Assembly (NCBI GenBank): GCA_026419785.1
Contig: JAODTK010005209.1
Location: forward strand, 1-64,000
Direction: 5' to 3'
DNA length: 64,000 nt
DNA from: Sclerodactyla briareus
Taxonomy: Eukaryota > Echinodermata > Holothuroidea > Dendrochirotida > Sclerodactylidae
Shown: positions 1-64,000 of the stretch, in pieces
How the letters are laid out: each line of letters begins with the position of its first letter
Position numbering within the stretch: the first letter of the stretch is position 1
The notes under the pieces: generated by a model
Database searches by the model: none
Seen by the model: only the letters and a program-made list of their open reading frames with translations
What the model was told of the DNA's origin: nothing
Program-made: the position numbers and the translations under genes

Positions 1-699
1 AAGCAAAACACGACACCCTATCCACCACCTACCTTCCCAGAGAACGAAGTAGCAGCAAGTTGAAACGACACAACTATCCCGTAGATAATAAGATGTTCTT
101 TCAGTTTACGCTGAATAAACAACTTGATGAGGTACCTAACAGGCTATACCCACGGAGAATAGGAAGGGATATATACCCCCACTTCGGCGATGATTCCATT
201 AACCAACATTTCACACACGGTAATTTGGTTCAAAGGGCCCATAACCCCCCCCCCCTCCCCCCTTCCCTCCCCCCCCCACTTCAGTTATTCACATGGATGT
301 GCTCACTGATTAATGGGTGTCAACCAAGATCTCCAAAAAAAACATGACCATGCATTCAGGCAAGCTCGGAAGACCTAATATGAACACTTACAAGTGACAG
401 AAAGACACGGGAAAAGGCGTCTTAATGGGCTATATATACAGAATTGAAAGGACAAAAACTGGCAAGTGCAGTATCGTTACTGGGCCTTTTGAATTAGGAG
501 AGACGCGGGAAATATTTATTTATTGGATAGGGTAACAAGAGTAAGAAAAGAAATAGGAATGCCTCTTAATGATATAGTCAGACCTTAGTGTGCTTAATTG
601 CGCCGACCGTATGTGGGTAACTCAATTGGTGTGGAGCGCACGCAGCGCGGACGGTGATGCAGTGATATATTAAATTTGGTAAGGGTTATAGTTTGCCAC

Positions 700-1400
700 T
701 CCCGGCGCCAGTACGTCTGTGATCATGGAAATGTGGGTTTTCAGAAATCCGGGAGAAAAAGTCAAAATCGCGAAATTATTATTCCCCTGGGATGTTTGGT
801 ACGTACCTGAGTGAACGAATACAGGGCGGCGGTCTTCTGTGATAAATATTGGCACCATCTGAGGGCGGAGCGCAACGGCCGCCACTAGTGGTTGGCGCAA
901 TAGCTTCAAGAAATTGTTCGTTTCACAGACCCTCAAGATTGCAGGAAACCGAATTTCCTGGGCCGTAATCAGTAAGCGACATTACCTGAAATTTGAAAGA
1001 AATTTCCGGAATTGAACTTCAAGAAACGTTATGAGGAAATGAATGATGTTTAGTCCTTACGATTCGGTCCACCATCGCCGTTGACGCGGTATTCCCCGTA
1101 CAAGAAAAGGTTTCGTTTTACAGCCCCCCCCCCCACGATTGCAGGAAATGGCACTCGGGGGCGTATGGCAATAGAAGCACCCCTAAAATTGGAAATAATA
1201 TCCGGAGGAGTTTTAAGGTGCAAGAAGAAACGCTCTTGAAAGAAAATTCTAATTTATTCATTGCAATTGCCACCACCACAGTGACGCGTAGCGGTACAAG
1301 AAAATTGTTCGTCCTCACGGCCTCCCTAGCTTCAGAGCGCGCACTTCCCGGGCTTTAGGAGAGTAAAGCAACATCACTGTGGAAAGCGGCAATAATCTCG
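700..1400. repeat. diverged ~195-bp tandem repeat, about 3 units
   Basis: A shared module (CAAGAAA..TTGTTCG, then TCACAG, then a run of C, then GATTGCAGGAAA) recurs at about 905, 1100 and 1293, roughly 195 bases apart. Each is preceded by a GAAA..ATTTCCGGA-type stretch. The units are well diverged. No protein signal is visible; the short minus-strand open frames here follow the repeat and are not believed. Confidence 0.5.
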
Positions 1401-2550
1401 GAATGATCAAGTTTCATCCTTACAATTCGTAATCGGGCCTCCATTCTTACCAACCCCTTATTTGTTAGAGGTCTGCGCTGCCATGAGAGACCCTTATATT
1501 CAATTAGAGATTTAGAGATTGCCCGCATCTTGAAAATTTTGCTTGGGACATTCACTGTAGTGGAACATGTGTGCATTTATCGGGATTTTATTTGAAAAAT
1601 CCGACTACATCAGCGGAAAAATTTTGTCATATTTTTACAATGGTTTGGTTTTCAAATTATTGTCCGGACTTTCAGGTGCAGGAATTGTTTGGCCCGCCTC
1701 TGCCGACTATATAGCATACGGCGATCACGTAAACCCCTACTGATGAGCACGATCCCCTTCCCTGTTATTTCCGTTGCATAGCGTCCATCTTTCATCAAGA
1801 AGCATCAAAATCAGAATCTATATAAACTTGAGTAGCCATCGTCATGTGCAATATTAGAATATGGCAATTGGAATCAACATTTGTTGTGGTGGTGGGTGTG
1901 GGGGGGGGGTGGACATGCAATCGCGTCCTAACCCAATTCTCACTCGCCACACGATCCCCGTTGCCTTAGGTTCCCATATTTTCACCGCACTTGTAGATGA
2001 AACGGATGGAGAAGAACATAATTGCCAGAATCTGACGAATAATGGCGCTGATGGCCTCTAACTGCATTATACAGGTAACGAAAGGACGCATACAGCTCGC
2101 CCCCTCATGCGTTATGCCCTTGTGTTATAGCCGTACTGCACCTTTGATTGTAGGATTATTTCCACGTAATTGGGGGGATTGATATCATGTCACCCCAACA
2201 AAATACTGAGGGATATTCTCCCCCCCCCCCACTCCCCCTGATATCGCCCCCATTGCGCTCTCTTTCGGGAGTGACATGAAGTCATTGAGAAATGAAAAAA
2301 AAGTTTCTTTTCTTCTTTTTTGGACGCAAAATTGTCACTTGTGGAATTAATCATGATAATCTACATTTCCAAAGTTATATGTTTCGGGAGCAGTAAATAG
2401 GCCTAATATAAGCGGTTGAGACAGTTATACGACCATCTGATGCTGGCAACTATATCCATTCCATGATGGTAAGAAATCTTCCAGAATTGAATGCAACTGA
2501 AGAAAACGTGGTCGACTTCTGAGTAAAGCATAAGTGTGCCGGGTAAGGTG
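1401..2550. other. no gene seen; unique-looking AT-rich sequence
   Basis: Only short homopolymer tracts stand out: G-rich at 1885-1910 and a C run at 2220-2232. No motif, splice pair or repeat can be supported. The first 700 bases of the window are similar, with a C-rich tract at 245-280. Confidence 0.5.
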
Positions 2551-2554
2551 TCAA

Positions 2555-2945
2555 CCCTACCACAAAACTTTTCAACGTTTTTTAACAATGATTTCGCTGA
2601 TTGTTTCGAAAACGTTTTGTTGAGTAACACGAAGGTTTGGAGGAATGTTCCAGAAGTTCACGAAACGTTTTGAAGAAACGTGTTTTGGAAACATTTCCAA
2701 CATTTTTAAAGTGTTTTAAAATGGTTTTGGTGCAAAGCTTTGCGTCAAACGGAAATTCATTTACGTTATGTTAGTGTTTCAGTGAAATGAAATGTATTCG
2801 TAGAAGTATTTTTCCCAAAACATTTTGGAATGGTATGGAAACTTTTCCGTAACATTCCTGTTAACGCACAAAACGTTTTCAAAAAACATATAAGAACATG
2901 TTTCGAAAACTTTCGTGTTTGCTGGGAACATGTTGAAATTACATT
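2555..2945. repeat. imperfect inverted repeat, possible MITE or fold-back element
   Basis: The left arm (about 2570-2700) has CGAAAACGTTTTGTTGAG followed by GGAATGTTCC. The reverse complement of the right arm (about 2820-2940) gives TGAAAACGTTTTGTGCG followed by GGAATGTTACG, in the same order. The centre lies near 2720. AAACGTTTT is frequent throughout. The right boundary ends in GTTTGCTGGGAAC, an end type I associate with short non-autonomous DNA elements in marine invertebrates (inference). No target-site duplication was established. The 73- and 146-codon open frames crossing it are by-products. Confidence 0.45.
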
Positions 2946-5090
2946 ATCTTCTTTAAAATTGTTTGACTCCCTCTTCGAATCCCCAGGAAATCCAATATTC
3001 CGGATCCGAAAATGGACAAAACGCACGCTTCTGAGGGGGGGGCCTGGGTAAACACTTGGGTGTGGTGCCCAAGTGTGAGTGTTCAGTGAGGGTGTCAATT
3101 TTTTAAAATGACCTTTCTTTCCATTTTTCTGCGTTTGAAACGTTTCAACCCCTCCTTCAAACCATATGGCAACGTACTCTATGTTATTTCGGACGTCAAT
3201 TGACAATTGAACGCCTCATATTTTAGGGTGAGGTCAATTAACATTTGAATATAAGGCACAAGTAGTGTGGCAGGTTTAAAAAGGTTGGAAACTACCGGTT
3301 CTTTCAATTCCTGAGGCTTGTTGAAATTGTGAAACTCTCCGCTATACCCTCGGCAACCACATAGTTCGGTTAAAAACTGAATATGTGACACACGTGGTGT
3401 GACTACAATTATGCATAACAACACTGTGGAAAATTATTCTGTATTTGTAGTCTATTGTTATTCCTTCTGCTATTATACCATCAGTTGACCCCAATGCTGC
3501 TTCAGACAACCTCCTAATGGTTATGGTGGTAAACATTGCCGTTACACTTTTGTGTACACATTACACTAAATAAATGCGAAATTATCATCATCATGAGTTT
3601 GAAACTGAGAAAGGTTCCTGGCGATATTTGGAGATGGAGGTTGCCTGCGGATATTGTAACTTGTTATGTTGAAGCGAGAATGTCATCGTAAATGAACACA
3701 TTTTCAAGCTAGGATATGGACACGAAGTAGGCATAGGCCTAGAGCCGTAGTGAGGGCTCAGGCTTAGCCTAGGCTATAAAGGGAGACACATCATACTTCA
3801 ACCAGTTTTCCAATCGTTTTACACTAAAGTTACGTGATCCTTCGACTGATTTGCACAAAATGAATTAGTCCTAGGCCTAGCCTAGGTCACGCATGGGGGT
3901 CAGGGGCCCTAGCCACTCAACTCAATCAAAGTAGCCTAACTTTGAAAAGAGTCTGAAGGGTTAAAATATTACTAATAGTCCTGTCGCTCAGTCTAACTGA
4001 CATTAAATCGCCTCTCAAGCTTCTCCACAACAACCAACGCTGGCATACCCCCGTTCACCAACCCCTAGTCCCAGCACTAATCTCATGACTCATCATCTAG
4101 GTAAACATGGTGTACATTATGCAATCATGCCCCATAGGCCTATGCCTTCCTATCATATTGCATGAATATATGTGCATGAGGGAAAGAAACATATGTCTAT
4201 GAGACTGAGTATGACTCCTCATTTACTTTGTGCACTCAGCAGGGATCAAATTCATGTTCACGACATGCACCACACTTGACCACAGATGAAGTGATTAAGT
4301 TCCCTTTTGTAGGGGTGTTTGGCACAGTTGATGAATGTAAATAACCTAACAATAATGGAGTATATAGAATTTCTGATCAACTGTTCTCACAAATTTTAAG
4401 GAATATTCTCTGGTGCTGTACTGCTGCTTTCCCCATGGTGGGGGGGGGGGGATGCTTGATTCACCAGCTGATTCACCGTAAAGCTGATTTCCAACGGGGT
4501 AGGATCAAGATGAATAATCTACCAGCGCAGTAACAGCAGCTGTCCCTATGCGGGCCCTGATGGGCAATTACATGTATACAACCAATGTTTAAAGTTGCTA
4601 TGAAAATGTATGCTTAGCAGCGCAATAACAAAAGCTCAAGACAAGAAAAGAATATAGATGCCCATATGCAGTACAAGCACACAGCAGCGACAAGTCAAAT
4701 GCCTCACATACAGTAATTGTCCCTAACCCTCAGCAGGCTGAAGGACGTTAGGATGGCCAGATTGGAAGTGGAAGAATGCCAAATGGGACTTATAGATAGA
4801 TAGAGAGGGCATTGGTAAGTATTGTAGAGTTCAGAAGGAATAGACACAAGTACAACAAAATAACCACCAAAACAATCAACACAACGGAATACAAGCTCAA
4901 ACTAACAGTAAACATTTTATGGATCCCCACCACAACTCGCTGGTTGGCCAGCCGTAACATCTGTAATACATATCAATGCAGGAATGCCATACATAGCATT
5001 AGGTAAATACACCTACTGTAACAACGTCAGAGTGCTGATAACATCATTATGTCACCACCCACTCAGAAAGGACACAAACAAGTAAATGGT
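2946..5090. other. no gene seen; CCTAGGCCTA-rich and simple sequence
   Basis: At 3730-3890 there are several TAGGCCTA / GCCTAGGC words, a base habit I associate with echinoderm-type genomes (inference). A G run sits at 4440-4451. The open frames of 60-80 codons have no recognisable motif. Confidence 0.5.
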
Positions 5091-5224
5091 GAGAAATGTC
5101 AACAACACTTTATTATGCCGACTATGGAACTAAGAGGCCAATTGCCAGCCAACAAAAAATCCAATAGCATGCAAAGCATGGGATTGGCCCGTGAAGACCC
5201 CAAATTAGAAACCCCCGTGCACCG

Positions 5225-5480
5225 AAAACAATGATACCGACAGGCCCACTACGCCAGACACCCGCATGGCCCACCAAGCAATGATACCGCATGGCCCTCC
5301 GCCATGATACCGCATGGCCCCCCGCCATGATACGAATGGCCCCCCGCAATGATACGGCATGGCACTAGAAACCAAGACCCCCGTGGCCACAACAGCCATA
5401 ATACCGCTGGCCCTAGCCATGATACCGCATGGCCCTGGCAACCAAAAACCCCGTGGCCCCACTAGCAATGATACCATCTG
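5225..5480. repeat. ~23-bp tandem repeat, ATGATACCGCATGGCCC unit
   Basis: Near-identical units GCCATGATACCGCATGGCCC recur at about 5280, 5300, 5325, 5348 and 5420. A few are one base shorter or longer because of C-run variation. They lie just beyond the hydrolase module, in the 3' non-coding part of the Ngaro element. They explain the open frames that run in several phases here. Confidence 0.75.
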
Positions 5481-5534
5481 GCGCAACACAAGGCCCTGCC
5501 AGACAAAAAACTGCCAAAAGCCCCCTGTAAAAAG

Positions 5535-5665
5535 TAAACTCAAGTCCCCTGGGATTAACAAGGCAGGGCTTCGAATAGATTCGGCTCGGCATGCAATTAA
5601 AATGCAACTTACCATGAAGCCCCCTGGAATTACCAAGGCAGGTCTCACTATTAGCTCCCTGCAAT
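5535..5665. repeat. 75-bp direct repeat at the 3' end of the Ngaro element
   Basis: AAGTCCCCTGGGATTAACAA at 5542 and AAGCCCCCTGGAATTACCAA at 5617 start two similar units 75 bases apart, both continuing GGCAGG. A weaker relative, GACCCCCTGGGG, lies near 5720. Ngaro elements end in split direct repeats, so these could belong to that structure. That link is inference. Confidence 0.5.
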
Positions 5666-5869
5666 AAAAAGCTAGGCGAGCTTTAATAAAGTAAAACCAA
5701 AGCAGTAATAGATTCTGAAAGACCCCCTGGGGGGATATGCCCCCCTATGTCCTTAACCTGGAACAAACCATTCCCAACCCGACCAAAACTGCCAACCCGG
5801 GCTCCATGGAGGGCCGCACCACAAAAAGGGGTTGGGAAACACAGACCACAGAACTGGCTAAAATGGGGG

Positions 5870-6460
5870 GTACCTAAAACCTTTAGGCACAGGGAAAAGA
5901 AGAGAACCCTTCGCGAACATCCTGCAGCAAAACGGTGGTTCCCAAATCGGAAAGGTGGACCCCATCCTCACGAAAAAGGCCCAGATCCTCCCATGTGAAC
6001 CCAGGTGAGAAATAACATGCCCCGCCTCTCCCAAAATACCCCCTTGCTGCCTGTTCAACCTCTTCCGACAAATCTCCCAAGCCGGGCTTAGCCCAAACAA
6101 GCTGCCGTATAACGAAAACCCGGGGCAAATATAGGACAAATAGTGCAGCCAGGGAACAACCACTGCGCTGCACCCACCGCCTCCAGAATGCACCCTCAAC
6201 TGCAACAATGTGGCCTCCCCGAGGTCATTGCCTCACAGGTGAACGACTATCGTTGTCGGCTTCCGCCTATCCCCCATGTCGAGCCGCCATATCATGCAGT
6301 CGCTGCGGTAACGACATTGCCGCTTCGCCCCGGGAGCGTCCTTTCCACACTATGTTGGCGGAAGTCACTCCCAGATCCAAATTGGATACCTCCAAGGGCG
6401 AAAGTGGCAGCCCATTTAATGTGGCTATCCCCAACGATCCACACCAGACCTGAAAATCAG
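5870..6460 (-). pseudogene. SGNH/GDSL-family hydrolase domain of the Ngaro element, broken
   Basis: Three of the family's motif blocks appear in order on the minus strand. Block I is VWIVGDSHIKWA (nucleophile Ser codon within 6432-6424). Block III is VHL, a stop, then GNDLGEATLL (6240-6215), matching the G-x-N-D block with the first Gly position now TGA. Block V is FREDGVHLSDLG (Asp and His of D-x-x-H at 5966-5955). The stretch between blocks changes frame at least twice. Lipase/esterase-like SGNH domains are reported in some Ngaro elements, where their role is unknown. The reading starts directly after the recombinase, so it is either a separate third ORF or a C-terminal extension. The in-frame stop and shifts make this copy a pseudogene unless they are sequencing errors. 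Confidence 0.85.
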
Positions 6461-6489
6461 AACTTAAAAGCCACAGTGTAAAGACAATG

Positions 6490-7490
6490 GCTTAAAACTC
6501 AACCGACCAAATTCCCCAAAGCCGTGGAGGGAGGCAGCCGAATATACACTCTTAAACACAGGAGGGACTTCCACCTAACCCACAGCTGGATCTGCCCGCA
6601 ACTAAAACCCGCTGCCGCAGCACAAGAAGCTGCCCTATGCGAAAGGAGTGCAGAAACGAAAGGGGACCCTCCTCGCTAAAAACTCAATAGCTTTCGGAGT
6701 ACACTGGAAATGCTGCCGTGAAACAGCTTGCCCGTCGGAAATGAACAAACAAGTTACCACCGACCGCTGGCCTGACCTTAACACCATAAGCCCCTAGTAA
6801 CCTCACGGGACAAATGCAGAAGCGGGGAACACCCAGGAGAAAACTGCACCCCTGCCAACGGATCGTTTGGGAACTCCCAAGACGAGACCAGACAGCTGGC
6901 CTGCTTCCACGCAATCTGCTGCCTAACTCCACCCATCGGACACTACGAACCTGATGGTGTGACGGCTACTTTCCCCCGCAACCATCCCCGTACCTCAAAA
7001 AGGCAAAGAAGTGAGTGAAAACGCTGCCTGAAATAACGTGGCCTCATAAACAGAGGAACAGACTAAAGGCAAACCCCAAGTATTCTGCCTAATGTGCCCA
7101 GCAAAATGGGACGACGCTGGTCTCGCCCCCCACTACCCGACCTTCGCAACCCCCTAACAACTTCCTCACCAAAAAATCCTCCGTATAACAGGGGAGGCCC
7201 CTCACCTCAACAGGGAAAGCCAACCCGCACAAATAGGAAGCATGTTGACGCGGCAACGACCTTGCGTGAAAGGTAAGCCACAAAACGGGCAACTCATGGC
7301 AGAAGATGGTAGCCCACTACCACAGGATACCCAGATGCTAATCTGAAAACTCTAAAGGCTTCCAAGGCACGCCTGTAAGTTACCAACGTGGAACTCGCTA
7401 CAGAAACCCCCAGCAAACGAGCGACCTCGCTGTCAAGCCGAGCTTACCGATCCAAAGGCCGTTGTTGGTAATGGCGACATCACCCTCTGG
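6490..7490 (-). pseudogene. tyrosine recombinase of the Ngaro element, frameshifted
   Basis: The N-terminal SAM-like part reads ASSTLVTYRRALEAF (7399-7355) and VARFVAYLSR (7293-7264), then GLRRSGS, D-Q-R-R-P-I and ILGVCL. The catalytic part follows. FAFLRYGD holds the first Arg (codon 6995-6993). HSFRIG holds the His-x-x-Arg pair (6650-6639). After a one-base shift, AASCAAAAGF and QLWVRWKS follow, and VYIRLPP carries the nucleophile Tyr (codon 6546-6544). So the R, H-x-x-R and Y residues are all still encoded, but in different frames and with internal stops. The enzyme family inserts DNA circles by site-specific recombination, which replaces integrase in DIRS-class elements. It sits between RNase H and the SGNH hydrolase. 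Confidence 0.9.
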
Positions 7491-7499
7491 CCTGCGGCG

Positions 7500-8000
7500 T
7501 GATGACCGGAACATATCCATGAAAAACGAGACAACGGCATCTGCAATGCCCGTTAGTTATACCTGGCACGAACGCCGCCTTAAACAAAATGTTAAACCCA
7601 AACACTGCACACCAAAAGGTTGCCGGGACAATCCCCATAACACTGGGCACCTGGCAGTCTGCCTATTCACCACCGAAACCACGCCTGGTGACAGGAACAA
7701 AAGAACCCCTTTTCCCCGCAGCAGCTCACCCCACACCTCACAGCCAGTACAATCGGTACTAGCTCTAACGCGGCAAGGAGGGGCTGGAAGCAAGAACGGC
7801 CCGGACACCTACCCTGAAACCAACTCCCATGCAAATACCTCCACAGCCAATAATACCTGCAGCATCCGTGAGAAACTGAAGCTCAGGCCCACTCTTCCAC
7901 TCCGCCTCCAAGAAGAGGGAAGCGCACCATTCAACCTGCTAAGAAAGAAGACCACGCCTCAAATCCGCCCTAGCCCCCTTCCAAACGAATCTTGTGATGG
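7500..8000 (-). pseudogene. RNase H domain of the Ngaro element, broken
   Basis: Downstream of the reverse transcriptase the minus strand reads AWSSFLSRLNGALP and then, after a frame change, LQFLTDAAGIIGCGG (7878-7840), the first RNase H block with its catalytic Asp. VVNRQTARCPVLW (7675-7640) and FVPGITNG (7574-7548, then ADAV) match the C-terminal part common to DIRS-class elements, where H-I-P-G-x-x-N-x-x-A-D is conserved. RNase H removes the RNA template during reverse transcription. Single-base shifts and stops interrupt it. The 192-codon plus-strand frame opposite (7462-8040) is an antisense by-product. Confidence 0.82.
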
Positions 8001-8039
8001 GGCCGGCCGAATACCCTTGGTAGGTCAATCATCGACGTA

Positions 8040-9060
8040 GGAAAGCCCTACCAGGAGGCACAGCTCTGCAGACGAAATTGAGCATCCCCACAAAAACTCT
8101 GCAACTCCCGGAGTGAAAACTTCCTCCTCACCAAGAGCCTCTGCAAGCAAAACCTGCAGCTTGCCTAACTTTGCTGCAAGGGACTTTACCAGGCCCGCAC
8201 TGCATCGATTTCCAGGCCCAAATAGGTCAAAGCACAACAGGACCCACAGTCTTCGCACATGCACGTGGAACCCCCAACTCCACCACACATCTGCTGAAAT
8301 GATGCACACATACCATTACAGACGAGAAAAAACCCCTACAAAAAAAAATCATCCAAGTAATGGGTAACCAACCCCTTATAAATTTCCGGGAAGCCACAAT
8401 ACCTTCGAGGAAAATTACTAAACTTCTCGAACAGGCGAACAAGAAATGGAACAAGCCCATGGTAAAACAATTATCAGGTTAAAAAAACCAACGTTAAAGG
8501 TGAAGCCTAGCAAATGAAAAATCGTCAGGATGAACTGGCAAAAGCCTAAAAGTGCCTTAATATATGACTTAGCCCAACATACGCCCCCGCCCTTAGCTGA
8601 ACCAATTGGACAGCCTGGTCAAAAGTTTTATATTGGACCGACACAACTCCTCCCTAATCCCGTCATTAACTGAAGTGCCCTGTGGTGATGGAAAGATGAT
8701 GAATTAAAAAAACGAAACTAGCATGGCTGCGATTTAAGGAACAAGCCCAAGCGGAGAAGCAATAAAACCTGCTAACGGAGGAGTGCTGAACGGCCCCGCA
8801 TGCGACCAAAGCCAACTCCTTACCACCTTACGAGAGCCACACTTGGGTTCGCACGCACAGAGAGAAGATTAGGCGGGAAAAACCCAGAGGGAGTGGCGTG
8901 TGACAAAATCCGAAACCCAAAGGAAACCCCTAGCCAGCAACAAAGCATCATCCACGGATGACTCCAAAACTCCCTACTTAGTTCCACCAGCATGGCCAAA
9001 TTTATGGGGTTGGAGCCCGCCGTAGCATACCCCTACGACCCCTTCCTCCCCTGACATGGG
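8040..9060 (-). pseudogene. reverse transcriptase of the Ngaro element, frameshifted
   Basis: In order on the minus strand: LGVSFGFRILS (near 8930-8900), NLLSVRANPSV, SPLGLVP, HLSFP-like IIFPSPQGTSVNDG (SVNDG at 8673-8659), LSNWFS and LRAGAYVG-like residues, LPVHPDDFSFA, the catalytic HYLDDFF (8362-8342), GVPRA, YLGLEID (8224-8204), AAKLGKLQVLLAEAL, and finally ELQSFCGDAQF with SMIDLPRVFGRPHHKIRL. The Y-L-D-D box, the P-x-G-x-S-V-N-D-G block and the closing R-P-H-H-K-I-R-L are hallmarks of DIRS-class reverse transcriptases. The frame changes several times and stops occur, for example after SPLGLVP. It copies the element's RNA; this copy cannot do so as written. Confidence 0.92.
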
Positions 9061-9126
9061 CACTGGACAGAGACATGCCCTGCTCCGGCACACCGGGAAC
9101 AACGGTGGCTGAACCTGCAGTCACAC

Positions 9127-9800
9127 CTACTGCACTCCCCCTGGTGAACGAGAAACAAAACCCCCCCTGCTGGCAAAAGGGCTTACCCCCTGAAGGCCAC
9201 CCTGTCCGAAAGGGTGCTGCCCTACTGCAACGTTGTCAGCCAAAGCTCTGCAGCAATCGATGCCCAAGACCTGGAGGGGTCCCGTGGCAATCCTAGCCTG
9301 AAACGGCTCGTTATAGTCACGCCACCCGAAACCCCAAAAAACCTCGATGCCCGCCGCACAAACTACCATATTTGAACAACTCTGGCGCCCGCTCAGGGTG
9401 GCCCTGGGACAGGAACAATATAGCGAACACAAGGTAAACATCCGTCCACACTTCAACAGACGGAACCTACCGTTTACCCTCTTCTCTGCCGAGGCAAACC
9501 TGAACGCACCCCCCATCACTAATGCAACAGGAACTCCCACTCGCCTTGCGAGACAAAGGGCCCCCAAAATCCACGTACTCTCCCCGCCATATTCTTTTCT
9601 TCAGAATGGAGAAGTGCTCTGACCCCAAATCATCACAAATACTAAACAACATCTGGAGCTGGCGGTCACTGGCAACGGCAAAGCAGCCCCAAACTTGCCT
9701 TGCCACCTGATACCTGCCCAAAGGCAGAACTAAGCCCTGCAGACGTAGACAAAAATACCTGATGAAGAGGGACAGAAACGCCTCACAACACATGCACTAC
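9127..9800 (-). pseudogene. Gag-like ORF1, C-terminal part, of the Ngaro element
   Basis: Minus-strand frames of 146 and 108 codons overlap here and continue one another by a frame change. The first contains RIWRGEYVDFGGPLSRK (GEYVDFG at 9586-9563), matching the G-x-Y-V-D-L block of DIRS/Ngaro ORF1. The second contains KCGRMFTLCSLYCS and GFGWRDYNEPFQAR (9333-9295), matching the closing W-x-x-Y-D-x-x-F-R block. This family of proteins is thought to act as the nucleocapsid of the element, a role inferred from position. It ends just before the reverse transcriptase, as expected. Confidence 0.7.
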
Positions 9801-10185
9801 TACACCACTAATACGCTAATAGCCCACTAACACACCAAACCCGAACCGACCAAACAGCTAGGGACAGGGGCGGGTTTCCCGCCAGAAACAGAAGCATCAA
9901 CAGTAAACTAGCTCCTCCCCACCACAAGCGATTCCAGTCCCAGCTACACTGCAGCTCGATCTAGGCAAAGTTAATGGCTGACGATATCAACCACAGTGAA
10001 CCCAGGCCCAAAAATTCCAGAAGCAGAGGCCCCTGGAGAGGCTGTCCTAAGCCCACCACCGAGCCCAAACCACCCTGGGAGTGGGACTGAGCGCCCCCAA
10101 CGCTAGTGACAGCTAGGAACAGGGGTGCTACCCGAGAGCTGAATGGGGAATAACGACCCCACCCCATCGCTAATATTAAAATTGG

Positions 10186-10383
10186 CTAGGGAAGACTCAC
10201 CTTCACTTTCCACCGCTGAGGGCGGAGGGTCCGGTCCCCTCTCGCGCCACCGTCTCTGCTGTTGGCCTGTTCACCCCAGGGGAAAAGGCCTACCGGCTCG
10301 CAGCGACTCCTAGTCCTACTAGATTTACCAGCGGGCATCGCTGGATCAATAAAAACAGCCTGCTGTAGCTGTAAATTACACAA
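10186..10383 (-). pseudogene. possible Gag-like N-terminus with a splice-donor-like end
   Basis: A 65-codon minus-strand frame contains MPAGKSSRTRSRCEPVGLFP and is rich in Arg, Gly and Pro. It ends next to AAAGTGAAGGTGAGTC (around 10205-10190), a good match to a 5' splice site. The region between here and the clear Gag part at 9800 has no convincing motif and contains stops. It could be a 5' leader exon or simply the N-terminus of ORF1 after decay. No homology is recognised, so the link to the element rests on strand, position and base composition. Confidence 0.35.
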
Positions 10384-10419
10384 ATTAGCGTGACGCTAAC
10401 CAAATATAATAACTAAAGT

Positions 10420-11270
10420 TAAAGACAAATTATTAGCAATAGCAGTAGTATACTAGTAGTAGCAGTAGTAGTAGAAACGCATGGTAAAAGTGCTGTGACA
10501 GAAGTGTGTAGTCTGCTACGAAAAACCTAAGCTAAGAATTTCCGACCGTAACAGAGAATACACACTTCCCGGAACGCGGAACGGCAAAAACAGGGAAACA
10601 TCTAGATACGTGCTGATTGTGCCAGAAAACCGAATTAAAACCGATCCAAGCCGCAGCCGATCCTGAAGAGGACTACCTGCCCCCAAATCACCTATAAAAC
10701 TCTACTACCAGACGAAATACCAGGCTTCCCAACCCCCAGCTTAACCATCCAATTCTGAAAAACCACAAAAACGAACCCCTCAATTCCCGGTACATTGTAC
10801 TGACCCTGCACACAAAACCCTCTCAACTAGCACACCTGCAGAACACTACACGCATACGCACTTGCCCACAAACAACCAAAAGCTTGTTAACGCCAGATGA
10901 CTAAAATAGTCAGAGACACCCTGCCGCAAGAAATGCAGAGTACTGTACGGATTAACCACCAGTGTCTGTGAAGGCTACCAAATAAACCATTATAAACACA
11001 TTCGTTCTTAAAATTTAAATGTGTATCAACAGTAACAACAGTAGAGTTAACTGAAAGGACGCTTTAAAACTCCCCCCGCTTGGAGAGAGGGCCCTGACTG
11101 TTCAATTTTAACTGCTCAACATGAGCAACTCTCACTTCCCCCGACTCACTTTTCAATTAAAAAACTAACCAGACTAAGCTGCTTCTTGATCAGATAAGGC
11201 CCTCTCCACTTTGGGGCCAATTTTGCACAAACTTTTCTACATAATTTGACGATGGAGAGACCGAATATCA
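10420..11270. other. 5' flank of the Ngaro element; AGTAGT simple repeat, no gene seen
   Basis: A short AGTAGTAGCAGTAGTAG tract lies at 10440-10480. The sequence stays C-rich on the plus strand to about 10990, so the element's 5' non-coding end may reach that far. Beyond 11000 composition returns to that of the background. Confidence 0.45.
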
Positions 11271-11273
11271 AGG

Positions 11274-11545
11274 GAGCGTGGTGGCCTTATTGGTTAAGGG
11301 CTTAAGGCATCGAGCTTGTAACCCAGAGGTTGTGGGTTCGAGCCTGCCACGTTGTAACCTTGAGCAAGGTACTTATCCCGCTTTTTATCTCTTCACCCAG
11401 GTGTACAAATGGGGACCGAGGTATCGTTGAACACAATTGGCGCTGATTGTAGCTGCCGCGGTATACTCTCCGGGATTGTCGCAGTGTGTGACTGGTCCCT
11501 ATGATTGGTCTTAAAAGGGCCTTTGAGTTTGAGCACTTCTGGTAG
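11274..11545 (+). mobile_element. tRNA-derived SINE, tRNA-Thr(UGU)-like head
   Basis: The head (11275-11352) folds like a tRNA: TGGCCTTATTGGTTAAGG resembles an A box, CTTGTAA gives a UGU anticodon loop, and GGTTCGAGCC is a B box. It is followed by the deuterostome SINE module CTTGAGCAAGGTACTTATCC and ACCCAGGTGTACAAATGGGG. The 3' part holds GCGGTATACTCTCCGGGATT and a TTTGAG tail, shared with the SINE at 18.2 kb. The tRNA-like part carries extra bases, so this is not a working tRNA gene. Confidence 0.88.
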
Positions 11546-11689
11546 GGTTAGGTAGTGCTATACCAAATTTGACATATTATATCATTATTAGCGAGCGTGC
11601 CTATTGCCTATGGCGACTTAACTCCAGACTGCCCCAAGTCATAGACCCTTTTTATGCCTTTTCTGCTTAACCATTTTTGACCTTTGCCT

Positions 11690-12390
11690 GGGCAAACTTC
11701 CTGCTAAACCCCCCCCTCCCCCCCCCCTGCAACCTGCTGGTCTCTCCCCCTTACCTATATCCTCCCTAATCCATCCATTCCCGGTCCCTCCAAAGACGCC
11801 CCATGTCCTCCAAAGGGAACCGCTCTGCTGGGGAAAAGTGCATCAATTGCTTGAAAGAGTTCAATGCAAACATGAATTGTATTTTGCCATATACTCCCAA
11901 TAAGAAGGATCCTTGCCCTAAAGCACTGCATAGAAACTAATTCCCTATTAACCACTTTCGACATTATTACTCTGTGTGTGATAGAGTACAATGAAAAACC
12001 TTTCTTCTCACACCCCACAACAAGATAACTTTGAAAACAATCCTGAGACCATCTGTGGTCCATTAATCTAACCAATGCCCTGGAGTCCCAAACAAACCTG
12101 CCTCAGTACAGATGCCAGACCTTCCCTTGGCTCTCCTCAAGGGATACAACAAAGAATACTTTGAAAATAATCAGTTATCACCAGCATTGTTTCTCTAAGC
12201 CCATATGACACGATTTTGACGCACTGGCCTGCCAATTGGACCCAATGACAGTCTGGTAAATTTTAATATCAAAAGAGTGTTTTTAATGAAATACCAAAAG
12301 TACCTGATCTGAACATTGGCAGAATTTGGCAAGTAGTGTGAACTGACTGAAATATCATACACCATTTACCTGCCGTTTATGCCTATTGCC
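11690..12390. other. no gene seen
   Basis: C-rich tract at 11708-11730. A 106-codon minus-strand frame (11755-12075) has no recognisable motif. GTGCCTATTGCCTATGG near 11597 and TTATGCCTATTGCCTATGG near 12378 are copies of one word 780 bases apart, so 11.6-12.4 kb may be bounded by a short duplicated segment. Confidence 0.4.
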
Positions 12391-12404
12391 TATGGTGTTA
12401 TTGT

Positions 12405-12870
12405 CGTGCCTTAAATACTTCCCTTGGATTCCTCCACAAAGCTGTGCAGTTCACAATGGAGTCGAAGCTTCCCAAAATTTCTGTATTTTGACTCGGTGAG
12501 AAATTCTTAGAGGAAACACTGATCACCAGAATGTAGATATTGCCCTCTTTTACTTTCGTAAGTGGCTCCAGTAGGTTCCAAGCCAAAAGCTCCCAAGGGC
12601 GCTGACTAGATTTCACACATATACCCTTGTGGCCTCTGAATACACTGGCTTTTACCACTTGACACTGTCTACAATCTCTCAATAAACGATCCGACACATC
12701 ACGCTTGACACGCCGTCCACCAAATTTTTCTCCTTGATCTTCCCCACTGTCTTCCGTATTCCTAGATGTTAGAATGTTGGAGCTGAATGGTAATAGTGTA
12801 ATTATTTCATGTTTCAATGATTTAGGAACAACCGACAATCTCCTATAGCCACATACCCTCTTTAGGAGGA
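12405..12870 (-). pseudogene. LTR-retrotransposon (Ty3/Gypsy-like) integrase remnant
   Basis: Within a 197-codon minus-strand frame, RRLSVVPKSLKHEIITLL matches the start of the zinc-binding part of gypsy-type integrases (usually R-x-V-V-P-x-x-L-R-x-E-I-L). RDCRQCQVVKAS (near 12675-12640) supplies the Cys-x-x-Cys pair. PWELLAWNLLEPLTKV and then EGNIYILVISVSSKNF match the beginning of the DDE core (usually P-W-x-x-V-x-x-D-L-x-G-P-L). The first catalytic Asp is replaced by Asn (AWN) and the His pair of the zinc site is not recognisable. The first 40 residues of the frame look unrelated. No matching reverse transcriptase or LTR was found nearby, so only a fragment survives. It is unrelated to the Ngaro element 2 kb away. 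Confidence 0.8.
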
Positions 12871-12994
12871 CCATCATCCAGGACACACCTTTGGGTGTGT
12901 CAAAGAACTTTTGGTCCAAAGGTCCCACTTGGGCTCGAAGGCCCATTTCATGAAATTCCACACAATGGTACTTAAATGCATCTCCTCCCACAAG

Positions 12995-13840
12995 TCTTCA
13001 ATTGATTTTATTTCAAAGTTCATGTATAGTTCTTTAGTCTCGAGCGCCATTGGGGTGTTCGGGATTTTGGGCTCAGGGCCCCATTTGGGCACTAGGGCCC
13101 CTCAGAGTGCTGTGTTCATGTCATAATGATGGTCTGATAGCCACACTTTCACAATTCCCAAGATTTTAGGACCAGTCCCAGTGTGTGGCACCCATGTCCA
13201 CATTTTGGGCCCCAGGGCTATTTGGAAAACTGCAAAATCATACAATTCTGTTGAACAGTGCTCTGGTTTGTTTCAGTATAATGGTGGTCAACAAAACCTT
13301 CAGGTGCCCAGGGATTCAGGACCCAGGCCCAGTGTGGGCCTGGGGCCCATCATGTGGAAGTTTTATTCATTCGAAGACCTCTGGCCCAATCTGAAGATCA
13401 AGTCCAAAGTTTTTGTTAACTGTAGGCAAATAGGAGGCCATTGTTTGAGACTGCTTTCTTGGCCATGATCTTGAACATTTCACATAATTGTACATATTCG
13501 TCTTGGTACAGTTGTCATTTTGTGCAGTTTGAGCTACAGCCCCATGGGTGCTCTAGTGTTGTCTTTCTCAAATCCAGCAGCATTGAACTGCCTTCTAACC
13601 AGCAAGGAATCCCAGTCACTTCGGTCTCATGACCTTCTGGCTCGGGGGCTCTTCCGATTTCCGTCTCGCCAGGCCCCCCTCGTGGTGTTCATCCACAGAT
13701 TTTTCTGACTCACAGGCCTCCTTACTCAACAATCACAGAGCATGTAACAGTACTTTGTATTCTCTTCTAATCTCCGATTACTGTTGGCAATGAATGCCTA
13801 ATAGAGTCTCCCTTCATCTTACGATGTAACAGAATACAGA
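12995..13840. repeat. two loosely similar GGGCCCA-rich segments, ~400 bp apart
   Basis: GGCCCATTTCATGAAATTCC (12941) followed by AAGTCTTCAATTGATTTTA resembles GGCCCATCATGTGGAAGTTT (13344) followed by GAAGACCTCTGGCCCAATCT. GGGCCCC words recur at 13076, 13096, 13207 and 13340. This suggests an old duplication of roughly 400 bases. No coding motif was found. Confidence 0.35.
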
Positions 13841-13845
13841 ACTGT

Positions 13846-14322
13846 TTGGATTCAAAAAGAATAAAAGAGGTCGCCTATGGCTTCAACAGGAGATGCAAGC
13901 AGCTGATTCAACTACAAGGAAATCAAGTCGGGTCCAATCTTTTCTTTCGGGAAGAATTCACACAAGACAAAAGCAGCTGGCCGATCCCACTATTTTCTAT
14001 ACGGATTGGGAGGAGAAATATCCCTGAGACAGACTACCTAGCCAAGAGCCAACATCAACAAGCATCGGTCCGCTCTGGATGCAGCCACACCGTCAAACAT
14101 GGGCTGCACCTGGCTCCAGGTCTGGGGCCACTTGCATCTGACCTTGGGGGGAAGCCGTCCAACTCCAAGGCCAGTCCTATAGCAGAGAAAAATCATTTAT
14201 CAACGGTCAGAGAATCATCAATCGCACCCTTGTCTGGAGGGGTCACTACAGAGGTGGGTGATGAGCATCCCATGGTCATCCCAGCTGAGGCTTGGGGGGA
14301 GCAGAGGTGCTCTCGTGGCTGA
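13846..14322 (+). CDS. unrecognised 158-codon open frame, doubtful
   Basis: This is one of the longest open frames in the window outside the mobile elements. It is moderately basic and Ser/Gly-rich, begins MDSKRIKEVAYGFNRR and ends WGEQRCSRG. No signal peptide, membrane segment or known motif is visible. It lies between a gypsy-type integrase relic on the other strand and a tandem duplication, so chance or a transposon-derived origin is as likely as a host exon. No strong acceptor precedes it. Confidence 0.2.
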   Translation: MDSKRIKEVAYGFNRRCKQLIQLQGNQVGSNLFFREEFTQDKSSWPIPLFSIRIGRRNIPETDYLAKSQHQQASVRSGCSHTVKHGLHLAPGLGPLASDLGGKPSNSKASPIAEKNHLSTVRESSIAPLSGGVTTEVGDEHPMVIPAEAWGEQRCSRG

Positions 14323-14529
14323 GAGAAGATGGCTTGGGACTACTTTGTGGGATTTGTTTGATGCTGATTCAGCAGAAATGCTCTCTGTTGGTATCTTGAT
14401 CTAATGTTTGTTGCTTTCAGTTCAGAGTGAACTGACTAACTGTGGTATTGCAGTTCCTGCGGTCTGAGTTTTTATCCTTGACGACAGACTGACATGCTTT
14501 GAGCCTGATGTTTGTTTGTCTGTGGTGAC

Positions 14530-15015
14530 CCCTGGGCTTGTGCACATGATAACTTGACGCCCACCCGGGTGGTTTGAGCCATACTTGGTAGTGTTTCCCA
14601 GGATGATTAACATGATCCCTATAGTTTCGGGTCAGGTTCAGAGTCGTCTGAGTCAAGCACAGGTCAAGAGTCTGAAAACTTGTGGACCACGTAAGGTCCC
14701 AGATTCTGGTCTTATCAAGCTGAAATCTTGGCATACTGCTTCTCATGGGAGTACAAGAACCTCATTGTTTTCAGTGTGGAGCGGGGGTCATGTTCGATGG
14801 AAATTGTAAATTGGTTAAAAACGGTTATTTGGGGTTGGGGGCCAATTTTTCAGCTTGTGGACACAATAACTCAACGCCAGGATGGATCAATCTCCTACTG
14901 TATTCCGTTTCCCATGTGAGAACATGATCCACCCACATTGTTTTGGGTCAGCTCAAAGGTCATCTTAGGTCCCTAGAGGTTTGAAGTCTGAAAAACAGGT
15001 TGTGGGAACGAGAAT
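14530..15015. repeat. 317-bp tandem duplication, GCTTGTGGACACAATAACT type
   Basis: GCTTGTGCACATGATAACTT at 14536 and GCTTGTGGACACAATAACTC at 14853 begin two related units, each followed by ACGCC, a run ending in CATGATCC, and GGGTCAGGTTC or GGGTCAGCTCA. A third, cut unit ends near 15015. The G-T-G-G-A-C-A-C-x-A-T-A-A-C-T core is a widespread tandem repeat in marine invertebrate genomes as I recall it (not checked). Confidence 0.6.
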
Positions 15016-15019
15016 CCAG

Positions 15020-17060
15020 AACCCGTGGTATTATTGAGCTGGCGTTTATGTTTTCATCATCCCATCTATCCCCATATGTCTTGTATCTTGTCATAGGTTA
15101 TTAAAATAGTTGAGGAATCTCTAAGCCTTTTTGCTTCTGGTTTATACCTTGATGAAGCCATGACATGTGTGGTGTAGCCATAGTGTGTTGTACAGTATTT
15201 ATGCTTGGCTTATGAAACATGAATGACTCCACTCCCCCCTGCCTGTAGATCAGTCGTAGCGTCTTGTCGGTGGGGTCCCTATGAGTACATGATCTGAGCC
15301 TTGTAAAGTTTGCCAGTGCCATCGGTGCAACAGAATTACCTGTACCTTCAACAGCATGCTCTCCTTATGACTTCTTTCATATAGGTCCACTTATTCTTTT
15401 TTCACAGTGTGTGGTATCGATGGGGACTATTTGTTGCAGATCACTAGGAGACCGGCTCGGGAAGTGCATCCATGGGTGCACTCTCTTGGGGGGGGGGGGT
15501 TCAGGGTGGGAAGTGGGGAGGAGTAGTCATAATCAACAATTTTATTGAGGACCATCTATACATGATGCATTTGCCCACACAACTTTCAATTTGGACTCTG
15601 ATCCCCAACTTACGAGTGTGTGGGGGTGTATACGCGCTAAGTACACCGTTGCCTGTTTCTCAAATGAAAAAGGACGCATTGGGCCTTATGTCTCACCAGT
15701 GGACATGTTGATAAGCATATTAGTATAACCGATTCAATGTGCTGATGTTATTCAGTAGGCATGAAGAGGAAACTATTGCTACTACTGACGCCAGCAGCGT
15801 AGCCATAACTTTTTGAAGTGTCACCACTTGTAATTTTGGAATGTTCCAGCCCCGAGCCCATAAAATGTGTTTGGAAGAGAAATTGCAGTCCTATAAAATA
15901 CCCCTATCTAGGCAAATGGAAACGTCTAATTGGCTAAGATTCAGATAATGGGTGTCAGTGCATTGCTATTGAGAACCAACAACTGCTCTACTACTGTTAT
16001 ATGTTTAGAGAATGTTCTTGATAACCTTTATAGAAATACATAATTTGACAGAGAATAACAATACGAATGGGAATTCGGCTTCTAGAAATTGAATAAATTG
16101 ATCTGTTGACTAACCGTAAAATCAGAAAGACATAAGGAGGGCCAGGCCACTTTGTTGTGCGTGAGTGTGTGTACATAGTCCACACCAACATGTGTGAATT
16201 CCTTGTGGTTGTTTGTGTGGTTAATAATAAAAGGTACCCACTGATCACAAAGTCAGACTAGACAACTTCTGACGATGCAGTCGTTTTTATTCCCCCTCAG
16301 GTATTCCAATAGCAGATCCCAACTTGATTGGTCAATTGCATTGGCCATGAGAGCCAACAGGAGAATGCCCGCTGCATTGTTTTAGACGCATTGTGCACCA
16401 TGTACAGTAGTCAAATTTTACGCGAACTGTTTAAATGGATTTTACAGGTATACATTGTTACTTTGTCAAACTGATCTAGGCTTGCTCATGGTATGCTTCC
16501 CCTAAATGTAACATCGGGTTAACTTGATACATTGAGTAACATTGGTCTACTGATGCTATACACCCCTATGTACAGTGATGTCAAACATGGGCATCGATCT
16601 TCCTCCTCTCATCATTCCTTAAGCTGACCTCAACCAGACACCACTGCCAAGAAACAGGCAAGATAAAAGCGGTTGAACACCACTGTTATATCAAGACATT
16701 TGAATTTCAGAATTTGGTGGGTACAGTATATTGTTTCTTTTTTTGCGTTGAGCTTGAGGTTGACGATACTGCTTGAGGAAGAGTTCCTCTCCGCGTGGCC
16801 ACTTAGAAATGCTGCTGATGAGGTCGGGTGAGACACAGTTAGAACTTTTGACCTGTGGATCTATGCTATGTTCTATAAATCTCTATAATCTATCACAAAC
16901 CACTGGAAATTCCCAACTGATCTGCAATTAGCACAATAGAAATTAGTAGCAAAAGTTTATATTATTGAAATGGAGAATCTTTATTAAATGAATTTAAGCC
17001 CTATACCATCCTCAGTAACTTCTCAGTACTCAGAGTAGTACTCACCATTAATGATTCTTT
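15020..17060. other. no gene seen
   Basis: A G run lies at 15489-15500. Nothing else can be supported. At 17075 a strong acceptor-like TTATTACATTCCAG opens a 31-codon frame with KECKQVQYYHGECSYRR, but no matching donor follows, so it is not called as an exon. Confidence 0.4.
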
Positions 17061-18167
17061 TTATTACATTCCAGGGGTTCGATGTTGTCGGGGTAGAGTG
17101 GAAGGAGTGCAAACAAGTCCAGTATTATCACGGGGAGTGCTCCTATAGAAGACCTGATACAGTGCATGGTCCTTAACTGGGAGGCTTTTGAGTACAGTGA
17201 CCTGACTTAAATCAGTGCAACATATCTCCAATAAACAGGCATAATGATTAGCCTATTAATAAAAAATATTTCCCTTAGTAACCTATTCATTTTTTTCAAA
17301 GCCCCTAGAGACCTAGTTATTGCAGGCATATGGTCTATTCTCTTTGTAATTCTCATGTGGATCCTGCCTTAGGTTGATATCTCTTGCCTGGTTGGAGGAC
17401 ACTCGGGCTCAGAGGGGGGAGCGCTGGAGGAGCCGACGACGACAATGGACTGACAAGCTCTGATGGTGTCACTGCCCCATGAGTGTCTGGAAGACCAAGG
17501 GGACTGGAGTGTTTGGCAGCTGTATCACATAATGACAAATCTATTAGCTTGCCGTTATTTTATAGGCTTACCGCTAATTTTTTCCAAAGTCGACTGTTTG
17601 TCTGTCAACAACTCAGTTGTGAAAGGCATCAGCATTAAAATCAATCAGATGGTCCACACACAACAACTGTGACACCAGGGCACTTCTAGAATTCTGGTCC
17701 GAGAGGCTGAGAGTGCGGTATGTAGCCTTCTTATGAGAATCACAAGAATCCGTATTGGTTTTGTGTAATGTAAACAAAGAGTATTTTTACTCTAACTCAC
17801 GGGAGCGTTGCTCGCATTCTTTTACAAGCTGTTATACAGTAGTCAGTCAGGGAACCAAGTGGGTTAAACCTATTTGTGAAATCTCACAAAATTGGTTATG
17901 GTTCTCAACTGGAGTGCACCCACCCATGAAAGTTGGAAGGGTCCATCCAAACAAGATGGGGGAGGGGGTATAAAGCATTAGTGAACATTTTTTGTGAGTA
18001 AAAACATGACCTATTCTATCACAGACAAAAGCCCTAACTGATGGATGAAAACCTGTTCGTCTGGCCACCTAATCCACTGAACCCCAGGCTAAGCTTCTTT
18101 TTTACTTCAGTACCATACCCCGAGATTCACCCTCTGTCATTATGTTATGATTTGCCTCATCGCCGGT

Positions 18168-18445
18168 AGTCGGTTTTAGCTCAGTCGGTAGAGGCTTCTG
18201 ACCGTTGAATCGTAAGAGGTGACTTCGATCCCCACAGACCGATCAGTTTTCCGTGGTGCCTTGGCACGGCACTCCCTCTCCATGCCTCCTCTCTTCTCCA
18301 CCAGTTCTATTGGGGACCTGTGAGGAACTTGAGTACAACCGCGCGGTGTTAGCTGCTGGCACATACTCTCCGGGTTTGTCGGAGTGCGTACCACTTCCTT
18401 CCTATGAACAGGGTAATATCTGTAAAGCGCTGAGCACTTTGTGGA
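18168..18445 (+). mobile_element. tRNA-derived SINE, second copy
   Basis: TTAGCTCAGTCGGTAGAGG is a clear A box and GACTTCGATCCCC a B box, 40 bases apart, so a tRNA-like head occupies about 18172-18243. The body holds GGCACATACTCTCCGGGTTT and GTCGGAGTGCGTACC, matching the 3' part of the SINE at 11.3 kb (ATACTCTCCGGGATTGTCG). It ends in GTAAAGCGCTGAGCACTTTG, the GCGCTT-type tail also seen at 58.9 kb. The two copies therefore share a tail but have different tRNA heads. Confidence 0.85.
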
Positions 18446-19194
18446 AATGCACTATGATGAGCACGGAGATATTAGTAGTCTTATCTCATTGGTCCAGGTG
18501 AGGGTTGGGTAATTCACAGATGTGTGTTGCATCGTAGTTTCAAAACTTCCTATCGTCGTGTCTGTGGTGTTTCAGATCTTGTCCGGCCTCCACAGGTTTC
18601 TCCCATGTCCACCATTCACCAATTGGGGAATACTATTGAGGGATGGGAAGAGATGATGTCATCCGCTGGTTGAAGACACTCAAGCGTGAAAATATGCCTG
18701 TCAATTTCTGTTGTATGTGCTTGTGAATAACTTCAGCAACATTCGATAGCTCTTGTGTGAGTGGAGGGAAAAATATTGTATATGCGTCACTATCCGTCAC
18801 ACTGGTATGTCAATGCAGTAATTATGACATGTCATGGGTGTCAATATTTTTACTGTAAAAATATGGTAACGGAAGTGACCATTATTTTGCTACGTGCCTG
18901 CATACAATACTGCCTGTTTAAATTTCATATAACAATTGATTGAGGGAGTATTTTTCCTTGTTGTAATTAGTCTTCATGAAACTTGTTTTCATAGTGACTA
19001 TGCCTTGTTGCCATAATTTCTTTATTCCCAGTTGATTTGAATTATGACAGTTATATATAAATTCAACTTGTATGTTCAAAATCATCTGTAAGCCTTCCCT
19101 TCATACTTTAAGGGCTTATACTGATTTTGATGAAGTTTATTCCAGTGTAACTTGTTCATCTCATGCAATTTGAATCGGTGTTTCTTCATTACAG

Positions 19195-19248
19195 GGCCTC
19201 ATATATCACTGGCTCCAATCTAAAGAATATGATATGACTTTTACTTTG
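19195..19248 (+). CDS. candidate 18-codon exon, unrecognised
   Basis: A good acceptor (GGTGTTTCTTCATTACAG) and a fair donor (TTTG then GTAGGTACC) bound 54 bases that are open only in frame 1: GLIYHWLQSKEYDMTFTL. It starts and ends in phase 0. Another acceptor at 19576 (TGTATCTGTATCAG) is followed by an open frame with WRPGLKLTGFMEQMKNG, but no firm donor. Both lie on the plus strand like the exon-like segments at 22.8-25.3 kb. Chance is possible because the exon is short. Confidence 0.35.
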
Positions 19249-19679
19249 GTAGGTACCAGTTTTACTTTCGTTACCGTCCACCCATTCTATTTTCCTCCCC
19301 ACTACTGGGAGGCTGTGGGTGGGGGGGGGTTGTAAATATTTCCCACACTTAGTGTCTATTGTAAGGGTGACTAAAGGTGACTTCCAACCATTTTGCAGGG
19401 TTAGGGTCTTATCATACAAGGGATGCAAACTCATTCCATTGGTCCAATCCCAGCTTTTGACCTAACCTTTGCAAATTTAATTTGTATTTTTTGAACAATG
19501 GATTTTTATGTAAAACTGTTGCTTATACTTGGGTTTTGGTGACAATTTCATGCAACACAATTGTATCTGTATCAGGCATCAGAAATGAGCCAGAAATCAG
19601 AGCCTTATGGCGTCCTGGTTTGAAGTTAACTGGATTCATGGAACAGATGAAAAATGGCCTACCACATGTCCAATAACTG

Positions 19680-22600
19680 GAGAGTGAGGTGCTGAAAGTC
19701 CCTTAAAGTACTCTTACTTGTTGTCATAATTCATGCAGATTTTTGAAAATTTGTCGAATTTACATGAAGTTGGAGGTGTGACTATCTTTGTTGGAGTGAA
19801 GGCTGGGTTACTGGAATGTATTAAGTTTTTGAAAGCTCAAATATTGAAAAAATGTCAGCAGGTGTGGTCCCTATAAGTCTTTCTCAGTGCCTCAAATAAT
19901 TGTGGACCTTTCACAGTCCCCCCCATCCACTTTGCGATCGCCCCTCCCCCCCCCCCTCCTCTCTCTCTCTCCACCTTCCCCCACCTCCTAGGGTTTTTCC
20001 CCTAGTAACCGGACATGCACAAGAATGTAAACCATTGTATGACTGCTAGGCCTAGATGATGTATGTACTCCATTATGTTCTGAATATATAATCATGGCAG
20101 TACTACCTAGGTAGTGAACTAACGTGTAACGTACCAGGCAACCATGAATCCTTATTTACTATTGGACAACAATAAAGTTACCCCTCATTCTAGCAATGAA
20201 ACGGCTAAACAGAATGTCGTTAAGAAAAATGGAAGAATTTCAATAAAGCAACCACTGATCCAGCAACTAGACAAGACACGTTGTGGTTGCCTTGTTTATA
20301 TCTTGTGAATATTTCATTATCTCTTACATTCTGATCCCATCCATACTTAATTTATAACAGAGGTTTTCCTGTGGCACCCCAGATGTTCCTGTAATGGTCC
20401 TCTTTCCCTGTCATAATAAAGGATCTTTTGCAACAACCCATTATGCCTACTTATGTGTGCTGAAATTCCATCTGAGGGTTTGGTTACTACGATTTAATGA
20501 ATAGAAGTACAAAATTTGAGTCATTTCACATGGCCGTTGTACTGAAGAATTAAAAACCCTCTAGTGTCGTACATACTGCTACACATAAACATGAAGTGGG
20601 GAAAATAATCTACTGCCTGGAGACAGAACAAAACATCTATTGTACAGTCAGTGTTAGCGCTAAGGAATAATTTTGGGAGGGATTTTTAAAATGTAGGAGG
20701 GACCTCATCTTCCGGCCATTTTTCGCACAAGTTCCCCCGCGAAGTTCAGGCGGACCATGGGCAGCTAAATGGTATAACGACATTATACTATCGTCCCTTA
20801 CCCTTAACGAATCATGCAACAGATACCCTGGTATCGAGACTTTTTCTCAGTATCCTCAGCACCGGAAAGTACATATGCCACCGAAAGGCACATCTTTCAT
20901 CAGCAATTTTTTTCTGATCCATATTTTATGTTGTCATATGGCAAATTGTATTTTGCAGGAAAAATGTACAAAATCTAATTATTACCACTTATTCTGGAGG
21001 GTAGGACTATGCTGTTGAATTTGCTATCACTTTGTTACATGAGCCCGTTCAGCCCTAAAAAGCTAAATGCCACTGTCTGAAGACATCTTGTGAATTAAAT
21101 GTTTTCAGCCTTTGGTGAAAATATTAATATTCCCATTTACATGTCTTGTTTCACCATGTAATGTTATTTGGAAAAGAAACAGATTGGCATTGTTTCACTA
21201 CGTTATTTTTACAGGATTTTGCTACCGAGCACAGGGGTCCTATTTATATTTGTACCTGTGCCCGTTTCTGTGAATGTCCAACGTAGAGCCCCGTTGCTCA
21301 ATCATAATACCCACATGCTGTGTGCATACTGTCTTGACTGCTAGTAAACAGTGCTTTCTCCCATGTCCTGCAATGTTTGAACGATGTATGGCATGCAAAC
21401 ATCGTGCTGTGCTAAGATGATCGCGATCGACGGCAAACATTATATTGTTGACTAACTATACACGAGGGTTGCGCGGTAACCGGTATCGTTATTATTAGTA
21501 CCATTACTCGCATCCGCACCGTTAGTCCTCGCACTGCTCAGCACCGACGGTTAAATGCACAATTACTATTACCAGTACTGGCGGAAATTCCCGGTAATTT
21601 GGTGCTACCAAATCCCGGTACTATTATTGAAATTACCAAAAACCAGTGCTGTCATACTTGATTTTTTTTTGCTGATCCCAGCCGCCTTTATCTGCAATCT
21701 GTTAAATTGTAAAATTGCCCCACATGTATTGTGAACTTTGTACTTGGCCTAATTTGCTGAATATCCCAGGCCTATGCGGACATCGCAAGCTCACCCTTAC
21801 GTAACATGTCAGAGCCTGTATCTTGCTAGCTCACACTCGCCCGCAATGAATGTGCACTACTTTAAAACTATAGCCTGCTTGGAACACGTGGTCATCACCT
21901 ATGCTGCTCACGAGCATTCAATGTGCTCCCAATGCCCACTGCATGCTATACAACGATACAAGTCTATACGGACCGACGGCCACGAACCTCTCGCACACAT
22001 TTAACTTCAATGGGATTTTCCCATAGACTCTATGATTAAAGGAGTGGTTTATTACGATCGTCGAGCAGCGATAACTGCAGTAGAAATTTTTTGGGGCATT
22101 AAGCCTACCAATGCTTCCGAATGAACCAACAGTGATTCCTTAGACAGTTTGTTGAAAAAAAAAAATAATACAAGTAAAGGTTTAGCATTGATTTGGTGGT
22201 TTTTACGACTAATTTTAGGTCGTGCCTTGCTTCGGTTCCCTTGCTTAAATAATCACAGTTACGTTAGGGCTTACTCTGGTAATTGCAACTAGCGACCTGT
22301 TTTTCGTGGGATTGGTACCTGGGCGCGTGGGCTTGTTACATATATACGTAACGTATCGTATGGAAGAATGTAGGTGATTTGTAGCATGTAATTCTGCCTG
22401 TGAACTAGTAAACTACGCACCACGACAGTGGTCACATGCATGTGCTGTTTGCCATACGTACGTTGTCATTACTTCTTTTCAGCTCTCGATTGAAAAAATA
22501 TAGGAACGCGCAAAAAACCCTCTTCTATACACACTATTTTTGCAATCCCTGGTTGAGAAATCTGTGCGGGAATTTCCCGAACAACCCCAATTCATTTTAC

Positions 22601-22770
22601 TGTGGGATTCCTGGCTGCGTATGTGGGAATCCCGCACCCGCGCTCTAGCACGAACACTGGTGTACATGTCTATCTTTGAACATCGAATTGTTGAACCATT
22701 CCAAACCTAACGCTCCGATCTGTGTGACCTCATGTCTTGAGTCTTTTGTTTTTTTTCTTTGTTGTTCCCC
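19680..22770. other. no gene seen; C/T-rich tract
   Basis: 19918-20000 is a C/T-rich low-complexity tract with a CTCTCTCTCTC stretch. Around 21475-21640 short ACCGGTATCG and CCCGGTA words recur, possibly an old hairpin-rich repeat. At 21214 an acceptor-like TTATTTTTACAG opens a 23-codon frame without a donor. Confidence 0.35.
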
Positions 22771-22774
22771 CCAG

Positions 22775-22874
22775 ACCAGATGGGCATCACACGTTCTGAA
22801 ACAGGGCGAGGTTGCTCTCCAGCTTATATGAGCTTCACTCAGGAGGACTCCTGCTTATAACAAACAGCTCCTTG
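22775..22874 (+). other. exon-like 100-base segment with strong splice sites
   Basis: The acceptor is preceded by a long pyrimidine run (TTCTTTGTTGTTCCCCCCAG). The donor is CTTG then GTGAGTAG, close to consensus. All three frames hold a stop, so it is either a non-coding (5' UTR) exon or a coding exon with a base error. The next acceptor on the same strand is at 23568, followed by a start codon. That fits a UTR exon spliced to the segment at 23569. Confidence 0.4.
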
Positions 22875-23568
22875 GTGAGTAGAAATTCTTTGATAGTTTC
22901 AGCCGTCACGGTGAAGGGACATATGACCCCATATAACTGAGCAATTTTCTTCTTCTTCTTCAAAGTAGGAATCTCAGACTTTGAATTTGTTTCATTTAAC
23001 ACAAAATTTGTGTGATAAGGCTATAGTCTCCAGATGCAATCTGGACGTAACTCTTAAAAATCTATTTTCTTCTGAATCCACCTTTTTTCACAAAACTGAA
23101 ATATGGAAGATTGATATGAAAATGGAGAAAAAAGATTCTTGCTCCCAAAATTTTCCATTGATGATTGAAAAAAAGGAATAATCACAGGGGGCAATGTTAC
23201 TTCTAAAGAATAGCATTGCATAATGGGGGCTCAGTGGAAAACAAGTGGGGTCTAGCTGTTTGTTCAAGGTGAATCCATGTGGATGGTGAAATGGTTCACA
23301 GCCGTCCCACTTGTCCCCTGTGAACACTTATACTTATGCATGTGTCCTCTGCAATTAAAGAGGTATTGTTGTCGGTAGAATTTAACTACTGGCGACTCTC
23401 AAGGGCGCTACCATTCATTGAAAGTAGGAGGGGGTGGGGGGGTCCAAAGCAGTGATGGACAATTCCTGTGTGGGCAAGAATGTAATGTATGAAAGCCTAA
23501 TTAAGAGGTGGTGGTCACTTCTGCTCTGCCCTCCGCCCTTCGTTAACACATTCATCCATCATTTTCAG

Positions 23569-23960
23569 CATCCATTGGATGAGGACCAGTGACTATTATA
23601 AACAGAAGTACCTTGCTGCAGTTACAGTGATGCAGTCTCACAGTCCCAGGGTCCAGCTCATCCCTGCTGAGCCTGCAGGACCAGCAGAGAGAAAGAACAG
23701 CCTTCAGGGAGCAGCCCGCAGGAATCGATGGTCATCGCAGGGAGTAGGACAAAGAAAAAGAAAAAAAAGGGGTGAAAGTCAAACCAAGTCAAAGATCAAT
23801 TGTATAAAAAAATCTCTAGAATCTTCGAGATTCTGTCGAAGATGTCCCATCCAGATATGGTACTCCTCCAAAAGAAGCAGATCAAGCAGAAGCTAGCTGT
23901 GGTTTCGACAGTGCATTCGGTACACTCCACCTTTCCAGCATTCACGGTTTGGTCACATAT
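23569..23960 (+). pseudogene. candidate coding exon with a frameshift, unrecognised
   Basis: An acceptor (CATCCATCATTTTCAG) precedes ATG at 23579, opening MRTSDYYKQKYLAAVTVMQS, then a Pro/Ala-rich stretch and RKRKKR. At the A/G run near 23760-23775 the more protein-like reading moves to another frame: VKDQLYKKISRIFEILSKMS followed by HPDMVLLQKKQIKQKLAVVS. The second part is a plausible amphipathic helix region. The run of A is a likely place for a one-base sequencing error. No domain was recognised and the 3' end of the exon is unclear. Confidence 0.38.
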
Positions 23961-24634
23961 CGAAACCGGAAATACAATGCATAGTGGTTCCTTGCTATAT
24001 TATTAGACATTATCATTGGTCTCTACAGAATGTTAGCCCCATCAACCTGTCCCAGGTGTCTTACTTATATCAACTACCCTGTGTATCGCGCTGGTAGAAT
24101 AAATTGCAACTATATCCCCCTTCCTGCTGTTTTGAGAGGTAACCAAAAGGGAGGACCTCCCTCATAACTTCACGTATGCAGTTGTATCACAAACATGCCT
24201 ATGTGTCATATGGTTTATTACTGCAGGTGAAAAAAAACATGCAGTCAAAAAGTCACTGGTTGATCACATTGCTCACGGAACTGCAGGATTGGCTGTAACA
24301 AAATTGATATTTTGAGGAATGGAAACATCTTACGTCAGCAGGTCCAACCCCATTACAGTATGATGTCCCCCTCGTAGGTTTACCTACTTCATAGGGCTCT
24401 TAACATCTGGACATTACTACAACCTGATTTTCGGCACACCACACAGCTCTTCAATGCACCCAATACACCAAACCTGAAAGTTTCAGGTGCATAAACCGAC
24501 CATAGCCTAATATAGCTAAGACTGGTACCGTATCTGGTTCCTTAATGTTTTTGGGATGTACGGCGTGGGCGCCGTGACACACAGCTTCTGCAGCTCCATT
24601 GTTTTCCTGTTTTCCTTCCTTCTCGTTTCCTTGG

Positions 24635-24960
24635 GGGTTCTTCACTTACTACCAACCACTGTTTCTTTCCTTCACTCATTACCAACCACTGTTTATCACC
24701 AACCACCGTTTCTTCACTTACTACGACCATGGTTTACTTCACTTATATCAACCACTGTTTCCTCACTTACTACCAACCACTGTTTCTTTCCTTCACTCAT
24801 TACCAACCACTGTTTATCACCAACCACCGTTTCTTCACTTACTACGACCATGGTTTACTTCACTTATATCAACCACTGTTTCCTCACTTACTACCAACCA
24901 ACGTTCCTTCACTTACTACCAACTACCGTTTCTTCATTTAGTACCATCCACTTTTCTTTC
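24635..24960. repeat. 121-bp tandem repeat built from ~24-bp subunits
   Basis: The block starting GTTTCTTTCCTTCACTCATT at 24661 recurs at 24782 with almost no change, a 121-base period, and degrades after 24900. Inside it, TTCACTTACTACCAACCACT-type subunits recur at about 24 bases. Because 121 is not a multiple of three, all three plus frames stay open (up to 159 codons). This is a property of the repeat and not evidence of a gene. Confidence 0.9.
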
Positions 24961-25121
24961 TTCACTATCAGGGATATAATTATATCCCTACTTTGGGGAT
25001 ATTATATGTTGAATTTTTGCTTTCCCGCCGCATGATTTCGTGTTGTTCTATGAAAGCATTAGATGTGCGGCAAAGTGTTTGCATTGCCCTCTGCGCCCTG
25101 TCACCACTGGAACACTGACTC

Positions 25122-25345
25122 CAGGTGCGGACCCAGGGGAACCCGTGTTGTCAGATCTTGTGTTGAAGGACGGAAAAATGCCAACAGATGAATTAGAAGA
25201 GGCACATGTGGCCTCGCCATGATCCCTGGACAGCTAGCCTGGACGGAGGTGTCCGGTGTGACGCAACATATCCGTGTGGGCGAGCCACCACCCCCCAATT
25301 TTGGGGTAGGAATGGCTACGCCATTCACCAGATCTATAGCTTCCC
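25122..25345 (+). pseudogene. candidate coding exon with one frameshift, unrecognised
   Basis: After the acceptor-like ACACTGACTCCAG, the frame reads GADPGEPVLSDLVLKDGK and MPTDELEEAHVAS. A one-base shift at about 25222 then gives IPGQLAWTEVSGVTQHIRVG, EPPPPNFGVGMATPFTRSIA and SQ, ending at CCCAG then GTCAGA, a fair donor. The two halves are acidic then Pro/Gly-rich and read as ordinary protein. No family is recognised. The shift could be an assembly error or a real lesion. It lies 160 bases after the 121-bp repeat. Confidence 0.4.
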
Positions 25346-25349
25346 AGGT

Positions 25350-27170
25350 CAGAATCTGCTTGAGATCGGAAGGCCAGGGTCACCAATTACCATGATTCAT
25401 CATGAGTTTCTCTGAGCCTCTGTCTCATGTGATAACCCCCAATGAGCCAATCAGCAGGAGTTGTACTATCTGTATCTCCCTTGATTGCACAAATGGGCCA
25501 CCATGGCCTTCGTGATTTGTGTGAAATAGAAATGCTATGGACAACTGAACTGAACCTAAATAATTGGAAAGATTGGCTTGACTTTGCATTGTCCCAAAAA
25601 TTATAATGTGCTGTTTGTGGAGCAGGTGGCCATGCCTACTTTCATCAAACCCATTAGAGCTCAGTATTTTTGACAAGCATGTGTGCAAAGTTTCAAATCA
25701 ATCAAACGTGGTAGTTGAAAAGTATTGCATCCTGACATAACAAGGGGTTTCTTCAAAATCCCAATAGATGGCCACACCACCAGAGCTTTGGGTGCCATGC
25801 CCCTTTCAAACTTTGTCCAAGAATCCTTCATAACGAACATGTGTGCCATGTTTTCAGTGAATTGTGTTGGAGAGTGCTAACACAAAATGTTCCCAACGGC
25901 AGAGAAGGAGGCACCGCCAAAAACCATGATACGGACACTCCAGTGTTCGGAGAATAATTAGGCTTAGTTTGACAAGTCTGGGTGAATGTTCAAACATTTG
26001 TTTGGTTACTTGTTAGTGTGGGTTTGCATGATGAAGTTACGCCTCACTCACTCTACAAAGAATCGAGTCTGCAACTGTACTGCATGTGGAATTGCAACTG
26101 CTCGCAGCTAGTGCCATTTAGAATCAAGCCAAAAGTAAGATGCAAACAATACTGCAACCTGCTGGCTGTACTGTGAATGGCTTGCAAACCAGTGTGTGCA
26201 ACTACCTCCAAATCGTTTTGTGTTGTGCTGCGTTGATTCGCAATCAACAGCAAATGTGTGCAGCCTGGTCAGACCCTGATCTGTGACTGGGTATGCAAAG
26301 TATATAGACTGTTTTGCGATCTACTGCTACCTTGCGCATGTCTGCAGTTCTGACGTCGGCAGTTGCAAATATGTAAACATGTGTTTTGAGGACTCGAGTC
26401 CGGTCTTGGTCTCGAGACCGATTTTGAAGGGGTGTTCCAGGGTCGGACTGGGGGGTGTACATCCCAGATCTGGGGTTAAGTTTAGTAGGAAAGGGTCAGA
26501 AGGAACTGATTCCCTCATGACGACCTACAACACAACAACCCTGAAGAAGACAACAGAACCCTAAGCATCCTCCCACAATTCTGAAACACAAGTCAGACGT
26601 CTCGGAGGCATTAAAGGGAGGGCAACTGCAGGGCTTGGTAAACCAAAATTATATTGTGAGAATGGAAAACTGTTCTATAGGTGCAACACCCATTTCAATA
26701 TCGATATCTCCTATGTAGTTAGTGCCTTCGAAAATTTGGGCCATTTAGCATAGGAATTGGGGAGTACGCAGTTGCGCAATAAGCATGACGTCACTTATAT
26801 CACGGGAAATTATGTGATGTATTTGTTTGTTTCATTTTGTTGAATAAGTCAACCTTTAGCAGAAGTTCTGTTGTCCTCCTCTCACCAAACCAAATTAACC
26901 ATCAACGACCTACCAACACCACTACTCAATCCTCTCCCATAGACTGAATGCTTTTCGAAGTGAATTAATGTTTGACATTTCAAAGAAAACAAGAATGTTT
27001 GCAGGGTTGTGCAAGTTTGTCATCATTTATTATTGCTTGATGGGATGCATTTCGATCTTGTGCAATACACATGCTTCACAATACACAAACTTCGTATGAA
27101 TATAACTCTGTAATGGAACAGTCCCTATAACTACCGGTTTGGACGCATTCAGTTTTTATCCAGCTATTAA
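25350..27170. other. no gene seen; possible dispersed repeat at 25.43-25.92 kb
   Basis: 25430-25920 contains phrases such as ATGTGTGCCATGTTTTCAGT and GTGTGCAAAGTTTCAAATCA that resemble old dispersed repeat DNA, but no second copy lies in the window. No coding motif was found in 25.9-27.1 kb. Confidence 0.35.
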
Positions 27171-27179
27171 ATTAGCCCC

Positions 27180-28910
27180 TGTATCAATCATCCTGCAGTT
27201 GTCCTTTACCACTCTACGACCAAAAACCGAATCGATCACCCGATTCGCCTTATCTCTTTACGTCTACCAAGAGCTTTAATTTTTCCTCATACAACAAATC
27301 TTGCAGACATTAAAATAATCTTGTAGCCCTCCTTTGAAAGTTCTCAATTAGCAGCCTATCTTTGCGCGCGAATTCCACACTTGTCATGGAATACCCAGAG
27401 GAGTCTGTACACTGCCTAAACAGCCTGTCACCAGTGTATTTGTTACGAGTACTGAGATTATATTAGTCAGCTGATAATCCAATTACCTTTCCCAGCAGCT
27501 TCACCAAGATTTTTTCCAGAATTTGCCACTTTCATTTCCTGACCATAAAACTAAAAGACATGTTAGCGTTATGATAGGCGCGTGTGCCCACTTTGCATTT
27601 TCAGCGTTCGAACATTCGCCAGTCGGAAGACCATTTGGAGTTTTGGTAGGAATCCCTAGCTTTGAACAATTATTGCAACATCATCATTTCAAGTCACACT
27701 GTGATACACTTGTGTCATCCGCAAATCACTTACCTCTAGATTGCACAGATCTGGCACCAATTGTTAATATAAGCCAAAAAGAGTAAACTAACCAAGAAAC
27801 GACCCTTAGGGAACACCACTTGTGACCTTCTCCAAGTAGAAAAACACCCATTACTGGCCATTCTCTGCACCCTCTTGTGGAGCACTCTTGAATCCACTTC
27901 AGGAACATTACTGGTAATACCCAATCTCTCCAATTTGAAAAGGAGACAGTTTATAAGGCTGCTTGTCAAAAGTTTTCTGGAACAGGAAATAATATCAACA
28001 GCTTTACTGCTGTCAATAGAACTAGTAACATCTTCCATAAATTCTAGTAGATTAGTCAAGCATTGAATGTTGAGACTCACAAATCAGATTATACTCATTG
28101 AAATAATTCCGCAGATATCTCTGAACCTGATCCCATCACTTCCAAACTATACAAGGTAAGCCTCACTGACCTGTAATTACAAGCATGAGAACGAATACCT
28201 TTCTTGAAAATAGGTGAAACATTTGCCTTCCTCCAATCCTCAGGAACCACACCTGCTAGAGTCTTATTGGTAATGAGAGCAAACGAAAAACGGAGCTTAA
28301 CTATTCCTAAGCAATTTCTCCTCAACCAAGTCAGGCATACAAACCACATCGCTAATACTATTAGGAGACACACCAATGATGTCATAATTATTGTCATGGT
28401 TTTCTCGAGTGGAAACAGAAGAGAAATAACTGTTGAGAACCCCAGACATATCCTGACTATCACTGTTCGTACCCCCCATCATTGGGTTTAACAAAGACAT
28501 GTTTGTGCTTTGCCTTTCTGCCTAACATAAGTGAAAAAATGCACAAGGATCGTCCTTAATAATGGTGGCATGTTTTTTTTATCAAAATCATGTTTTGCAT
28601 TGTAAACTAAATGTTTGATTAACTTTGGTTGAGCTTTGAGCTGATCCGATATGACAAGTAGCCTAAAAACGATAAAGACGCCACAGAATTTGTTCCCTTT
28701 CTATTGCTAGAAAAACATCCCTTGTCATCCAACATGGCTCTTTTGCTCTAATTACAGGTGCTTATTCCAAGGAATTCACACTCTCATGACCTCACAAACT
28801 TTCTCATGTAAAACCTCCCATGAGTCAGCCGACCCAACTAGTTCTAACTCTGTGGAATATTGATGGAACCACAAAACACATTAAAGATACAACAAGGGGT
28901 GTCTGACCTC
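27180..28910 (-). mobile_element. CR1-like non-LTR retrotransposon (LINE), ORF2 3' part, degenerate
   Basis: On the minus strand, reading through several frame changes: WEVLHEKVCEVMRV (28.83 kb); EPCWMTRDVFLAIERE with LWRLYRFL (28.74-28.66 kb); DMSGVLNSYFSSV (28.45 kb); GVVPEDWRKANVSPIFKKG (28253-28197) followed by NYRSVRLT; LLEFMEDVTSSIDSSKAVDI (28.05 kb); VVFPKGRFLVSLLFLAYIN (27.82-27.76 kb); the catalytic box FADDT (27725-27711); KWSSDWRMFE and KCKVG (27.6 kb); and IENFQRRATRLF with YEEKLKALG (27.3 kb). This order (linker, reverse transcriptase, thumb with Q-R-R-A-T) is that of CR1/Jockey-group ORF2. The endonuclease is missing or unrecognisable upstream. Many stops and shifts make it inactive. 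Confidence 0.92.
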
Positions 28911-28919
28911 GGTGCAGTA

Positions 28920-31900
28920 GCCTGCTCAAGTACTATATGAGGGAGCGCATTTCCTGAAATAGAGGGGAGCTACATCACTCTTTATTAATATACAATGGTG
29001 GAATATTACCAACATAATCGTCTGCAGGACTTCGTTGACAAATCAAAAAAAAATTGGAATTCTGCTCATTACAATTCAGGGGACGTGGATATCAATCATC
29101 AGTAGCACACGGGCGTTGATATGGATGAACGCAACCCCAAAGAAATTCTGTGAAAAATTGCCCAACATTTTGGTCATAATTATTTGTGGAAAACTTTCAC
29201 CTTTTTCTCTATGCTTCTAAACTCTCACAATACCGAAAATGAGAATTTATTAAAAAATGATGCATTTGAAGCCTAAATGAAATGAAGCCGCTGTTTCAGC
29301 TCTGCACAGCGTATTGCACAATCACGTTGACTTTGCACCACCCACTTTGATCCCCCCGCCCATATCAGTTCGCACGCGCGGAACAATCGTCACAAGCTTG
29401 TTTAGGCGAATCATGATTGGATGAAGCGTCATCCTGCGCGTATGAGTGAATGAGGCTGATACGAGGCGAACAAAGTCAAACGCCTTTTTCACAGGCTATC
29501 AATGCAGAGGTGATGGACAACCCAGAACACCCCTGTTGTGACATCCTCGATAAGTTGTATCCAGTATATCCAGGACATGGCCTCAACAAGGAAGGGTCAC
29601 CCCTGACACACTGTTTTTGTGGGCAGTTCACCCCTACAACAGACAGTTTCATGTCACATGGACCCTGTCACAGACCCAGGCAAAATGACAACAGCGGTAG
29701 AGCCATGGCCATGGGTGGGGTCGATTACAGGTTAAACCTGGTATTTTCACAATGTCATGCCATGGTGCGTAAGTAGCAGACCTGTCCAGACCTCCGCCAT
29801 TGACTGACACTGAGCCCTGTAGACCTTCTTTTGACCTTCTAATGAAACTAAAGCCCCAGTCACACTGTCTGTAACAATAACGATAAAATTGGGACGGTCA
29901 CACAATAACGAGGAAAGCCACCGATAACAGTAGCTTGGAGCGGCGGTGAGCTGTATAGACTGTGGATTTTTCATTTGATATTCTCCTCCTTGTAACAGTT
30001 TTATTATCCAAGTTCATCGGAAAGTTTATCACTCATGGATCGATCCACAATCCATAAGGTGGATGCCAATCGCTGCATCCACCCTACCTACTGCTGACAA
30101 TCGCCTGGCCTGCTCTGGGCAAAGAGCTGCAGGGGAAACCCGGTGATCGGCCCCAACCTGAATCCTGTTTTCACACAGAACTTGGTGGGCAGGATACCTG
30201 CCGAGGAGGCATGCCAAATATATGCCCGAAGAAGGGCAATCAGGTGATCGCGAATCAAAGCTAACTTTTTCACTTCCCTACATCCATAAAATCATGGCAT
30301 TGGATCCACCATCTCGCCAGCACGAACCAAGGCAGTGCCTCTTGTTGGTATTTCATATATGGTATTTTAATAGCTGTGACCTAATTACGTGGTATAGGCT
30401 CATGACCAAGCTGGCAACGCAGCAAACCCACGGCGCGGCGGTTATATTTTTAAGCTTCCCTAAAACTTTCTTATGGCACGTAGCGACTGGCCATGTCTAC
30501 CTGCTTTCAGTTCATCGCACAGTTTGAGAGCTTTATTGGATTATATTAGAACACAAACTTCCGGAATAATACTTTCGACACTACTTCAATAGCATCGGGC
30601 ACAGCCAGGCATGCCGGGCAGATTAATTATCACCCACTGTTTTCAACGAAGCATGCTCCCAGGGGTGTGCAGTGGACGGCCGTCGGCAAGTTGGCCGTTG
30701 GTCTTGGGATAAACAATAGGCCTATTCATAGCAGGTACACGCATCTCGTTCCGCCGACCTGCAGGATCCCGCATAAAATAATTTAGATAACAACCCATAA
30801 AGGGGTGAATTTTGCGAAAGAGGTGGAAAATTCCAACATGCCAAGCCAGATCAAGTTCGAAATCATTAGGTGTGATTCCCTTGTGAAATATATACATCTG
30901 TTTATTTTAGTATGAGTATGGAGTCAATTTTGGGAAAAAAGAGAAACTTTATCATTTTGTTATTTTGGGTACATAACTCTATTTAAATCTGACTGAGTCA
31001 CACATGCCTAGTCAGAAGGAGTTTGAACTTGTAACATTATCTTGCCTAGAAGTTTTGGTTTGAACCTGTAAGTGTCTGAGGAACTGCTAAGCTACTTGGT
31101 ATTTTGGCTAATTTTTGTATGTAATCAAGTGCCTGGACATGCCTGGTCTGATGAAGTTTACACTTAGTGTGTATGTTCCCTATGATAAGTAGATGGGTCC
31201 TAATAATTTTAGTGTCATTAGAATAAATTTTGGGCAACTAGTGAAAAAATTGGCTATTGATCTTAGTTTGAGTATGTAGGGGGAATTGGAAAGGGAAAAG
31301 TGGTACCCAGCTTCTGATGAACGTGCCTGGTACATTATTGCTTCCAAACTTAGTTTGAGCAGTACCCAATTTTAGGAAGAATGGAGAACTTGAACATTTT
31401 TAGACAGTAGTGTCCAAGAAATCACTAAGTCTTCCACCTTGAGGAAGCATGAAAGCAGGGGTGCAAATACAGGGGGGCAGGGGAGAATTTCACCCCTGAA
31501 ATGAACCAAATTAGCCCATGAAAATACCAGGGAGCCCCAGAAAAATGTGTTATTGGGGCAAGTTAGCCATTGAAAGTCTCCAAAGTTCATGGAAAATAGC
31601 CCCTAAAAAATATTTGCCCCCCTCCCATGACAGTCAAGTGCATGTTTGATGGCCTATGTTACCATGATCCCTTTTTGCAGCTGCCCGAGCAACATTACAG
31701 AACTCACCCCTTTAACCGAGTGTCATAGCTAATGACCCTCCTTAACGACAGGTGCCACATTCCTTGTGGTTTCTACTGCGGACTAGGAAGTTGGAAGTAT
31801 TTTATCAACAATGAAATGATGAATTGTTTGCATCTCTCATTTCCACTGTCGAATTTGGATCGCTGGCAAATAGAAGACTGAAATAAACATTCCAATGATC

Positions 31901-32740
31901 AAAATCTGTTCAATTTCGACTGAAAAACGGCAGACTCAAAGTTTATATGAAATTCGTTCAAAGTTTGAAAAAGTGGATCGATGAAATATTTTCATTGTCG
32001 ACCGATGCTCCGTATTTTACGCTTCCTGTGGAATTTTCGAGAAAAATATATGTATCCCATACTATTTCCTCCAGACATTCCATTTTCTTCAAGTATTAGC
32101 CTTCCACCAGCACTGTTTTCAGAGTTTCACGTTAAAAAAATCCGTTCCAGTACAATTGAAAACCCAACTTTCAAGGTCAAATACCAAGTGGTCCAAGGAG
32201 ATGCTCCCTTGGGGAGAAGCGGCTTGATTTTTATGTCCGTGAACCGGCCGATCGTCCAGTTCACTTGTCCACCGTTCAAGGGGCTGGAAATTCTAATGAA
32301 TCTCCAGTATATATGACACACAGGGCTGACATGTAATGTAAGGAAGAATGCCTCGTTGTGCATCCCTGCCTCCCAGATGTGACCTATCCCGAACACAAAT
32401 TAATAGGTGAGCTACTGTGCCTTGTGTTTGAAATGAATACTATGCACTGCCTATACCTAAAACCTAAAACTTACAACAAAATATGTAATATATATCTCCA
32501 TGATACTTTGATTTTGACATTCAACATGCATAGGATCTACCCTGGTTACAATAATTTAACTGGTGTATGTAGAGACATCGGGATGGGATGCCATGATAAC
32601 ATATAAGAGGCCTGCATAAACTAATACACATATAAGTAATTTGCCTTCAGAAACGGCCAGTGGTCACATTGATTGATGTGAGAAAAATACCTAATTCACC
32701 CAATACATGCATTGTTTATTTCAGTTGAAGGCCACCTCTG
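28920..32740. other. no gene supported
   Basis: Open frames of 60-111 codons at 29450-29776 (+), 30643-30897 (-) and 31981-32316 (+) have no recognisable motif and no convincing splice-site pair. A small direct repeat of AGTTTGAGTATG / GTTTGAGCAGTA type occurs at 31.2-31.4 kb. Nothing else is visible. Confidence 0.4.
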
Positions 32741-32754
32741 TTTTGCATTCTTTT

Positions 32755-33690
32755 TGTCTCGCCTGAACAAAGCTAAGAAAGTGACTTAGAAATCACTTTG
32801 GCATGTGTGTGTGTGTGTATGAGCGTGTGTCATACTTCTCGTTAGCAGATATCTCCAAAACATTAAGACCAATTTTTATGTAATTTTGAATTTAGTATCC
32901 CGTTGGGTAAACATGGATCTGTTAATTTTGGCCTGTTTCTGTATTTTATTGTTTAGGATTGTTAGCAACATTGCTGATGATTTGTAGATGCTATGGTGAT
33001 TTGGTGTGGCACATAGGTGCAGGTAGAGGTGGAACTGATTTCCAGCATAGGTTTTCAGTGTAAAATTGCTAATTAGTCATCTAATTTGTATAGTTTATGC
33101 AAAAGAGAATATGGTCCACCTCCAGTCCCCAAATTTTTTAACAATGATTCAGGGTCACTGGAGGTTATTCTTTATGTCTATATTGCATAATTCATGTGAA
33201 TATGAAGTTCAGATCCTCATGAAACTTACCTTTCGTTCTGGAATTCCCATTTTGAGATCACTGGAGGTCATTCAATGCGTCTAATTTGCCTAATTAGTTT
33301 GTTGGATATGCATGAAATGTATTGAGTGCAATCCAGTTATGGCCCTGAGATGATTCAAATTAGAGAATGGCTCACTGGAAGTCAAGTAAGGTGTCTGATT
33401 ATTTTGCATAAATTGGCAATTCAGTCACATTTCCACAAAACTCACAAATACTCCTTTGGCAAACATGGTCAATATTCAGTAGCATCTTAATTTAGCAATC
33501 TTAAATCGTCACTGAATTAAAGTTGCCATTTATAGGTAGCACACTTAGGTGCTGGTAAACTATATCCACCTCCATATGCTATGCTTTCAGATGTTACTGT
33601 TATTATTGGCTAACTGGCAACTTGCTCCTCTAAGATTGGGTTTGTGGGAACATGCAAAATGCAAAATAAAACAACCACTGATCACAAAAG
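32755..33690 (+). mobile_element. dispersed element with TGTCTCGCCTG left end, copy 1
   Basis: It begins TGTCTCGCCTG (32755-32765), then GT-rich sequence, CTCGTTAGCAG, and repeated modules of the form GGTCACTGGAGGT..ATT with TAATTTGCCTAATTAG (33140-33300). The same order is seen at 43.0 and 49.4 kb. The right end ACCACTGATCACAAAAGGTG resembles CACTGATCGCGAACCAGGCG at 50.15 kb but has lost the CAGGCGAGACA terminus. There is no coding capacity. It is likely a non-autonomous DNA element or a decayed copy of a larger one. Confidence 0.6.
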
Positions 33691-33699
33691 GTGATGCTA

Positions 33700-35480
33700 G
33701 TTGTTCCAAGGACCCACTTGTGTATTCTGGGGGAACCTGACCCAAGGCTGCCCTCCCCCACTATTGCATTTATATGCCTACTGTGAGCAGTTGTGGCTTA
33801 TCCTCATAGTGTCCAATTTCATTTTCATGTAACATACCAAAGCATCTAACACACCCACATGTTTTCACATAATCATGCACACACAGTATAACAATCTGTC
33901 AGTTGAACAATACGATGGTGTATTAAGTAAATCCATGAAATCTAAAGCATTACATGTGCATAACCACTCTTCTGTTCAATGGCCGTGGATGTTCCCCACG
34001 CCACACAACCACAACAGCATTAAGTGCAAGGACCCTGGATCGCGAAAAGCTGTGACCCCTGACCTCATTGCGTCAAATACCCTATTCTGCCTATTCTGGC
34101 TCTGTTATTGTCCCACAGAATTAATAAATACTGAGTGTTTGGTCATGTTAGGAGAGCTGCATGTTTCCATGCAGTGCGGTACTGTCAGGCCCAACCTACG
34201 ATACCCACGGCATGCATGGTGCGTCAACCTTCTCTGCCCCATTATTCAGATCACAAGGCAATCAGCTGTATGATATTGAGACCCGACCATGCGTAACCAA
34301 CAATTGTGGGGTGCTATAGTTGCCTTGAATAAACTTTTTATTATGTGTGTCTTTTAACCTCGCACCAGTGCCCGACGCTGCCCGTCATATGACATAGCAG
34401 CTGCTCTCTCAAAGGAAACTTGAGCACCAGCTCACGTAATGCCTGTACAATTATCAGAACTGAAGTGAGGGGTTTTTGTTTAAAAGGTTGGAGGTGCTTT
34501 GGGACAGTCGCGAAGGAGTGTTTAAGGAGTGACTGGATTCTGTGTATCATTTCGAAGTACTCGAAGCATGCCTGTGAGCTGTGCTATGGTGTTTAATGTT
34601 GTGCTGGTGTATTACAGCAATAGTCTTGGTATCATAGGATATTAATCATTATTATATGATGGAATTCCTATTGAGAGATAAGTACAGTGGACTTAGCAGA
34701 TCCATGGAGAATCTCAAGTAACCCCCCGGCTTATTCATTCAGACAGCATTTGTATATTTCATATTTCGGGGGTAATTCATAGTTTTGTCTTTTAACGAGC
34801 ACCAGTTTATGCGTTTAAATCCTGGTGAGTTGCCACCTGGATCAAACAGATCCCATAGTTAGTTAGTTAGAAGTTATTCCATGATTGCTTTCTTAAAAAA
34901 ACAATGTTTTTCTAAAGCTATAGAAGTTTGAACCTCAGAATACCCCGCGATATATTTAGTATGAGATTTTTCACTTCACGCAAGTACAAAATTGGTAACA
35001 TTTGCAATCTTGTACTTCAAATCAATTCCAGCCATTTATGAACCTCTGTATGATCATATACATCATTTATAATCAGTGTAAATACTAACATAACTTTTAG
35101 GATATTTGTATGGGCCTGAAAAAAGGGGGGGCACCTCCAATTGGGGAGGGGGGCGGAAAAGTGGTTCCAAACAGGGATGGAACAGATAGTTGATTACTAC
35201 AGTATAACTATGGACTAATGTTGGTATTCACTGCAGTGTCCATACCTGTACCACCATGGACTAATGGTGGTGTATATGGATGTTCAAAAGGTCAAAAGTT
35301 TTCAGGGAGTCATTTTATGCCCCATTTTGTTTGAACAGTCAAATGGCTTTCCACCAAATCAGAAAGATAGAGGTCATAAAAATGTAGAATGACATTGGCA
35401 AATAGTGCAGGTGGGGTGCTCGTGAATTTCAGGTCAAAAGCTATCTGACGGTCAATTCGGCTATTTTGTTTGAAGATCAA
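33700..35480. other. no gene supported
   Basis: A 132-codon plus frame (33875-34273) lacks motifs and splice signals. A G-rich tract lies at 35126-35160. TACTATAGTATAACTATGGACTAATG-like wording near 35200-35270 contains a short imperfect duplication (CTATGGACTAATG and CATGGACTAATGG, about 50 bases apart). Confidence 0.35.
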
Positions 35481-35503
35481 CGGCTTCAACAAGGAAAGAT
35501 AAG

Positions 35504-35857
35504 ATGAACATTGAGTTAGTCAGTATTATCATTACTTATGTTAGTAGCAATGTTCAGGCCATTTGTGGTCAAAGGACATTCAAAATAAATCATGAACATT
35601 TTGGACTACACTTTGTGCTTGTAAACGGTTCCTCCCTATTTGAAGTCACTTTGAACACATGCTCAGTTCCTGGCATGTCTGCCCAGCTTGTCAGCCAGTC
35701 AGGCAACATGGTCCTTCAATCATAGGCAAGAATGACATCACATATACCTCCAAACATGCCATATACTAGTGCAGGAAATAATCATCTAGTTGTTGTGGAA
35801 CCTGATTTTAATCCACCAACCTCACAGCTGCAAAAAGATGCCAAATACTTTGTAATA
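35504..35857 (+). pseudogene. 118-codon coding-like stretch with one in-frame stop, unrecognised
   Basis: A single frame reads MNIELVSIIITYVSSNVQAI, then HFGLHFVLVNGSSLFEVTL and VPGMSAQLVSQSGNMVLQS, meets TAG at 35723, and continues in the same frame as ARMTSHIPPNMPYTSAGNNH and LQKDAKYFVI up to GTAAGT at 35858, a consensus donor. Loss of a long frame by one stop, followed by a good donor, suggests a damaged exon or one base error. Another plus frame with LPKSLQKKLLQKCLESEE follows at 35988-36254 after an acceptor-like CACTTTCAG. Neither matches a family I know. Confidence 0.33.
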
Positions 35858-36259
35858 GTAAGTACCTGAACGGGGGGTACCATCTGTAAATTCAGCATAA
35901 ACTGTAAAACTAACCTAAAAGTGGCAATCACTCAATCTGCATTGAAAGGATCTGTGAACTGACGCACAGGTAATAAGATCACTTTCAGTGCCTCATGAGT
36001 TTCCTCAACCACTATGTATACTCTCGACTAAAATGCGATGTCAAACCCGCATCTCTTCTTTGCCAAAATCGTTACAGAAAAAATTACTTCAAAAGTGCCT
36101 CGAATCTGAAGAAAGCCCTCCTGGGAAGCATCTGAAGTTGAAAGAGGCGGGCCTTAAAGGGGTAACTCTCAGTCAGATATCACAAAACTTGCTTGTAAAC
36201 ATTCCTTCTAAAAATATTGAAATGATGGAACCAAATGTGGAGACCCTAAAATGACCGGC

Positions 36260-38310
36260 AACTGACACTTTCAGGTTCTGTTGTCATTATCTGCTGTTAA
36301 TAGGCAGAACCCCTGTCTTTTCCAAATCTATCTTGTTAACCACCTAGTTGGTGTTTGATAGTTGGACTGCACGAGACAACTTTCAAGTCAACTCTAGCTG
36401 CACTCGATAACCACTCTCCCGTCTATTGTTAGCGGTATATAGTCGTACTAATGAAATGCTCTTGTTAATTTAAAGGAGAGGCGTGGAACATCGCCTGGTG
36501 TCTACTAACTACCGCACTCTCTGCATGCACCACAGCAACCCTGAGTGCAGCGCTCTGAGTTTAAAAACCAGATCGGTATGCTTCATTTAGCTCATCTAAA
36601 TCTGATTCATCCAATCCGAGTGGTTGAAACATGCACTATACGTGATAACTGGGAACAATCAGATTGCAGACTGTGGTTTCAAGAACCCACTTGTATCAGC
36701 ATTCAATAACATTCATGTGGGGCGATGTTTCATTTTAACCATCATCTCACCTATATTTCCACCCATTCTTTAGAAATTTTCCTGGTCCATTCCTGCCTGA
36801 ACTTTTCGATTTGAAATGTTTAGAGAGTTATCCCTTCCTCATCTTGTATGACTCTATCTCACCTATTTATCACTATCGGTCTGCTGCGCTGATTCCCGTG
36901 TAGACATAGAAAATTTTGTCAAGCTGTTTTTCCCCTCTTCGTTTCAATGCAGACATGTGATCTGAGAGGGCAAAAGTTAAATGAGAGGCTCTGTTCTGTG
37001 TACTTACTATATTATATTCCAGTGGCCCATGCCTCACATTCATTGTTCCTATTGTTGAAGATATTATACATCGACTAGAGCTCGACTAGAGAACTATGTA
37101 TAACATTTACACCTTTTAATCACCTTATTCACTTTATATATCCTGTAGAAATGTATGCTAATAACACATTCCTTCCATATTCCAATTCTATTCAGTCCAT
37201 ATTTGAGTATTTGGTCTGTATCAATATAAGTGTATATCAGTTTTATGTAGGTATTGTGGCCCCACTCGGGCAAAAAGAGAAAAGGGTAGAAAGCTTTGAA
37301 CTACTGTATATAAACTGTAGAGCTACTCAGTGTTTCATTATATCGTTGTAGTTTTTTTATGTGCACCACAACTGAACATTACAAATCAATCATTGGGGCG
37401 TCGATTGCGCAGTGTCTCTGCATATGAAAGTTTGAATAGTTTTTACACTACATCACCACACAACTTGGAAAGTGACTGTGTGCCCTGCTAGTTGCAAATA
37501 GATGGTTTATAAATGTGTGCATATTCTGTACCCTCATGAATGGGAAAGAAATTGCATGACAGATAAATTCTATGCTATGGTTTGTGATTATGACAACATT
37601 AGGCTATATTTGCTGATAGATATATCCGATAATAATTTCTTAGAAAGATCAATTAAAACCCCTACAACCTAATCGCCTGCTATGGCTCCTCACACCCAGG
37701 TTCCTTAAAGTACCACAAGCAATCCAAGCAGCCAGGGGCGTGGATTTTTTCTTCATGGTGAGATTTGGCCTCTCTACATGGTGCCCCAACCCCTTTCCCT
37801 CCCCTTCCCCACCCCTCCTTCTCTTGTGACCTAGCTCCCAGTCATTCCGCAATAAGGGCTAACAGTCTTCTAAAGATAGACAAATCTATATTGAATTGGT
37901 CTTGAATCGTCTCATGCCCCTGGATTTGTGTATGTATGTCCATTCACCGATTGGTCCAGCCTGGTTTACTCTCTGCCATTATCGCTTGTTATGTCTGCCA
38001 TCAGGCGATCATTTGCATTAGACCCCTCTGGACACTATCTGTATCTAGATTGGCTAGCAGCCAGCATTCATATATTTCATTTGGTTTGAATATCCCTTAC
38101 AGAGCATCACCAAGCTACGTGATGCCTCTCTGATGTCGAAGAGCTCCCCCTCCCTTGTCAGGGTCTGGACTGATGTCGGCAAAGCAGATAAGTCATACTC
38201 TTCTCATGAACAAGGTTTCACTGAAATACACAACAAATAGTCTAAAATCAATGTCCTAAATACAAGTGACAAATTCCACTCCATAATATTTATCGCCGAG
38301 TGTTTTTGGA
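36260..38310. other. no gene seen
   Basis: AT-rich, intron-like sequence. A C/T-rich tract is at 37780-37820. The short open frames show no motif. Confidence 0.4.
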
Positions 38311-38317
38311 CTGTTTG

Positions 38318-38620
38318 GCACAGTTGGTGAGCGTCGGCCTTCCACCCCAGAAGACCGGGGTTCGATTCCCGGTTGGGTCTACCAAAGACTTCAAAATGGT
38401 ACCTGTGCCTTCTCACTGGTGCTCAGCACAAGGGATTGGAGCGGGGGGACCAAACGAGGGGTAGGCAATTGCAAGTGCCGTCTGCTTTTGATTACCCCCC
38501 CACATTAAGGACGGCCAGAGAGGCATCGCCTTATTCGTGTACCTGGTGAGGATTCGCAGCTGACAATAGGTGCAGTATACAGGTCTGCATCATGCTGGGC
38601 CTTGAATAGCATTGATCCTC
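38318..38620 (+). mobile_element. tRNA-derived SINE, third copy (tRNA-Gly-like head)
   Basis: TTTGGCACAGTTGGTGAGCG is an A box and GGGGTTCGATTCCCGG a perfect B box with its stem. The anticodon arm contains CCTTCC, so the head resembles tRNA-Gly(UCC). The body continues with TTGATTACCCCCCCACATTA and AGAGAGGCATCGCCTTATTC, then GGTGAGGATTCGCAGCTGAC. That 3' body recurs at 53.2-53.35 kb. This is a different SINE type from the copies at 11.3 and 18.2 kb. Confidence 0.87.
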
Positions 38621-39280
38621 TGCTCGGCAAAGTATATCATGAAAGAATAGCCAGAATCTGAGAGTTGGGTACATTCAACAGTCCTAGGTGACATATCAAG
38701 CGCAACCAAAATGATGATAACATGGAAACGATTCTTTTTGTTCTAATGATAGCATATCAGGTATCTCAATGCTATGCTTGAATACCTAGCAGAAAGTAGC
38801 ACTCATTTCCAGTGGATCTCGGAGAGAAAATTGTGTAATACACGATTAGGAGGAAAAAAAATAGAATGTGACCGTCCTTGAAACAGAGAGGAGCATGAGT
38901 TAAGTGAATTGATACCAACCAAGCAGCTTTGAGTTCCAGTCACTTGGAAGCGTGGAATGATGGAAATAGTTGGAAGTACATCGACTATCACTAGTGGACT
39001 TGTTAGGGTTGTAGCAACACATAGAATATGTTGTTCTCTGTATTCAGGGAAAACTTTGACTTAGAATGGAGTTATGAATAGTCAGAATTTGAGTGGGCTA
39101 TTAAAGTTCATGGTTGGTTGCACAACAAAGAATCTGTGTTTCTGTATTCCCAATTAATTAGAAAATATGTTAGGACATTTGAGATCAAAAAATGGGACAA
39201 TGAGTTCAACCTTTTGTGAATACCATGCAAAATGGTCCCTTTCACCAATTGAGACTGCTATTTTGACATCTATTTTCAGG

Positions 39281-39433
39281 GACAAGCCAATCAGAATGAA
39301 GCTTGATTAGAAGATAACAGCCACAGCCAAGGCATTGGTGGTCCTCGGTCTAGACCAATGGCATGACGGAAGACCCACGGCTATACTGTACGCTGAAGTA
39401 CTGGTTGCATGATGACAAGGACCGCCAGTACAG
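39281..39433 (+). CDS. candidate first coding exon of an unidentified gene
   Basis: The acceptor is TTTTGACATCTATTTTCAG and the donor TACAG then GTATGC. Upstream of ATG at 39363 all frames contain stops, as expected for a 5' UTR. From the ATG the frame reads MTEDPRLYCTLKYWLHDDK and DRQY, and ends with two bases (AG) of a split codon. An earlier ATG at 39358 closes after two codons. The exon at 48504 begins with the one base needed to complete the split codon (AG+A, Arg). The product is not recognised; the segment is acidic and aromatic with no signal peptide. Confidence 0.5.
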
Positions 39434-39439
39434 GTATGC

Positions 39440-40060
39440 TTCAGCTAGTTGAAGGATAACATCCTACAGCCCTCCCCCCTCCCTAGCTCCCCATCCCCCG
39501 TACTCGCACAAAATACCTGACATTCACAACACTCTTTGGGGTAATTATGACTAATTAATGACTACAGTATTCTTATGAACTGAATTACCTAATCACTGAC
39601 AATAAGCCGGTTCACGTTGTAATGCGCATGCTCACCATAAACAGCTTTGAAACGCCCTGACAAAAACTACACACCCTACTAGCACAAAACCAAGAATTCC
39701 CCCCATACTCATGAACAATACATCCGAGAAAGATGGTTGGATTGGTGCATTCTCATTGAGTGGTGACAGTTTGAAAAAGGCGTAAATGATAGAGTGGGGA
39801 GATTAGTGTCCATACTGGAAACTGTTTAGGGTGGCATGGCCAGAACGTGAAGACGCTCTTGTCCCATGTTTACCTATTATAATGAGAGTGGGGGAGCATC
39901 TGTGGAGTTTTGTGCTGATAGGATAGTTTAAAAATTGTTCTGCGCACTGGTCGGGCAACGTTGACTGTCGGTGTACTCCTATGACCTTTGACTCAATGAT
40001 ATCATTCATACATACCTATGAAAAGGTTGTTTCTCAGTGTCGAAGGCACCCCTTTGTCTT
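39440..40060. other. intron-like sequence, no feature seen
   Basis: It follows the donor at 39434. There is a C-rich tract at 39473-39500. No other exon or repeat can be supported. Confidence 0.4.
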
Positions 40061-40069
40061 GCTCAAACT

Positions 40070-40480
40070 TGTTCAAGGAGAATACATAGTAGTCACCTGT
40101 GTTATGTGGTGCCTGTCTGTCCTTGTGTATCCAATATCTCCTAATGTGACTTCCCTCTGATAAAAACTTTGTCATATGGTATTGTCAGCACAAGTTTCAG
40201 TCGGAACAGCCATACTAATTGCATGAATGTCACCAAATTAATAGAAAATTAGTCTGAGAGCAATTGTGTAGGATATCTCTCATGGTCAGTAGATGCTTGG
40301 TGATGCAGCTTGGTTTACTATTGACAATTATGTAGTGTACACAAACTGATTAGTTTTCAGGCACTAGTATATGAAATTATGTTGGTCTAATTTGCATAAT
40401 TATTATTTATAATGCACTTATTCATTCCTTGACAAAAGTCAGTGGAATTATGCAGTCAGGTCAGTATGTACGTGTTCGTA
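40070..40480 (+). repeat. dispersed repeat, GTTCAAGGAGAA family, copy 1
   Basis: GTTCAAGGAGAATACATAGT (40073) pairs with GTTCAAGAAGAACATAGTG (50517). Further on, ATATCTCTCATGGTCAGTAG then TGGTGATGCAG pairs with ATATCTCTTGATAGGTTGAT then TAGTGATGCAG. Both then run into AACTGATTAG or AGCTGATTGG. The AGTGATGCAG..GAACTGATTAG module also occurs in the TGTCTCGCC elements at 43.3 and 49.65 kb, so these are related families. Confidence 0.55.
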
Positions 40481-40489
40481 TGTGGGTGT

Positions 40490-43025
40490 GTATGCCTCGT
40501 TGCCAACCCGCATAGTAAAACCAGGCCTGATGGATGGATGGAGCTCATATATAGCTTGGTATGTGTGTTCCCCATGAAAAATACATGATGGGGATCCGAG
40601 TAAAGGTTACATGAGTCACCAGAGGTCAGTCTCAACACCTCTTTGAAACATGGTGATTCTTTGGTTCAACAAGCTTGAAATTGGGCTAAGCATTTTTCTC
40701 AAGGGCATTTTCTCAATTTTGTGAAACCTTGATATTTTGCACAAATTTAGCTTTTCAACATGATACTGTAACTTAACAGCTGGGTGGCTTAAGCTCATAC
40801 CTAGTGTAAAGCGATACTAGTGCTATGACTTCCATGATGAATGCATGAATTACCAGATATTGTGATAGGAGGTTATAAGGGTTATTTACGTCAACCAAAG
40901 GGAAAGTTGAAAAACCCTTGTAAACACCCATCTAGTATGTTGAGTCTGATAAGGCGAAATTCATGTGCGGTCAATCGTTTTCTGGAGGTAATTATCAGTT
41001 TGAAAGGAAAAGAATATAGACCGAAGAATCACCTTCCCCCTGGTTTGGAGTTTTGTATCATGCAGGAGGACCGGAAGTCTACATACATAACAACTTAAAC
41101 AATGATGCTGTTAATCCCAACAGAAACAGCAGGGTCCTGAGGAAATGACCGTCAATTGAAGGCCCGAGAAGTGGAGGGAGAATCTCGGTCTGAGTCACTT
41201 GAGCTGAGACAACGCACTGCTCAGGGGCGGTGTTATCAAGGTACAATTTGCAGGCCTTAAGGGGGCAAGTCACACTATCCAATATGTGTCAGATATTTTC
41301 GGTTTAGGCCGAAAAAATACAAGGCCCGTGATCATGAGGGCTGAAACACTGCTAATGAGGAAGGACTTGATTCGCTATTCGTAGAACCTTCCGATGGGAA
41401 TAGCCTTTCCTATGCCTTGATAACACATGTACTTTTTCGTTGAGCTAAACAATTTATCATACAACTTTACGTTTCTCGGTATGACATCATTTAGGAATGT
41501 GGTTTGTTTTGAAACTTTCAAGTCGGAGGTGGTGTGTGTTGGTTCACTAGTTATCATGACATTTATCACCACAAGACCCTCTTTTCTCCCGTCCAGCCTG
41601 AAATCTAAAAAATCGTGTTTATCGCAGACGATGAAAAATCGGTATAGTGTAACAGCCCTTAGTCTACTTTAGACTAATCATCACCCAACGTGGGATTTAC
41701 ACTGTAGAATAGACATCCTTGACCTAGGTGGCAACCAAGAAGAATGTATTGTGCTGTTTCAAAATGGATACATATATAATTCTGTGCCCCTTCACCTTCA
41801 GTGACCTGACTGTCTACAATCACCCACACTTCTGTTATGCAGCTGTTTGTACAGTCTATTGTCCCCAACTGTAAGCATCAGTATTATTAAGTTCAGTTAC
41901 CATGGTGAAGTTAGTCTAGTGAACAGCGACATGGTGTGCGTCCGTGTAGCTGGGTGAGTAAAACATACCTACTAACATGACAGGAATTGTTCAAATTCCG
42001 TAACAGAGTAATTTAACATTGACATTAGTGAACCCATTTATATATATAATGCTAATCAACAGTAAGGGGAAAGTCATAGAAAAATGTACAATAGGGGGAA
42101 GTATGTATATCATTTCAGGTTCACACGATAGTACCTCCGTGTGTGTTTCTCGCCGATGCCTGGTGTATGGAGTATTGAACGTGGACTTAGCATCTGTGGG
42201 ACCATTTTCGGATACCATTACAGTAGAGGTGTTCAGGAGAAGAAACCATTATTAATGTGTTTTCTCCCTATAAGCGGAAAGTATCAACTGGTAAAATGCA
42301 TCATATGTGCAACCCAGCAGCCTATGTCGCCATATGAAGCATACAAAACTGAATAGGCGCATGTATGCAGAATAAGGTCTCGCTTATCATATGAGGTTAC
42401 CCAGCTTTGGCTTGACAGCAATAGGCACTGAAAGACAGTCTGTAAAGGTTTTGGCGAAAATGTGTATTTTGCATTTATTCTCTCATTTCAAGCAATGTCA
42501 TGATTTTAGGACTAAACATTTGCGAGTGGGGCTTTTGGAAGGGAATGAGTGGGCTTACAAGTATGTTTATTGTATCAATACAACCAATAGCATGCAGAAT
42601 ATGACATCCTTCAAGGGTCAGGGTACTGCCCTCAATGCTGTGTCACCTCTCATTGAGAAAACAAGATCGCGGTTTTGCATCATCTTTGTCACCCTGTGTC
42701 CACCAGAACGCTGTTGAGCCTCTCCAACTAGTGTTCAATTGTTAGGATCCATTTTTTATGACACACGAACAGTGTTTTCCAGGTATGAAGCAATACCAAA
42801 ACCCAAGAGTTGCCCCTTAGTGCCTACAATGAACAAGAACTGTTGACTATGCTTTCTAAAACCAGGCAGACTTCTAAGGATGTTTTCATGTGAACACCGA
42901 AACTATATAACCCTACAGAGACATAAATGCAACTGACAGAATATTATATGTATACTCATAATGGGGGGAGCTATTTTATTCAAGAACCAGATGTAATAGA
43001 TTTTTGTTGACAGCTTCTGTATGAT
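40490..43025. other. several 65-108-codon open frames, no gene supported
   Basis: Frames at 40841-41098 (+), 41375-41645 (-), 42007-42255 (+) and 42391-42717 (+) are non-repetitive and read like protein (for example FLNDVIPRNVKLYDKLFSST on the minus strand). They alternate in strand, lack clear splice pairs and match no family I know. They may be chance frames in AT-rich DNA or a decayed unknown element. Confidence 0.25.
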
Positions 43026-43031
43026 TATTTT

Positions 43032-44663
43032 TGTCTCACCTGGATGGAAATTCACGAAGAGAGTGGGTGTGTATGTGTGTGTGTATGTCCCACTTTATCG
43101 TTAGCAGGAATTTTTCACGAACCGTGAAGCCGATTATAACAAAATTTCTTGTGTAGCACCAGGGTTGGGTTAATACGATCTGATAGATTTTGGGCAGCAA
43201 AGTCATTAATAAGTTGGGTAATTATCTAATTTTATGTAATTCATTGTTAAAGTTTGTTAGTAAGATTACGCAAGACCCGTATGTGCTACAGTGATGCAGT
43301 TTGGCAGGTAGGACCTGGATGACAGGTAGATGAACTGATTAGATTTCAGCACTGAAATATGCTAATAAAGTGAGTCTAATTTGCCTAATTATGCGAATTT
43401 TCCAAGTTTGTTGGAGTTTACGAGATTGGTGGATGTGGTATACCATGGTTACCAAGAAATTTAAAAGAAACTGAAGTCGGGGTCACTGGAGGTATTTAAT
43501 GTGTCAAAAGTTTTGGATTCCACAAAACTTGTAGATGTGATTCCACCTTGATAAAGATCATTTGTTGGAAGTACAGCTGGGGTCAGTAGGGGTCATTGTA
43601 TTGCATAATTTGCATAAGATATTCCAATTCCCAACTGCGTAGAGTTCGCAAACTCCGTAGGTATGGTCCGTTAACATTTTTGGACCGATTGTTTGACGTT
43701 CAGGAATTTGAATTCCATCTATATAGCTTCTGTTAGAATTAAAGCACCTGAGGAATGAGTGAACCATAGCTACGGTGACTACTGTTACTGCTGTTATAAG
43801 CTCATGTATGTGCCAAATTGGAATAATTTACTCCAATTTCCAACTTGGTAAGAATTTCGCCAAACTCAGTCGGTATGGCCATTGACCTTTTCAATATCTG
43901 ATGGGTTTGCTGTTCATGAATTTGATGAATCCCATCATATAATAGACTTCTGTTAGACATAAAGCATGAGGAACGAGTAAACATAGCTCCTGTGACAGTT
44001 TTATTGATGTTATAAGCTGCCCACAAGCAAACCCTCTCTTACCCAAGTTGATTAGGTTGATAAGACCTTCAAAAATAATGTAACATTGATCTTCCTCTCT
44101 TCTTGCTGGGATGGGGGACAATGTGGAGGTTTCCTAAAGATATATTTTTGGGACATCTTGATGCTAGTTGTGTTGGGATAGTTTGTTGGTAGTGTGGGGG
44201 AGGCGGGGGGAGGGTTGTGTGTTGTTGCTGGCGGGGGAGGGGAGGGGGGTGGGGTTGGCATGTGGAGGAGGGGGGGGGGGGTGGTTGCATGTCCTGGTGC
44301 TGGTAGGCAATGAATAAGAAGAATGATTTTAAAGTGGGGCTGCTAAGGGGGTGTTCGAAAGTTCAAGTTGATTTGGGTCAAGAAGTGAGTTGACTGGAGC
44401 GATAATAAAACTCTATCAAATTTGGGTATTATGGAGAGAAGAGGGGGGGGGCATATGAAGAAGAACGAACAATTAAGGGACTTTTTGTTTAAAAGAGTCC
44501 AAAATTAGTGGTTAGTTTTATTTAGGAATTCTTAGGGATTTTTAGGTGTAATGTAGAATAGGTGATGTCGTTGACATGACGACGGTCTCATGAAATTAGT
44601 GGGTTGGTTAATAGTGTGTGTGTATGAATAATAGAAACCACCGATGCGCAACCAGGCGAGACA
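43032..44663 (+). mobile_element. dispersed element with TGTCTCACCTG / CAGGCGAGACA ends, copy 2
   Basis: The left end TGTCTCACCTG (43032-43042) and right end CAGGCGAGACA (44653-44663) are inverted copies of each other with one mismatch. Inside are a GT repeat, TCGTTAGCAGGA, GGGTTGGGTTAATACGATCT, GTGATGCAG and several GGGGTCACTGGAGGT / TAATTTGCCTAATTATGC modules. The copy is about twice the length of the one at 49.4 kb. The extra length is a second set of modules (43.6-44.0 kb) plus the G-rich tract at 44.2 kb. Confidence 0.55.
44185..44285 (+). repeat. G-rich low-complexity tract, G-quadruplex potential
   Basis: Several runs of four or more G lie within 100 bases (GGGGGAGGCGGGGGGAGGG, GGCGGGGGAGGGGAGGGGGG, and a 12-G run near 44270). 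Four-stranded structure is possible on the plus strand. The Pro-rich minus-strand open frames here (44052-44290) come only from this composition. Confidence 0.7.
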
Positions 44664-45112
44664 CTTTTTGGCGATAGCCTGTGTTATTTAGTGGGATTCT
44701 GTTCTACTCTGTGGAAAGTCCAAGCACTTAAGAAGAAGCATCCTGATTACTTGGTTGTTTCCTTACTTGACTACAGTGGTAGCAAGTTGGACACCTACAT
44801 TATTAAACAAATCTGAACTGTTCTATTTATCCTAGAAAACAATGACCTGGGGAATTGAGTCATTTAAAAACAAAATGAAACGGCTGATTTTAGTTTTGGA
44901 ACTATCGTTCCCCCTCTTGAAGTAATTTGCATCAACAGAACCTGGTATGACCCTTGGGAACTATAGTGGCATATCTACTTCAATAAAATGATTACTCTAC
45001 AAATCTTGAAAATATTCATTTTCACACTTACTGTCCTTGAGATTCTATGTTTGGCAAGTCCTGTTTGTTGAAGGTGGAGCAGCAGTAGGTAGTTTTGTAG
45101 TCCACCACTTAC

Positions 45113-45247
45113 CTCCCTTGCAATGGTCACTGTGGTATTGTAAACTCTTTTGTTATGGCTGGTTTTATGCAAAGTTGACAAAGGGTCAATATCTATGGAA
45201 AAGGTCTTCCATGCCACGGATTGAGAAAATCCCTGGCCAATTCTGCA
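45113..45247 (-). CDS. candidate 45-codon exon on the minus strand, unrecognised
   Basis: On the minus strand the acceptor is TAATTATTGTCATTCAG and the donor GGGAG then GTAAGTGG, a consensus match. The 135 bases between are open in phase 0 and end in phase 0: CRIGQGFSQSVAWKTFSIDI, DPLSTLHKTSHNKRVYNTTV, TIARE. Just upstream on the same strand, 45476-45267 is a 69-codon frame with MKAMYDSPSRPLPSCPYWQD and ADAIDTNIKLYLNLKGT, which may hold a preceding exon. The plus strand is also open here but lacks splice sites. If real, it is nested in an intron of the plus-strand gene. No family recognised. Confidence 0.5.
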
Positions 45248-45477
45248 CTGAATGACAATAATTAAGTCACATCAACAATACACTTTCACCACAGCGGGCA
45301 TAAAAGTCTGTGGGACTTTGACCTACTGTTCCCTTCAAATTGAGATACAGCTTGATATTTGTGTCTATCGCATCAGCGATGTCTGCCCTATATGGTTCAA
45401 TTTTGGTGTGTAGTGGGTCTTGCCAGTATGGACATGATGGTAATGGTCTCGATGGGGAGTCATACATGGCCTTCATG

Positions 45478-46180
45478 TAAAACTTTAATAATTATATAGA
45501 TAAAATAATAATTCATCAAGGCGTGTTCAAGTAGGCAGGGAAGATCACTTAAAACAAATATAGAATAAACAAATTGGCGATATAGAAAGGCTTTTTGTTT
45601 GAAGGCATTCATAGGATCTCCATGCACCATACTATAAAATTTAATACATTGGATTTGTAAAGTGCTTTGCCCTTCCACAAAAGATCCACAACATTGAACC
45701 TTTGTGCCTCAAGTGCAGGAACTTAACTCTACAGTACCATACCACACCTCACTCAACTATTATGCCACTTCCCCTTACAAACAAACACAAATGTAACAGG
45801 TATACATGAGAGGGGTATATTTTGGGGTCAAGAAGATGGTAGAAGGGTGCTTGATTCAAATGTTAACAAACAAGGGCCATTAAATGAACAAAAAAAATTG
45901 GTATAACTTCACGGTATAGCTTAAGGTACTATATTGATTTTCTATTATATGGTGTCATTAATTTCTAGTGATTTTCGGGTTGGTGAAAAGTGAAGTATTG
46001 CTTTGAGCACCCCCCTCCCCTCCCCCTTCAAAACTGACTAGTTAGTAGTGTCAGAACGGGTTCTTTCCCTTCTCCTGTGTGAGTGCAACTGAAAGAAGGG
46101 GCTATTTGTTTGGTGATTGTAGGAGATAGTGGGTAACCCCTCCACCCATGTATCATCATTTACTGTAGCTATTGAACTCT
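45478..46180. other. no gene seen
   Basis: TTGGATTTGTAAAGTGCTTT near 45648 resembles a SINE tail of the GTAAAGCGCTT type, but no head is found. A C-rich tract is at 46010-46028. Confidence 0.35.
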
Positions 46181-46261
46181 TGCTTTTCAACCAGTGGTGC
46201 TAAAACTTCCTGGCGAGCAGCCCAAGGGGAAGTTGGTGGCGCTAGCACTCTCAACACCACC

Positions 46262-46700
46262 AGGAAACTGATTTACTCTAGCCCTGATCAAGTAGATATG
46301 CCGGTGTGCTGCACCAATGGACTTCTGTTTGCTTGAAGTAGTAGCTAAGAGGAGGTAAGTTAAAATGCTGTAAAGCATAACCTCAGCCCCCCCCCCCCCC
46401 CAAAATCTAAGGAAATGATTTATCTAGCCTGTTCAAGGATGATATGTCGGTGCGGCACAATGGACTTCTGTTTACTTGAAGTAGCAAAGAATGGAGGGAG
46501 TAGAATGCTGTTAAAGCATAACCTCAACAAGGGAATGATTTCTCCAGCCCTGTTCAAGTAGATATGCTCGGTACTGCACAATGGACTTATGATACTTGAA
46601 GTAGCCAAAAGAATGGATGGTTAAGGATAATGCTGGTAAAAGCATAACCTCACACCCAGTGAGGGAACTATTCCTTTAGCCTGTCAAAGTAGGAATACAG
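46262..46700. repeat. ~125-135-bp tandem repeat, about 3.3 units
   Basis: AGGAAACTGATTTACTCTAG (46262), AGGAAATGATTTATCTAGCC (46410), GGGAATGATTTCTCCAGCCC (46530) and GGGAACTATTCCTTTAGCCT (46662) start successive units. Each continues TCAAGTAGATATG, GCACAATGGACTT, CTTGAAGTAG and AAAGCATAACCTCA. The first unit boundary carries a 15-C run. Units differ by many single-base gaps. Confidence 0.85.
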
Positions 46701-47130
46701 AGCTAGCTGCGTTATGGCTGTATATCATATCTATCCAAAGGACAGAATTACATGAGAATCAATATGCATACTTCAAAGAAACTATTACAAAACACACTGA
46801 TTATTTATTGCAGAAAATTCAGTAACGATATGAAAAAAGATGACAGAGAAAAACTGTTCAAGTAACATTCATATAATCCTTTGCCTGCAGTTGTATTTGC
46901 TGTTGTAACGGATTTGGGCTGGAAACAGTTTGTTGATGGGATAGCTAAATTTCAACCCTAGGGACAACATAAAAAACCTGCAGTGTTGTAACAAATTTTT
47001 CTTTGCACCATTTGAATGAACCTCTAGTGACCACGGAAGTCCATAGGTTGTATGTATGTAAGCTGGTTAGGTGTGTACGGTGTAGATACATTTTCTTCGG
47101 TGTCTAGTTTCTGTGAATGTGAATTCGCAG

Positions 47131-47773
47131 ACATGAGACTAATAAATCACACCTGGATGATTTCTCATCAGATTTACACCCTGTTGATGAGGACACGCTG
47201 CTACTCCAGCAGGAAGTCACCATGCCTATGTGCTCTGTATTAAAGAATATTGGAGGAGCTGACCCAAAACAATGAAGTGGGCAAGATGGAAATCCGCCTC
47301 GGAGGAGGGCACTACGTGGGGGGGGCGAAGCAGGCGACGTGGGAGCGATTAGACACCAACACACTCGGGTTCAACGAGGGGAGCGTAGGTCCAAAACAGG
47401 GACAGCCATAGACGGGGACCAGTCCCAGGGACTCCTGGGAGGCGGAAAGTAGAAAGAGTAGCAGTGGACCCGTAAAAGGGCCCGACAAGCCAGTCCAAGG
47501 AGCAATGAAGAGGGTGTTAGAAATGGGGGAGGAGGACCAGCAGTGCAGTGATGTGGGAAAAGAAAAGAACAATGGATCCTGCTCCCAGGAGTAGCAACGG
47601 TTTGGTTAAAACTGCCGGCAGGGTAGGTAGTAAGGATGAAGGCAGCAGCGTCGATGGGAGCAGCTGGGAAAGCAAGAATGGCGACCGGGGGAGGATAGGG
47701 CCAGAGTCAAGGACGTAATTGGTTGAGAAAAAGAAACAGCCGAAAGTCAAAGGAATCTATGCAGCCATGATAG
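47131..47773 (+). pseudogene. long coding-like segment with breaks, unrecognised
   Basis: After an acceptor-like GTGAATTCGCAG the frame reads SHLDDFSSDLHPVDEDTLLL and QQEVTMPMCSVLKNIG. After a shift near 47258, one frame carries ELTQNNEVGKMEIRLGGGHY, LDTNTLGFNEGSVGPKQGQP, a TAG at 47410, then SWEAESRKSSSGPVKGPDKP and MKRVLEMGEEDQQCSDVGKE. A further shift gives MDPAPRSSNGLVKTAGRVGS, and lastly VEKKKQPKVKGIYAAMI before GATAG then GTGGGT, a donor-like end. Composition is GC-richer and Gly/Ser/Lys-rich compared with its AT-rich surroundings. It may be a damaged host exon, an ORF1-type protein of a lost retroelement, or a real exon with read errors. Confidence 0.4.
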
Positions 47774-48503
47774 GTGGGTGCGTTGTATATGTGTGTGTGA
47801 CTCCTGACATGTTGTATGATAACCGGCCATACCTTATGAACATATCAAATTAATGTTCGATTGGATTCATCCGTAACTGCATATTTTTATTCCATGTCAA
47901 AGGTAACTGAATATTGTCTCTGCAGTAAAGAATGCTGCATAGATTATCATGTTCGAATGTGTGATTTTCATTCAACTTAAGAATTATCATCCTCTGTGAC
48001 AGGTCCCTAAAATGTAAATTTTGCACTTAATTGCAAGGAACAGGTCTTCTTTCTCACCTTCCATACATAAAAAACATTAACATAGTGGTAGGTTGCTTTT
48101 ATGTTTTACTGTCACTGGCCTAGGGGTGGATTTCTTGATTATACCCATTCAGATGGAATCCAAAACTCCTCAAAGTCAGCTTCGAACCTTCCACAAACTT
48201 TTGTCCAAAAGAAATTTTCATCTATGGGACTACGTTGCTACTCGATGCACATTTCGGCCTGATATTAACAGTTAGAAACCAGGTTGCGGAAGGGAAGTCA
48301 GTAAGGGTCCTCTTAAGTTGGTAATCATAGCAAATTTTCAATATGAATTACCAAAAAAATTAAAAATGCTCCACCGCTGGGTCCTCGGAGTTTAGAGTAG
48401 GTACAATTGAGGGCATTATATTGTTTGTGATTTTCAAAAATCCATGCCATGTTTTCACTTCATCGATTCCCTTGAACAACAATCCCACTTTCCTCTCCTG
48501 CAG

Positions 48504-48577
48504 ACCTCTTCCCATTTGCCTTCGTGGGACTCTGAAGGTTGACGGTGAAAAACTTTCTACAGTTGGAGCAAGAGGAG
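48504..48577 (+). CDS. candidate exon 2 of the plus-strand gene
   Basis: The acceptor has a strong pyrimidine tract (CCACTTTCCTCTCCTGCAG) and the donor is GAGGAG then GTCAGTG. One base, 24 codons and one base make up the 74 bases: PLPICLRGTLKVDGEKLSTV then GARG. The leading base completes the split codon left by the exon at 39433, and the trailing base is completed by the exon at 51009. Only this frame is fully open. No family is recognised. Confidence 0.55.
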
Positions 48578-48584
48578 GTCAGTG

Positions 48585-49365
48585 ATGAAAACTAAGCTTC
48601 TGACGCACGGCTTGGGATCAAGTTGGATTTTGAGGTGTAGCTTCCTCAGGGGTCATTGTTGGTAAAAATGAGAAATTTGTGATTCAATAGAGGTAAAAGT
48701 CTGAAAATCCTTTTGGAAACGAGACTTCTGAAATTTCTTGTTTCTGATCCAATTGATTGTTTGAGTGAGGGTGAGGATGTAGAGGTGTTTCTTTGAAGAA
48801 AGATAAAATATAGTTAAGAAATTTTAGTTGTAACATGATTTGATAAACTCGACCCCCCCCACCTAGATTGATGAAGCTCTACTTGGTATGTGTCCCTCTG
48901 TTTAGTAAATGAGCCGCATGTTTTGGGTCAACTGAGGGTCAAACAGCGGTTTTAAATGGAAAATCCTTGTGAACATGTAAAATTCTAGATGCTCCATGCT
49001 GATACAAGTTGAATTAGGGTGTAGCTATCTTATTCTTGTCAAGATCATGGTGTCATTTTTGTGAAGAAAAATGGGAAAATTGGAGATATGTCATATGTTT
49101 CCCCATAATGAACTGGTACAGTTTCCCATTTGTTCTGTGTCTGGACTAGCAGGAATGGCTCAGGTGCAACTGAGTCTATCAATGGCTCCGGCTTGCTATC
49201 TGTCTTACCATATCTCCGTCTGTTCATGTATCTCTAGATGGCCTCCATGAGCCAGTCTCTCAGCCAAAGGTCGGCGATCGGTGTCCGAGTACCAATGTAC
49301 AAAATAAGGAAGACAAAAAAGGTTTAGATTGGATAACTATTCTCTGAAGACATCACCTCCAATAC
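48585..49365. other. intron-like sequence, no feature seen
   Basis: It follows the donor at 48578. GGGTCAACTGAGGGTCAAA near 48925 and similar words look like decayed dispersed repeats but no unit could be defined. Confidence 0.35.
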
Positions 49366-49369
49366 TTTT

Positions 49370-50167
49370 TGTCTCGCCCGTATGAAATTCAGGAGGAGAC
49401 TTAGTGGTCCTTATGGCGTGTGTGGTGTGTCACACTTTCTCTTAGCAGGATATCTTCGAACGGTAGGGCAATGTTACGACAAAATTTTCAGGGTCGCATT
49501 GGGGTTGGGTGAAAATGATCTGATTATATTTGGGGCACAAAAGTCACTAAAGTACGTAAGGTAATAGCTATTTTGATGTTGTTTATGTTTGGGCTCCGTT
49601 AGCAGATTACGGATGAACCGACGTGCTATGGTTGACTGGCGTTTGGCACATAGTGCGGGATATAAAGTAGATGAACTGATAGATTGGCAGGGTAAAATAT
49701 GTTAATTATAAAGTTGTCTAATTTCTTTATTTTATGTGAAATTCAAAAGTTCGTCGATTTTCCCGAAACTGGTGAATATGGGCCCAACTCGAGTCCCAAA
49801 ACTTTTATCGAAGATTCAGGGTCATTGGATTTCATTCAACATACCTAATTTGCATAATTTATGCGAAATCTGGAAGTTGCTTGGATTTCCATGAACCCCT
49901 GTGGGTATGGTTTTACAGAGTTCCCAAATTTTATCATGGATTGAGGGTCACTGAAGGTCATTCATCATGTCTAATTTGCAAAAGTTAGGCAATTCAGTAC
50001 ATTTCACAAAAGTTCAATAACAGTTCTGTCGATATTGAAATTGGTCACTGATTAGAGGCTGTTTCTGTTGAATGCTGATACCGAAATTTTAAGCGACACA
50101 TGAATGCCTTGTATTGTTTGCATGGTGATCATTAGAAGTAAACACTGATCGCGAACCAGGCGAGACA
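49370..50167 (+). mobile_element. dispersed element with TGTCTCGCCCG / CAGGCGAGACA ends, copy 3
   Basis: This is the clearest copy, 798 bases. TGTCTCGCCCG (49370-49380) and CAGGCGAGACA (50157-50167) are inverted with one mismatch. Internal order is GTGTGT tract, CTCTTAGCAGGATATCT, GGGTTGGGTGAAAATGATCT, GATGAACTGATAGATT, then three modules of GGGTCATTGGATTTCATTCA type, each followed by CTAATTTGCATAATTT. It has no open frame of note. Short terminal inverted repeats and lack of coding suggest a non-autonomous DNA transposon; no target-site duplication was seen, and the outer sequence GGCGATCGCCTT also recurs at 44.67 kb, so the true end may lie further out. Confidence 0.62.
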
Positions 50168-50509
50168 CCGGGGGCGATCGCCTTGTTCAAGAGCAGTCTG
50201 CAGAATTGTTTTAACACATACATGGATCATTGTTAATTATGCAAAATAACAAACCAACAAAAAACTCATTCATAAACCCTGTGACACCCAGTAGCACTTT
50301 GACCTGCTCTGCAGGGCTGATCACTTTTGGTGGATGATTGGGATGTTAAAGAGTTTTCTAAAGTGCAGCTATATACACACTCACAGTTTGAGGCCACATC
50401 ATGTTCCTCTGAGTTATGTGGCCCAACATTGCCTGTGATCCAATGATTTGTTGTGAAAGGTACAGGTATAATTCAAACCCTTTTGAGAAACTATTTTGTG
50501 TCACTTTCT

Positions 50510-50900
50510 GAACTTCGTTCAAGAAGAACATAGTGATCACTGTTGTGTGTGTGTCTGTCTCTCCGTTCCGTCTGTCATGTATGTCCAATGTGCGGTTTGA
50601 TATGCTCCGACCATGAAAGCTGTCATGCTGTGATTTTTTGTGGAGTTTGGGTTTGTACGGTGAAGATTTGTTGGATGCGCATCCACTTTTAGTCCCGAAA
50701 GGACCATTACTTCATCATTTGCATATAAATTTGAGTATATAATGAAAAATTGGCCCGGAAGTTGTGTGAAAGATATCTCTTGATAGGTTGATGCATAGTG
50801 ATGCAGGTTCAGTGTATATAACAACTATGAGCATAGAATGAGCTGATTGGATTTGTTATCAGCTCAACCAGTGGTCAATGGAATAATTGACCATATCATA
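50510..50900 (+). repeat. dispersed repeat, GTTCAAGAAGAA family, copy 2
   Basis: It matches the copy at 40.07 kb in order and spacing of modules: GTTCAAGAAGAACATAGTGA, a GTGTGTGTGTCTGTCTCTCC tract, AGATATCTCTTGATAGG, and AGTGATGCAG, then GAGCTGATTGGATTT. No coding capacity. Confidence 0.55.
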
Positions 50901-51008
50901 TTCTTAAGTCAGACACTAGCTTATTCGGATGCTGATATGAAATGGATTTCAGTGGCTTCATAGGAGATGTGCATTATAGCACTTATTCATAGGTTTCATC
51001 CATTTTAG

Positions 51009-51169
51009 TGCAGGGATGGTGTTTGGTCCCAAGGGCAAAACCCACAGATGAAGTTCTGTTGGAAGACCGAGTACCGGCCTGGAGGAGGAGAATGGTCTCT
51101 CGGAAGAGGTTGCAGGAGGTTATATATTCTACCTCTTCGTCATCTGTCATTCTGTCCGGGGATTTGCAG
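51009..51169 (+). CDS. candidate exon 3 of the plus-strand gene
   Basis: The acceptor GGTTTCATCCATTTTAG leaves TG, which completes the split codon from 48577 (G+TG, Val). Then 53 open codons follow: QGWCLVPRAKPTDEVLLEDR, VPAWRRRMVSRKRLQEVIYS, TSSSSVILSGDLQ, and the donor TTTGCAG then GTGTTCC, ending in phase 0. An AG six bases downstream (GTGCAG) is an alternative acceptor. The RRRMVSRKR stretch is strongly basic. The frame stays open beyond the donor to 51295, so the 3' limit is uncertain. No family is recognised. Confidence 0.5.
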
Positions 51170-51309
51170 GTGTTCCTACAAATTGTTCCTGGACATTCTA
51201 CACATAGTACATGCCATATAGTCCCAAGTACTACCCCTCATAAAATTCTACCACCACAAAATTTCAGTTTCAAAATAGTCTATTACATGAAGTGACATCT
51301 TATAGGTGT

Positions 51310-52930
51310 GGATCTGTGGATCAAGTTCTAGTATACCCTGTGTCTATACATGAGGAACATCCTAAAGGTGTTAATATGTGAGTGATTCATTGTTTTGCCA
51401 GTTTCTTTGCATGAGCAACATCCTAAAATTGGTTATTGTGTTAGGTCCATGGTTTTGTCCTGCCTATTGCATGAGGGACATCCTAAAGGTGCTACCCTCT
51501 GAATAAATTCATAGTAGCCCTGTTCTATTACATGAACGCAACATTCCTGGAAGGTGCTAACCTGTGAAAGAAATTTAATGTAGTTCACTTTCCATATATG
51601 AGGGTAACATTTGAAGGTGTAATCAATCTATAGGTGCCTCACTGTGAATAGATCCTTGGTATGCCCTTTCTTCTTCACGAGGGCAACATCAGACGTTGTT
51701 CGATAACTGTGAATTGATCGTAGTATGGCACTTTCTATTACATGAGCTCAATTCTACAGGTTGTAACCTTGTGAATAGATTTATAGTATGTCCTGGCCAT
51801 TATATGAAGGAATATCCTAAAAAAGTGCTCACCTTTTAATAGATTTATAGTTATGTTCTGTCGATTTTGAGAGAAATATCCGAAAGTGCGACCTGTGAAA
51901 GATTTACGTATGTCATGTCCTTATATGGAGGAAAATATCATAAAAGTGCTCACCTGTGAATGGATGATAGTATTGTCCTGTCTTTATATGAGGAAATATC
52001 TAAAACGTGCTCACTGTGAATAGATTCATAGGATGTCTGTCTATATACGAGGGAAGGTAACATCCTAAAAGGTGCCACCTGGTGAATACGATTCATAGTA
52101 TCCCGGTCTATTATATGAGGAAATATCCTAACGGTGCTCACCGTGATATTTCATACAATGCTCTGTCTATCATTACGAAAGTAACAGCCTAAAGGTGCTC
52201 ACCTGTGAAATTAGATTCATAGATCCCCTGTCTATATATGAGGAAGGAAATATCCTAAAGGTGTTCACTGTGAAAGATTCATAGTATCCCCTCCTGTCTA
52301 TTATATGAGGAAATATACTAAGGTGTTCGACGTGCAAAAAGATTCATAGTATCCCCTGTCAATATATGAGGAATATGCTAAAGGGCTCACGCATGAATAT
52401 ATTCATACATGCCTGTCTATCATATGACAGTAACAGCCTAAAAGGGGGCTCCACCTGTGAATAGATCATAAAGTATCCCCTGTCTATTATATGAGCAATA
52501 TCCTAAAGGTGTTCACCTGTGAATATATTCATACAATTGCCCTGCTCATCATATGAAGGTAACAGCCTAAAGGTGATCACCGGTGAAAAGATTCATAGTA
52601 TCCCCTGTCTATTATATGAAGGATATATCCTAAAGGTGCTACCTGTGAATATATTCATACAATGCCGGTCTATCATACGAGTACAGCCTGACGGTTGCTC
52701 TCCTGTGAAGATTTATAGATCCCCTGTCTATGAGGCTGACACCTAGAGGTAACCTATGAATAAATTCAAAGTATGCCCTGCTAGTATATAGGTGATCGGG
52801 TGCTATCCTATAGGTGCTCACCTGTGAATAATCCTTGGTATGCCCCTGTCTTCGACATGATGGCAACATCAGACGAAAGTGATGACCTGTGAATAGCTTT
52901 CATAGTATGCCTTGTTATTCGGGTTCTGCA
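51310..52930. repeat. 62-bp minisatellite-like array, about 25 units
   Basis: The consensus unit runs CACCTGTGAATAGATTCATA, then GTATCCCCTGTCTATTATAT, then GAGGAAATATCCTAAAGGTG and CT. Units at 52080-52680 are closest to it; those at both ends are more diverged. Almost every unit differs by one- or two-base gaps, which suggests either old age or uncorrected single-molecule reads. It lies in the presumed intron after exon 3. Confidence 0.93.
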
Positions 52931-53204
52931 TCAGGGGTACATCCTATATACAAACTATTCATCACATATATGATAATTAATCCGTTCCTTTCCCGGCCAT
53001 TCATACTTGATTTCTCTGTTTTTAACACATTCGTAGTTCGAAAACATTTGAAGAAATCTTTGGCAAGCTGAAATACACCCTGGATCGCCTCAATACATGA
53101 GACCAATATGAAACTATTGGAGAGAAGAAGGGCCGCCAACCCTGATTTAGGTAGAAAATACTTTATGCTCCGACGGTTCATATATTAAGCTCGAACTAGG
53201 CATT

Positions 53205-53355
53205 ATCATGCTTGATGCCGCGAGAGATAATGATGGGTGAGCAATTAGCATGGTGCCCATTTGCATTATGACTACCCCACCCCCACATTAAGTAATGCCA
53301 AAGAGGCTTTGCCATTATTCCCGAACCTGTGAAGGATCCACAGTTAACGCAAAGA
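53205..53355 (+). mobile_element. SINE fragment, 3' body only, like the 38.3-kb copy
   Basis: GACTACCCCACCCCCACATT and CAAAGAGGCTTTGCCATTAT, then CCTGTGAAGGATCCACAGTT, align in order with GATTACCCCCCCACATTAAG, GAGAGGCATCGCCTTATTC and CTGGTGAGGATTCGCAGCTG at 38.5 kb. The tRNA-like head is absent, so this is a 5'-truncated or decayed copy. Confidence 0.7.
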
Positions 53356-53369
53356 AGTCCATGTAACCC

Positions 53370-54660
53370 CGTCTACACCCTCACCTGGACTCAAATAGGA
53401 GTGATCCTCCATTGGCAAAGTGATATCACAAAAAGTGAGGAAGGAGAAAAATGCCAGAATGAATTATTACGGGAATGTCCACTGTTAGCTTCGAAACTAT
53501 GGTGTTGTAGCCACAGAGAATACACATGTACAGAGCAAAATACCCCAGGCCAAGTGGCTGAACTGAAACCCCCCCTATCTCATAAATTACACATCTCAAC
53601 GTGGGGATGAATACGAATTGTTGGACAACTAAGGTGTCAGAACGCTAGAATGTCCATACAACTTGAACTCCAACTCTTTAGTTTGCAGTAGTGGAGACTA
53701 ATGGGGTGGTAATTAGTTTGGAAATTATGAAGTAGAATCCACCAAAATGGATGAGGAGACTAATAGGCTAATAGAGGTCTTGTACTTATAGGCCTGAAAC
53801 CAGAAGTGTATGAAAATTTAAGATGGAGATCTGCAGTCAGTAAACCCCTGCATTATGGAGGTTGAGATGGTCAGATACTGGCCTGATGATAGTGAATGTG
53901 TGATTGATTGTTTCTGGGTTAACGATTAGGGCACATAGGAAGCCTATATGAATAAAAAATAAACACAAAAGCAATAGCCAGGTCATGAGACAGTCATTTT
54001 TCTCAAGTAAAAAATGTATTCTCTTGGAGCCAACACATATGTAAAAAAAAAATCAGTTGTGAATTTACTTACAATTGCCAAGTCTTGATTTGTCACCAAT
54101 AGAAATGAAATTCTACTTCCCCCCTACCCCCAGATTCTCTCCCCGTGAGTGGCTGCCCCCTGTTCCAACTATAGGGGCATCAGGTCAGGAGGGGAGGCCA
54201 AACAGACCAGGGTCAATGAAAATCAGGGAGAGTAAGTCACCTGTCTGAAATTATTATAACATAGGTATGTTCAACCTGGAACAGAGAGATATTGATACAA
54301 CTACACAGTGTCAGGGAGGTAGTGAACAATTACTACTGAGGTGAGTGTGGGAGGAGGGGGGGGGGGGCAATTGAAGAATTGAAGCAGGTGTATGAGGCCT
54401 AAACCCACCTATATTTGTTCCTTTGTGGAGTTGTTGCCCATGCTGCCAAAAGTAGCAAAAGTTAAGGTCTGAAACATGTGACACTTCAGAACCCAAATGG
54501 AGAATTACTTTGTTTATATTGGTTACTTCTGTAAAGTGCACATACTTATTGATATTAATCAATGGTGCTGTGTATTATTATTTTCAAACAAAGTTTTTGA
54601 AGGTCAAACTTGTCTCAGTTTGCTCTATATTAAATGATTGTTCAGGCTTGCTCTTCTTGG
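53370..54660. other. no gene supported; G-run near 54355
   Basis: A 93-codon plus frame (53329-53610) starts inside the SINE fragment and is not believed. A 14-G stretch interrupted by one A lies at 54353-54367. Confidence 0.35.
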
Positions 54661-54663
54661 CAG

Positions 54664-54763
54664 GTTAGAGAAGTATGATGATGATACTAATAGCAGTTAT
54701 CTGAAGCAAGAGGAGGCTCGGCATAATCAGCCTCAAATAGAGCAGACCAGACTACTGTGTGTG
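54664..54763 (+). CDS. candidate exon with LEKYDDDTNSSYLKQEE, unrecognised
   Basis: The acceptor CTTGCTCTTCTTGGCAG is strong. One base and 33 codons follow: LEKYDDDTNSSYLKQEEARH, NQPQIEQTRLLCV. The donor (GTGTG then GTGGAAG) is weak. The start phase (needs two bases from before) does not fit directly after the exon ending at 51169, so an exon would be missing between them, or this belongs elsewhere. It is acidic and Gln-rich, typical of a soluble eukaryotic linker. A 60-bp tandem array begins immediately after it. Confidence 0.4.
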
Positions 54764-54774
54764 GTGGAAGTGCT

Positions 54775-55770
54775 ATGGCAGACTATCAACTCTCATGTGT
54801 TAAGGTTGGTGTTCAGTAGTTGGCTAATAACTAGTCATGGCAGATTCCACCTCATGTGTTAAGGTGTATTCAATAGTTGGTTAGTAACCAATAGGGTGAT
54901 TCTTCAACATTATGTGGGACGGTGCTTTCACGTATTTGGTTAGTTGACATAATATGGTAGATAATCATCTATGTGTAAGGTGTGTTCTGTAGTTGGCTAG
55001 TAAACCTAGTCATGGCAGATCATTAATTCATATGTTAAGGTGTGTTAGTAGTGGTGAGTTTAAACTATGTGGCGCTTATCAACTATCATGGTGTAAAGTT
55101 GCTTTCAGTAGTGGGCTAGTAAGTAGTCATGGCAGGTCATCAACTCTTGTGTGTTAGGTGTGTTAAGTAGTGGTTGGTAACCGACGTGGCAGATTATTAA
55201 CTCTCATGTGTTAAGGTGTGTTCAGTGATTGGTTGGTACCACTGTGCAGATCATAACATCCAGGGTTAAGGTGTGTTCAGTAGTTGGTGGGTAACCTTAC
55301 TGTGGCCAAGATTATTAACTTTGTGTGTTATGTGTGTTCAGTAGTGGGTGGTAACCTACTGTGGCAGATTATTAACTCTCATGTGTAGGGTGTTCAGTAT
55401 TTGGTTGGTACACCTACTGTGGAGATATCAATCTGTGTGTTATAAGGTGTGTTCAGTAGTGGTGGTAACTACTGTGGCAGATTATGTTTTAACTCTCATG
55501 TGTTAAGTGTGTCAAAGTAGTTGCGTTGGTAACCTACTGTGGCGATTATTAACTCTTGTGTGTTTATGGTTGTGTTCGTAGTTGGTTGGAACCTTACGGG
55601 CAGATTATAACTCTCAGTGTTATGGTGTGTTCAGTAGGTTGGTTGGTAACGACTTGGCAGATTATAACTTATGTGTTAAGGTAGTTGCGTTAGTAACTTA
55701 ATATGGCAGATTCTAAACTATCATGTCTTAAGGTTGTGTTCAGTAGTTGGTGATTGACCTACTATGGCAG
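54775..55770. repeat. 60-bp minisatellite-like array, about 16 units
   Basis: The consensus runs GGCAGATTATTAACTCTCAT, GTGTTAAGGTGTGTTCAGTA, GTTGGTTGGTAACCTACTGT. Units from 55150 to 55650 are closest. Single-base gaps occur in nearly all of them. The first unit starts within a dozen bases of the candidate exon at 54664-54763. Confidence 0.93.
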
Positions 55771-55774
55771 TTCT

Positions 55775-56640
55775 ACAATCCCCAAGCTATAACTTTATTG
55801 CGACTTACAGGATTCTGATTGGCTCCCAATCACGTAGCTGACTGTTACGTTTGCAATAAACAGTAAGATGGTCAGAGTGGCACAACAATCGAATACTTGC
55901 ATCGATTTGCTGCGTCTTACGTAAACGGCAGTACTTTTAAAAAACTGGAATGTAAAGGTTGGCGAGAATGAGGCCTTTGAAGTTGTGTGTTAACAACGCG
56001 CAGACACACACCGGCATTCAGTATCATGCGCGCTCAGAGGGCGTACTGATTATCGGAATACAACAGGGCGAAAGATGAGATCCCTCAGTGAGCATTACAG
56101 TGCCGCCATGTTCACCACGCGCAGAACCCTCCGTTCGCCGCGTGGTTTTTTGTATCGGTCTCCGAGGGTGTACGCACAACCCGCATGTCAATCGTTCGTG
56201 TATGGTACGCAAATTGCAAGTTCTAGCGATTAACTAACGCAATAAGTTACCCTAGCTGCTTATTTAAGTTTAGAAGATACAAAAATGTAAGATTGAGATA
56301 TGATAGCTCTAATGTTTTGGGTAATTCTTAATTGCGGGTGTTAGAATAGGAATAAACTACAAGCAGATCGAACTTTACTGGTCATAAACAAGAATCTGCA
56401 ATTTCGCGTATAAGATAATAAGATTTTCGAGTTAGCGAAATAAAATCTCCACTCTCTCACTCTTAATGATTTAGGCATGAAACTTAGTGACACGGGTTGA
56501 CCCCCAATGGAGATCTCGCGGATGCTTTCAAAAACTAGGTAAATATACACCGCTGCTGCCTCTGACTTCTGGTGATTTTACGCAAATTTTCAGGATCATG
56601 TAACCGATCTCCAGAAACTTGGTACTACAGGGGTTGACAA
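55775..56640. other. no gene seen
   Basis: The sequence after the array is GC-richer (CGCGCAGACACACACCGG, CACCACGCGCAGAACCC near 55.99-56.13 kb) with no defined repeat or coding motif. CTCAATTGCG-type AT-rich sequence follows. Confidence 0.35.
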
Positions 56641-56679
56641 TTGGTACCACCGAAAAAAACACAAATCCGAGATGGACAT

Positions 56680-57965
56680 TTTCAGGAGTCATCGGAGGTC
56701 ACATTTGTGTAATTTTTGCGATTTTTTGCAAACATGTCGGATAATATGGCGAAACATGGTTATTAGGGGAAACAGTTAGGTATCCCGAAAAAACATAGGC
56801 CGCATTTACAAGGTCATCCGAGGTCAAATAGTGCGAAATATTTTTGCTTAGAGGTCATTAAGGGTCACTGAAGGGGTCAAAAACTGATTTTGGTACTTTC
56901 TTGGCAATAGCAATGGGCAGGTTCATCAGAATGCAGAATGCTCCCGGGAGTGGATGTATCACAGTGAGAGAGGTACAATTCATAATTGTGGGTGGTCATG
57001 TGGCTTAAGGTTGAGTCTGAAGAAATGTGCTTTTATTTAAGGAGGTACGTAGTTAGTTACGGGGGCAAAAAAAATAAAAACTGGTTATTTTTTGGATATG
57101 TGGTGACCTTGTGTGCTTTATGGAGGAGACCAACCTCCAGCTTTCGATAGGACACTCTTACTGGTAGTACAAGGGTCAAAAGTTGAATTTAACTACCTTT
57201 TTGCAATAACGTAGGTGTGTTCATTGGAATGCAAAGGCTTCTCGGAGGAGCATCACATGGACCAGTAACAATTTTTATAACAACCGCCCACAGTAATTGA
57301 AGGTCAGTCATCAAAGGTCAAGTAGGGTCAAAAAAAATGATTTTAGTACTTTTGGGCAATAGACTGGGCATGTTCATCGAATGCAAAAAATGCTCCTAGG
57401 AGGTGGATGTATCACATGGAGAGTTACAATTTTCATTAAAAACTGGCCATGTCATAAGGTCATTCAATGAGGTCACTTAGGGGTCAAAAAACGAGTTTTT
57501 TCTGGCCATTAAATCGGAGAATTAAATATCGGTGAAGGCTGGGAAGGTCACCATTGTGATATAATTGTTTGACCTGCATGTGTGTGACCTCTGACCTCAA
57601 TTTGACCTGGTGGGTGTGGTCATTCGGTTAAAGGTTGAGTCTTGAATAAATGTGCTTATTTTATTTAAGGAGTTACGGGAAAAAAAATAGAAAACTGGTT
57701 ATTTTGGATAGTGATGGACCTTTGTGTGCTTTATGGAGGGAACAACTCCCGCTTCGATAGGACGCAGATGTGGTAGTTACAAAGGGGTTAAAGTTAAGGT
57801 AATAGCTTTTTCGCCAATAACATGAGGCGTGACTCATGGGAATGCAATATGTTTCTAGGAGTGGATGCATTCACATAGAGATAACAATTTTTATTAAACC
57901 GCAATGTCATGAGGGCATTAAGCGTATTTAAGGAGTTAACGGGCACAAAAAAAATAGAAACTGGG
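56680..57965. repeat. complex tandem repeat, ~620-bp higher-order unit
   Basis: AAGGTTGAGTCTGAAGAAAT (57007) and AAGGTTGAGTCTTGAATAAA (57630) start matching blocks about 622 bases apart; both continue TGTGCTT, TTATTTAAGGAG, TACG, AAAACTGGTTATTTT and GTGTGCTTTATGGAGG. A shorter module, GTGGATGTATCACATGGAGA then ACAATTTT, recurs at about 56950, 57250, 57412 and 57850. GGTCATTCAATGAGGTCA-type stretches link them. No coding capacity. Confidence 0.75.
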
Positions 57966-57969
57966 TTAT

Positions 57970-58880
57970 TGCCAAAGTGGGGATATACAAGTTCGCGGTT
58001 CTACCGCCAGGCGTGTATAGTTGTGCTTGAAGTTGAACTATAAAATTGAGGGGTAAAACGATACCTGAAGAATCACAAATTCACTAAAGAATAGCATCCG
58101 CTTGCAAAAATGAGGTCAAGTCATTGGGGTCTATCTCTACTTGTTTTTTTTAATAGTTAAAATGATGGTTCTATGATACATTTTGATGGATCAAATTATT
58201 ATGGCCAAATGTAAGTCAAGGAGTGTTACAACAGAGTATCTTTGGGAATGGGAGGTGGATATGAATGGGGACAGGCACAAACTCTGGTAGTCATGAAAAT
58301 AAACTTGCACTACCCCTGTAACATGCCACTCCATCCCAGTTTCATCACAATATTCCTGGGTTTTTTTTTTGATAGAGGAAAGAACTGGCAGAGAACCGGT
58401 CTCTGATTCACGATCCTTCCCCCAACAAGCATTACCATTGTGGGTGCGGTGCTGCATGCATGGCGACGTGGCTACCAGTTTGAGTTTTTGGGCGCATTGC
58501 AGGCAAGAAGGAAAGGGAGTTTCATCAACCACAAAGGTGAGCAGGATGGAACATGAGGAAAGGAGACAGGTGGGTTTTTAGCACATGGAGCTAACTATGC
58601 TCGTACCATGGAGGCCATCATACTAGGAGCAAAACCTATACTGATGATCATTGTAGCTGCTGTGTCACTGGGGTGATCATTAGCCCACCTCAAAAAACAC
58701 ACAAACACACACGCACACCATGTACATAAGACATACATACATACCTTACGTACATACACAAAAAAAATACACAACATTACCCCCACCAACATAAGACATA
58801 CATAGTTTCACTGTTTATTTCATATTTACCACAATAATGAAAATTGCTGACAAGATAATATACAATAAAATATTAATATC
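57970..58880. other. no gene supported; CA/TACA simple repeats
   Basis: 58695-58790 has CACACAAACACACACG and ACATACATACATAC tracts. A 113-codon minus frame (58191-58532) contains DETPFPSCLQCAQKLKLVA, which reads like protein, but no splice pair or family was found. Confidence 0.3.
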
Positions 58881-58884
58881 TCGT

Positions 58885-59265
58885 ATCCTTATATAGCGCT
58901 TTTCCACGTCGAAAGACATGTCAAGCGCTTTACAAATATTACCACTGATCATTTAGTGACTTGTTCACACCCGTACTATATTAGCACGCACCTCTTTGGC
59001 TGTTCTCTCCCGAAGCCCATTCCAGTACGTCGCTTCATCGTGTCCCCCGGGGACTTCCCCAATAGGGCTGCCACATACGGTCGCTCGCTTACTCTTCACA
59101 AGTCACTCAACAATGTACCACACTTTAACACGGCAGGTGGCGTGAGAACATCAGGGAGACATGCCTTGTCCAAAGCACCTGCGGAACAGTCCTCGGTCTT
59201 CAATGGGTCCGAACTCGCAACACGGGTTGCAGTCTGGAGCTCTACCGACTGAGCTTTTTAAACTT
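58885..59265 (-). mobile_element. tRNA-derived SINE on the minus strand (tRNA-Cys-like head)
   Basis: Read on the minus strand, AAGCTCAGTCGGTAGAGCTC is an A box, GACTGCAACC gives a GCA-type anticodon loop, and GCGAGTTCGGACCC is a B box. The body contains GGACAAGGCATGTCTCCCTG and ends in the inverted pair AAGCGCTTGACATGTC / GAAAAGCGCTATATAAGG at 58895-58940. AAGCGCTTTACAA tails of this sort are common in marine invertebrate SINEs. The head resembles that of the 18.2-kb copy and differs from that of the 38.3-kb copy. Confidence 0.85.
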
Positions 59266-59918
59266 CCGGCCTCCCTATATGTGCGGATATGTGCGGATAA
59301 ATTTACAATGAATATAATGCTTGCTTGAAATGGAGAGCATAAAGTTGGGAGAACCGATCCAGTCTTCCACGTTGATATGGCCAAACAGCCTGACACGTTT
59401 CTTCCATACTTTGGAGGAGCCGATGAATGCACAATGATGATATCATTTTACCAATATTAACGTTACTTTTGGTATTGCTGAATCCCAGCGGTCGACAAAT
59501 CCAGGACAACCTTGCTCATGGACACAGCCATGGCTACCAATCACGATTGACGATAGGTTTACCACGGGTAGCCCGGTTAGTTTTATGAGGTCGTGAGTGC
59601 AGGTATTTCCGAAACTTAAAACCCGCAGGTTCTTTCGATGAAAGCATCGAATAGCAAGAATATCTCAATGAGGAATGATTTCATAGTACGCTAATCACGC
59701 ACCAGCAAATCTGGTTTCCGATGCTAGATGTAATGGAATTGGGCACAAAAGCACAGCATGGACTGAAATCTCACCATTACTGGATTGTCAGCTTCATCAA
59801 TCAGGTCTCCCTGGCCCACAAGTTTCACCACATTTTCGAGACATTTATTGCCTTCATTTCGCAGGCTGTTTTGCTCGGTAGAGTGATAGAGATCAACACC
59901 ACAGCATGTTCAACATAG

Positions 59919-60109
59919 TATATTGCTGAGGGGTCAAAACCAAGCTGAACACAAGTCCAGGGCCAAGCTGGTTACTCCTCCGAGATCAGGCGGGCCAGGA
60001 GGGCCCTCAGTGGATTACCTGGGAGCGGAAACTCGCCACAACGAATCGGGTCCTGAGGTGAGACCACCAGCAAAAACGACGCCTTGGCAGCAGAAATCAC
60101 AAAAACTAG
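59919..60109 (+). CDS. candidate exon ending at a good donor, unrecognised
   Basis: The frame reads LLRGQNQAEHKSRAKLVTPP, RSGGPGGPSVDYLGAETRHN, ESGPEVRPPAKTTPWQQKSQ, KL and one base, ending at AAACTAG then GTAAGAG, close to the donor consensus. The acceptor (ATGTTCAACATAG) is only fair. The residues are Gly/Pro/Lys-rich, suggesting a disordered segment. Its end phase (1) does not match the start of the favoured frame at 62531, so the relation between them is open. No family recognised. Confidence 0.38.
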
Positions 60110-60114
60110 GTAAG

Positions 60115-62525
60115 AGAGTTAATTGACATATGTCTCCTATATGAGTCCATTGGAATATAGGCTAAATAAAGTTAGTCTGCCCTCAATCTTTAGGGTCTGT
60201 GCTATACTGTCACATGTTGCACAGCATCGTTGCCGAAAACGACCTGTGTCAAAAAATGATGACATTGTATACCAGAGCGAAAACAAGGGGCGGCAACATG
60301 TTGCGATACACTCGGTACAACTTGTTGCCAATAATCACATCTAGATATCGGCAAAGTGTCGGAGTCTAATTGATCAGTTGTACAAAAGAATTGTGTCTGC
60401 GTATGTCGGACAACATGCCCGGACAACTTGTTCGCACAGTGTACAACCCACCCCCAGGCTTTAATCCTGTTGGGCATTATGCACAGTTAGCAATCATTTA
60501 AGAATTTATTGTTTGTTTTTTTTCATATTTAATTTCACAGATGCGAATTGGCTACAGCTAAATCTGGCCGTATTTCCCCCGACCTATTTCACCCAATGTA
60601 ATTTTGTTCTTGGAACACAGTTATTTGTACTAGGATTAGTTAGAGAATTGGTTTCTACAATGGTTAGAGAGGTGATGGAGAAAAAAGAGACTAGACCTGT
60701 TTAGTATTTTGCAGGATGGTGGTCCCATTTTCCAGTTATCCTGGGGACTGAAGGTCCCAGCATGAACCAATTGTTGACATGCAGTTATACTGCCTTGATG
60801 GACTGTGAAGAGCTTTTACACGTTCAGTCCGTGGCGTGAACACTAGTTGGGATGTGTCGCAGAACTTCTTCTTGCATGATGTAGGTTTTAGAAAAACATT
60901 TATTATACAGTGTTTAATGTTAGGTGCTCATAACCCAAGCCATTGATGATATTCTTCCAAGATATTAGCATCAATGTTAAGAAGAGAAGAAATCGATTTT
61001 AGGATGGTTACCAACCAAAATATTCATACACTGCAGTTACAGGATTATTTGTAGGAAAAGGAACTGACCACATATTAGCATTCGTCAGACAATTTTAGGA
61101 AGCTCAGACCAGTTATTCTGTGGTTTGAGGTATTGTGGTCGCATGTCAAGCCTATATATCACATACATAAAATCCCACTTATCCACTGAAGAACTATTTA
61201 CCGGTTATATAATCCTCTTTGATGGATGGTAGTTCAACACTTTGACAACATGTCATTGGACATCCATGGACCTGGGAAATGGTATCAACGGGTTTTAATG
61301 AAAAGACATAATGTAAAATATTGAAAAACTTTTTACTTACAGAATCAGATCGGAAAACTATAACGAGATAGTTTAGTCAGGGCTTATCTTATCGACTAGT
61401 AGTATCTATGGGGTGTTAAGGATTTTAGTGCCAAAGGTATCGGGGGACATTAACAATTAATATGTGGAAGAAAGGTGTCAAACAAGGCATATCATCCTGT
61501 AGTTTAGGTTGATCTTGCCATACACTCCGTCAAAGTTATTACTTACCACTAGTAGCTATAGGCCTGTGAGGATTCTTAGGTACAAAAAAAACATTCATTT
61601 TGAAGAACACCAATGAGATATCATGAACAAATTGTAAAATATATTTATTCTTACAAATATGAAGTTGGATTGGGTGTTTAGAACTTTTCTATAAAAGGTA
61701 TTTAGAGGTTCATAATGGCTGATATGGGAAAATTCGCAAATGCATCCTTTCTTACTGATGAGTTGCAGATCATGGCACTGTTTAGTGCTAAGGCATAATT
61801 GGGTGTTCACACATTTAAGGTGTCGTGGGGGTGTATTTGCTGAACAGAAACAGAAACTAATCACAGCACAGAATGCAATATAATACTGGTTTAGGTCATG
61901 AGAACTAGTGCGCACTGGCTCTGTGTGTATAGGAAAAATTCCAGGTTGTTGAACATTTTTGACCCATTCTGTGTATAATACTTCAGTCAGTTCCCCAGTA
62001 TCTGACCACACAAAATAAAATAAAAATATTACAGGTTTCCCACAAGATAATCCTTAACAGCTCTTAGTGTTGGGATGATCTCTGTGATAGAGTAATGGGC
62101 CAAATTGATGGAGTTACAGCACAACAGGTGGGTGTTTGCAGCTGTCTCATGAGGAGTCTAAGCACTCGTGTTCAGTTCGGGGGGAATGATGGAGAAATTG
62201 TGAAAATCTGATTATTGGATTATTTCGGCTAATTTTAACAAGGACCTCATCTGGATGGATGAAGTTCATATTCCAGTTCTAATGAGTAGGATGATCCCTA
62301 TTGTTAATCTTGTAAGATGTTGAGGTCGTCAATGCTTAGCTGATTCAAGTTAGGCTCAGTGGTTCGAGGAATCACCATCCTTTTTGGCTTTTTCTGGGTT
62401 GTGATAATCTGTCATGAGTTAGTTATGCCCATGCTTACACCCAGAGTGGGTGTTCATCAGCATGTAGTTTCCAATAAACACATTGGCCACACATCTTGAA
62501 TAACTAAAAATAATGATTCTTTCTA
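60115..62525. other. intron-like; possible short fold-back near 60.2-60.45 kb
   Basis: CACATGTTGCACAGC, GGCAACATGTTGCGATAC, GTACAACTTGTTGCC and GGACAACTTGTTCGC cluster at 60210-60435, giving several short inverted pairs. A pyrimidine-rich acceptor at 60540 (CATATTTAATTTCACAG) opens a 54-codon frame without a donor. The 138-codon minus frame (61595-62011) has no motif. Confidence 0.3.
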
Positions 62526-62530
62526 TTCAG

Positions 62531-62620
62531 CATAAGAAGATCGAACACAGAAGAGATCTTGGTGCTCCTGGGAACCTCGATGATATTCCACTTTGGGAGG
62601 CTGTCAAGTCACATACAAAG
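62531..62620 (+). CDS. candidate 30-codon exon with near-consensus splice sites
   Basis: The acceptor is GATTCTTTCTATTCAG and the donor ACAAAG then GTAGGTTC. The 90 bases are open in phase 0 to phase 0: HKKIEHRRDLGAPGNLDDIP, LWEAVKSHTK. A second frame is also open but less protein-like. Phase 0 would follow directly from the exon ending at 51169 or from the one ending at 54763. It is the most convincing exon of the distal part of the window. No family is recognised. Confidence 0.58.
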
Positions 62621-62624
62621 GTAG

Positions 62625-63555
62625 GTTCACATTTTTGTTCAGGTTCAACATTTATGAGATTACTTCGCTTGTTCTTTTGCCCAGCCAAAGAATAGTTGAA
62701 ACTGTTTTTGTGAGTGAACGGCTCCATGGGACTAATAGTCCTCTGCAACAAAGAGCAGTTATACCTATCTTTGGATCACTTCTCCTGAGGGGATAGCAAA
62801 TTCTAACCTAGTAATCACAAAGGGGCCATCACTTGCAAAATGCACAAAAGAAAACCGCGATGCCAAGCCCCACTGCTGACTCCCAGGCAGCTGTAGGACA
62901 GTTTTTAAAATCTATTTCACTTAACTCAAACTTACCCCATATGGCCCACTTTGCACCCCACCCCGCCGCCATTGAACATCTGGAATTTTTACAGTAGTCC
63001 GGGCTGGCACCCGTATCGTACTTTTATTTGCCCGTTGAACGTTTAAGTTCATGAGCATCTGGCTTAGAATTTCATCGATTTTTCAAAGCCGAAAATCACC
63101 CATCTATTTCAATCGACATTCAGAATCTTGATAGGAGCATTTTTCTTCCTTCCGACGTCGCTCAGCAGGATATGTTTGATCCTAGCGGTTTGCTTGATAT
63201 TGGTTGGATTTATTCTCTCCCGTCATCCCGTTGGCGTAGTCCATATTTAGCCTATGCTGCTCTAGCACAATAGGTTTTGTGCATGCTTCCCCCCAGCCTA
63301 ACACCGCGGTTGTGTGGGTCCTTTTGTGTTAGTCAGTAGGGCTGGACGGTTTGTCCTGGTGCTTTCCCTAGCTGACCCCCCCCCCCTCCCTCCCTCCCTT
63401 CCATTGGGTTTTTCCCTTCCTCCCCTGTCCCCTTCTTCCCGGGGTGGTGTCTCTCCCGGCCGCAGCGCAGGGAATGTTCGCAAGACGGGTGAACGGGGGA
63501 ATGGGGGATACTTTGTTCTTTAACGTTGGCTTTTGGAGTCTAAGTTAACTCGTCT
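62625..63555. other. intron-like; C/T-rich tract
   Basis: 63375-63440 is a C/T-rich tract (CCCCCCCCTCCCTCCCTCCC). No further exon, repeat or motif is supported. Confidence 0.4.
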
Positions 63556-63559
63556 TTTC

Positions 63560-64000
63560 GTGATTCGTTACCGGCCGATTCCTTGTAATTTTTGTATAGT
63601 CCTTCTACGGCATACACTACGGTTATGACATTCTTTCGCATTTCATGTCGTAAGTGATTCCTTCTTGTGATATTGCTTGTGTATACCGTTCGTTTTTCGG
63701 CTGATGTTTGTATTTCTATATTCGTATACGCAATACCTTCGTACTATGACATTTCGCTTATCCTGTCGGCAAGTGATCCTATTTGTGATATTTTACCGTT
63801 TTACCAGCCGATGATTTTGTATTTTGTATAGTCTTATACAGCATACACTAGTATTATGACATATCGCATATCAGTTCCGAATGATTCTATCTGTGATATA
63901 CTATTGTTCCCGTTCGTTATCGGATGATGTTATGTATTTTGTATATCTTATACTGCATACACTCGTATTATGACCTTCCATTTCATGCCGTTCGGTATCG
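63560..64000. repeat. ~115-bp tandem repeat running off the window end
   Basis: TTTGTATAGT (63591), TATTTCTATATTCG (63711), TATTTTGTATAGTCTTATAC (63820) and TATTTTGTATATCTTATACT (63935) mark successive units 110-120 bases apart. Each continues GCATACACT..TATGACAT, TCGCAT, GTGATTC and TGTGATAT. The array is cut by the window edge, so its length is unknown. Confidence 0.85.

Follow-up and report, generated by a model that had tools for sequence, protein, structure and literature searches.

A decayed, probably Ngaro-like tyrosine-recombinase retrotransposon in Sclerodactyla briareus

Between about positions 5100 and 10480 of a 64,000-nucleotide stretch of DNA from the holothuroid Sclerodactyla briareus (contig JAODTK010005209.1, positions 1 to 64,000; hereafter the window), a nearly complete Ngaro-type retrotransposon had been predicted on the minus strand from sequence motifs, raising the question of what kind of element lies here and in what state it survives. 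Our analysis indicates, with good confidence, a dead and old copy of a Ngaro-like tyrosine-recombinase (YR) retrotransposon with the order gag, reverse transcriptase (RT), RNase H, YR and SGNH-like hydrolase.

The coding modules were delimited by the frame-tolerant protein search proposed with the original prediction, using as main reference L011, an untyped YR element. L011 and L012 represent a YR retroelement from the MAG of an Escarpia laminata endosymbiont, where it lies on contigs that are presumably host-animal contamination. Controls comprised 12 dinucleotide shuffles per protein, the reversed protein, the plus strand and 16 further combinations of 6-kb chunk and strand taken from 12001-60000. 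The L011 gag, RT-RNase H and YR proteins matched strongly, with scores of 169, 556 and 201 against control maxima of 65, 54 and 77, respectively, and the RT of a further YR element, L013, scored 505 (controls at most 65). Chance is excluded as the source of the gag, RT-RNase H and YR matches. The predicted minus-strand order of gag, RT, RNase H and YR was borne out by these alignments.

The gag-like region (9042-9655, minus strand) aligned to L011 gag with 68 of 200 residues identical, 6 frameshifts and 2 stops (tblastn of L011 gag against the window, E = 2.1e-7), and contained a C- and H-rich, zinc-finger-like stretch at 9134-9060. Upstream of the aligned part, positions 9656-10339 of the minus strand were tentatively read from the sequence as a probable 5' part of gag, with a possible ATG start codon at 10339-10337 (MPAGKSSRTRSR...) and, by eye, a resemblance to the gag N-termini of L011 and L012 (MPPARA...).

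On the same strand, RT was placed at 7980-9041, with SVNDG at 8673-8659 and HYLDDFF at 8362-8342, and RNase H, the C-terminal part of the RT-RNase H alignment, at 7526-7979 (domain limit approximate), with FLTDAAG at 7875-7855. The formal alignment path ran from 9306 to 7526, shared 227 of 568 residues with L011 and was interrupted by 32 frameshifts and 4 stops; its portion upstream of about 9041, which holds two of these stops, overlaps gag and looks spurious. By tblastn, L011 RT-RNase H matched the window with E = 3.7e-12 and L013 RT gave E = 1.3e-15 over the whole contig. The motif-A aspartate of RT was not seen in the alignment, which fits decay and is uninformative on subtype.

Downstream, the YR module was aligned to L011 YR at 6535-7491 (minus strand) with 110 of 306 residues identical, 11 frameshifts and 4 stops, two of them within inserted stretches. 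It retains the arginine of FLRYGD (6995-6993), an H-x-x-R motif as H-S-F-R (6650-6639) and, from the alignment, the tryptophan of RWKS and a tyrosine at 6546-6544, which we take to be the tyrosine-recombinase catalytic set. L011 YR alone gave a weak tblastn match to the window (E = 0.045); within this reference protein itself, residues 81-327 of 330 matched the recombinases Tre (E = 4.6e-4) and Cre (E from 0.0022), and its match to Pfam Phage_integrase lay below the family cut-off (E = 9.9e-4). All motifs named in the original prediction were thus present in the minus-strand translations or alignment, and the predicted limits of RT (8040-9060) and YR (6490-7490) were close to the aligned RT-RNase H (about 9041-7526) and YR (7491-6535).

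Profile and structure searches named nothing at this level of decay. Pfam recognised no family, not even RVT_1, in the frames of the window (10 of 12 X-masked frames, one gag and one SGNH frame being left out), and none in five X-joined proteins assembled from frame pieces, probably because the pieces are short and decayed. A PDB search with the X-joined RT pieces returned a chance-like best E of 0.4. The remainder of the 241-kb contig (177,318 bases, 18 loci; blastn E 1e-3, tblastn E 0.05) yielded no further copy. Scans of viral contigs for RT or YR motifs or relatives confirmed none, the 10 motif-bearing stretches from one of them lacking a surrounding RT.

Within the YR retrotransposons, DIRS1-like and PAT-like elements carry a methyltransferase domain alongside RT-RNase H. 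Here the RNase H alignment ends at 7526 and that of YR begins at 7491, leaving 34 bases between them (or 91 with YR taken from 7434, where its clear part begins), so that a methyltransferase cannot fit between the two. Pfam found no family, methyltransferase included, in the three frames of 6480-7980, though it missed RT and YR as well, and it assigned no methyltransferase to the L011 frames of RT-RNase H and YR. According to passages of PMC4157794, absence of a methyltransferase domain belongs to the definition of Ngaro. The same passages describe structural features of YR retrotransposons as homoplasious, which calls for caution in subtyping by architecture, and report a methyltransferase-less lineage derived from Pat1. 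A DIRS1-like or PAT-like element that has lost its methyltransferase, or carried it in an overlapping frame now decayed past recognition, would accord with that homoplasy and with the missing split direct repeats considered below; it is nevertheless unlikely, given the 34-base interval, the equal failure to find inverted terminal repeats, and SGNH-like motifs after YR, as passages of PMC9210276 report for amphibian Ngaro-like elements.

The ends of the element were less informative. Ngaro ends are defined by split direct repeats (A1 ... B1-A2-B2), those of DIRS1-like elements by inverted terminal repeats together with an internal complementary region. Between the element ends, neither split direct repeats nor a significant repeat pair emerged, the end-to-end pairs, 4624/10408 (E 3.5-4.3) and 5762/9829 (E 0.87-4.3), being at chance level. 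Inverted terminal repeats between the ends and an internal complementary region were likewise not found, detection power having been gauged for direct repeats only: simulated direct repeats of 152-236 bp were recovered in 35-40 of 40 cases at 10-15% substitutions per copy, in 31-32 of 40 at 20% and in 11-14 of 40 at 25%. Split direct repeats may therefore be undetectable at the present level of decay. The strong repeats inside 5219-5491 were part of a 23-bp tandem array at 5231-5436, presumably within the 3' non-coding part, for which Tandem Repeats Finder gave 8.8 copies with 69% matches. The pair 5542-5570/5617-5645, a direct repeat of 29 bp (86%, E = 0.002), was rejected as a split direct repeat for want of a partner at the 5' end. 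An AATAAA at 5109-5114 (minus strand), read from the sequence, is a possible polyadenylation signal. Neither the 5' nor the 3' end has been established, and the predicted extent of 5100-10480 can be taken as approximate only; 'nearly complete' accordingly describes the modules, not the ends or the reading frames, all of which are broken.

After YR, the minus strand at 5886-6456 contained the motifs GDS (6432-6424), GND (6232-6224) and DGVH (5966-5955) in order, an SGNH-hydrolase-like remnant and a fourth module that the first reading did not contain. With a pattern that had been loosened once the sequence was known, none of 3000 shuffles of 5801-6500 produced the triple. Two stricter patterns matched nothing in the window or in shuffles, since the residue preceding GND is a stop here. 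The X-joined SGNH pieces gave no Pfam family and a chance-like best E of 0.082 in PDB. An SGNH hydrolase open reading frame after YR is not universal among Ngaro-like elements.

The remnant might instead be unrelated, a YR retrotransposon remnant being followed by chance motifs or by a piece of another element. We regard this as very improbable: the triple was absent from all regional shuffles and arose three times in 20 whole-window single-strand shuffles, G/C strand bias runs unbroken through the region, and the position is that of the SGNH open reading frame after YR in Xenopus Ngaro-like elements, as described in passages of PMC9210276. The unrelated reading draws some support from the post hoc, motif-based nature of the call and the failure of the stricter patterns, from one further, unrelated relaxed-pattern triple in the window (39762, plus strand), and from the fall of A/T strand bias to 0.09-0.13 over 6050-6499. 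In addition, L011 has no frame of at least 90 residues after YR on the YR strand, so the SGNH part is unsupported by this reference.

That short motifs have led to the misreading of a gypsy/LTR or LINE piece is extremely improbable, for although the RTs of these groups share motifs and the sequence adjoining the 5' side of the element looks gypsy-like by eye, four gypsy pol pieces scored 37-48 on the minus strand (noise level) against 505-556 for YR-element RTs, a tyrosine recombinase and not a DDE integrase lies downstream of RNase H, and a six-row RT-RNase H tree, the phylogeny suggested with the original prediction, joined the window to three untyped YR elements (L011-L013), apart from two gypsy elements, with support 100/100. 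Gypsy as class was ruled out by the noise-level scores together with this tree. Membership of the YR retrotransposons, with gypsy excluded, is thus firmly supported. Within that class, the lack of space for a methyltransferase and the SGNH-like remnant favour Ngaro over DIRS or PAT; as split direct repeats were not detected, perhaps because they are beyond detection, the predicted Ngaro subtype, an assignment by architecture, is likely but unproven.

In gag, RT-RNase H and YR the Ngaro-like element is collinear with L011 and L012, whose subtype is not established, at 34-40% identical residues; these have long open reading frames, whereas those of the window element are broken. Passages of PMC9210276 describe the Xenopus Ngaro-like elements DIRS-53_XT and DIRS-54_XT as carrying gag, RT-RNase H and YR, like the window element, then an SGNH-type open reading frame, to which the SGNH-like remnant here may correspond, and as having, again like the window element, no methyltransferase; the likeness is drawn from their descriptions. 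The window element differs from them in having no detected split direct repeats and only broken frames; according to the same passages, the DIRS-54_XT consensus also lacks split direct repeats, and two of its copies show them. Ngaro and DIRS protein fossils are reported from vertebrate genomes in passages of PMC9004415, the human pre-amniote fossils being 37 DIRS and 28 Ngaro. Like the window element, again by description, these are ancient and disrupted relics belonging to the same order; five of the DIRS fossils tabulated there are 144-235 long, whereas the window element keeps gag, RT-RNase H and YR in one locus.

The element is an ordinary genomic fossil in which every gene is broken, and no full-length protein can be produced from it. 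From general knowledge of the order, a living element would have been transcribed, its transcript packaged with its own Gag and reverse transcribed by its own RT-RNase H, and the DNA copy would have been inserted by the tyrosine recombinase, not by a DDE integrase. It is a known kind of element and leaves knowledge of the class unchanged; its value lies in displaying within one locus how the modules of a rarer retrotransposon order are arranged, which helps to annotate the host genome. Passages of PMC9210276 give the hydrolase of such elements no proven function, and PMC6681497, in the passages concerned, mentions a hydrolase for some elements of the whole order with no specific tie to Ngaro. 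The locus is useful for following how long Ngaro elements have had this hydrolase gene without known function. It is conceivable, if rather unlikely, that the element comes from a Ngaro lineage with an SGNH module, present in animals for whose group this hydrolase is undescribed; if so, the hydrolase would be an old, broadly inherited component of Ngaro elements and not an amphibian peculiarity.

The motifs on which the original prediction of an Ngaro-type element had been based were seen in the claimed order on the minus strand of 5100-10480 in a three-frame translation, across broken frames. Pfam searches with the element's own fragments, masked or joined by X, matched no family, and external reference sequences were therefore required. 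These were sought over a bacterial and archaeal genome collection with a degenerate pattern, PLGxVPKK...R.IH.L, which we take to be a reverse transcriptase (RT) motif of such elements. Three contigs matched, two (L011 and L012) from a MAG labelled as a tubeworm (Escarpia laminata) endosymbiont and one (L013) from a Mariprofundus MAG. All three are eukaryote-type tyrosine recombinase (YR) retroelements on contigs of bacterial MAGs; the Escarpia endosymbiont MAG also held gypsy elements on two further contigs (L018 and L019), identified by eye, whose pol frames served as the outgroup. These contigs presumably represent animal contamination of the MAGs. In L011, gag, RT-RNase H and YR lay in three overlapping frames. 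Its RT frame matched RVT_1 in Pfam (E = 3.5e-13), as did that of L013 (E = 1.6e-9, plus a weak RVT_thumb match); its YR matched Phage_integrase under its cut-off (E = 9.9e-4) and its gag no family. In the PDB, residues 81-327 of the 330 of the L011 YR matched Tre recombinase (E = 4.6e-4) and Cre-named chains (from E = 0.0022).

A tblastn search of the window detected RT-RNase H of L011 (E = 3.7e-12) and L012 (E = 2.6e-12) and L011 gag (E = 2.1e-7), the L011 YR alone being weak (E = 0.045); L013 RT gave E = 1.3e-15 in a search of the window and the rest of the contig. Six of the eight extracted reference proteins were aligned to the minus strand of 5000-11000 with a frame-tolerant dynamic programme; L012 gag was used for tblastn only, and L012 RT-RNase H for tblastn and the tree only. 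Against these YR elements, untyped as to subtype, scores were 169 (gag), 556 (RT-RNase H) and 201 (YR) for L011, 122 (gag) and 505 (RT) for L013 and 126 for the partial L012 YR, compared with a maximum of 77 among all controls, which comprised, for each protein, 12 dinucleotide shuffles and a run with its reversed sequence, together with searches of the plus strand and of 16 other 6-kb chunk/strand combinations from the window. Alignment paths were traced for four of the six scored proteins. On the minus strand, L011 gag aligned at 9655-9042 (68 of 200 residues identical, 6 frameshifts, 2 stops) and L011 YR at 7491-6535 (110/306 identical, 11 frameshifts and 4 stops, 2 of these within inserted stretches). 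The L011 RT-RNase H path ran from 9306 to 7526 (227/568 identical, 32 frameshifts, 4 stops) and was credible from about 9041, two of its stops falling in the doubtful stretch before that; alignment with L013 RT gave 39% identity, 30 frameshifts and 2 stops.

A gypsy element was ruled out by the scores of four gypsy pol pieces on the element's strand (37-48, their plus-strand and reversed-protein controls reaching 59) and by a six-row RT-RNase H tree, in which the window and the three untyped YR elements were split from two gypsy rows at 100/100. The window's place among the three YR elements was not settled by this tree. Given the scores against controls and the tree, the class had been correctly assigned and, judged from its sequence, the element is a genuine tyrosine recombinase retrotransposon.

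On the minus strand 3' of YR, the motifs GDS (6432), GND (6232) and DGVH (5966) followed one another in what we take to be the motif order of SGNH hydrolases. Two stricter triple patterns had no match in the window, because the residue preceding GND is a stop. The pattern was relaxed post hoc, once this stop had been noticed; the relaxed triple occurred at the element and at one other site of the window (39762 on the plus strand). Among shuffles, it arose in none of 3000 made from 5801-6500 and three times in 20 single-strand shuffles of the whole window. Joined pieces were negative in Pfam and PDB searches. Over this part the G/C strand bias persisted, and the A/T bias fell to 0.09-0.13 over 6050-6499. 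An SGNH-like hydrolase module after YR is likely but not proven.

DIRS and PAT are defined, in the part of PMC4157794 concerned, by a methyltransferase domain, with inverted (Dirs1-like) or split direct (PAT) repeats, and Ngaro and Viper by the lack of a methyltransferase together with split direct repeats; the same text warns that subtype-defining structural features are homoplasious. An excerpt of PMC3783388 draws the same distinction for fungal DIRS and Ngaro. Here, the aligned RNase H and YR were 34 bases apart, or 91 if YR starts at its clear part (7434), which leaves no room for a methyltransferase. The SGNH-like motifs occupy the same place as the SGNH ORF 3' of YR in Xenopus Ngaro-like elements, which have split direct repeats (PMC9210276, in part). 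In the relevant portion of PMC6681497, some elements of the order carry a methyltransferase or hydrolase, and the hydrolase is not linked to Ngaro there. Because of the missing methyltransferase room and the SGNH-like motifs, Ngaro is favoured, and the hydrolase-like remnant, missed in the original prediction, helped to support that label. Against it, comparison of the element's two ends revealed neither split direct nor inverted terminal repeats, although heavily diverged repeats could escape. With direct repeats of 152-236 bp simulated under the same blastn scoring (40 trials per setting), 35-40 of 40 were recovered at 10-15% substitutions per copy, 31-32 at 20%, 11-14 at 25% and 3-5 at 30%; recovery of 80-bp repeats was poorer. 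Repeats were likewise missing from the consensus of DIRS-54_XT and present in two copies, according to a section of PMC9210276. Ngaro is the best reading by architecture, with its defining terminal repeats unseen.

The element's outer limits are approximate. The span of high A/T strand bias (about 4550-11000, with dips near 6050-6500 and 10100-10550) is wider than the predicted 5100-10480. Across 4550-11000 the minus strand is T-rich and mostly G-rich, with local dips. Read from the sequence, the minus strand has a plausible candidate gag start at position 10339 and, at 5114-5109, an AATAAA. A 23-bp tandem array (5231-5436) presumably belongs to the 3' non-coding part. Near the 3' end, a 29-bp direct repeat (5542-5570 and 5617-5645) has copies 86% alike and 75 bases apart; no partner was found at the element's 5' end. 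Searches of the contig's other 177,318 bases detected no second copy under thresholds of E 1e-3 (blastn) and 0.05 (tblastn). Adjoining the 5' side, 11070-11240 and 12401-12997 (minus strand) resemble by eye the tail of a gypsy pol and a fragment of integrase; 12401-12997 had no Pfam match, and over the window's first 60 kb, taken in 6-kb chunks, the frame-tolerant score of L018 gypsy pol never exceeded 75. By its translation, 11245-11430 (plus strand) is a candidate tRNA-derived SINE. The stretch 27739-28478 (minus strand) resembles by eye a decayed LINE reverse transcriptase fragment, with no Pfam match. Judged by the type of element and the appearance of other repeats, the host is presumably an animal.

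In the alignments, YR still has R, H-x-x-R, W and Y, and RT both aspartates of HYLDDFF, residues that we assume to be catalytic; the RT motif A aspartate (KVDI in L011, KADL in L013) was absent from both window alignment paths. Given the number of frameshifts and stops, this copy cannot yield full-length proteins. A density of 32 frameshifts across an RT-RNase H path of 1,781 bases points to heavy decay, without fixing the true divergence. Ngaro and DIRS fossil sequences are already known in vertebrates, as described in part of PMC9004415, and for this reason no new kind of element is claimed; the fossil described here adds another case to an already known kind of element.
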